Shown here piece after piece: positions 1 to 36,377 of a DNA stretch of 36,377 bases. The notes beneath the pieces were generated by a model. That model searched no databases, was not told where the DNA came from, and saw only the letters and a program-made list of their open reading frames with translations. Both the position numbers and the translations under genes were made by a program. The first letter of the stretch is position 1. Each line of letters begins with the position of its first letter. Source of the stretch: Terriglobia bacterium (GTDB lineage: Bacteria; Acidobacteriota; Terriglobia; Terriglobales; Acidobacteriaceae); contig JAIQFW010000014.1 in assembly GCA_020073105.1 (NCBI GenBank), positions 1 through 36,377 of the forward strand, read 5' to 3'.

Positions 1-1129
1 GGTATCCCATCTTTCCATCTTTGTTGGGAGTAGTGCAGTCCCAGGGCTCCCGGTCGCGGGCCCACATCTGTCCAACCGGGCCCAGGTCCCAGCCAAAGAA
101 AATGTAGGCCTTCGCGCCGAGCGATGCGTTCACGATCAGCGAGCGCGCCAACCACGCCGACCGCAGGTCCCAGTCCGGCTTGCCGTTCCACTTGGTGAAA
201 ACGTTGCCACCGGGCCAGGCGTCTTCGCTGTCGTAGATCGGTTTGCCGCGTACGCTGGCATGGCGGCCCATGATCTCAAGCAATTTGTGTACGAGCTCGA
301 CGTTGCGCTCGGGGCGCAGGGCGTAACCGTGGTAGGTGATTCCGTCCACCACTGAGGGGCCATACTTGTCGAGCGCGGCAAAATAACCTGCCGTCCACTC
401 CTCAAAGTCAGCTGAACCTCGCGGAAAGCAGACGCAGGTGTTAGCCCCGAGAACGACCGCCTCTGGATTCACAGCCTTGATGGCGTCGTGAAAGTCTTTG
501 GTCATTCGCGCCCACTGCTTGAATGTCCAGTACTCGGGGTTCGAAGACCGGATGTTGGGCGCCTCGTTCCACATTTCCCAGTACTTGATTTTCTTTCCGT
601 AGCGGGTGGCGACCGCCGTGATGAAATCCTTGAAAGTCTTGTCGGAACCATCGCCCTCGCCGCTTCCCACCACCGCGTCCACATCCGCGGGCGGATCGCA
701 TAAGCCGATCGAATTCGACCCGCAATCTAGATCGGCTGGGCCCGCGCAGTTGGCATCGGGCACACCCTTGGCGCGGCAGCGCTCTCCTCGGTTGGAAATC
801 CATCCTGCTGTGTCGTAGACGGTGAACATGACATCGACGCCATGGGCAACGGAGTCATTCACCACTTTGTCCAGGTCGCCATCTTCACGGTTCCTGCCCC
901 AGTGATAACAAGGATTGTTCGGATTGGGACCGCCGGCGCAGGTTTCCAGATCGTCCCAGGTAACCCGGTCGCTGACGGTTCTGCGGATTCCAAAGGGGAC
1001 GGTGGGCCAGGGTTCGCCGCGGGTGTACTTGTTCTGGTGAAGTCCGAAAAAGCCCTCCTGCACCTGGCTTGGACAAGGCAGGCAGAATACAACAATCCCG
1101 AGAAGGCCCAGTGCTAGCGCTTTCTTCAT
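1..1129 (-). CDS. Secreted clan GH-A glycoside hydrolase, 3' end outside window
   Basis: The frame is open from an ATG at 1129 to the window edge (about 376 codons), so the C-terminus is missing. The N-terminus MKKALALGLLGIVVFCLPC is a signal peptide. The body has the clan GH-A TIM-barrel pattern: the acid/base glutamate in KYWEMWNEAPN and a probable nucleophile glutamate in IYDSEDAWPGG. It is a close paralogue of the protein at 22981-24420 and shares the opening block GLHQNKYT.GEPWPTVPF and many cysteines. By that paralogue about 100 residues are lost at the edge. The product should be exported and act on a polysaccharide or glycoside. GH39 or a GH5-like family is possible, and the substrate cannot be read from sequence. 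It is divergent from rmlD. Confidence 0.85.
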   Translation of the reverse strand, partial: MKKALALGLLGIVVFCLPCPSQVQEGFFGLHQNKYTRGEPWPTVPFGIRRTVSDRVTWDDLETCAGGPNPNNPCYHWGRNREDGDLDKVVNDSVAHGVDVMFTVYDTAGWISNRGERCRAKGVPDANCAGPADLDCGSNSIGLCDPPADVDAVVGSGEGDGSDKTFKDFITAVATRYGKKIKYWEMWNEAPNIRSSNPEYWTFKQWARMTKDFHDAIKAVNPEAVVLGANTCVCFPRGSADFEEWTAGYFAALDKYGPSVVDGITYHGYALRPERNVELVHKLLEIMGRHASVRGKPIYDSEDAWPGGNVFTKWNGKPDWDLRSAWLARSLIVNASLGAKAYIFFGWDLGPVGQMWARDREPWDCTTPNKDGKMGY

Positions 1130-1307
1130 GCAAGGTTTTCTCTCAGCAAAGTCTAGCATGGGGTCGCAGAGAAGGAAGTTCGTGCCGGCAACCGGTGGGG
1201 CAGGAGTTACAAGCCCCGGTCTCTGAGTAACCTCTTGGGCTGCTCGCAGACTGCAATTTCTCCCTTAAATAATGGCTTCGGTCCGTGTTCCTCAGAAAGC
1301 ACGTCCG

Positions 1308-1350
1308 GTAACAAGTGTCAGAATCGAGGACGGCAGAGAGCACTTGTTAC
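1308..1350. promoter_or_regulatory. Perfect 10-bp inverted repeat before rmlD
   Basis: GTAACAAGTG at 1308-1317 is mirrored exactly by CACTTGTTAC at 1341-1350, separated by 23 nt. It sits 9 nt before the rmlD ribosome binding site, in the intergenic region shared with the divergent glycosidase gene. It could be an operator with two half-sites about three helical turns apart, or a leader hairpin. No known regulator is assigned. Confidence 0.5.
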
Positions 1351-1359
1351 AATGGCGAT

Positions 1360-1366
1360 GGAGGTG
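1360..1366 (+). promoter_or_regulatory. Ribosome binding site that sets the rmlD TTG start
   Basis: GGAGGTG lies 5 nt before TTG 1372. The upstream in-frame GTG at 1315 falls inside the inverted repeat and would add 19 residues ahead of the Rossmann strand, so TTG is preferred. Confidence 0.65.
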
Positions 1367-1371
1367 AAGCG

Positions 1372-2238
1372 TTGAAAGTTCTTCTGATCGGGGCCAACGG
1401 GCAGCTGGGGACGGACCTTCATAAGGTATTTCGGGCAGCAGGCGATACCGTCGTTGCCGTCACGCATGCCCAGGTGGATGTGTGCATCCCGGAACAAGTG
1501 GAGAAAGTTCTGGCTGAGTCGAAACCTGAGGTTGTGCTTAACACTGCCGCGTACCACAAAGTCGAAGAATGTGAGAAGAAGTCCGATTTGGCCTTCCACG
1601 TCAACGCCACCGCACCCATGAATCTCGCTTTGGCCTGTCAACGCTCCAACGCGGTGCTGGTGCACTTCAGCACGGACTACGCTTTCGGCGGCTACTCCAA
1701 GAATGCCCCGTATGAGGAAAGCGATCGCCCGGCGCCGCTCAATGTTTATGGCACCTCGAAAGTTGCGGGGGAGAATCTGATCGCCTTCAGCACCGACCGC
1801 TACTTTGTGATCCGGGTCTGCGGTCTGTACGGAGTAGCGGGCAGCAGTGGCAAGGGCGGCAACTTCGTCGAGACCATGTTGAAGAAGGCGGCGGCCGGCG
1901 ATGCGATCCGCGTAGTGGATGATCAGGTCCTCACGCCTACGTACACATTTGACATTGCGGAAGCGGTGCGCAAACTGCTTCTGACGGGAACATTCGGCCT
2001 GTACCATCTGACTTCGGAAGGGCAGTGCTCGTGGTACGACTTTACCCGCCACATCTTTGAATGTGCCGGCATCCAAGCGAACCTCACACCCTGCAAGACC
2101 ACGGAGTTCTTCAGCCCGGTGAAACGTCCGGCGTATTCCGTCCTGAGCAAGACCAAGCTGCGCTCTTTGGGCGTGTCAATGCCCTTGTGGCAGGACGCGC
2201 TGCCTAGATACCTCCGGGAACGAACTCACAAGAAGTGA
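1372..2238 (+). CDS. rmlD: dTDP-4-dehydrorhamnose reductase (RmlD/RfbD)
   Basis: The 288-residue protein is an SDR-superfamily reductase that catalyses the last step of dTDP-L-rhamnose synthesis, NAD(P)H-dependent reduction of dTDP-4-dehydro-L-rhamnose in the cytoplasm. The nucleotide-binding motif GANGQLG is at residues 7-13. STDYAFGG (100-107) is the family's STDYVF block, and YGTSK (126-130) is the YxxxK catalytic pair. RVCGLYG follows at about 148-154. Length matches the family. The TTG start is chosen for its strong ribosome binding site. No rmlA, rmlB or rmlC is adjacent, so the rest of the pathway must be elsewhere. Its neighbours are exported glycosidases, which fits surface polysaccharide metabolism but does not prove it. 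Confidence 0.9.
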   Translation: MKVLLIGANGQLGTDLHKVFRAAGDTVVAVTHAQVDVCIPEQVEKVLAESKPEVVLNTAAYHKVEECEKKSDLAFHVNATAPMNLALACQRSNAVLVHFSTDYAFGGYSKNAPYEESDRPAPLNVYGTSKVAGENLIAFSTDRYFVIRVCGLYGVAGSSGKGGNFVETMLKKAAAGDAIRVVDDQVLTPTYTFDIAEAVRKLLLTGTFGLYHLTSEGQCSWYDFTRHIFECAGIQANLTPCKTTEFFSPVKRPAYSVLSKTKLRSLGVSMPLWQDALPRYLRERTHKK

Positions 2239-2411
2239 CCGCGATAATGACGGCGGCAGGATCGTGGGCCATCAACTGAAGCTCACCCCAACCCAACCTT
2301 CCAGGGCCCGATCCGTCCTGTGTGGCGCACAACTTTTTGCACGTATCCGGGTTAAAACGTTTCAGCCGCAGAGAGCAAGAGTGCTCCAGTGGTTTAGAAG
2401 GCTGAGCAACT

Positions 2412-4022
2412 ATGTGCAGAGTATTTCGCGGTATGCTCCCTCTCCCCGCCGTGTTATTGCTTCTGCTTTTGGCCGGCTGCGGAGGGGGCCCAGCAAATTC
2501 TAATCAGGGGAACGGTCCGTCTGGTCCGAACCTGCCAAACACACCGGCAACCGTGTTTTTCGGCATGCACCAGTCTCACCTCGCGGGATGCGGTACGTCA
2601 TCGCACCAGTTTCCCTTGTTCGACGGTCCTGCCGGGACCTTTAGGATTTGGGGGAATGTCTGTGCGGAAGGATGGCAGGGCATAAATCCGGCTCGAGGTT
2701 CCTTTGATTTCTCAGGATTAGACCTCCTCCTGGCAGATCTAAAGAACAGGGGCATAAATGATGTCTTCATAACCTTGGGAAAGACACCGAGTTGGATTTC
2801 CTCGAATCCCACCGACATGTTGTGTGACGAGGCTGGAATGAACAACCTGCCTCCCGGCATGTGTGATCCTCCGGTTGATCTAAATCCCGATGGCACGGGC
2901 ACTGACCAGGCGTGGCGGGATTTTGTAACAACTTTGGTGCAGCACGTCTCGGCGTCCGACTATCTAGCGAACCACGCCCATATTGCCTTCTACGAAATCT
3001 GGAACGAGTTTCACCGTTCGGACACGGTCGCAACTGCGGTTTGCCAGACACCGAGTGCGGGAATCTCGTGTAGCTATCGCGGCACCTTTGCGCAAATGTT
3101 GCGCATGGCGCAGGACCTGCGTTGCATCGTCGAAGGACATTCCAGCGATCCCATCACCGCAACGGGACTGACTTGCGGGACGTCAGGATACACCGCCACG
3201 GGACTGGATCCGACAGCCATGATCATGGCGGGCGACGCCGGCCCCCAGCCGTTGGACGACGGCAACACTGTCATGGAGAACTATCTAGACTGTGGGGCGA
3301 ACCCACCTGCCGGAAGCATGTGCAACTACGGGAATGCGGGAGCAGCGGCGACGGACGTCGTAGTGGGCCACGTCTACTTTACGCACGGCGAGGTTCCCGA
3401 AGACTTACTACCATACATTGCTGTGGAAAAGGCGATGGCCGACACGGCAGGGAAACCATACTTCATCGGCGAAGGCAGCTGGGGCAAGAACGAAGATACA
3501 CCCAACCCTACCCTGCAGGCAGCCTATGTTCCTCGCTGGTATCTGACCCTGTTGATCTCTGGCGTGCAGCGCGCGTATTGGTACGCATGGGACCATGCTA
3601 GCCCCACCGGTTCAGGAGCACTGTGGTCGCCGGATCTGCTAAGTGGATCTCCCCTGGAGTGCGATATACCTGATCTGAAGATCGGCGGGTACTACTGCAC
3701 GGGAGGGATCGCTTATTACGAGACGGTCGACTGGCTCTCCGATGCCACCATTGCGAGCGTCTCTTGCCCAGGAAGCTGCACCAATCCCGGGCCTGGGGTG
3801 TTTACGGTCGGAATCACTCGTTCCGGCGGCTACGAGGCGGAGATCGTTTGGGACAGTTCCGCAGTGTCCTCTTGCTCAAATCCGCAGTGCGGATCAACCC
3901 CGTTCCCGAATCCTCCGTTCACCGTGAGCCAGTGGCGCGATGTGACCGCGACCACTCACAATGGCGCCCCGGCTACCATCGGGGCCTCGCCGATCATCCT
4001 GGAGAATATGCCTAGGCCTTGA
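2412..4022 (+). CDS. Clan GH-A glycoside hydrolase, predicted lipoprotein
   Basis: The 536-residue product begins with a short basic segment, a run of leucines and the lipobox LLLAGC, giving a lipidated Cys23. A Gly/Asn/Pro-rich linker runs to about residue 47. The TIM-barrel follows, with the acid/base glutamate in FYEIWNEFHR (E199) and a probable nucleophile in YFIGEGSWG (E354). The C-terminal part ends with a beta-rich region and a GASPIILEN motif, matching the ends of the proteins at 21287-22642 (GAKPILLEN) and 22981-24420. An ATG at 2433 is an alternative start, but 2412 has an AGAAGG element 10 nt upstream. The substrate is unknown. It is convergent with the next gene, 43 bp apart. Confidence 0.82.
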   Translation: MCRVFRGMLPLPAVLLLLLLAGCGGGPANSNQGNGPSGPNLPNTPATVFFGMHQSHLAGCGTSSHQFPLFDGPAGTFRIWGNVCAEGWQGINPARGSFDFSGLDLLLADLKNRGINDVFITLGKTPSWISSNPTDMLCDEAGMNNLPPGMCDPPVDLNPDGTGTDQAWRDFVTTLVQHVSASDYLANHAHIAFYEIWNEFHRSDTVATAVCQTPSAGISCSYRGTFAQMLRMAQDLRCIVEGHSSDPITATGLTCGTSGYTATGLDPTAMIMAGDAGPQPLDDGNTVMENYLDCGANPPAGSMCNYGNAGAAATDVVVGHVYFTHGEVPEDLLPYIAVEKAMADTAGKPYFIGEGSWGKNEDTPNPTLQAAYVPRWYLTLLISGVQRAYWYAWDHASPTGSGALWSPDLLSGSPLECDIPDLKIGGYYCTGGIAYYETVDWLSDATIASVSCPGSCTNPGPGVFTVGITRSGGYEAEIVWDSSAVSSCSNPQCGSTPFPNPPFTVSQWRDVTATTHNGAPATIGASPIILENMPRP

Positions 4023-4024
4023 GC

Positions 4025-4075
4025 GCAGACCCTAGCGCCAGCATTCCGGCTGCGACGGGAGCAACTTAGGGCTGC
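4025..4075. terminator. Weak hairpin between convergent genes
   Basis: GCAG-a-CCCTA (4025-4034) can pair with TAGGGCTGC (4067-4075) with one bulged A. It overlaps the stop of the minus-strand gene. There is no T-tract on either side and the loop is large, so this is only a possible bidirectional terminator. Confidence 0.22.
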
Positions 4076-6117
4076 ACTCCTTTTCCTATGAGTTGGACAT
4101 TTTGTGGGCTGCCGGCTGCGTTGTCAGTGACCAGGAGAAATCCCACGCGCGGCCCCACGTCCAACGGCGTAAAGGTGACCTTAACCGAGCAAAGAGCACC
4201 AGGTGCGAGAGTGCTCGGACAATTGTTGGTTTCAGCATACTCCCCGGCATTCAGGCCGACGATAGCAATGGTGCTAAGTTTCAGGGTCGCGTTCCCGCTG
4301 TTGATCACCTTCACCGTTCTGGTCGAGCTGGTGGTGCCGACGGCTTGTTTCGGAAACGTAAAGCATGGCGCCGAGAACGATAACCGCGGTGCCGGTGGCG
4401 GCGAACCCAGAAGCCCGAATACGTCAAGTTGGTTCTGTGTCCCGACGTAGACTTTCCCGTTGGCCACGGTCGGCACTACGAACTTACTGGCACAGCCGCC
4501 CTGGTCGCGCAGGGTATTATCGGCGCTACTGTAAAGCATCTTGGAAACATCGGTGGCATCATAGGCGAACAGAATGGCCGGAAACTGGCCGGGTCGAATC
4601 CCCAGAGATTCTTGCCGCTCAAGGGCCCAGACGATGCCATTGCTGTTGCCATTCGACGAAACCGTGGGAGTCGCGCCGATAGGGAGAAGGTTCGTGCTCT
4701 GTGAGACCGGCGTGGTGGAAAGTTGGCCATTGGTCAGCGTGTACATACTCAAGTAGTCGCCCACGCCACCCCAGTTTGTGACCCCGGAGTAATAGATGGC
4801 GGCTTGCGTTCCGACCTGCCAATAGGCGGGTGAGCTCCAATAGCCAGCCGGTGCTCCGGTGATCTCCTGAATAACGTTGTCGGCATTGGGGTTGTATTTA
4901 CCCATGTTATTTCGGTCTAGCAGGTAGACTGAGGCACCCGGCTCATTGCAATAGTGGCCACCCTTGCCCGAGGTAATGACTTCATCCGGGTGGAGGCCGG
5001 GCTGTGTGGGCAATACCAACGGACCGGAGGAGGAAAGATCGTAATCGAACGACACGCGGCAGGCCTGGTCCATGGGAGTAAAATAATCCAGCACGTTCAG
5101 GTTGGGATCTAATTTCAGCAGCGTGTCACCGTAATCAAGCCCACCGGAGTCGGCGTCGAACATCCCATCCCCCGTGGAAACATAGATGTTTCCAGAACTG
5201 TCGGCGGCCAGACCATTGCCGCTTTGCCAGAATCCGCCGCGAGCAGCATAGGGCGTAGAGATGAAGATGGCAGTCTGTTCCAAGGTCCTCGCATCGTAAG
5301 CCATCAACCAGCCGTGCAGAGATCCAGCCCATCCTATATAAACCTTGCCGTTCGCCAGGAGCAGGCCGACGCGCTGTGTGTCAGACAAGGAATTGAAAGT
5401 AATGACCCCGCCATCTCCGCCGAGACCCCCGCCGGAGACACTGCCCTCGATCAGCACCGGGCCACCGAACTTCTCGACGCCGGTGGCGATGTCCAAGGCA
5501 TGAAGATGCTGATAACCTTTGCTGGTATTGATGTCGAAAGTCCGAGCGACCATGTACATCGTGTTGGTGGTTGGATCAATGACGGGAGTCCCCGTGATTC
5601 CGTAGAAGGGGTAGACGCTGCAGCTGATGTCGGTTTGGCTGCCGTCAGTCCCGCAGGGGACGGGATAGATCCCGTGCGCCACATCGATGAAACTGTCCTG
5701 CCAAAGCGGAGTGGCGCTCCTCCCGTCGGCATCGAAGGCATACACGGTGTCCATTTGTGTAGTGACATAAACCACATTGTGTTTGCCTTTTCCGGGGATA
5801 TTCACACCGTATACGTAGAGCGGCTGGGCATAAATGTGACCGTCCACAGAATAGGAACCAAGCCTGCCGAACAAACTGGACGTAACGTTTTGCGGATTCA
5901 GAACCTTCTCGTAACGGTTCTGGCCAGTCCGGCCGTTGTCATAGCGATTTGTAAACACGCCGATTGAGTTTTGTGACAGTGCCGGTGTGACCACCGCAAC
6001 GACGAGGAACAGTGTCCGAGCAGTTATCGCGCGCAAACGGGAATTGCCCATGAATTTAGAACCTCTGAACCGGGATTGGCGGAGGCAGAGGGGACTCCTT
6101 CGGATATGAAGTGCCAT
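4066..6117 (-). CDS. Secreted PQQ-like beta-propeller protein with ASPM/SPD-2/Hydin-type C-terminal domain
   Basis: The 683-residue product starts at ATG 6117, which has GGAGG 5 nt upstream (6123-6127). A start at 6051 would give a more typical signal peptide (MGNSRLRAITARTLFLVV) but has only AGAGG 10 nt upstream. After a hydrophobic export segment comes a propeller with recurrent strands such as VVYVTTQMDTVYAFDADG and VANGKVYVGTQNQLDVFG. Residues 573-683 form an immunoglobulin-like module (NSGNATLKLSTIAI, TFTPLDVGPRVGFL) of the ASPM/SPD-2/Hydin type, common at the ends of secreted acidobacterial proteins. The propeller core matches those at 32617 and 34563, which end in a different tail. The role may be adhesion, scaffolding or an enzyme; no catalytic site is recognised. 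Confidence 0.82.
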   Translation of the reverse strand: MALHIRRSPLCLRQSRFRGSKFMGNSRLRAITARTLFLVVAVVTPALSQNSIGVFTNRYDNGRTGQNRYEKVLNPQNVTSSLFGRLGSYSVDGHIYAQPLYVYGVNIPGKGKHNVVYVTTQMDTVYAFDADGRSATPLWQDSFIDVAHGIYPVPCGTDGSQTDISCSVYPFYGITGTPVIDPTTNTMYMVARTFDINTSKGYQHLHALDIATGVEKFGGPVLIEGSVSGGGLGGDGGVITFNSLSDTQRVGLLLANGKVYIGWAGSLHGWLMAYDARTLEQTAIFISTPYAARGGFWQSGNGLAADSSGNIYVSTGDGMFDADSGGLDYGDTLLKLDPNLNVLDYFTPMDQACRVSFDYDLSSSGPLVLPTQPGLHPDEVITSGKGGHYCNEPGASVYLLDRNNMGKYNPNADNVIQEITGAPAGYWSSPAYWQVGTQAAIYYSGVTNWGGVGDYLSMYTLTNGQLSTTPVSQSTNLLPIGATPTVSSNGNSNGIVWALERQESLGIRPGQFPAILFAYDATDVSKMLYSSADNTLRDQGGCASKFVVPTVANGKVYVGTQNQLDVFGLLGSPPPAPRLSFSAPCFTFPKQAVGTTSSTRTVKVINSGNATLKLSTIAIVGLNAGEYAETNNCPSTLAPGALCSVKVTFTPLDVGPRVGFLLVTDNAAGSPQNVQLIGKGVQP

Positions 6118-6237
6118 TCTTTCCTCCAAAATCGGCGCCGTCAAGATGCAGGGGAAGTGCCATTGTGTGCAAGCCAGTACACCTCCGGCTGCGCGTCAGC
6201 TCTTGCCTTTGCTAGTCAAGTCGCACCCCACAGGCGA

Positions 6238-7731
6238 CTACTTTTTTCTTGCTTGGCCGAGCGTCAGGCCGTAAACCGTCCCGTCCTTCGAGCCGAAGTA
6301 CACGGCGCCGTTGGAAATAGCTACTCCACCCAAAAGAGGAGATCCGACGGCGATTGTGTTCAGAAGATTGCCGTTGTAATCGGCCGCGTAGAAGTTACCA
6401 TCGCTGCCACCGACCAAGACAATGTCTGAGATCACCGCGGGCGCTCCCAGGAGCGCTTGCGCGGACAGCGGGGTTGACTTCCTCAAGGCCACGGGCGCGT
6501 AGCCGAGTTGCTCGTAGAGCCACAAACCTCCGGCGGATCCCGGAATGTAGATGATGTTGTTGTAATTGATGATTTTGTGACCCACGCTGTCACAGCTCTG
6601 TGTGAGTTGCGCGGGCAATAAACCCGGGGTCGCAATAAATCCCAGGGTCTGGGCGAAGTTCTGTTGAGGGTTGCCTATCCAACCATTGGCACTCCGCTGC
6701 AAGGTAAAGAGGTACCCGTTCTTGCTAGGTTCAGTCAGCCAATACTGCAGAGGACGCGTTCCGGAAGGGACGCACTGATTGACGGTTCCCGAGAAATGCA
6801 AAACCGGCGACGCGCCGAAGTCCTTATCATTAACGTCATCCGCAATGGCTTGGAAGTAGCTGAGTAGCTTGCCGGTGCTTGCACTCAGGGCCAGAATGCT
6901 ATCGGGATACAATCCGGCGTTTTGGGTGGGAGGGGTGCAGGTGCTTCCGGGGTTGCCGGTGCCTGCGTACACAATGCCGTTCACGTCGTCAATGGCCAAG
7001 GATGACCAGATGGAACCGCCCACACAGATACCGCCGCCAGGACAGGTACTTTGATCAATGGTATTAAAGGTCCAGACCAGTTGTCCGGTGAATTCGTCGT
7101 AGGCGTTGACCGATCCACCCGGCAAGCAGGGGTTGTCGCCGTGCGAGGATACGCCGACAAATACCATCCCGTTGTAGACGGCGGGTGAAGACCAGACTTC
7201 GTAGCCAGCGAGACTGTCACCGGCCTGCGCCTTCCACACCAACTGCCCGGTGAGGGCATTCAGGGCGTAGAGATACCCGCTGTAGGAACCAAAGTAGACC
7301 ATCTTGTTCGCAACATCGACGGCCGGGGAAGAGCCAATTCTGCACCAGGGAGCCTGTCCGTTGCATCGGCCACCGACATAATCTACGGTAAACGTCCACA
7401 GCTTCTGCCCCGTGGTTGCATCCAGAGCGTAGAAGACACCCGTCCACGAACCGATGAACAAGATATGCTGGCCGCTAAAAGTGGCTACGGCCGGAGTGGT
7501 AGAAATTTCCCCGCCGGTCTGGAAGGTCCACTTGGTCTGCAATGATTTCACATTACTTGAGTTGATGGAAAATTCGGCGCTATGAGCACTATTACTCAGA
7601 TCTCTACCAAATTTTAGCCAGTCTTCGGCGACAGCTTGGGGCATTGACAAGGTCAATCCGGAAAGCAAGCCAGCGCAAGCCAGCACCATCCGAGCCATCT
7701 TTAGGTTTAGACCAGAATGACCACGCTGCAT
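6238..7731 (-). CDS. Secreted PQQ-type beta-propeller (quinoprotein-like) protein
   Basis: The 497-residue product starts at ATG 7731, which has GGAGG 5 nt upstream (7737-7741). The signal peptide ends near SMPQAVAED. The mature N-terminus has the pattern of quinoprotein dehydrogenases (DWLKFGRDLSNSAHS, then NVKSLQTKWTFQTGGE). Several W-motif-like blades follow (YALDATTGQKLWTF, YALNALTGQLVWKA, NAYDEFTGQLVWTF). No CxxCH heme motif is present, so it is not a quinohemoprotein. It may be a PQQ dehydrogenase related to polyvinyl-alcohol dehydrogenases or a non-catalytic propeller. It is 120 bp upstream of the other propeller gene on the same strand, so the two may be co-transcribed. Confidence 0.82.
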   Translation of the reverse strand: MQRGHSGLNLKMARMVLACAGLLSGLTLSMPQAVAEDWLKFGRDLSNSAHSAEFSINSSNVKSLQTKWTFQTGGEISTTPAVATFSGQHILFIGSWTGVFYALDATTGQKLWTFTVDYVGGRCNGQAPWCRIGSSPAVDVANKMVYFGSYSGYLYALNALTGQLVWKAQAGDSLAGYEVWSSPAVYNGMVFVGVSSHGDNPCLPGGSVNAYDEFTGQLVWTFNTIDQSTCPGGGICVGGSIWSSLAIDDVNGIVYAGTGNPGSTCTPPTQNAGLYPDSILALSASTGKLLSYFQAIADDVNDKDFGASPVLHFSGTVNQCVPSGTRPLQYWLTEPSKNGYLFTLQRSANGWIGNPQQNFAQTLGFIATPGLLPAQLTQSCDSVGHKIINYNNIIYIPGSAGGLWLYEQLGYAPVALRKSTPLSAQALLGAPAVISDIVLVGGSDGNFYAADYNGNLLNTIAVGSPLLGGVAISNGAVYFGSKDGTVYGLTLGQARKK

Positions 7732-8153
7732 TGATTCCTCCGTGCCAGTTTGCCCGGCGCCGTTACAACTTTCGTTTACGACAGTGCACAGACGCAGGGC
7801 TTTGCTTGTCGTGCAAACACCCAAAAAACGCGGGAAGTCAGGCTTGATAACACAAGAGAACCGCAGCGAACAAACAGCGAATCCATGGCGCCGTCCCTCT
7901 CCTCACCAGGGAGTCGGGCAGCCCAAGCGTGTCAACAGACCTGGACAAACATTTTGTCCGGCAACTGCCCAAACGTCAAGATACGAAAGCCTCCAATCCT
8001 ATGAGAAGTAATGCTCTATCGCTTGCCGCACACACGCGACGTGATTCCAGGGGCAGACCGGGTCGTGTTTTCGATGGTTCTGGCGGGAAGAGCGGATTCG
8101 GGCCCCATGCTAGGATTCCTCTGATCCCTAATGCGTAGTGAGGAGCGTTGATA
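7732..8153. other. Divergent intergenic region (422 bp)
   Basis: This separates the minus-strand propeller gene from the plus-strand isomerase gene and must hold both promoters. Apart from the short palindrome at 7943-7959 I see no RNA gene, known riboswitch or convincing small gene. Short open frames here lack ribosome binding sites and family resemblance. Confidence 0.5.
7943..7959. promoter_or_regulatory. Perfect 7-3-7 palindrome, operator-like
   Basis: GGACAAA-CAT-TTTGTCC is a perfect dyad with 7-bp arms and a 3-bp centre, in the middle of the divergent intergenic region. It has the size of a dimeric repressor site. No regulator gene is nearby and I did not see a second copy in the window. 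Confidence 0.35.
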
Positions 8154-9149
8154 ATGCGCAATTTCTCGTATTTTTTTCTGCTGATCGGAAGCATGCTGTG
8201 GGCCCAGGCGAAGCCGGCCAAACCAGCTGGCGCCCCAAAGACGCCGCCTGCCGCTGAAGAGCGCGACGACGAACAAACACGGACACCGGCTTCTACGGTG
8301 GCTCCCGATGCACCGGTGCTTACCATCCGGGGATTTTGTACCCAAAAGGCGCCTTCCGGGGAATGCCAGACGGTGGTGACCCGTGCCCAATTCGAACAAA
8401 TGGTTGATGCGCTTCAACCTGGCGCCGACCCGAAAACCAAGCGCCATCTGGCAACGGCCTACCCGCAGTTCCTGGTGATGGCCGAGGAAGCCGAAAAACG
8501 CGGCCTGGACAAACAGCCGAGTTTTGCTGATCGCATGCGGTTTGCCCGGCTGCAGATCCTGTCGCAGGAACTAGTTCGCCAGATCCAGGAGGGAGCTTCG
8601 CGTTTGCCAGAAAAGGACATCGCGGACTACTACCAGAAGAACTCCAGTAGTTTCGAGCAAGCCGTCGTGGAACGCATCGTCATCCCGAATAGAAGAGAAC
8701 TGAAGGCGGATGCGGAGGGCACAGGTCAGGCAAAGGATTCGGAGGACGCGGTGACCAAAGAGGCTGAAGCTCTGCGGGTGCGGGCTGCGGCCGGTGAAGA
8801 TTTCGCCAAGCTTCAAAAGGAGGCTTATGAATTTGCCGGCGTGAGCGGCAACACTGAGCCCAATCCCAACATGGGTAAGCTGCGCCGCCGGGGATTGCCC
8901 ATTGCTCATGTCTCAGTCTGCTACTTGAAACCCGGCGAGATGTCTCCACTGATCAGCGATGCGACGGGGCACTATATCTACAAGATCGACTCCAAGGAAA
9001 TCCAGCCGCTGAATGCAGTCGAGCCGGAGATCAGCAATATCCTGCGCCGGGAACGGATGCAGGAGATGCTCAAAAGCATCCAGCAGCGGGTGACGACGGA
9101 TGTCAACGACTCATACTTCCGAGCGGAAGCGAAGGACGATGACGACTAA
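8154..9149 (+). CDS. Exported SurA/PpiC-like peptidyl-prolyl isomerase (parvulin family)
   Basis: The 331-residue protein starts at ATG 8154 with GAGGAG 8 nt upstream. A signal peptide (MRNFSYFFLLIGSMLWAQA) is followed by an Ala/Pro-rich linker to about residue 53. A helical chaperone-like region (about 75-165) contains DKQPSFADRMRFARLQ and PEKDIADYYQKN, typical of SurA/PrsA/PpiC proteins. A divergent parvulin-like domain spans about 171-283, including the block GEMSPLISDATGHYIYKI. The C-terminus is a long helix with an acidic end (DDDD). It is expected in the periplasm, assisting folding of outer-membrane or secreted proteins, which fits this export-rich neighbourhood. Isomerase activity is not certain. 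Confidence 0.82.
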   Translation: MRNFSYFFLLIGSMLWAQAKPAKPAGAPKTPPAAEERDDEQTRTPASTVAPDAPVLTIRGFCTQKAPSGECQTVVTRAQFEQMVDALQPGADPKTKRHLATAYPQFLVMAEEAEKRGLDKQPSFADRMRFARLQILSQELVRQIQEGASRLPEKDIADYYQKNSSSFEQAVVERIVIPNRRELKADAEGTGQAKDSEDAVTKEAEALRVRAAAGEDFAKLQKEAYEFAGVSGNTEPNPNMGKLRRRGLPIAHVSVCYLKPGEMSPLISDATGHYIYKIDSKEIQPLNAVEPEISNILRRERMQEMLKSIQQRVTTDVNDSYFRAEAKDDDD

Positions 9150-9183
9150 GGCTCACCCCGTCTATTCGTCGACAAAATTCGCA

Positions 9184-10161
9184 CTACACCCCCGCCAGCG
9201 TCTGCTGCTTCTGCATCCACTTCCACGCGGTGGAGACGCTGTCGCGCAGCGAGCGCTTGGTCTTCCAGTTCAGAAGCTGCCGCGCCTTGGTTGGATCCGC
9301 TACCAGAGCCGGAGGATCACCCGGCCGCCGGGGAACAATCTTGTGTGGAACCTTCTTGCCGGTGACTTCCTCGACGGTGGAGAGCACCTGCTTTACGGAT
9401 GAGCCTTCGCCCGTCCCCAGGTTCACCGTGAAGGAAGGGTTGCCGGCCATCAAGTGCTGCAGAGCTTTCACATGGGCTTCGGCCAAATCCACGACGTTGG
9501 TGTAATCGCGAATGCAGGTGCCGTCGGGCGTGGGATAGTCGGTGCCGTAGACTTGCAGTTCGCCGCCGAACCCTCCGGCGGCACGCAGGGCCAAAGGAAT
9601 AAGGTGTGGCTCGGGCTCGTGGCATTCGCCGATCTCTCCGCCTTCATCGGCGCCGCACGCGTTGAAGTAGCGCAGGCTGGCATACTTCAAACCGTAGGCA
9701 AAGTCGTAGGATTCCAGGGCCTGCTCGAAAAATACTTTGGAAATTCCGTAGGGATTAACCGGAAGCCGGGGGTATTCCTCGGTGATGGGCATTTTTTCGG
9801 GTGAGCCGTAGACCGAGCAAGTCGAGGAGAAGATGACGTATTTGGTGCCGGCGTCAAGCGCGGCGTTCAGCAGAGAAATCCCACCCTCCACGTTGTTGCG
9901 AAAATACTTTCGCGGATTGGCCATGGATTCGCCGACGTAGTGATTGGCGGCAAAATGCATGACAGCATCGGAGCGCTTCAAGGCTTCGAGAAGCTTCTTG
10001 CTGTCGTGGACGTCGCCCACGATCATTTCGAAGCCTTTGGCCAGAAACTCGAAACCGGTGGACAGGTTGTCGTAGATGAGAACTTCGAGGCCAGCCCTTC
10101 GCAGGACCCGTGCCGTATGACTTCCGATATACCCTGCACCTCCGACAACTAGGATTCTCAC
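9184..10161 (-). CDS. galE: UDP-glucose 4-epimerase (GalE)
   Basis: The 325-residue protein is an extended SDR enzyme that interconverts UDP-glucose and UDP-galactose with bound NAD+. GGAGYIG (7-13) binds NAD. The catalytic set is visible as FSSTCSVYG (111-119) and NPYGISK with Tyr138 and Lys142. Further family blocks are HFAANHYVGESM, RYFNACGA and GTCIRDYTNVVDLAEAH. The GTG start at 10161 is chosen because AGGAGG lies 8 nt upstream and it places the Rossmann strand at the N-terminus as in the family; upstream in-frame extension looks like leader DNA. It is convergent with the isomerase gene, 34 bp apart. It supplies UDP-galactose for polysaccharide or glycolipid synthesis. Confidence 0.95.
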   Translation of the reverse strand: MRILVVGGAGYIGSHTARVLRRAGLEVLIYDNLSTGFEFLAKGFEMIVGDVHDSKKLLEALKRSDAVMHFAANHYVGESMANPRKYFRNNVEGGISLLNAALDAGTKYVIFSSTCSVYGSPEKMPITEEYPRLPVNPYGISKVFFEQALESYDFAYGLKYASLRYFNACGADEGGEIGECHEPEPHLIPLALRAAGGFGGELQVYGTDYPTPDGTCIRDYTNVVDLAEAHVKALQHLMAGNPSFTVNLGTGEGSSVKQVLSTVEEVTGKKVPHKIVPRRPGDPPALVADPTKARQLLNWKTKRSLRDSVSTAWKWMQKQQTLAGV

Positions 10162-10169
10162 CTCGGCTC

Positions 10170-10175
10170 CCTCCT
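10170..10175 (-). promoter_or_regulatory. Ribosome binding site that sets the galE GTG start
   Basis: AGGAGG on the minus strand lies 8 nt before GTG 10161. The open frame continues 26 codons further upstream without a comparable site. Confidence 0.65.
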
Positions 10176-10281
10176 CAATTTGCCCGAGTACAATTCTTGA
10201 TCGTGATTTGATGCAAGGAAAAGGCCCATCACACGTCATCGTAACAGAGTGATGAGCCGGAAACCGCTAAGTCTGATTTGG

Positions 10282-12075
10282 CTAGCAGCCCGATCCCTTC
10301 TTGCAAACAAAAACGCGAGTCGCCCACCTACACCCGCTAATGTTTGTACCAACGCAGTTGCTGACCTGGTCGCCTTTCATGTACTCATTCGCGGCCCAGA
10401 AAGTGAGGTCGTCATTGGGATCTGAGGATACGCTCACGTACTCGCCCCAGAAGCCGTCGGTCTCGTCCTGCCCGCTGCTGCCGCTGTTGGAGAGAATCGG
10501 CACCGGCTGGCCCGCCCTCCCGCTGCTACCCACGGTTAGAAAAAACGGCGATGGGTCGTAGTTGAAGGCGCTGCCGGAACTGGTATTACCGGTCACCGTT
10601 AAGGTGACGCCAAGATTACCGTTCTTGTCCATCGCCACACTCGGTAGCGACACGAAGTAGTGGTATGTGGTGTCCTGAAGATCTCCTTTGAGAACTATCG
10701 TAGGATTGGTTCCGGCGGCGATGACATAGTAGTGGATCCCAGTACGCAGGGTGCTGGCATTTTCCTGCACGGTGTGGGCCACAGCAAGATACTCTCCATG
10801 GACCGGCCCTACCGTCAGGTAGCGGTAAGCCAAGCGATGCATGAGCCGGTCGCCAACACTGTCGCTGAATCCCCCGTAGGGTTGCTGGATGCAGACAGTA
10901 TTGAAGGGATGACCTGGGTTATAGCAGCCAGGCGTGAAGGGAGCATTCAAGGGGATGAAGGTGGGTCCCGCGCCGCTTGTAAACCCGGACCAGGTCCAGA
11001 ACGCCAACTGATTCGAGGTGCAGGGCAGCTGAGTGCACTGGTCGTTGGTTCCCGGGTTACTGGGATTCACCTGCGCGAGAAAGTACTCTCCGGCGGTATT
11101 GCCGGGAATGGCGTTGCCGCCTTCGAAGTCGGCCGGCAATGGGCTGTGGATCAAACTAATGTCCTTCGCCGGGGTCACGTAACTCGGGATGTAGGTGTAG
11201 CAAACCGGAGGCATGGACGAGAGCCCGGCAATGATGTTGGCCTTGTCGAACTTGCAGACTTCAAATCCAACGATATTGAAATTCTGCGCCTGGTCTTCGA
11301 GGTCGAATGAAACATAGAATCCGTCAGACCAGCTTCCGAACCGAGCATAATCCGGGAAATAAGGTTTCCCGTTGTTGGGATTGATCGGGATTGCCGGGTT
11401 CAAGTTGTAGGCGTAGGTATTCCAGTAGCTTTGGCCGCCAGAGCCTTGCAGGTTGTTCGCGGGCACACCACCTACTGACGCGCTGACGCCAATGCAGTAA
11501 TAGTAGGTGCCAGTGCCACCCGGATTGAAAATGTTGGCAAGTACAAACACGCCATCGATTCGGTCGTAGGTAGCAATGCCATCGAGGGAAGCACTGGCGC
11601 AGTAGTTCTTTCCACCCGGGGAAAACAGAGTTGTTAGGGCCTGGGGGCTCGCGCCGCTGTTGGCCTGCTTGCTGAAAATTCCGTTACCGGTCTTTCTATC
11701 GAAGGCTTGCACGTAACCGCCGGCAAACTGCAAATATTGGCCCACACCACCGCCATTGGTCGGACCGATCCCGCCATTGGGGTCCGGTTGAGATCGCGGC
11801 AAGCCGGGAATCGCCGCGATGGTGACGGCATCGAGACCGGCAAACGATTTGGTCCACGACCCCGTCTGAGGGGACGAAGTCGAGAAGCCTATGTGCGAGG
11901 TCCCTCCCGGACAGGTGCTCTGGCTGTTGTTCCCCGCGCACCAAGCCTGGAAAGGCGGAGCCGGAGCCGGGCAGGTTCCTGTGGGCGGGCTGGCACTGCA
12001 GTTGTTCTGGGCGAACGAGCTGAGGCTTACCAGCGCGAGCAGCGCCGGTATCAATGCGTAGTTTCTAATCTTCAT
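10282..12075 (-). CDS. Secreted cysteine-rich protein, probable beta-propeller, copy 1 of tandem pair
   Basis: The 597-residue product begins with a signal peptide (MKIRNYALIPALLALVSLSS, cleavage near SFAQ). The mature N-terminus is Cys/Pro-rich (NNCSASPPTGTCPAPAPP). The body has QPDPNGGIGPTN, DGIATYDRIDGVFVLANIF, SVGDRLMHRLAYRY, SVAMDKNGNLG and WGEYVSVSSDPNDDLTFWA, ending CRWATRVFVCKKGSGC. These blocks recur in large secreted proteins that I remember only as hypothetical, with a propeller-like rhythm. I cannot name a function. The gene at 12435-14231 is a paralogue, about two thirds identical by eye. The start is chosen at the signal peptide, with an AGGA element 9-10 nt upstream. The frame stays open 145 codons further upstream, across the intergenic DNA and into the 3' end of copy 2, which is probably chance. 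Confidence 0.8.
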   Translation of the reverse strand: MKIRNYALIPALLALVSLSSFAQNNCSASPPTGTCPAPAPPFQAWCAGNNSQSTCPGGTSHIGFSTSSPQTGSWTKSFAGLDAVTIAAIPGLPRSQPDPNGGIGPTNGGGVGQYLQFAGGYVQAFDRKTGNGIFSKQANSGASPQALTTLFSPGGKNYCASASLDGIATYDRIDGVFVLANIFNPGGTGTYYYCIGVSASVGGVPANNLQGSGGQSYWNTYAYNLNPAIPINPNNGKPYFPDYARFGSWSDGFYVSFDLEDQAQNFNIVGFEVCKFDKANIIAGLSSMPPVCYTYIPSYVTPAKDISLIHSPLPADFEGGNAIPGNTAGEYFLAQVNPSNPGTNDQCTQLPCTSNQLAFWTWSGFTSGAGPTFIPLNAPFTPGCYNPGHPFNTVCIQQPYGGFSDSVGDRLMHRLAYRYLTVGPVHGEYLAVAHTVQENASTLRTGIHYYVIAAGTNPTIVLKGDLQDTTYHYFVSLPSVAMDKNGNLGVTLTVTGNTSSGSAFNYDPSPFFLTVGSSGRAGQPVPILSNSGSSGQDETDGFWGEYVSVSSDPNDDLTFWAANEYMKGDQVSNCVGTNISGCRWATRVFVCKKGSGC

Positions 12076-12434
12076 ATCCTGATATCCTGCTCTTCCCACC
12101 GTTACGGTCTTTAGGAGGATGGATCGATCTGGCCGCTCATTGGCCCAGGATGCCAACGCCGAAGTTCCTGCTTGTACCCCGGTTGAAGAAAGGCCATCCC
12201 CCGCCGCTATCCGCTTCCCCACGGCGAACGCAATTCTCTGCATAGTCTGCTGCAAGTTCTTTGCCACTTCCGAGGCTGAGTTGCGTATCGTCGAACTCTT
12301 TGAATTCAACACCTTAGACACAGTTCCAGTAATCCGATGCTCGCTCGAAGTGCAGCCTGCTGCAGCCTCGACGAGAGCCGCTTGCCGTCGCGCAAACCTG
12401 GCACACACCGTCATGCTGCGGCGGGGCCCTTGCT
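12076..12434. other. Intergenic region between the cysteine-rich paralogues (359 bp)
   Basis: This lies downstream of copy 2 and upstream of copy 1, both minus strand. No terminator with a T-tract, RNA gene or known riboswitch is seen. The minus frame of copy 1 has no stop through the whole stretch, but the encoded residues lack a secretion signal and are not shared with copy 2. Confidence 0.45.
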
Positions 12435-14231
12435 CTAGCACCCCGACCCCTTCTGGCAGGTATAGATGCGCGTTGCCCAGGTACAACCTGTGCCGACCTT
12501 CCGCGTGCAATTACTGACTTGATCCCCATTCATATACTGATTGACCGCCCAGAAGGTCAGGTCGTCAAGGGGATCCGACGACACGCTCACGTACTCACCC
12601 CAAAAGTTGTCGGTCCTATCCTGTCCGCTCGCGCCGCTGTTGCTCAAAATCGCGACGGGCTTACCCAAGGTTCCGTTTCGGTTCACCGTTAGGAAGAAGG
12701 GTGAAGGATCGTAGCTAACAGCGCTGCCGCGGCTTGTATTGCCCGTCACCGTGAACGTAATGCCGAGGTTGCCATTCTTGTCCATGGCGACACTCGGCAT
12801 AGACAAAAAGAGGTGAGAGGTTGCGTCCTGAATATCTCCGAGGAGAGCGACCGCAGGGCTGTTTCCGGCGGAGATCAAATAGTAACGAATTCCAGTGCGC
12901 CTGCTCGTAGCGTTCTCTTGGACGGTATGCGCAACCGCGAGATACTCTCCGCTGGTTCCCGACGTCAGATAGCGATAGGCGAGGCGATAATTCAGACGAT
13001 CTCCGAGGCTATCAATAACGCCACCGTAGGGCTCGGGGACGCAGGTCGTGTTGTAAGGACGCTGAGGGTTGTAGCAGCCGGGAGTGAATGGCTTGTCCAG
13101 AAAGCTGATGTAGGCGGGGCCTGCACCGCCGGTAAGTCCGGACCACGTCCAGAATGCCAATTGGGACGAGGTGCAAGGCATCTTCGAGCATTGCTTGTTG
13201 GTGCCCGGGTCGCTGGGATTTACCTGGGCGAGAAAGTATTCGCCCGCAGTGTCCGCGGGAATCGGATTCGCACCTTCAAAGTCAGCGGGCAGGAGCGTAT
13301 GAATCAGACTGCTGCCGGTTCCGCTTGGCCCCGGGACGTAGCTCGGTATGTAGGTGTAGCAAACTGGAGGGTTGGAAGAAAGGCCTGCGATGATGTTGGC
13401 TTTATCGAACTGGCAGACTTCAAATCCCACAATGTTGAAATTCTGGTCCTGGTTCTCGAGGTCCCAGGCTACATAAAACCCATCCGACCAGGCTCCAAAC
13501 CTTTGGTAGTCGGGAAAGTATAAACGTCCAGCCGCGTTACGAGGAATGGCAGGACGCAAATCATAAGCGTACACATTCCAGCGGCTCCGGCCGTTGGCGC
13601 CTTGCAGATTGTTCGCAGGCACGGAACCACTAGGCGCGCTGACTCCGATGCAGTAGTGATACGAATCCGCACCACCGGGATTGAAAATGTTGGCTAAGAC
13701 AAAGACTTGGTCGATTCGATCGTACGTCGCAATGCCGTCCACGGAACCGTTTGCACAGTAACTCTTGCCACCGGCGCCAAACAGACGCGTCAGCAGTTGG
13801 GGGGCGACCGCACCGTTGGGTTTCGCGCTGAGTATACCGTTGCCGGTCGCCCGATCGAAAGCCTGTATGTAGTTTGCGGAAAATTCCAAGTACTGACCTG
13901 TGCCATTGCCGTCCGTCGGCCCTACGGCGCCATTGGGGTCCGGTTGTGGTTTAGGAAGACCCGGGGCGTTCAAAATACTGCTGGCGTCCAAACCTTCGAA
14001 CTGATCGACCCACGATCCCGGCGCAGGTGTTGACGTGGCGAAACCAACCCATGAGGTTCCTCCAGGACAAGTGCTGTTGGTGTTGTTTCCCGCGCACCAG
14101 GTTTGCGCCGGTGGAGCCGGGGCAGGGCAGGTTCCGGTCGGAGGAGTTGCGCCGCAGTTGTTCTGGGCGGGCGCGGTCAAATCGCCGAACGCCAGTAGTG
14201 CCCCGAGCAACAGACAGTTCCTAATCGTCAT
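12435..14231 (-). CDS. Secreted cysteine-rich protein, probable beta-propeller, copy 2 of tandem pair
   Basis: The 598-residue product starts at ATG 14231 with a signal peptide (MTIRNCLLLGALLAFGD, cleavage near APAQ). It is collinear with the previous gene over the whole length: the same NNC...PPTGTCPAPAPP start, QPDPNGAVGPTDG, DGIATYDRIDQVFVLANIF, CYTYIPSYV, SLGDRLNYRLAYRYL, WGEYVSVSSDP, and the same cysteine-bounded end (CTWATRIYTCQKGSGC). The conserved cysteine positions suggest several disulfides and an extracytoplasmic location. Function is unknown. The Shine-Dalgarno sequence is weak at the chosen start. The 266 bp upstream (14232-14497) hold its leader; I see no clear promoter there. 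Confidence 0.8.
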   Translation of the reverse strand: MTIRNCLLLGALLAFGDLTAPAQNNCGATPPTGTCPAPAPPAQTWCAGNNTNSTCPGGTSWVGFATSTPAPGSWVDQFEGLDASSILNAPGLPKPQPDPNGAVGPTDGNGTGQYLEFSANYIQAFDRATGNGILSAKPNGAVAPQLLTRLFGAGGKSYCANGSVDGIATYDRIDQVFVLANIFNPGGADSYHYCIGVSAPSGSVPANNLQGANGRSRWNVYAYDLRPAIPRNAAGRLYFPDYQRFGAWSDGFYVAWDLENQDQNFNIVGFEVCQFDKANIIAGLSSNPPVCYTYIPSYVPGPSGTGSSLIHTLLPADFEGANPIPADTAGEYFLAQVNPSDPGTNKQCSKMPCTSSQLAFWTWSGLTGGAGPAYISFLDKPFTPGCYNPQRPYNTTCVPEPYGGVIDSLGDRLNYRLAYRYLTSGTSGEYLAVAHTVQENATSRRTGIRYYLISAGNSPAVALLGDIQDATSHLFLSMPSVAMDKNGNLGITFTVTGNTSRGSAVSYDPSPFFLTVNRNGTLGKPVAILSNSGASGQDRTDNFWGEYVSVSSDPLDDLTFWAVNQYMNGDQVSNCTRKVGTGCTWATRIYTCQKGSGC

Positions 14232-14497
14232 GGTTCTTGTGCTCTTGGCCACAGTTTCTCGAGACCAACACCGAGGTATCGAAAGAGCATGCCTGGTTAT
14301 CACTGGGCTGAGCTGGTAACCTCCCCGCAGTCGTTGAGATGTCTCGGCAAGGAATTCAGGGAGAGTCTGCTAGAACGGTTAGCCGCTAAGCCCAACAGCC
14401 TAAACCACCATATCGAGGCCCGGAGAGTGATGCTAGAGGAAGAAAGGCGAGGAGAAGAAAGACTCTAACAATCGGAACCACCCCGGGAACGGCGCCT

Positions 14498-15649
14498 TCA
14501 TAGGCTTTCATCGCCATCGAAGTGTGAGGGGTCCCAAACATCGGGATTTTCCAATTTCTGCTTCAGCGCTTTGTTGTGGGTCGCGTAGAAAAAACACCAG
14601 GCTGGGAGCGGACGCCGATGGGGTGCGAGGCTTTCGATAACATTCTGCTTGTCAGAGCGGAAGCCGTAGGCTTCCAGCATGTGGATGCCTTCCTGCTGAC
14701 ATTTGCGTAGGGCCCAGGCCAGCATCGGGACCAAGAGCTGGTTGTCCCCGTTGATCACCTGGAAATCAATGAGACGAACCCTCGTCAAATTCAGTTGAGG
14801 GTTGTCTTGCCGGCGAAAAACGGAATAAGCCAATATCCGGGAGCCGTGTCCTACGGTCAGGATCCAGAGCTTGTTTGCCGCGAGCGCGTAGTGAAAGTGC
14901 CATTGCAACACCTCGCGCGACCGCGTCGCCAGATAGCGGTTGGGGTAAGCGCGCTTCAACTCTTCCCAAAACTGATCAAAGCGTCCGTCAAAGCCGTTGC
15001 ACGGTTCGACGTGACCTTGGCCGCGCTTGGCCCAGGAATTCGCTCCCCTCAAACTGTCCCGCAACCACATCGCACCCGCCGCGGGGTAGGACAGCATGCC
15101 CGGCAAGCCTTTCGCTTTTATGGCGCTCCTCAGAAAGCCACGGTAGTTAGTGATCCAAAAGGACGCATTGTCCCAGTCTCCGGCCGGAATCCGTCCCCCA
15201 ACCTTTCGCCGTACCAGAACAACATCCAGGATCCGGGCGACGTTTGGTTTGGCACTGGCATCGACCTGAAATTCCGAAGCCTCGGGAGATACGACACGTC
15301 GGATCAGGGCATTGGTGAGACCTCGGTAAGGCGGATCTACCGCCATCCCCCAACCACTGGTGGCAGAAACCTCACGCCCTTCAAACTGATAGCTCAACTG
15401 GATTAAGGCGGTATAGCCGACGACCTCGCCCTTGGCGTCCTCGATGACGAAGCCGATCGGCAAGTTGGGAACCTTACGGTACTCGGGATTATGGGTCCAC
15501 AAATGTTCCCATTCTTCCCGCGGCTTGGATGCCAGGCCATTTCGTTCTTGCAGGGCGGCAATTTGCTCGTAGTCTTCGAACCTTGCGTCCCGGACCTTGG
15601 CCTCCGGAGGCCCCGTTTTGACCGGTTCCGAAATGCTCGCCGTCTTCAT
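14498..15649 (-). CDS. GNAT-like acyltransferase family protein
   Basis: The 383-residue protein starts at ATG 15649 (MKTASISEPVKTG). No export signal is seen, so it is likely cytoplasmic. The N-terminal half begins with a GNAT-like opening (KVRDARFEDYEQIAALQ), then GEVVGYTALIQLSYQFEG and SGWGMAVDPPYRGLTNALIRR, which match the beta4-strand and acetyl-CoA loop region of the GNAT fold. The second half (after about residue 215) contains YLATRSREVLQWHFHYAL and GSRILAYSVFRR, suggesting a second GNAT-like domain, as in two-domain or FemAB-related proteins. Substrate is unknown. It lies 212 bp downstream of fabF on the same strand, and the gap has no obvious terminator. Confidence 0.65.
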   Translation of the reverse strand: MKTASISEPVKTGPPEAKVRDARFEDYEQIAALQERNGLASKPREEWEHLWTHNPEYRKVPNLPIGFVIEDAKGEVVGYTALIQLSYQFEGREVSATSGWGMAVDPPYRGLTNALIRRVVSPEASEFQVDASAKPNVARILDVVLVRRKVGGRIPAGDWDNASFWITNYRGFLRSAIKAKGLPGMLSYPAAGAMWLRDSLRGANSWAKRGQGHVEPCNGFDGRFDQFWEELKRAYPNRYLATRSREVLQWHFHYALAANKLWILTVGHGSRILAYSVFRRQDNPQLNLTRVRLIDFQVINGDNQLLVPMLAWALRKCQQEGIHMLEAYGFRSDKQNVIESLAPHRRPLPAWCFFYATHNKALKQKLENPDVWDPSHFDGDESL

Positions 15650-15861
15650 CGCCGAAATTTCTCTGGAGTCCACGCTGCATCGCCCCAAGCTGGTCCAACT
15701 ATTTCCACGCGATCACACCTCACCGCGTTTGCGTGCCTACAACCTTATCGACGGGGGGATTTGTGGCTTGCCTAGCTGGAAGTGCAGGCCAGAGTAAACC
15801 AACCATGCAAAAACGTCAAACTGCACGTGCCGCTCCGGCGACTCGTACAATCGAACCTCGT

Positions 15862-17184
15862 TTATTGGAAGCGCCGGAAGACGAGAGAAGCGTTGGTCCC
15901 CCCGAACCCGAAAGAATTGGAAAGAGCATGTTCAATGAACATGGGACGGGCTGCGCCCGGAACATAGTCGAGATTGCAGCGATCACCGGCGACCGCGAAG
16001 TTCACCGTCGGCGGTGCGATCTGGTTCTGGATGCCGAGCACGGTGAGTCCCGCCTCCAGTGCTCCAGCGGCGCCCAGCAAATGCCCGGTGGTTGATTTGG
16101 TTGAACTGACGGCCAAGCTGGCGGCATGTTCCCCGAATAACGATTCGATCGCCATGCTTTCAACCCGATCGCCCAGTTCCGTCGAAGTAGCGTGCGCGTT
16201 GATGTATTGGATGTCAGCCAGTTCGATGCCGGCATCCTGAACGGCATTGCGCATGGAACGAAGCGCTCCATTGCCGTCCTGGGGAGGACTGGTGAAGTGG
16301 TAGGCATCGGATGTCGCGGCATACCCAACCATCTCAGCCAGGATTTTCGCCCCACGTCTCTTCGCGTGCTCCATCTCTTCCAGCACCAAAATCCCAGCAC
16401 CTTCGCCGATCACGAAACCGTCCCGGTCCTTGTCCCAAGGGCGGCAGGCTTGTTGCGGGCAATCATTGCGTTTTGACAGACACCGCATCGCGTTGAACGC
16501 ACCGACCATCAGGGGCGTGATGCCGGCTTCCGCGCCTCCGCAAATCATCGCATCCACCTGCCCCAGCTGGATGAGGCGGAAGGAGTCCCCGAGAGAATGC
16601 GCGCCGGTGGTGCATGCGGTTGCGTTCGCCAGGTTTGGTCCCATCGCGCCGGTGCGAAGGGAAATGAAGCCGGATGCCAGGTTCACGATGATGGAAGGAA
16701 TAAAGAAAGCGGAAATCCGAGAGGGGCCCTTTTCCAGGTAGGTGCGGTATTCGCGCTCGATGATCTCGACCCCACCCACGCCGCTCCCAACGCACACTCC
16801 CACTCGCTCGGCGTTGCGGCGCGTAACTTTGAACCCGGATTGCTCAATCGCCATGTCGGCCGCAGCAATGCCGAACTGAATGAAGCGTGCCATCTTTTTC
16901 AGGTCCTTGCGGGCGATGTAGCGCTCGGGTTTGAATCCCTTGACTTCGGCGGCAATCTTGGTCGAGAACTCCTCGGTGTCGAAGTGGGTAATCGGACCGA
17001 TTCCCGACTTGCCACTCAGAACGTTTTGCCAGACTTCATCCGTCCCGATCCCCACGCTGCAAATCAGGCCGATGCCGGTTACCGCCACCCTGCGGAATTG
17101 CACCACGCGGGGGGAGGGACGTAGCCCCATGGCTCTACTGCGGCCCTTCACGCGGCACGGACTGAAGTTTCTGTGTGCTCCCAT
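15862..17184 (-). CDS. fabF: Beta-ketoacyl-ACP synthase II (FabF-type KAS)
   Basis: The 440-residue protein condenses malonyl-ACP with acyl-ACP in fatty-acid elongation. The thiolase-fold catalytic triad is present: Cys191 in NATACTTGAHS, His331 in NAHATSTELGD and His367 in STKSTTGHLLGAAG. Family blocks include RRVAVTGIGLICSVG (31-45), HFDTEEFSTKIAAEVKGF and SNSFGFGGTNASL near the end. It is about 25-30 residues longer at the N-terminus than usual FabF; a start at 17130 (MGLRPSPRVVQF) would partly fix this, but 17184 has AGAGGAG close upstream. HATST replaces the usual HGTST. No acpP, fabG or fabD is adjacent, so this may be an extra KAS rather than the main FabF. Confidence 0.9.
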   Translation of the reverse strand: MGAHRNFSPCRVKGRSRAMGLRPSPRVVQFRRVAVTGIGLICSVGIGTDEVWQNVLSGKSGIGPITHFDTEEFSTKIAAEVKGFKPERYIARKDLKKMARFIQFGIAAADMAIEQSGFKVTRRNAERVGVCVGSGVGGVEIIEREYRTYLEKGPSRISAFFIPSIIVNLASGFISLRTGAMGPNLANATACTTGAHSLGDSFRLIQLGQVDAMICGGAEAGITPLMVGAFNAMRCLSKRNDCPQQACRPWDKDRDGFVIGEGAGILVLEEMEHAKRRGAKILAEMVGYAATSDAYHFTSPPQDGNGALRSMRNAVQDAGIELADIQYINAHATSTELGDRVESMAIESLFGEHAASLAVSSTKSTTGHLLGAAGALEAGLTVLGIQNQIAPPTVNFAVAGDRCNLDYVPGAARPMFIEHALSNSFGFGGTNASLVFRRFQ

Positions 17185-17695
17185 AGACTCCTCTTACCCA
17201 ACCGGCATCGCAGAAAATGATTGCTGAAGAAAGCCCTGCATCCCGTTCGTTGCGGCCTGAACTGGAACAGCTAACGCACTCCGCCTGTCATGAAGAATTC
17301 GAGGTTGCTTTCCATTCAAAAGCAGGTGGGGGAAACAATGATGCGGCACAATTCATTTAGTGATCAGTAACGGGGCAGGTTCGCCATGCCATCCGGTCAC
17401 CCGCGCTCCAACCGACTCGCACGCGAGAAACAGACCTGAGTTTACACTGCTCTGGAGCAGAATCAACGAGAAGAAGGTCTCCACGCGGATAGAGCCATTC
17501 GCCCCCAGCCACAAGCTGTGCATGCCGCGCTGCTGGCGCTGCCTGACGCCCGCCGGCGGAGACAGCAACTCCATTCAACCGGTTGGAACCGGAATGCCGC
17601 GGGAGGCGATGACTTTTGTAATTCTTTGCAACTGCTCACGTCTGCAAAATTAGGTTATAGTGAAATCCCCTACCTTTTTTCGGAGGTTTCCCTTC
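17185..17695. other. Divergent intergenic region between fabF and the TonB receptor (511 bp)
   Basis: This is the longest non-coding stretch. Overlapping short open frames on both strands lack ribosome binding sites and recognisable families, so I call none. No cobalamin or other riboswitch signature is recognised ahead of the receptor. The only structured element I see is the TTTGCA/TGCAAA dyad close to the receptor start. Confidence 0.45.
17625..17661 (+). promoter_or_regulatory. Possible promoter/operator of the TonB receptor gene
   Basis: TATAGT (17656-17661) resembles a -10 box. Just upstream, TTTGCA (17625-17630) and TGCAAA (17643-17648) form a perfect 6-bp dyad 12 nt apart, overlapping where a -35 would lie. 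No good -35 is present at 16-18 bp, which would suit an activator-dependent promoter. Confidence 0.25.
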
Positions 17696-19654
17696 ATGCG
17701 CGGCAGTACCCCTTGGTTTCGTATCTTGTTCCCAGTGCTCCTGCTGGTAATTCCTGGCAACGGGCAAACGTCTGGCAATGCTTCCGCGCCGAACCCGAGT
17801 ACCGCAACCCAGCCGCCGATTCCCAAGCAAGACTTGGTCGTAACTGTGTCGAGCGAGGCGATTCCAGTTTCAGCCAGCGCGGCGTCCGTGACCGTCATCT
17901 CCGCGAACCAGATTCGCCAGAGCGGCACGCAGAGTGTGAGCGACATCCTGCGGCAAGTCCCCTTTCTTCACATGCAACGGGCCGGCGGCCAGGGTGGACT
18001 AACGACCGTTTTCATGCGTGGCGCCAAGGAAAATCTGGTGATGGTCATGATCGACGGGGTCCCGGTCAATGACATCACCAACACTCTAGGGGGCTCGTTC
18101 GACTTCTCGACGTTGAGCACCGACAATGTCGAGCGCATCGAGGTTGTACGCGGACCGATGTCGTCGCTCTATGGCTCCGAGGCGATCGCCGGCGTCATCA
18201 ACATCATCTCGCGCAGGCACGAGGATACGTCGTATGTTCAATTCAACGTCGAGGGCGGAAACTTTGCTACCGGGCAGTTCGGAGCCAATGTGGTCGGGAA
18301 GTTTAAGATGTTCGACTACTCAGCAAGCGGTTCTTACGTGCGAGTGGGTGAGCAGATCGGTCTCGACAGCTATGACCTGGGAACGGGAGCGTTCAATTCC
18401 ACAGCCGATCTGGGCGGACAACGGATTTTACAATTCAGTATCCGGTATGAAAACCGGCAAAGCGATGGTTATGCCGAGGGTAGCGGTGGCCCGGAATTCG
18501 CGTTGGTGCGCCAAGCGGAGCGGGATCACGCGGGGGAATTAGTCGGCGGCATCACCTACCAGCAACAGTGGAAGCCTTGGTGGCTGTACAGCGTAGAATT
18601 TGATGGCTTCCGGCGGACCGATCACAACTTTAGCCCTGCCATCTGGGACCAGAACCCGCCCACATTTTTTTCGCTGCCTTCCAGTCTGGGAGACGTTGAA
18701 TTCCGCCGGCTGCACTTCGGCGTCTCCAACAACTTCAAGATTTCGTCAGCGCTGATGGCCCACCTGGGGATGGGCTGGCACGACGAACATGGCACTAACG
18801 ATAGCTTGATTTCCGGCACTACTCCGTTCAGCTTTGACCTGGACCGCAATACCCTCGATGTGAACGGTGAACTGGTTTACCGCGCCCGGCGTCTCACCGC
18901 CAGCGCCGGACTCGGGATTAATAAGACGGAGGGTTTTGACGGTGTGTTCTCACCTCGGGTCGGTGTTAATTATCAACTCGCCGGGAGTACGTATGTGAAG
19001 GGCAGCTGGGGAAAGGGATTCTTTATCCCTTCGTTTTACGCTCTCTCCGAGCCCGTCATCGGCAATCCTGCGCTGCAGCCCGAATATAGCCAGAGCTTTG
19101 ATCTGGGAATCGAGCACTCCTTTCCAAGACCGAGGGTGAAGGTCTCCGCCACCTATTTTCACAACCGCATGACCAATCTGGTCGACTTCGACTCGAATGT
19201 TTTCAAGCTCATCAATCGCACCAACGTTCTCACCCAAGGTGTGGAATTTGCATCCGCCTACCAAATTACCCGCCGCTTAGAGTTGGGAGGGGAATTTTCT
19301 TACCTGGATTGGAGCCTGGAGAATACTACCCAGCCGTTGCGCTATGTGCCGCGCTGGAGAGGTGGCATGGACGTGGACTGGAGAATCAACCGCCACCTGT
19401 ATTCCCGGGTCGAGACTCTGGTCGTCGGCCGCCGCTATGATTTTCAGATTCCAGTGCAGAGCATAGAGACGGTGGGCGGATACTCGACTACAAACCTGAT
19501 CCTCAACTACGAAGTGAACCGCGCGTTGAGTGCCCACGTCCGGGTGGAAAACCTTCTGAACAGCAACTACCGCGAGTACATCGGGTTTCCCAACCCCGGC
19601 GCGTACGTGCGTGCCGGATTCACCTACCGGCTGAGTCGTGCGCCGACACCCTAA
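17696..19654 (+). CDS. TonB-dependent outer-membrane receptor (BtuB-like)
   Basis: The 652-residue protein starts at ATG 17696 with CGGAGG 9 nt upstream. The signal peptide (RILFPVLLLVIPGNG) is followed by a Thr/Pro-rich linker and a TonB-box-like DLVVTV near residue 46. The plug domain (about 50-160) shows the family pattern: SVSDILRQVPFLHMQR, FMRGAKENLVMVMIDGVPV, VERIEVVRGPMSSLYGSEA and AGVINIISRR. The rest is a 22-strand-type beta barrel ending in RVENLLNSNYREYIGFPNPG and FTYRL. About six residues follow the last aromatic strand, slightly unusual for barrel assembly. Length is near BtuB and shorter than SusC. The ligand is unknown: no TonB/ExbB/ExbD, ABC transporter, SusD or riboswitch is adjacent. 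Confidence 0.92.
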   Translation: MRGSTPWFRILFPVLLLVIPGNGQTSGNASAPNPSTATQPPIPKQDLVVTVSSEAIPVSASAASVTVISANQIRQSGTQSVSDILRQVPFLHMQRAGGQGGLTTVFMRGAKENLVMVMIDGVPVNDITNTLGGSFDFSTLSTDNVERIEVVRGPMSSLYGSEAIAGVINIISRRHEDTSYVQFNVEGGNFATGQFGANVVGKFKMFDYSASGSYVRVGEQIGLDSYDLGTGAFNSTADLGGQRILQFSIRYENRQSDGYAEGSGGPEFALVRQAERDHAGELVGGITYQQQWKPWWLYSVEFDGFRRTDHNFSPAIWDQNPPTFFSLPSSLGDVEFRRLHFGVSNNFKISSALMAHLGMGWHDEHGTNDSLISGTTPFSFDLDRNTLDVNGELVYRARRLTASAGLGINKTEGFDGVFSPRVGVNYQLAGSTYVKGSWGKGFFIPSFYALSEPVIGNPALQPEYSQSFDLGIEHSFPRPRVKVSATYFHNRMTNLVDFDSNVFKLINRTNVLTQGVEFASAYQITRRLELGGEFSYLDWSLENTTQPLRYVPRWRGGMDVDWRINRHLYSRVETLVVGRRYDFQIPVQSIETVGGYSTTNLILNYEVNRALSAHVRVENLLNSNYREYIGFPNPGAYVRAGFTYRLSRAPTP

Positions 19655-19709
19655 TGCCGGACCGCATGTACTGCCTTAAACTTCGCTCAGACTGACTTAG
19701 GAACGCCCG

Positions 19710-21047
19710 CTATTTCGTCGGAAGCGAGAGTTTGAACACAACACCGCAGCCTGGGATCGGCTGGTTGGTGGTGCAATGACCCGTATCGCCTCCGTACCAG
19801 GTAGTTCCGTAGAGATTGCCGTCCTGGTCTGCGACGAGCGTGGCATCGGAATAGCCGCCGTCCGTGCCTCCCGCGAAGTTGTAGAGCACGGTCTGCTTCC
19901 AACCCTTCGGAACGGGTTTAACCACAAAGATGGTTCCGTTCCCGGCGCTGCCGCCTTTGAGGGTCGTGCCGTAAATATTGCCAGCCGCGTCGGGAGTCAA
20001 GTTGCCCACGGGATAAAGGCCATAACCGTTGAACCCCAAACCGGCAGGGTGGTACTGGATCCAGCCGCCATTGCCGTTCGGCACAAATGTGACGATCGTG
20101 CCATTGTGCGCGCCGCCGGTTACGGTTGTACTCCACATGTTGCCAGCTGGGTCAAAAACCATGCCGGCGTACGGATAGTAACCTTCCGGTCCGCCCGGAG
20201 GGGGAAGCTGGCCGGCCCCTAAATGGCCGGGAGGATCTCCGTATGGGTGCACTAACTTCCATTTCCACTGGTTGCCGGAAGGTACGAGCTTGAACACGAT
20301 GCCACCGGCGTAGGGTCCTCCGTACGACGCAGTGCCATAAAGATTGCCAAGCCCGTCGGGAGTCACTGCTGCCTTCGGGAAATAGCCGTCGTTGGTCTGT
20401 CCTTGAAAATTGTGGATCACGCTATACGTCCAACCGCCACCCCCATTGGGGCTCAATTCAAAAACCGTGCCGCAAGACGTGGCCGGGACGTCGCAGTTCT
20501 GATACGTGCCTCCGTTGTTGGTTGTACCGAAAAGATTGCCGGCTGAGTCCATGCTCAAACCCGCCATGGGCAAGGCCCCGTCTGTTCCTTGTCCGAAGTT
20601 ATGCAACACCTTTTCGACCCAGGTGCCTCCTCCCCCCGGTGAGAGTTGGAAAACGGTCCCGAGGTTCACAGCTCCGCCGTGTTGGGTTGTGCCATAGATA
20701 TTGCCGGCCGTGTCGAAGACTAATCCGCCAGTCGGAGTGGTTCCGTCTCTGTTCTTTGCACCGAAGCTGTAGAGTACAGTTTCCGTCCAAGTGCCCCCTC
20801 CGCCCGGAGACAGCTCATACACCGCTCCCCTATTGAACGTGCCTCCCTTGGACGTGACGCCGTACATGTTGCCAGCAGCGTCGAAAGTGACGCCTTCCGC
20901 GGGCCGGGCTCCGTCTGGGCCGCTGAATGTGTGGAGCACGGTGTAGGTCTGGCCCTGGGCCTGGGTCGGGACAACCAACCCCACGGTCACGGCAACAATG
21001 AGAGTGAGAAGAGCACGCGGAGAACAGAACAAGTTGCGGAGCATCAT
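19710..21047 (-). CDS. Secreted GloVer-repeat (choice-of-anchor) beta-propeller protein
   Basis: The 445-residue product starts at ATG 21047 (the adjacent ATG at 21044 is an equally good start) with a signal peptide (LLTLIVAVTVGLVVP, cleavage near TQAQGQ). The mature protein is built of about seven repeats of the form VLHTFSG..DG..P..G(V/L)..D.AGN(M/I/L)YGTT..GG......G.VF(E/Q/K)L.P, the GloVer repeat (TIGR03803 type) known from Gloeobacter, Verrucomicrobia and Acidobacteria. Seven copies would make a seven-bladed propeller; blades five and six have weaker consensus. The family's function is not established; binding or surface adhesion is a guess. It is convergent with the TonB receptor gene, 55 bp apart. 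The upstream 239 bp contain TATACT on the minus strand near 21130 but no matching -35. Confidence 0.85.
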   Translation of the reverse strand: MMLRNLFCSPRALLTLIVAVTVGLVVPTQAQGQTYTVLHTFSGPDGARPAEGVTFDAAGNMYGVTSKGGTFNRGAVYELSPGGGGTWTETVLYSFGAKNRDGTTPTGGLVFDTAGNIYGTTQHGGAVNLGTVFQLSPGGGGTWVEKVLHNFGQGTDGALPMAGLSMDSAGNLFGTTNNGGTYQNCDVPATSCGTVFELSPNGGGGWTYSVIHNFQGQTNDGYFPKAAVTPDGLGNLYGTASYGGPYAGGIVFKLVPSGNQWKWKLVHPYGDPPGHLGAGQLPPPGGPEGYYPYAGMVFDPAGNMWSTTVTGGAHNGTIVTFVPNGNGGWIQYHPAGLGFNGYGLYPVGNLTPDAAGNIYGTTLKGGSAGNGTIFVVKPVPKGWKQTVLYNFAGGTDGGYSDATLVADQDGNLYGTTWYGGDTGHCTTNQPIPGCGVVFKLSLPTK

Positions 21048-21286
21048 AAATTCTCTCGCCTTCAGCCTGGAAATAGTTCGCAGTCGAGGAAGGGTTGGAA
21101 CCACAATCAAAGCGACTGGCAGGCAGTATATAACAAGAATGGGATGCTTCCGATACGGACAAAAGACTCCCAGACGGTTGGCGGGTCTGCTCGTGCACCA
21201 TGCATGATCGGCAGAGTGGGAGAAATACTCAGAGCGCTGCCTTCATCTGCGGTCCTCCATGGTTCCGGACCGGCCGCCAGGTTCGC

Positions 21287-22642
21287 TCATTGATTCTCCA
21301 GGAGAATCGGTTTGGCCCCGATGGGAACGGTTGTTCCTGTGATCGGAACTACGTCCCCACTCAAGGTGAGGTACTGGATGTACTGCGGATCGACTGGATA
21401 CGGCACTGTGCTGCACTGGGTCTGACTGCAAGACTGTGAAGTGTCCCAAACCGCTTGCGCCATGTATCCGCCAGAACGGGTGAAACCACAGGTCCAGATA
21501 GTGCCATCGGCGGAGCAGGTCTGGTTGATCGTGGCTCCCACTATCCAGTCGTAAACTTGCTGATAGGCAGTTCCTGGTTTCAACAAGGTTCCCGGCAAGT
21601 GGGGGTCGTTGGGATCCGGCTTCCACAATTGTCCGATACCCCGGGTGTTCCAGCCGAACCAGTAAAAACGACTGATGTGATACGAGGCGTGCAACAGGTA
21701 CGCTCGGGCCACCCAGGCGGCCTGCAAATCGGCGTTGTCGAATTGTCTCTTCGGAGGTTTGTCCCGGCCCCAGTTGGCCTCGCTGTCCCACACCGGCTTC
21801 CCTTTCTGGCCGTATTGTTTCAGGACGTCGAAAAATGCGGGGACGTAGGTCGCCATGTTTTCCGGCCAGCCGAAAGTTCCATTTCTGCTGAACACATAAC
21901 CGTGCACATCAATCTTGTCCGCATACTGGCCGCCACCCGCCGCGAAATAGCCGGCCATCCATTGCCGAACCTTCTCGGTCTGCCAGGCAAACGACGGACT
22001 GTGTACTGAAGCTGACGGATCGATGGTTTTGATGATGCTGTAGGCGTCGCTCGCCATCCGCACCAGCTGGGCATACGTGCCATTCCACTCCCAGAGATTG
22101 TGCGGCTCATTCCAGATTTCGTAGGCGCGGATTCGAGCGTAGCCGGAGTTCACGCTGTGATTCGCAACTGCAGTCACGAAGTCTTTCCAGTGCTGGTTCG
22201 ATCCGCTGCCATCCGGGTTCAAGTCATTCGGAGGGGCGCAACTCCCCGGCCCGTCAATACAGCTCGTATCGTTGGGTTTGGAGGATGCCCAACGCGGGGT
22301 GCGGAATAGGATCAGCAACAAGCTGATACGGTGAGTTTGACCGCTCTCCAGGTAACTATCCAGCAAAGTGAAGTCATATTGGCCATTCCCGGGATTCAGC
22401 TGGTCCCAAGTAGTGCCGGGTTGCAACAACCGCAGGGTGGCAAAGGAAACTACCGGCCAAGGCTGCTGCGATATGATTCCGGAAGTCGCGCTCAGGCCGA
22501 ACAGACGGGACTGGATGGGGGTTCCCGAATCGCTTTCCATAAAGACGGGGTTGCTGTCGCCGGAGCTTTGACCTGTTGCCGCAGGCGGGATTGAGAGCGA
22601 GAAGAAAATCGAAAGCAAAAGGAACAACGCCCAAGGCTGCAC
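21287..22642 (-). CDS. Secreted clan GH-A glycoside hydrolase
   Basis: The 451-residue product has a hydrophobic signal segment (PWALFLLLSIFFSLSIPP) followed by a TIM-barrel. AYEIWNEPHN gives the acid/base glutamate (E179) and PVWDSEANWG a probable nucleophile (E288), with the family-type HGYVFSRNG between them. The C-terminal beta domain ends in GAKPILLENQ, like the other GH-A proteins here. GTG 22642 is chosen because GGAGG (22653-22657) lies 10 nt upstream; TTG 22672 would add ten residues (MGNLLGGPPP) without a ribosome binding site. GH39-like or GH5-like assignment is open and the substrate is unknown. It shares an insert with the lipoprotein at 2412 (cysteines followed by PP.DLNPDGSG), so these two form one subgroup. 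Confidence 0.82.
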   Translation of the reverse strand: MQPWALFLLLSIFFSLSIPPAATGQSSGDSNPVFMESDSGTPIQSRLFGLSATSGIISQQPWPVVSFATLRLLQPGTTWDQLNPGNGQYDFTLLDSYLESGQTHRISLLLILFRTPRWASSKPNDTSCIDGPGSCAPPNDLNPDGSGSNQHWKDFVTAVANHSVNSGYARIRAYEIWNEPHNLWEWNGTYAQLVRMASDAYSIIKTIDPSASVHSPSFAWQTEKVRQWMAGYFAAGGGQYADKIDVHGYVFSRNGTFGWPENMATYVPAFFDVLKQYGQKGKPVWDSEANWGRDKPPKRQFDNADLQAAWVARAYLLHASYHISRFYWFGWNTRGIGQLWKPDPNDPHLPGTLLKPGTAYQQVYDWIVGATINQTCSADGTIWTCGFTRSGGYMAQAVWDTSQSCSQTQCSTVPYPVDPQYIQYLTLSGDVVPITGTTVPIGAKPILLENQ

Positions 22643-22980
22643 CGGGGGAGGGCCTCCAAGTAAATTTCCCAAGAAGACGCGATGCCCACCCGCGACTAAC
22701 GTTTACCTAACGCGTGTGAATGGCTGGATCTGCTTGGATCGTACTTTGCCAACACCCGCAATATTTCACTCTGCTCGGCGTTGGGCAAGGCACGAAAGTA
22801 CATCGGAGTGAATGTCGCCTTCCGAATTTGGCAGACCAAGTGGACAGCGCTGTGACGACGATACCGTCTTTAGGTTGCAGATTGGCTCTGGCAGCGTGGA
22901 TGAGTGCAGATGGAAGAGCTGCGGCGTGGGCCGTAGACCGTGCCCGAAGCCACCGCGTGCATGGTGTCCTTCCTGGTTCT
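22643..22980. other. Intergenic region between two glycosidase genes (338 bp)
   Basis: This lies upstream of the 21287-22642 gene and downstream of the 22981-24420 gene, both minus strand. It contains an imperfect inverted repeat: GTACTTTGCCAAC (22741-22753) against GTTGGGCAAGG...AAAGTAC (22780-22801), with a bulge. There is no T-tract, and nothing else is recognised. Confidence 0.4.
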
Positions 22981-24420
22981 TTATTTCATTTCCAACAAGA
23001 CCGGCGTTTGCCCTAGAGAGAGGGGACCCTTCGTCTTCAAGTCGGTCGTGCTTCCGTCCAGGTTGCGCGCGATCACATATTGCCGTTCCGGGGTGTAAGT
23101 CGCTTTATCTCCTCTGCCGTCGTACCAGACAAAACGACCATGATAGCTGCCGTCACTCTTGGTGAAGTCGCAGCCCCAGACCCGCCCGCCTGCCTGCCGC
23201 TGCGCGGTGCAACTCTTGTCGAACACAGCGCCCAGCAGCCAGGTGCGGGCCCGCTCGTAGATGGAGGCGAGCGGACAAAGATATCCTGGCTGCCCGTCGC
23301 GATTGGGGATCGTGCAGGCGTCGATTTTTTCCCGGGACCACATATTGGCCTTGGGGTAGAGGTCCCACCCGAAGAAAATGTAGGCCTTGGTTCCCTCGGC
23401 GGCACGCAGAATCATGGAGCGTGCGAACCAGGCAGCCTGGGCGTCCCAATCGAGGGCACCGCTGGCAGTGCGAAGAGAAAGTCGGCCGGGCCACGCGTCC
23501 TCGGTATCGTAGAAGGGTTTGCCGCGGGTGCTGGGATGTTTGTCGGCGATTTCGCGCAACACCCGAACCAGCTCCACAATCTTTTCCGGGTGCCAATAGC
23601 CGTGATAGCTGACGGCGTCCACAACGCTGGGTCCGTATTTATCCAGCGCAGTGAAATAGCCCTCGGTCCATGACTGGAATTGCGCCGAGCCTGGCGGTGT
23701 GCAGTAGCAGGTGTTTGCCCCCAAAACGATGGCATCGGGATTGACCCGCTTCACTGCGTCGCGAAAATCCTTGGTCATCCTTGCGAACTGCTTGAAGGTG
23801 AAGTGGTCGGGATTGGCGAAACGGATGTTGGGGGCCTCATTCCACATTTCCCAATACTTGATTTTCTTGCCGTAGCGCGTCGCCACAGCGGTGACAAAGT
23901 CCTTGAAGAGCTTGTCCGATCCATCTCCTTCCCCGCTTCCGACCACCGCATCTACGTCGTAAGGCGGATCGCAGGAACCAATCACCTGTAAGCGCTTGTG
24001 TTTGTGGGAGCCGCACTCGTCATCAGGGGGCCCGGCACAATTCTTGTCCGGGTTGCCGGCCCCTCGGCAACGCGACCCTCGAGTCGAAGCCCAATCCGGA
24101 ACGGAGTACACGGTGAACATCACATCCACGCCATGGGCGTAGGAATCGTTCACGACTTTATCCAGATTCCCGCCCTTCAGGTTCGTGCCCCAGTGGTAGC
24201 AAGGATCGTTGGGGTCCGGGCCTCCTGGACAGCCTTCCAAGTCGGACCACGCGACGATGTCGCTGACGCTCCGGCGGATGGCGAACGGCACGGTGGGCCA
24301 CGGTTCTCCCTTCGTGTACTTGTTCTGGTGAAGTCCGAAGAAACTCTCCTGGATTTGTGCCGAACATGGCTGGTAACACAAGCACACACTGAGAAAGCAC
24401 ACCACCAGCGCTGCCTTCAT
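22981..24420 (-). CDS. Secreted clan GH-A glycoside hydrolase, paralogue of the gene at the left edge
   Basis: The 479-residue product starts at ATG 24420 with a signal peptide (MKAALVVCFLSVCLCYQPC). The mature N-terminus (GLHQNKYTKGEPWPTVPF) and most of the barrel match the truncated protein at 1-1129. The acid/base glutamate is E195 in KYWEMWNEAPN and the probable nucleophile E307 in FYDTEDAWPG. An insertion rich in cysteine (about residues 115-155) separates the early barrel from the first catalytic strand. The C-terminal beta domain ends in GQTPVLLEMK. The start is preceded by AAGGGGG, a loose Shine-Dalgarno sequence; upstream in-frame codons lack an export signal. Its complete end shows what the edge-truncated paralogue is missing. 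Substrate unknown; possibly GH39-related. Confidence 0.85.
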   Translation of the reverse strand: MKAALVVCFLSVCLCYQPCSAQIQESFFGLHQNKYTKGEPWPTVPFAIRRSVSDIVAWSDLEGCPGGPDPNDPCYHWGTNLKGGNLDKVVNDSYAHGVDVMFTVYSVPDWASTRGSRCRGAGNPDKNCAGPPDDECGSHKHKRLQVIGSCDPPYDVDAVVGSGEGDGSDKLFKDFVTAVATRYGKKIKYWEMWNEAPNIRFANPDHFTFKQFARMTKDFRDAVKRVNPDAIVLGANTCYCTPPGSAQFQSWTEGYFTALDKYGPSVVDAVSYHGYWHPEKIVELVRVLREIADKHPSTRGKPFYDTEDAWPGRLSLRTASGALDWDAQAAWFARSMILRAAEGTKAYIFFGWDLYPKANMWSREKIDACTIPNRDGQPGYLCPLASIYERARTWLLGAVFDKSCTAQRQAGGRVWGCDFTKSDGSYHGRFVWYDGRGDKATYTPERQYVIARNLDGSTTDLKTKGPLSLGQTPVLLEMK

Positions 24421-24677
24421 GCCGTCTGCCCCCTTGGTTTTGAGAACCCCGATTATCAGCTTGGGTTGCGGGAAAAGACAAGCTGGAGGAAGCCCATCCG
24501 AGTGGTGCTCATGTGCAGCACCCTGCATCCGGAAAGAGCCGATTCCGAGTGCATGCTTAGCACAAGTTATTTAGAATCAGTAGGCTGTTCCGTGGCTCCG
24601 TGGCAGCAGAAATGCACCGTTGACTGCGGAAGAGTAGGGTATAGTCTTCGACCGGCACTATTGAAAGGGCATCCGCT

Positions 24678-24986
24678 GTGGAATACAGGCCTGAGACACC
24701 GTTTGACAACATCGAGAGCGCGCACGAGTATCTCGGGCTCTTAGCCCAGGCTGTCGATGAGGCCAGACAGAACGTCGAGGCTGACATCGCCGATGAGACG
24801 AATTCAAAATCGCCGCGCCGCGTCGATGCCTTGCGGCTGGTGGTTTACAAGCTGGACAAGCTGGGACAGCACATAAAGAACGGCCGCCGCCTGCTGAACG
24901 ACCTGCGCACCCTGCGGCGGCTTATGCTGGAAGAACGGGCCGAACCGGCGGTTCCAAAACCGGAGCCGGAATCTCAGGTCGGCTAA
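24678..24986 (+). CDS. Small charged helical protein of unknown function
   Basis: This is a 102-residue protein from GTG 24678, with AAGGG 9 nt upstream. It has no signal peptide or membrane segment. Residues about 10-90 are predicted mostly helical and highly charged (AHEYLGLLAQAVDEARQNVE, LRLVVYKLDKLGQHIKNGRR, LLNDLRTLRRLMLEER), with an Arg/Lys-rich middle and a Pro/Glu-rich end. The heptad-like leucines suggest a helical bundle or coiled coil, possibly oligomeric. I do not recognise a family. It is divergent from the glycosidase gene and 211 bp before the TadG-like gene. TATAGT at 24640-24645 is a possible -10, with TTGACT at 24620-24625 only 14 bp upstream. Confidence 0.6.
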   Translation: MEYRPETPFDNIESAHEYLGLLAQAVDEARQNVEADIADETNSKSPRRVDALRLVVYKLDKLGQHIKNGRRLLNDLRTLRRLMLEERAEPAVPKPEPESQVG

Positions 24987-25090
24987 TTTCCGAGTGTTTT
25001 CCAGCAGCGTGAACGGCGCAGGCCCGATGCCGCGACGAGAACGCCAGCTACGCCGTGGCCCATTCTGCCTACCTGGACCATCCCACGACA

Positions 25091-25120
25091 TTGGCGGCAG
25101 GGAAGCGAATCACGTAAAAT
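25091..25120 (+). promoter_or_regulatory. Candidate sigma70-type promoter of the TadG-like gene
   Basis: TTGGCG (25091-25096) and TAAAAT (25115-25120) are separated by 18 bp. The -10 matches five of six consensus bases. Transcription would start near 25127, giving a leader of about 70 nt that contains the hairpin at 25133-25171. Confidence 0.35.
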
Positions 25121-25132
25121 CCGGGAGCAGAA

Positions 25133-25171
25133 GAGCTGCATGGAGCTGCGGCCTTCTCCGCACTCCAGCTC
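25133..25171 (+). repeat. Three-tier hairpin in the leader of the TadG-like gene
   Basis: Nested pairs are GAGCT/AGCTC (25133-25137 with 25167-25171), GGAG/CTCC (25142-25145 with 25163-25166) and GCGG/CCGC (25148-25151 with 25158-25161), with a 6-nt loop. No T-tract follows, so it is not a standard terminator; it could modulate the leader mRNA. Confidence 0.35.
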
Positions 25172-25197
25172 ACACAGCCTCAAACAGTTCAGGATTA

Positions 25198-26574
25198 ATG
25201 AAACCGAAAAGAATTGGTAGGCAACAGCGTCGCGGAGAGCGAGGGCAAACGATCATCCTCGTTGCTATCTCGATTGTGTCTCTGTTGGCCATGGCGGCGC
25301 TGGCGATTGACGTGGTGAGCCTGTACGTGGCGCGCAGCGAGGTGCAGCGGGCGGCAGATGCCGCAGCGCTGGTGGGCGCCAAGGCCATCGCGGACTCCGG
25401 CGTGACCTCGCTTCCACCCGGAGATCCCAACGCGGCAGCAGCCAAGACCTTGGCGCAAAGCATGGCCAACTCGGCCATTACTGCACTCCTCAATGCCAGC
25501 CCGGCGCTCAATCAGGTGGCTGGGAGTCCGCCAGTGTTGATAGGCGGGACTCCGACCATCGTCTACAACGATCCGAGCGCCAGCAATCTCACCAACGACG
25601 CGATCATTACGGTGACGCTGCAGCGCACCGGGCTGCCGACATTTTTTGCCAAGGTTTTCGGCCAGACCGCGAGTACCACAAGCGCCACGGCCGTAGCGGA
25701 GGCCTATAACCCCGCGAACATGCAGAATTTCACGCCGGTTACGCCAAGGTGCGTGAAGCCGTGGCTGGTGGCGAACGCCGACCCTATCCATTCGGGAGTC
25801 CCCTTCGTTATTCCTTCCACCGGGGCAATTCCGAACGTAGCAAGTTTGATTGGGCAGAGCTTCTACCTGACGGCGGACTGCAACTCATTTTTTTCCGGGG
25901 GCTGTCAGCTACCCGACCCTCACCCGAAGGCCTTTCCCCCTGATATTGTGGAGTATGTGCCAGCTCTCATCACCCCGGGAGGTCCAAAGTTTGCTCCTTC
26001 CTGTGCAGGAGGGAGTGACTACGAGCAGAGCATTGCGGGCTGCGATGTTAGCCTCTACAACTACTATCAGTGTGGAACCATCAACAACACAAACAAGATT
26101 GCCTACGACCGAGCGATCAACCCGACCCCAAACCACGGAGGCACCAGCAGCGCTACTGCGCTGGCCACGGAATGCTTGATTCACGCAACTGGAGAGGGCT
26201 TAGGCCAAGGCCAGGATTCCATTAATTACCCAACTCCTTGGCCAACGTCAGGCCCACCGCAGATCACTGCCGGCAGCGGACCGATGAATGGGAGCCTCGT
26301 TTCCACCAGCAACGCAGTGGTTACCATTCCAATCATCGACATCGGAGGGTCATTTGAGACGGGACCGCCTTACGAGGTCGTAGTTGTGGGTTTCTTACAA
26401 GCCTTCATCCAATCAGTCGAAGACCGAGGCCCCGGATCCCGCGATGCGGTCCGTATCACCATCCTCAACGTGGTTGGTTGCAGCCAAACTCCGAACCTCA
26501 ATCCTCCCATCACCGGCGGCAACGGGGCCTCGGCCATCGCGGTGCGCCTCATCACGCCGCCACCTCCCCCGTAG
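25198..26574 (+). CDS. TadG-like membrane-anchored protein (TadE/TadG pilus-type N-terminus), orphan
   Basis: The 458-residue product starts at ATG 25198. After a basic N-terminus comes the TadG signature: RGQTIILVAISIVSLLAMAA (about 15-34), a single membrane helix, then AIDVVSLYVARSEVQRAADA and AALVGAKAIA. This is the amino end of proteins associated with Flp/Tad pilus systems, with the rest outside the membrane. The exported part has a middle region with several cysteines and ends in Pro/Gly-rich sequence (PPPPP). No other tad, cpa or flp genes are in the window, so it is an orphan; many Acidobacteria carry stand-alone TadG-like proteins. Its role could be in a surface appendage or envelope scaffold. 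The Shine-Dalgarno sequence is weak (AGGA close to ATG). Confidence 0.82.
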   Translation: MKPKRIGRQQRRGERGQTIILVAISIVSLLAMAALAIDVVSLYVARSEVQRAADAAALVGAKAIADSGVTSLPPGDPNAAAAKTLAQSMANSAITALLNASPALNQVAGSPPVLIGGTPTIVYNDPSASNLTNDAIITVTLQRTGLPTFFAKVFGQTASTTSATAVAEAYNPANMQNFTPVTPRCVKPWLVANADPIHSGVPFVIPSTGAIPNVASLIGQSFYLTADCNSFFSGGCQLPDPHPKAFPPDIVEYVPALITPGGPKFAPSCAGGSDYEQSIAGCDVSLYNYYQCGTINNTNKIAYDRAINPTPNHGGTSSATALATECLIHATGEGLGQGQDSINYPTPWPTSGPPQITAGSGPMNGSLVSTSNAVVTIPIIDIGGSFETGPPYEVVVVGFLQAFIQSVEDRGPGSRDAVRITILNVVGCSQTPNLNPPITGGNGASAIAVRLITPPPPP

Positions 26575-26782
26575 ACAACGGAATCGAGCGTCGCGACCGC
26601 TCCAGTGTGTAAAATGCTTTCCGTGTGCGAAGTCCCATAGGACCACCTTGTTGCCTTAAGTGCATGACAGCGCGGCGCTTTGCAGACGCAACTTTCTGCA
26701 CCACCGCGGGTTTCAAGTTGCAGGCGAGATGATGAGGATCTCCCCAAAGCTTGAGGACAAATTTCCCCTATCGGAGGACCCG

Positions 26783-27427
26783 ATGTTCAGAACTTCCCCC
26801 AAACTGCTACACCGATTTGCGATTGTGACCGTGTTCGCTATCACCACCTGGACGGGCGCAGCAATGGCCCAGACCACCAACCCTGACGCTCCCGACCGTG
26901 AGGAAGAGGGGTCGATCCGGCAATACCTGACCAATCACCCGGAACAGGCGAAAGAACTTCATGAAAATCCGGCGCTCATCAACGACCCGGCCTGGCTGGC
27001 AAAGAACCCTAAGGTCGGGACGTTTATGGAGAAGCACCCCAACTTTAGGGAGGATGCTGCCAGGGACCCACAGAACTTCGTGGGGCGCAGCGAGCACGTT
27101 ACTCTTCAGCGTGACCATCACGCCCTGAACAACAGCGACAGATACCTGTCGAAGCACCCGGAGATGAAGCGGGAGCTTGCAGCCAACCCCAAGCTCATCG
27201 ATGATCCCGCATACCTGGCCAAGCACCCGGGGCTGGAGAAGGAGTTGAAGTCGCACCCTGAAATCCGGGAAGAGGCCATGCAGCATCCAGAGCGTTTCAA
27301 AGAGGCTGTGGAACGGAATGAGAAGTACAACCGCAACCACCAGCCCCGTTCAACTACGGGAACGCCCTCAACCACACGAACCCATTCAACCACAAAAACG
27401 CATTCAACCACAGGCGTGAAGAAGTAG
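26783..27427 (+). CDS. Exported protein with two 53-residue repeats and a Thr/Ser-rich tail
   Basis: The 214-residue protein starts at ATG 26783 with GGAGG 5 nt upstream. A signal peptide (FAIVTVFAITTWTGAAMAQ) leads into two ungapped repeats, residues 47-99 and 120-172, of the form YL..HPE...EL..NP.LI.DPA(W/Y)LAK.P......HP..RE.A...P..F. By eye 25 of 53 positions are identical. The repeats are charged and probably helical with regularly spaced His-Pro and Asn-Pro turns. A low-complexity tail (residues 190-211) repeats STT with Arg, His and Lys. I do not recognise a family. The strong terminator just downstream and strong ribosome binding site suggest a well-expressed single-gene unit. It is likely periplasmic or extracellular. 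Confidence 0.75.
   Translation: MFRTSPKLLHRFAIVTVFAITTWTGAAMAQTTNPDAPDREEEGSIRQYLTNHPEQAKELHENPALINDPAWLAKNPKVGTFMEKHPNFREDAARDPQNFVGRSEHVTLQRDHHALNNSDRYLSKHPEMKRELAANPKLIDDPAYLAKHPGLEKELKSHPEIREEAMQHPERFKEAVERNEKYNRNHQPRSTTGTPSTTRTHSTTKTHSTTGVKK
26921..27079 (+). repeat. Repeat unit 1 of the HP/NP-repeat protein
   Basis: Codes for residues 47-99 (QYLTNHPEQAKEL ... DPQNF). Its offset to unit 2 is 219 bp. The units are diverged at DNA level, so the duplication is old. Confidence 0.65.
27140..27298 (+). repeat. Repeat unit 2 of the HP/NP-repeat protein
   Basis: Codes for residues 120-172 (RYLSKHPEMKREL ... HPERF). It aligns to unit 1 without gaps. Confidence 0.65.
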
Positions 27428-27457
27428 ATCACGTGGTGGACAGTCTCTGAGATGTCG

Positions 27458-27513
27458 TCCATTCGATGGGCCGGAGCGAAACTCTCCTCGCCCATCGAAT
27501 GGATTTCTTTTTT
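27458..27513 (+). terminator. Strong rho-independent terminator
   Basis: TCCATTCGATGGGC (27458-27471) pairs perfectly with GCCCATCGAATGGA (27490-27503), a 14-bp stem. The 18-nt loop can form an inner GGAG/CTCC stem. The T-rich run TTTCTTTTTT (27504-27513) follows at once. It ends the repeat-protein gene 30 bp after its stop and is by far the best terminator in the window. Confidence 0.92.
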
Positions 27514-27874
27514 GCTTGTCACTCCTGATTGACGCCACAACCCGCGATCGGAGTTCCACATCCAGGTTGCGCTAAAGGGACATGTCTCGGCTTCCGCTTG
27601 GTCCAGGAACTGAAGTGTGCGTCGACGGCGGCGCACGGTCCCACGGGCTGCTCCGGCCACAGCCATTCACTTGAAAATGTTCCACTTACCCATCCCCGCT
27701 CCGTAGGACAAGTACCGCCCCTGCTGCGGACATTGGCCGGTTTGCCAAGCAAAGCTTGGTCTTCGGGCACCTACTCAGGGTGTTACCTGCAGTGCCAACC
27801 TACCCTTTCGGATGTTTTGCCTCGGTTTGTGTCTGAGTTCGCGGGGCAGGAAGCCGACGTTGGCCGGGAAAACA
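27514..27874. other. Intergenic leader region of the beta-helix lipoprotein gene (361 bp)
   Basis: After the terminator this stretch must contain the promoter of the next gene. A compact hairpin, CCAAGC-AAA-GCTTGG (27745-27759), lies 115 bp before the chosen start. I compared it mentally with cyclic-di-GMP, cobalamin and SAM riboswitch consensus and saw no match. No gene is called. Confidence 0.4.
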
Positions 27875-30800
27875 ATGACACTCCTCCGTACCTTTCGGCT
27901 CGCAGTAGGACTCGTCCTGAGCTTCTTGTGTGGCCTTCTTACCCTCGGGTGCAATGGACTTTCTTCGGGTCCGAGCGGCGGCGAAACGCCCTCAGCTACA
28001 TATAGCATCGCCGGGACGATCAGTCCCGCGGCCAGCGGCAGTGGGGCGACGGTCACTCTGAGCGGTGCGGCACAGGCAACAACCACAGCGGACGCCTCCG
28101 GCAACTATAGCTTCAAGGATCTTTCGAACGGTTCTTACACGGTGACACCCAGCAAAACGGGTTTCAACTTCAGTCCGTCCCGGCTGGACGCCACCGTGAA
28201 AGACGCCGATGCTACGGGGATGGATTTTGCGGTTTCTCCTGCCAACACCTGGAGCATTTCGGGGGCGATCAGTCCCGCGGCCGACGGTAGCGGAGCGACG
28301 GTCACTCTCAGTGGTGCGGCGGACGCCACGACTACGGCCGACGGATCAGGCAATTACCGTTTTGACGGAATCGCCAATGGCTCCTATACGGTGATCCCGA
28401 GCAAGGCCGGTGTCAGCTTCAATCCGCACAGCCTGTCGGCTGCAGTAAATGGGGCAGATGTCCGGGATTTGAACTTTAGCGCTGCCGCCGGTTGCAGCAG
28501 CGGCCATGGCAGTGCCGACTTCTATGTTAGTCCCAACGGTAATGATTCCTGGTCGGGAACCCTGGACTGTCCCAACCCCCAGAACAGCGATGGCCCGTTT
28601 GCTTCAGTGGCCAGAGCACAGCAAGCCGTACGCAGCATCATGGGGAATCGCAGCACGCCCGTCATCGTTATGGTACGTGAGGGGACCTATTACCTTCCTT
28701 TGAGCCCAACCAGCCCTGGAACATTGAATCTTACGGCTGCCGATTCCGGCACTTCTTCAGTACCGGTCACTTGGGAAAACTATCCCGATGAAGCCCCGGT
28801 CATCAGCGGCGGAGTACCCGTGGCCGGCTGGACCCATGTCGCCGGCAGCCTTTGGCAGGTTCCTCTCCCCGCGAACGTTCAACCCTTTGAATATCTCTTC
28901 TACAACGGAGAACGGCGCCTGCGTTCACGCCTGCAATCAGCCTCCGGGGTCGGGTATTACATGAAGGACGGTTCTTGCCTCTCCACCCAAACCGGAGAAG
29001 TCGTTAGTATCGGGTTGTGTAATGTAGGAACGTTTCTACGGATTGCATCGGAGATTGCGCCCACGGGAGTGAACTCCGCCTGCCCCCAGGTCAGCAACGA
29101 GGATGGAACGCAGTCCAAATGCCTGGATCGTTTTCAGTATGACCCCAATGATCCCATCACCACCTGGATCAATCTCAATCCGCCTGCCGGGAACCCGTGC
29201 AACGCCAGCCCGTCGGGTCAGTATCCGGTGGGAGATATCGAGCTGACGCTGTTCTCGGCGTGGACTGTGGACATAATGCGTGTAAGTTGTGTGGACACAG
29301 CCAAACATATCGTTTACTTAACAGGGGCGACGCGAGGGATCCCCAACGAATACGACTTCTTCGGGGTTACGGCAGGGCACCGCTACATGCTGGAAAACAG
29401 CAAGGACGCGTTCGATGCCGCGCAATCCGCTGGACAAACCGGGATCTGGTTCCTTGATCGTTCCACCTCTCCCTGGACGCTGAGCTACCTGGCCAACGCA
29501 GGAGAAGACCCGAATACGGACACGGTGGTGATTCCACAACTGGGAGGTGAGATTCCCGGTGACCCAGCCACGGATTACGTGGGAGCCAGCCTGATCTTTG
29601 CCACCAATCTCAGTAACGTAACCTTCAGCGGCCTCACCTTCGAGGTAGATAACTACATCCCTTCCTCCACCGGGTTCAACAATGACACGAATGAGGAATT
29701 TCCGGTGCCGCAAGCCATCGACTGTGACAGCTGCCAGAACGTGACCTTCGACGGGATCACGGTGCGGCACACATCAGGCTCCGCCATCCTGCTTGCCGGG
29801 ACCGGTGGGAATTCAGGTTCCCCGGCAGCTCACGACGTCGTCCAGAACTCGGCCTTCTACGATCTGGGGTCCAGTGGGGTTCGCATTGGACGGACCCCCT
29901 CTGGGGGCGACCGGCCGCAGTACGTACCGCAAGACATCATGGTGCAGAACAACCTTATCCAGGGATTCTCCAGAGTTTTCGCCGGCGGGGAGGGAATTGC
30001 CATGGGCAACGGTCACGATGTCACCTTCCTGCATAACGACATCAGTGATGGCTATCATGCCGGCGTTTCCATCTGCACACGGGGTTGCTACTCGTACCAG
30101 TGGTCGGCGAACGGCATCAACATCATCACAGAGTACAACCACATCTGGAATATCATGCAAGGCCTCACCTCCGATAGCGGAGCCTTGTACTACAACATCG
30201 GCTCACCGAGCGGGAGCGGACACGGCAACCGGATCCTCAACAACCTGGTTCACGACGTGAGTGACGCTTCGGTTATCGATGAGAATGGAATCGCTGGTTC
30301 CGGCTATGGCGGGCACGGCATCTACCTGGACATCCAATCGTCCGACGTAATCGTGGAGAACAACGTGGTCTATCGGGTGGCCGCGAGCGGGCTGGTGATG
30401 ACCCAAGGGCCAGCCCCAGGATACCCCGCGAATACGTTCAACAACAACATCGTAGCGTTTGCGCGCAAAGCAATGTTCCAGGAACAGGACCCCTGGCCGC
30501 AAGAGTGCACCAACACCCTGCGCGCCAATATCACTCACAACATCTTCTATTTCGACCGCCAAATTAACTTCCATGCGGTTTCCGGGTGCGCCGACTCATG
30601 CGGCATGGACTACAACAAATTTCAGAACTTTCAGGGCAACTTGTACTGGAGAACGGATGGAGGATTTGCCACCTACGACAAGGCGTTTTACGTCCTCACT
30701 AATCCTCCCCCACCCAACCAGGCGAGCACCTGTGGCCAGATCAACGACCCGAGCCTGTACACCATGTTCCCGTTCTCGGAATGGCAACACGGCGCGCCGC

Positions 30801-31036
30801 AGGTGAATGGAAAGCCGCTGCCAATGAATGAGGATCTCACGGGAACCGCATCGGTGGATCCGGGTTTTGGCAACAGCGGCGAAGCGAGTGATTTCCTGCT
30901 TTCGAATGCGCCGGTTGCAGGTTTTGGCTACAACGAGACCAACAACACCATAAACAATGCGGGACGCACGAATCCGGTCATCCAAGCGCCCGCCGTACCC
31001 GCCACCTTCCCAACCTACTCTTACTCCAGTTTCTAG
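27875..31036 (+). CDS. Large lipoprotein: two repeated beta-sandwich modules plus right-handed beta-helix
   Basis: The 1053-residue product starts at ATG 27875, giving a lipobox LTLGC with lipidated Cys26; an upstream ATG at 27812 would bury this signal. Residues about 43-125 and 126-208 are two near-copies of a carboxypeptidase-regulatory/SdrD-B-like module (SISPAA.GSGATVTLSGAA pattern, GNY.F, NGSYTV.PSK.G). Then DFYVSPNGNDSWSGT and GPFASVARAQQAVR open a parallel beta-helix typical of GH141-like, pectate-lyase-like and related proteins. Coil-type repeats follow (VTFDGITVRHTSGSAILLAG, MVQNNLIQGFS, NNVVYRVAASGLVM). It is probably a surface polysaccharide hydrolase or lyase; active-site residues cannot be assigned by eye. 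It is convergent with the next gene, 46 bp apart. The Shine-Dalgarno sequence is weak. Confidence 0.82.
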   Translation: MTLLRTFRLAVGLVLSFLCGLLTLGCNGLSSGPSGGETPSATYSIAGTISPAASGSGATVTLSGAAQATTTADASGNYSFKDLSNGSYTVTPSKTGFNFSPSRLDATVKDADATGMDFAVSPANTWSISGAISPAADGSGATVTLSGAADATTTADGSGNYRFDGIANGSYTVIPSKAGVSFNPHSLSAAVNGADVRDLNFSAAAGCSSGHGSADFYVSPNGNDSWSGTLDCPNPQNSDGPFASVARAQQAVRSIMGNRSTPVIVMVREGTYYLPLSPTSPGTLNLTAADSGTSSVPVTWENYPDEAPVISGGVPVAGWTHVAGSLWQVPLPANVQPFEYLFYNGERRLRSRLQSASGVGYYMKDGSCLSTQTGEVVSIGLCNVGTFLRIASEIAPTGVNSACPQVSNEDGTQSKCLDRFQYDPNDPITTWINLNPPAGNPCNASPSGQYPVGDIELTLFSAWTVDIMRVSCVDTAKHIVYLTGATRGIPNEYDFFGVTAGHRYMLENSKDAFDAAQSAGQTGIWFLDRSTSPWTLSYLANAGEDPNTDTVVIPQLGGEIPGDPATDYVGASLIFATNLSNVTFSGLTFEVDNYIPSSTGFNNDTNEEFPVPQAIDCDSCQNVTFDGITVRHTSGSAILLAGTGGNSGSPAAHDVVQNSAFYDLGSSGVRIGRTPSGGDRPQYVPQDIMVQNNLIQGFSRVFAGGEGIAMGNGHDVTFLHNDISDGYHAGVSICTRGCYSYQWSANGINIITEYNHIWNIMQGLTSDSGALYYNIGSPSGSGHGNRILNNLVHDVSDASVIDENGIAGSGYGGHGIYLDIQSSDVIVENNVVYRVAASGLVMTQGPAPGYPANTFNNNIVAFARKAMFQEQDPWPQECTNTLRANITHNIFYFDRQINFHAVSGCADSCGMDYNKFQNFQGNLYWRTDGGFATYDKAFYVLTNPPPPNQASTCGQINDPSLYTMFPFSEWQHGAPQVNGKPLPMNEDLTGTASVDPGFGNSGEASDFLLSNAPVAGFGYNETNNTINNAGRTNPVIQAPAVPATFPTYSYSSF
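28001..28249 (+). repeat. 249-bp in-frame repeat, unit 1
   Basis: Codes for an 83-residue module beginning YSIAGTISPAASGSGATVTL. It shares long identical DNA blocks with unit 2 (for example GATCAGTCCCGCGGCC at 28018 and 28267). Confidence 0.8.
28250..28498 (+). repeat. 249-bp in-frame repeat, unit 2
   Basis: Codes for the second 83-residue module, beginning WSISGAISPAADGSGATVTL. It directly abuts unit 1, so an internal tandem duplication is clear. Confidence 0.8.
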
Positions 31037-31082
31037 CTTAAAGAGCCGACCCCGAGCAGCACCTTGGCTAAATTCGCACAGG

Positions 31083-32192
31083 TCATTGCAACGTCACCAG
31101 CACCTGAATCACGCCTTTGCCTTCCGCCAGTGGTTCAAGGGCCTTGCCCACCACCGCTCCGAGCATGCGGCTGCGGTCGGTGCCCTTCATAGCGTGACCT
31201 GGCGTGGAAGAAGAGACCAGGAGGTCTCCCGGCTCAATCGAGCCATTTTCGGTGCTCACTTTACACGGAACAATACCCACGATGGCCAAGGGCACTTCGT
31301 TGGCGGCGATTTCTTCCGCGGGATGGGTGGTCGCCAGCACGCCCGGTTTAGTAGAGTAGATGCCCGCCACCCGGGTCGAATAGGGTTCGGTGGCCAGCGT
31401 TAATTGCCGTCTTGCCATTACGTCGACGGCCAGGAGGTCCCCCGGTTCCTGCTGGTTCTTTCCCGGCGCGATGGCCACGGACTCGGCGAAATCAGCCCCG
31501 CCGGTCTGTGTGCCACCATCAAAGAACCCTTTTCCAGTCCCGTCAACCCGAAACTTGTGGGTCCCGTTTACCGCGCCGATAAGGATGTTGCCACCGGCCG
31601 TGTTGTCGAAATACCCGGCCGTCCCAGAAGAGCCGTTGGTGGTTCCGCTCACACCGATGCTCTTCGTCGATAGGCCCGCGACCCCGGCGCCCTGGGGTGC
31701 GAGAGTCGTTCCGCTGACTCCGTTCCCGGTTCCGCCGGTGCCGTTGAACAATCCGACAACTCCGTTCGCATTATTCCCGCTGCTGGCGTCGTTGACGCCT
31801 TCGACGCCAATTCCATCGGGACTGGCCGTAACACCCATGGTCCCCACGTTCGCTCCGGTGGTTGAAATGGCATCGCCATAGATTCCAATTCCCAACTTCC
31901 CACTACTCAGCCCGACGATCGCGAGTGGAAACGTATTTTGGGAGGTGGAGGTGTTACGGGCCAGAATCGCCTGCCCCGAGGCGCTGGAGGTCATGACGGT
32001 GAGCTTGGAACTTGCCTTTGACGTGCCGATGCCCACATTGCCATTATTCTGAATGATCAGAGAATCGCCTAACGTCTTGCTGCCGGTCCATACCGGTATG
32101 GTATTCGGAGTTCCCGATCCACCGACTTGGGCGGTTGCCGGCAGAATGAAAGACAAGATCGCTAGCCCAAAGCAAACACTCGTAGATTTCAT
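31083..32192 (-). CDS. Secreted tail-fibre-like protein with glycine-rich stalk
   Basis: The 369-residue product starts at ATG 32192 with GGCAGGGA upstream and a signal peptide (MKSTSVCFGLAILSFILPA, TAQ cleavage). Residues 30-66 (NTIPVWTGSKTLGDSLI, NGNVGIGT, SKLTV) have the head pattern seen in phage tail-fibre and collagen-like bacterial proteins. Residues about 100-195 repeat short G(I/V)xG units (GIGIYGDA, GIGVEGVN, GVVGLFN, GNGVSGTT, GAGVAGLS, SIGVSGTT), like a trimeric beta-stalk. A globular end (from about 231, GGADFAESVAIAPG) has GDLLAVDVMARRQL and GDLLVSSSTPGHAMKG, as in C-terminal domains of similar secreted proteins, some of them of the peptidase G2/S74 kind. I do not see a definite protease site. 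No phage genes are nearby. Confidence 0.7.
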   Translation of the reverse strand: MKSTSVCFGLAILSFILPATAQVGGSGTPNTIPVWTGSKTLGDSLIIQNNGNVGIGTSKASSKLTVMTSSASGQAILARNTSTSQNTFPLAIVGLSSGKLGIGIYGDAISTTGANVGTMGVTASPDGIGVEGVNDASSGNNANGVVGLFNGTGGTGNGVSGTTLAPQGAGVAGLSTKSIGVSGTTNGSSGTAGYFDNTAGGNILIGAVNGTHKFRVDGTGKGFFDGGTQTGGADFAESVAIAPGKNQQEPGDLLAVDVMARRQLTLATEPYSTRVAGIYSTKPGVLATTHPAEEIAANEVPLAIVGIVPCKVSTENGSIEPGDLLVSSSTPGHAMKGTDRSRMLGAVVGKALEPLAEGKGVIQVLVTLQ

Positions 32193-32616
32193 CGTAATCC
32201 CTGCCTCTCCAGTCGGGTTCCGGGCTGGTTGGCCTGCGCCGAAGTCTCAGTACAGTTCTCCAGCGGACGCAACGCCCGGTGCGCGTTTGGTGAAAGTCGC
32301 GTCTAAGACCAGTCTTTGGGGGAGGGAGCCACGTGGCAAGGCCACAACGCTTTGCCGTATGGCGACGGACAGTTTCGCTTCCGCCACCATCTATGTCAAG
32401 GAAAAACGATCATCCTCACCGGTCGTCACCGTGCGAGGCGCGAAAACCAGAGCTTGACAGCCTCGTCCGAGGCATAAGCCTCTCTTCTGTTTGCCAACCC
32501 GGGTGATTCCGTCTTGACTCCCGGAGCGAATCGCAGGACACTAGGGCAGCCGTTCCCCCCCGAACGGCTTGGGATGTCTTCAGAGATCGTCCTAGTGCCC
32601 CAACAAGGTGGAGATC
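32193..32616. other. Divergent intergenic region before the propeller pair (424 bp)
   Basis: This serves the minus-strand tail-fibre-like gene and the plus-strand propeller copy 1. It holds the duplicated promoter at 32514-32542. A second exact TTGACA occurs at 32454-32459, followed directly by the palindrome GCCTCG-TC-CGAGGC (32460-32473), but no -10 is at the right distance. GCCACGTGGC (32328-32337) is a 10-bp palindrome. No gene is called. Confidence 0.45.
32514..32542 (+). promoter_or_regulatory. Candidate promoter of propeller copy 1
   Basis: TTGACT (32514-32519) has 17 bp to GACACT (32537-32542). The -35 matches five of six bases while the -10 is poor. The block around it is almost identical before copy 2 (34427-34455), so conservation rather than consensus quality supports it. 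Confidence 0.4.
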
Positions 32617-34317
32617 ATGAGAATTGGTGCGTTTGCCGGTGTTGCTAGCCTGCTGCGTGGTGCCGTCAGTCTGCTCTTCCTCGTGCCGATGGCGGCAATG
32701 TGCCAGCTGAACGTTGTCACCTATCATTACGACAACTTCCGTACGGGACAAAACCTCCGCGAGGGGACACTCACTCCCGGCAAGGTGAACCAAAACACCT
32801 TTGGCAAGTTGTTTTCGCAACCGGTGGATGGTCAGATCTATGCCCAACCCCTGGAACTGCGGAATGTGCAGGTCCCCGGGAAAGGGCAGCACAACGTAGT
32901 GTACGTGGTCACGGAGCACGACAGCGCATACGCCTTCGATGCTGACAGTAATACCGGGAGCAACGCGAGCCCGCTTTGGCAGGACAGTTTTATTGATCCG
33001 GCGAACGGGATTACACCGATTCCCACTGTAGATACCGACACGCAAGCCATTTACCCGGAGATTGGTATCACCTCGACTCCGGTCATTGATCCCGGGAGCG
33101 GCACGCTGTATGTAGTGGCGGCGACGAAGGAGAGCGGCACCTATGTGCACCGGTTGCACGCGCTCGACGTGGCATCGGGGACGGAGAAATTCGGCGGGCC
33201 GGTGGTGATCCAGGCCACGGTCTCGGGCAACGGTTGGGGCTCGGTGGACGGCAAGATTTCGTTTGACCCGCTGCGCGAGCACCAACGTGCGGCGTTGTTA
33301 CTCTCCCGGGGCGTGGTGTACATCGCATGGGCTAGTCATGGAAAGGAAAAAAGTTACCCATATCACGGCTGGGTGATGGGCTACGACGCTGGGACCCTGG
33401 CACAAGTTGCGGTTTTCAATTCCACACCCAATGGCAAGCAAGGCGGCATCTGGTTAAGCGGTGGCGGCCTAGCAGAGGGTCCTCGTGGAGATTTGTTCAC
33501 TTTGACCGGCAACGGCACCTTCGACGCGGACGATGGTGGGGTCGATTACGGGGACAGCTTCCTCAAGCTGACACCGTCAAAAGGGCTGACGGTTACTGAC
33601 TATTTCACCCCGTTCAATCAGGAAGACTTGTCGAACCAGGATCAGGACTTGGGCTCCGGGGAACCGATGGTGCTGCCTGGGCCTAGCGCGGCCGCACCGC
33701 CACATCTGGCGGTGGGCGCCGGAAAAGAAGGAACCATCTACCTAATCGACCTGTCGCACATGGGAGGGTTCAACGACACTCAAAATCTAAACCTGCAGAC
33801 CATCGAGGACGCCCTGGGCGGGCGCGGAATGCATAACAGTCCTGCCTTTTGGCAGCAGAAACTGTATTTTTGTGCCAGCGCTGATGTGCTGCGAATTTTT
33901 CAGATGAGCGGAGGACTGATTTCCCCCACTCCCATCGCCACCTCCGTTCATGTCTTTCAGACCCCCGGTGCAACGCCGGTGATATCAGCGCGGGGTGCCT
34001 CAAGGGGAATCGTCTGGCTTTTGGAATACACTTCTGGAACTCAACAGGGGGTTGGGGGGCCGGGGGTCCTTTACGCCCTCGACCCAACCACTGCGGCCGA
34101 GCTCTACAACAGTAATCAGGCCGGGAGCCGCGACGTGCCCGGTCTTTCCCTGCATTTCAACACCCCGATGGTGGCCAACGGTAAGGTGTACGTGGGGACA
34201 GCCAACGAGTTAGATGTGTTCGGGCTGCTTTCGCAACCACATACCCAAGCTTTTCCGCCTCACCCGAACGGACTTGCCTCTAAATCGGTTGCACCTTCGC
34301 TCGGAGGCAAGAACTAG
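32617..34317 (+). CDS. Secreted PQQ-like beta-propeller protein, tandem copy 1
   Basis: The 566-residue product starts at ATG 32617 with AAGGTG 6 nt upstream; GTG 32608 is a weaker alternative. A signal peptide (LLRGAVSLLFLVPMAAMCQ) precedes a propeller with blades such as NVVYVVTEHDSAYAFDADS, GSGTLYVVAATKESGTYV and VANGKVYVGTANELDVFGLL. The core matches the protein at 4066-6117, including HYDNFRTGQN against RYDNGRTGQN and LWQDSFID. There is no ASPM/Hydin module; the end is a short Pro/His/Ser-rich tail (HTQAFPPHPNGLASK). No catalytic residues are recognised. A pyrrolo-quinoline-quinone-like fold is likely without evidence of cofactor binding. It is followed by a second copy with about 46 of 566 residues different by eye. 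Confidence 0.85.
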   Translation: MRIGAFAGVASLLRGAVSLLFLVPMAAMCQLNVVTYHYDNFRTGQNLREGTLTPGKVNQNTFGKLFSQPVDGQIYAQPLELRNVQVPGKGQHNVVYVVTEHDSAYAFDADSNTGSNASPLWQDSFIDPANGITPIPTVDTDTQAIYPEIGITSTPVIDPGSGTLYVVAATKESGTYVHRLHALDVASGTEKFGGPVVIQATVSGNGWGSVDGKISFDPLREHQRAALLLSRGVVYIAWASHGKEKSYPYHGWVMGYDAGTLAQVAVFNSTPNGKQGGIWLSGGGLAEGPRGDLFTLTGNGTFDADDGGVDYGDSFLKLTPSKGLTVTDYFTPFNQEDLSNQDQDLGSGEPMVLPGPSAAAPPHLAVGAGKEGTIYLIDLSHMGGFNDTQNLNLQTIEDALGGRGMHNSPAFWQQKLYFCASADVLRIFQMSGGLISPTPIATSVHVFQTPGATPVISARGASRGIVWLLEYTSGTQQGVGGPGVLYALDPTTAAELYNSNQAGSRDVPGLSLHFNTPMVANGKVYVGTANELDVFGLLSQPHTQAFPPHPNGLASKSVAPSLGGKN

Positions 34318-34345
34318 GGACCGACGGGCTACTCCCTATGTTCTT
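34309..34345 (+). terminator. Possible hairpin terminator over the stop codon of copy 1
   Basis: AAGAACTAGGGA (34309-34320) pairs with TCCCTATGTTCTT (34333-34345) with one bulge, a 12-bp stem including the TAG stop. No T-tract follows. The right arm is not kept after copy 2, so it is unique to copy 1. Confidence 0.3.
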
Positions 34346-34426
34346 GACAGGCCAACTGCCTGGGAAAATTCCTTCGGTCCTGATTCCGACCCGCGGCATT
34401 GGCGCCTCTTAGGGGATGAATTCGTC

Positions 34427-34455
34427 TTGACTCCCAGGGCGAATCGCAGGACACT
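34427..34455 (+). promoter_or_regulatory. Candidate promoter of propeller copy 2
   Basis: TTGACT (34427-34432), 17 bp, GACACT (34450-34455), the same arrangement as before copy 1. The downstream leader differs by the extra 33 nt. Confidence 0.4.
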
Positions 34456-34562
34456 AGGGCAGCCGTCCCCCCCGAAGGGCTTGGCATCTCTGAGTTTGAG
34501 TGTGGGCAAGTCTTCAGCGACCTAGCTTCAGAAATCGTCCCAGTGTCCCAAAGGTGAAGATC

Positions 34563-36263
34563 ATGAGAATTGGTGCGTTTGCCGGTGTTGCTAGCCTGCT
34601 GCGTGGTGCCGTCAGTCTGCTCTTCCTCGTGCCGATGGCGGCAATGTGCCAGCTGAATGTTGTCACTTATCATTACGACAACTTCCGCACGGGGCAGAAC
34701 CTCAACGAGGTCACGCTTACTCCCAGCAACGTGAACCAAAACGCCTTTGGCAAATTGTTTTCGCAACCGGTTGATGGTCAGATTTATGCCCAGCCCCTGG
34801 AACTTAGGAATGTGCAGGTCCCCGGGAAAGGGCAGCACAACGTAGTGTACGTGGTCACGGAGCACGACAGCGTATACGCCTTCGATGCTGACAGCAATGC
34901 GGGGGCTAATGCGAGCCCGCTTTGGCAGGACAGTTTCATTGATCCGGCGAACGGGATTACGCCGATTCCCAGTGTAGACGCCGACACGCAAGCCATTTAC
35001 CCGGAGATAGGTACCACCTCAACTCCGGTCATTGATACCGGGAGCGGCACGCTGTATGTAGTGGCAGCGACGAAGGAAAGCGGTACATATGTGCACCGAT
35101 TGCACGCGCTCGACGTGGCATCGGGGATGGAGAAATTCGGCGGGCCGGTGGTGATCCAGGCCACGGTTTCGGGCAACGGTTGGGGCTCGGTGGACGGCAA
35201 GATTTCGTTTGACCCGCTGCACGAACACCAACGTGCGGCGTTGTTACTCTCCCGAGGCGTGGTCTACATCGCATGGGCTACTCATGGAAAGGAATTGACA
35301 TATCCATATCACGGCTGGGTGATGGGCTATGACGCTGGGACTCTGGCACAACTTGCAGTTTTCAATTCCACACCCAATGGCAAGCAAGGCGGCATCTGGT
35401 TAAGCGGTGGCGGCCTGGCAGAGGGTCCTCGGGGAGATTTGTTCACTTTGACCGGCAACGGCACCTTCGACGCCGACGACGGTGGGGTGGACTACGGAGA
35501 GAGTTTCCTCAAGTTGACACCGTCAAAAGGGCTGACGGTTACTGATTATTTTACCCCGTTTAATCAGGCAGACTTGTCTGACCGGGATCGAGATTTGGGC
35601 TCTGGGGAACCGATGGTGCTGAGTGGGCCCAGCGCGGTCGCACCGCCACATCTGGCGGTGGGCGCCGGAAAGGGAGGAACCATCTACCTGGTTGACCTGT
35701 CGCACATGGGAGGGTTTAACGACTCTCAAAATCTAAACCTGCAGACCATCGATAACGCTTTTGGTGGGCACGGAATGTACAACAGTCCAGCCTTTTGGCA
35801 GCAGAAACTGTATTTTTGTGCCAGCATTGATGTGCTGCGAATTTTTCAGATGAGCGGAGGACTGATCTCCCCCACTCCCATCGCCACCTCCGTCCATGCC
35901 TTTCACGCCCCCGGGGCAACGCCGGTGATATCAGCGCGGGGTGCCTCCGGGGGAATCGTTTGGCTTTTGGAATACACTTCTGGAACTCAACAGGGGGTTG
36001 GGGGGCCGGGAATTCTTTACGCCCTCGACCCAACCACTGCGGCCGAGCTCTACGACAGTAATCAGGCCGGGAGCCGCGACGTGCCCGGGCTTTCGCTGCA
36101 CTTCGCCGTCCCGATGGTGGCCAATGGTAAGGTCTACGTGGGGACAGCTAACGAGTTAGATGTGTTCGGGCTGCTTTCACAACCACATACTCAAGCTCTT
36201 CCGCCTCACCCAAACGGACTTGCCTCTAAATTGGCTGCACCTTCGCTCGGAAGCAAGAACTAG
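34563..36263 (+). CDS. Secreted PQQ-like beta-propeller protein, tandem copy 2
   Basis: The 566-residue product starts at ATG 34563 with AAAGGTG upstream; an in-frame start at 34500 would add 21 residues before the signal peptide and is unlikely. It aligns to copy 1 without gaps. The first 95 coding bases, covering the signal peptide, are identical. Differences cluster in a few loops: LNEVTLTPSN for LREGTLTPGK, QADLSDRDRD for QEDLSNQDQD, and IDNAFGGHGMY for IEDALGGRGMH. Long stretches between are unchanged. It keeps the Pro/His-rich tail. Loop-focused change on a conserved propeller suggests altered binding surfaces, though neutral drift is possible. No third copy is visible before the window ends. 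Confidence 0.85.
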   Translation: MRIGAFAGVASLLRGAVSLLFLVPMAAMCQLNVVTYHYDNFRTGQNLNEVTLTPSNVNQNAFGKLFSQPVDGQIYAQPLELRNVQVPGKGQHNVVYVVTEHDSVYAFDADSNAGANASPLWQDSFIDPANGITPIPSVDADTQAIYPEIGTTSTPVIDTGSGTLYVVAATKESGTYVHRLHALDVASGMEKFGGPVVIQATVSGNGWGSVDGKISFDPLHEHQRAALLLSRGVVYIAWATHGKELTYPYHGWVMGYDAGTLAQLAVFNSTPNGKQGGIWLSGGGLAEGPRGDLFTLTGNGTFDADDGGVDYGESFLKLTPSKGLTVTDYFTPFNQADLSDRDRDLGSGEPMVLSGPSAVAPPHLAVGAGKGGTIYLVDLSHMGGFNDSQNLNLQTIDNAFGGHGMYNSPAFWQQKLYFCASIDVLRIFQMSGGLISPTPIATSVHAFHAPGATPVISARGASGGIVWLLEYTSGTQQGVGGPGILYALDPTTAAELYDSNQAGSRDVPGLSLHFAVPMVANGKVYVGTANELDVFGLLSQPHTQALPPHPNGLASKLAAPSLGSKN

Positions 36264-36270
36264 GGACCGA

Positions 36271-36377
36271 TAGATCACTCACAACCCTGCTTGATCGGCC
36301 AAGTGCCGGGAATGCGCCTTGACCGGATGCAATGGCCCAGTGAGAATTAGTGTGCCAGGTACGTCCGTTGCGCTTGT
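36271..36377. other. Right edge of the window, non-coding
   Basis: This is 107 bp after copy 2. Its first part (around 36287-36320) loosely resembles the DNA after copy 1 (34344-34378), so the duplicated segment may extend further. No gene start is seen. Confidence 0.35.

Follow-up and report, generated by a model that had tools for sequence, protein, structure and literature searches.

A lineage-specific tandem duplicate of a secreted, quinoprotein-like propeller gene in an acidobacterial genome

Two closely similar genes for a secreted propeller protein lie head-to-tail on an acidobacterial contig, which raises the question of whether the pair diversifies a binding surface or is an ordinary duplicate of a gene with another role. 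The window analysed here is one whole contig (36,377 nucleotides) of a draft acidobacterial genome of 5.14 Mb in 308 contigs. The features that the argument draws on are as follows.

4066–6144, reverse: divergent homologue (49% identity), extended at its C-terminus by an Ig-like region (ASH/HYDIN matches below threshold)
32501–32616, forward: leader and putative promoter region of copy 1, from alignment (TTGACT at 32514–32519, 17-nt spacer, GACACT at 32537–32542)
32536–32600, forward: inverted repeat bracketing the leader of copy 1 (arms GGACACTAGG and CCTAGTGCCC; inner hairpin AGCCGTTC/GAACGGCT)
32612–32711, forward: 100-nt identical tract in copy 1 (leader end and signal-peptide codons 1–31), a candidate conversion tract
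32617–34317, forward: copy 1, a secreted 566-aa eight-bladed quinoprotein-like propeller (open reading frame, AlphaFold model, matches to PQQ-type propellers)
34414–34562, forward: leader of copy 2, 33 nt longer by alignment, with CTTCAG direct repeats at 34512 and 34526
34558–34657, forward: identical tract in copy 2
34563–36263, forward: copy 2, the gene of copy 1 again (92% nucleotide identity, 46 residue differences, no indel)

The tandem pair and its leaders

Each coding sequence has 566 codons (1701 nt including the stop), starting with ATG at 32617 in copy 1 and at 34563 in copy 2, and their gap-free alignment contains 133 nucleotide differences (92.2% identity). The repeat unit (about 32501–34366 and 34414–36312; 89.5% identity, E 0) comprises the gene, a 5' leader of about 115 nt and a faint, degraded trace 3' of the stop codon, while the sequences 5' of the two units are non-homologous. 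A preliminary description of this DNA had reported two 566-residue secreted propellers in direct tandem with a shared leader, some 46 residue differences without indels, identity over the first 95 coding bases and a 33-nt difference in leader length. The coordinates and alignments bear out each of these: the proteins differ at 46 residues without a gap, the first nucleotide difference is at coding base 96, and it is copy 2 that has the longer leader. That the duplication was direct, recent and included the leader is likewise supported by the repeat-unit alignment and the divergence, and we conclude that the copies are a true tandem duplicate, recent relative to the family.

Such a pair could also arise during assembly if two strain variants were placed one behind the other, and this draft is in 308 contigs, of which the present one terminates 114 nt past copy 2. 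We regard this artefact as very unlikely because a divergence of 8% and leaders that differ by 33 nt are large for strain variants and the regions upstream of the two units are not homologous; both genes are also intact and contiguous. The preliminary description had advised looking for more copies. No third close copy was found elsewhere in the assembly, in which 13 homologous stretches were counted; only two copies are this close, and the next best has at most 60% identity. Since 114 nt separate the stop codon of copy 2 from the contig end, a third copy may still lie downstream. Large groups of paralogues in one acidobacterial genome are also found in Candidatus Solibacter usitatus Ellin6076, where they are described as ancient and divergent (PMC3174227), unlike the recent pair studied here.

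A tree built from 107 proteins of the family pairs the copies as sisters; their stem is long (0.65) and their tips are short (0.032 and 0.056). The nearest proteins outside the genome come from another genus (g7) of the same taxonomic family, which at the cut-off used has one homologue per genome, at 51–61%, mostly 57–61%, identity. Accordingly, the duplication took place within this lineage and is recent on the scale of the family, but with a dS of 0.21 it is not brand new. When residue changes were polarised by the outgroups of genus g7, 13 fell on copy 1 and 14 on copy 2, so neither copy appears to decay. Both the duplication and the later evolution of the copies are ordinary.

In the leaders, the TTGACT-17-GACACT arrangement is aligned 5' of each gene. 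The second hexamer is weak, the arrangement was not among the promoters listed by the promoter scanner, and a promoter at this position is weakly supported. The inverted repeat brackets both leaders, its outer arms being kept in copy 2 at 34449–34458 and 34539–34548, and an extra strong hairpin is present in copy 1 only. Two positions of the outer 3' arm are changed between the copies, with 9 of 10 pairs still kept. Relative to shuffled sequences, the leader folds somewhat better in copy 1 (z −2.3) but no better in copy 2 (z 0.1), and a conserved RNA was rejected. A shared regulon was rejected as well, as the leader sequence is present at these two genes only in the genome. A search of 300 genomes returned a 41-base partial match (G221, E 7e-4) with no gene of the propeller family after it within the stretch examined, which is probably due to chance. 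Either copy 2 gained the 33 nt or copy 1 lost them, possibly through an event between the CTTCAG repeats.

Divergence between the copies

The preliminary description took the differences as a sign of gene conversion or of selection for diversity on exposed loops, as in an adhesion or binding surface, and proposed dN/dS as a check. Comparison of the copies by the Nei-Gojobori method gave a dS of 0.211, a dN of 0.044 and an omega of 0.21, below 1, and no sliding window had an omega reliably above 1. In 24 control pairs of the same family (76–95% identity, from different genomes except L057/L066, which share one assembly), omega was 0.09–0.22, a range that includes the value of the tandem pair. 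As the omega of 0.21 is matched by control pairs, positive selection was rejected. The pattern looks like that of ordinary copies diverging under purifying selection.

According to one reading, positive selection or targeted conversion alters the exposed loops of the propeller and hence what it binds. The residue changes are indeed clustered (p about 0.03–0.04), as the preliminary description had noted. The clustering weakens, however, to p 0.075 once family variability is matched, and several control pairs cluster their changes equally or more strongly. The changes sit at family-variable sites (p 1e-4). That they are confined to loops, as had been stated, is too strong, since in the predicted model coil takes up 28 of the 42 changes within the domain (p 0.036 against a background of 51%), the other 14 being in strand or helix; moreover, the coil fraction reaches 0.62–0.65 in some control pairs. 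The substitution spectrum is transition-rich (94/39) and lacks the adenine specificity of a diversity-generating retroelement, and mutagenesis of that kind was rejected.

What remains is a lean of the changes towards one face of the propeller. The putative pocket-face loops (BC and DA loops) hold 41% of the positions and 22 of the 37 propeller changes; in eight independent control pairs they hold 35% of the changes (p 0.006). The faces were assigned by hand from DSSP strand order after the list of changes was seen. The excess has p values of 0.005–0.08 when the loop limits are shifted by up to 2 residues and of 0.05 when family variability is matched. These loops are likewise enriched in silent codon changes (p 0.035), and nonsynonymous and synonymous changes do not differ significantly in their distribution over the faces (p 0.35). 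Because of the way the faces were assigned, we treat this lean as a mild residual signal that may serve as a lead only. The clustering and the favoured pocket-face loops speak for a diversifying adhesin, but the pairwise omega already refutes the idea in part, the silent changes share the bias, and there are just two copies. We therefore consider a diversifying surface very improbable, and the conserved pocket described below points to a redox-type quinoprotein instead.

The copies are identical over 100 nt at the 5' end. This tract has a p of 0.00035 as a run at the start and of 0.05 as the longest run anywhere, and the control pairs mostly diverge normally, or more, in the signal-peptide region. 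Of the gene conversion suggested in the preliminary description, a 5' event is thus plausible by the first measure and stands at p 0.05 by the second. The tract is most simply read as the result of local gene conversion; strong constraint is the alternative.

Predicted fold and quinoprotein pocket

The AlphaFold model, built with 71 homologues (pLDDT 89.8, pTM 0.89), is an eight-bladed propeller, the blades being counted from the strand list and structural matches. Its best Foldseek matches are quinoprotein alcohol dehydrogenases (E 7e-16), and VIA-align gave Z 30–35 to designed propellers, YxaL and BamB; with L-sorbose dehydrogenase it aligned 389 residues at Z 29.7. The pocket of PQQ dehydrogenases has an Asn and a Glu as metal ligands, a catalytic Asp, a Lys or Arg in contact with the quinone and a stacking Trp. 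The family profile matches the quinohemoprotein alcohol dehydrogenase 1kb0 (E 2e-4), and the alignment places W279 on the pocket Trp, N299 on the GN of the GNG motif, D344 on the NWDY aspartate and K370 on the Lys. Among the 71 homologues, W279 and K370 are conserved in all, D344 in 70 and N299 in 68, and the four residues are unchanged between the copies. E172, a putative metal-ligand Glu matched by position only, is Glu in 51.

The likeness to known enzymes has clear limits. Type II quinohemoprotein alcohol dehydrogenases (1kb0, 1kv9) share the eight blades and the aligned W, GN(G), Asp and Lys with the propeller pair, but identity is about 13%, the alignment is gapped just before D344, and the pair has neither the haem c domain nor the vicinal Cys-Cys pair, its only cysteines being at 29 and 419. 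A vicinal disulphide over PQQ is present in many quinoprotein dehydrogenases but not in all. The quinoprotein L-sorbose dehydrogenase (4mh1) is the longest structural match among those listed, at 15% identity. No Pfam or NCBIfam family exceeded its threshold for the propeller protein. As PF01011 was not reached and the vicinal cysteines are missing, we place the family as a distant relative of the quinoprotein alcohol dehydrogenase superfamily and not as a member.

The same fold is common to propellers without catalytic activity, and a neutrally duplicated structural propeller of the BamB/YxaL type would fit the absent cysteine pair as well as the top VIA-align Z values. YxaL from Bacillus velezensis is secreted, as is the propeller pair; it and BamB have the same propeller fold (Z about 30–32), and neither is known as an enzyme. 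In a scaffold, one would not expect W, N, D and K to stay near-invariant over several phyla at the positions of the quinoprotein pocket, and the longest match among those listed is a dehydrogenase. We thus hold a non-enzymatic propeller to be possible but rather unlikely, and a redox enzyme would seem likelier than an adhesin.

We argue that the locus is best explained, with somewhat better than even probability, as a lineage-specific head-to-tail duplicate under purifying selection whose product resembles a PQQ- and metal-dependent dehydrogenase and whose 5' tract was re-homogenised by conversion. One gene for a secreted propeller was duplicated together with its putative promoter and leader after the split from the sampled relatives. 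The copies have since diverged by about 8% under purifying selection, at about equal rates, and both retain what a working protein needs. The product may be a periplasmic or secreted enzyme, distantly akin to quinoprotein alcohol dehydrogenases, in which W279 would stack on the cofactor and N299 would hold the metal, possibly together with E172; D344 would act as catalytic base and K370 would contact the quinone. Two copies could provide an extra dose and perhaps, through the pocket-face loops, a slightly different substrate range. Gene conversion has probably made the 5' tract identical again. Set against a PQQ enzyme are the lack of a family match, of the cysteine pair and of a haem domain, the fold shared with BamB and YxaL, the incomplete conservation of E172 and the question of cofactor supply. 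The genome carries pqqC over cut-off (2225–2998 of L141, reverse), near a TonB-dependent receptor. A PqqE above cut-off was not found in the genome, and the open reading frames scanned next to pqqC contained no further recognised pqq gene, which leaves it uncertain whether the host makes its own PQQ. Environmental PQQ is taken up by many Gram-negative bacteria that have PQQ-dependent enzymes (PMC12124388).

It is conceivable that neofunctionalisation is under way, with the substrate pockets of two enzyme copies parting and the differing leaders separating their expression. By the assigned topology, the clusters of changes at 336–343 (adjoining D344), 371 (adjoining K370), 397–406 and 515–516 are all in pocket-face loops, and the leaders differ by 33 nt and in their predicted hairpins. 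We consider this doubtful: the faces were assigned by hand from strand order, the entropy-matched p is just 0.05, silent changes show the same bias, and the pocket residues themselves are the same in both copies.

The wider family and other duplicates on the contig

The propeller family is distributed over Acidobacteriota, Verrucomicrobiota, Chloroflexota and others. Its possible value lies in being an uncharacterised family of secreted propellers with quinoprotein pocket residues and no Pfam or NCBIfam match, of which one genome may encode as many as about a dozen. Should its members prove to be PQQ enzymes, current counts would understate how much quinoprotein capacity soil Acidobacteriota and Verrucomicrobiota have. 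We tentatively raise the idea, which we think has a minor chance of being right, that the family is a clade of secreted PQQ- and metal-dependent dehydrogenases and the pair a natural experiment in which the substrate-face loops part and the cofactor site stays fixed. As two close natural variants, the copies could be used for a substrate test.

Elsewhere on the contig, the divergent homologue at 4066–6144 adjoins a canonical PF01011 PQQ-domain protein (6238–7824, reverse), whose profile alignment with the propeller family runs along the same motifs. A dispersed duplicate of a secreted protein gene lies at 84–1060 and 23360–24351 (68% nucleotide identity); the contig start falls inside the former copy, and the latter has no Pfam match. 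A second tandem pair (10282–12510 and 12435–14303, reverse; no Pfam match), with about 69% nucleotide identity over 1.7 kb, is older than the propeller pair.
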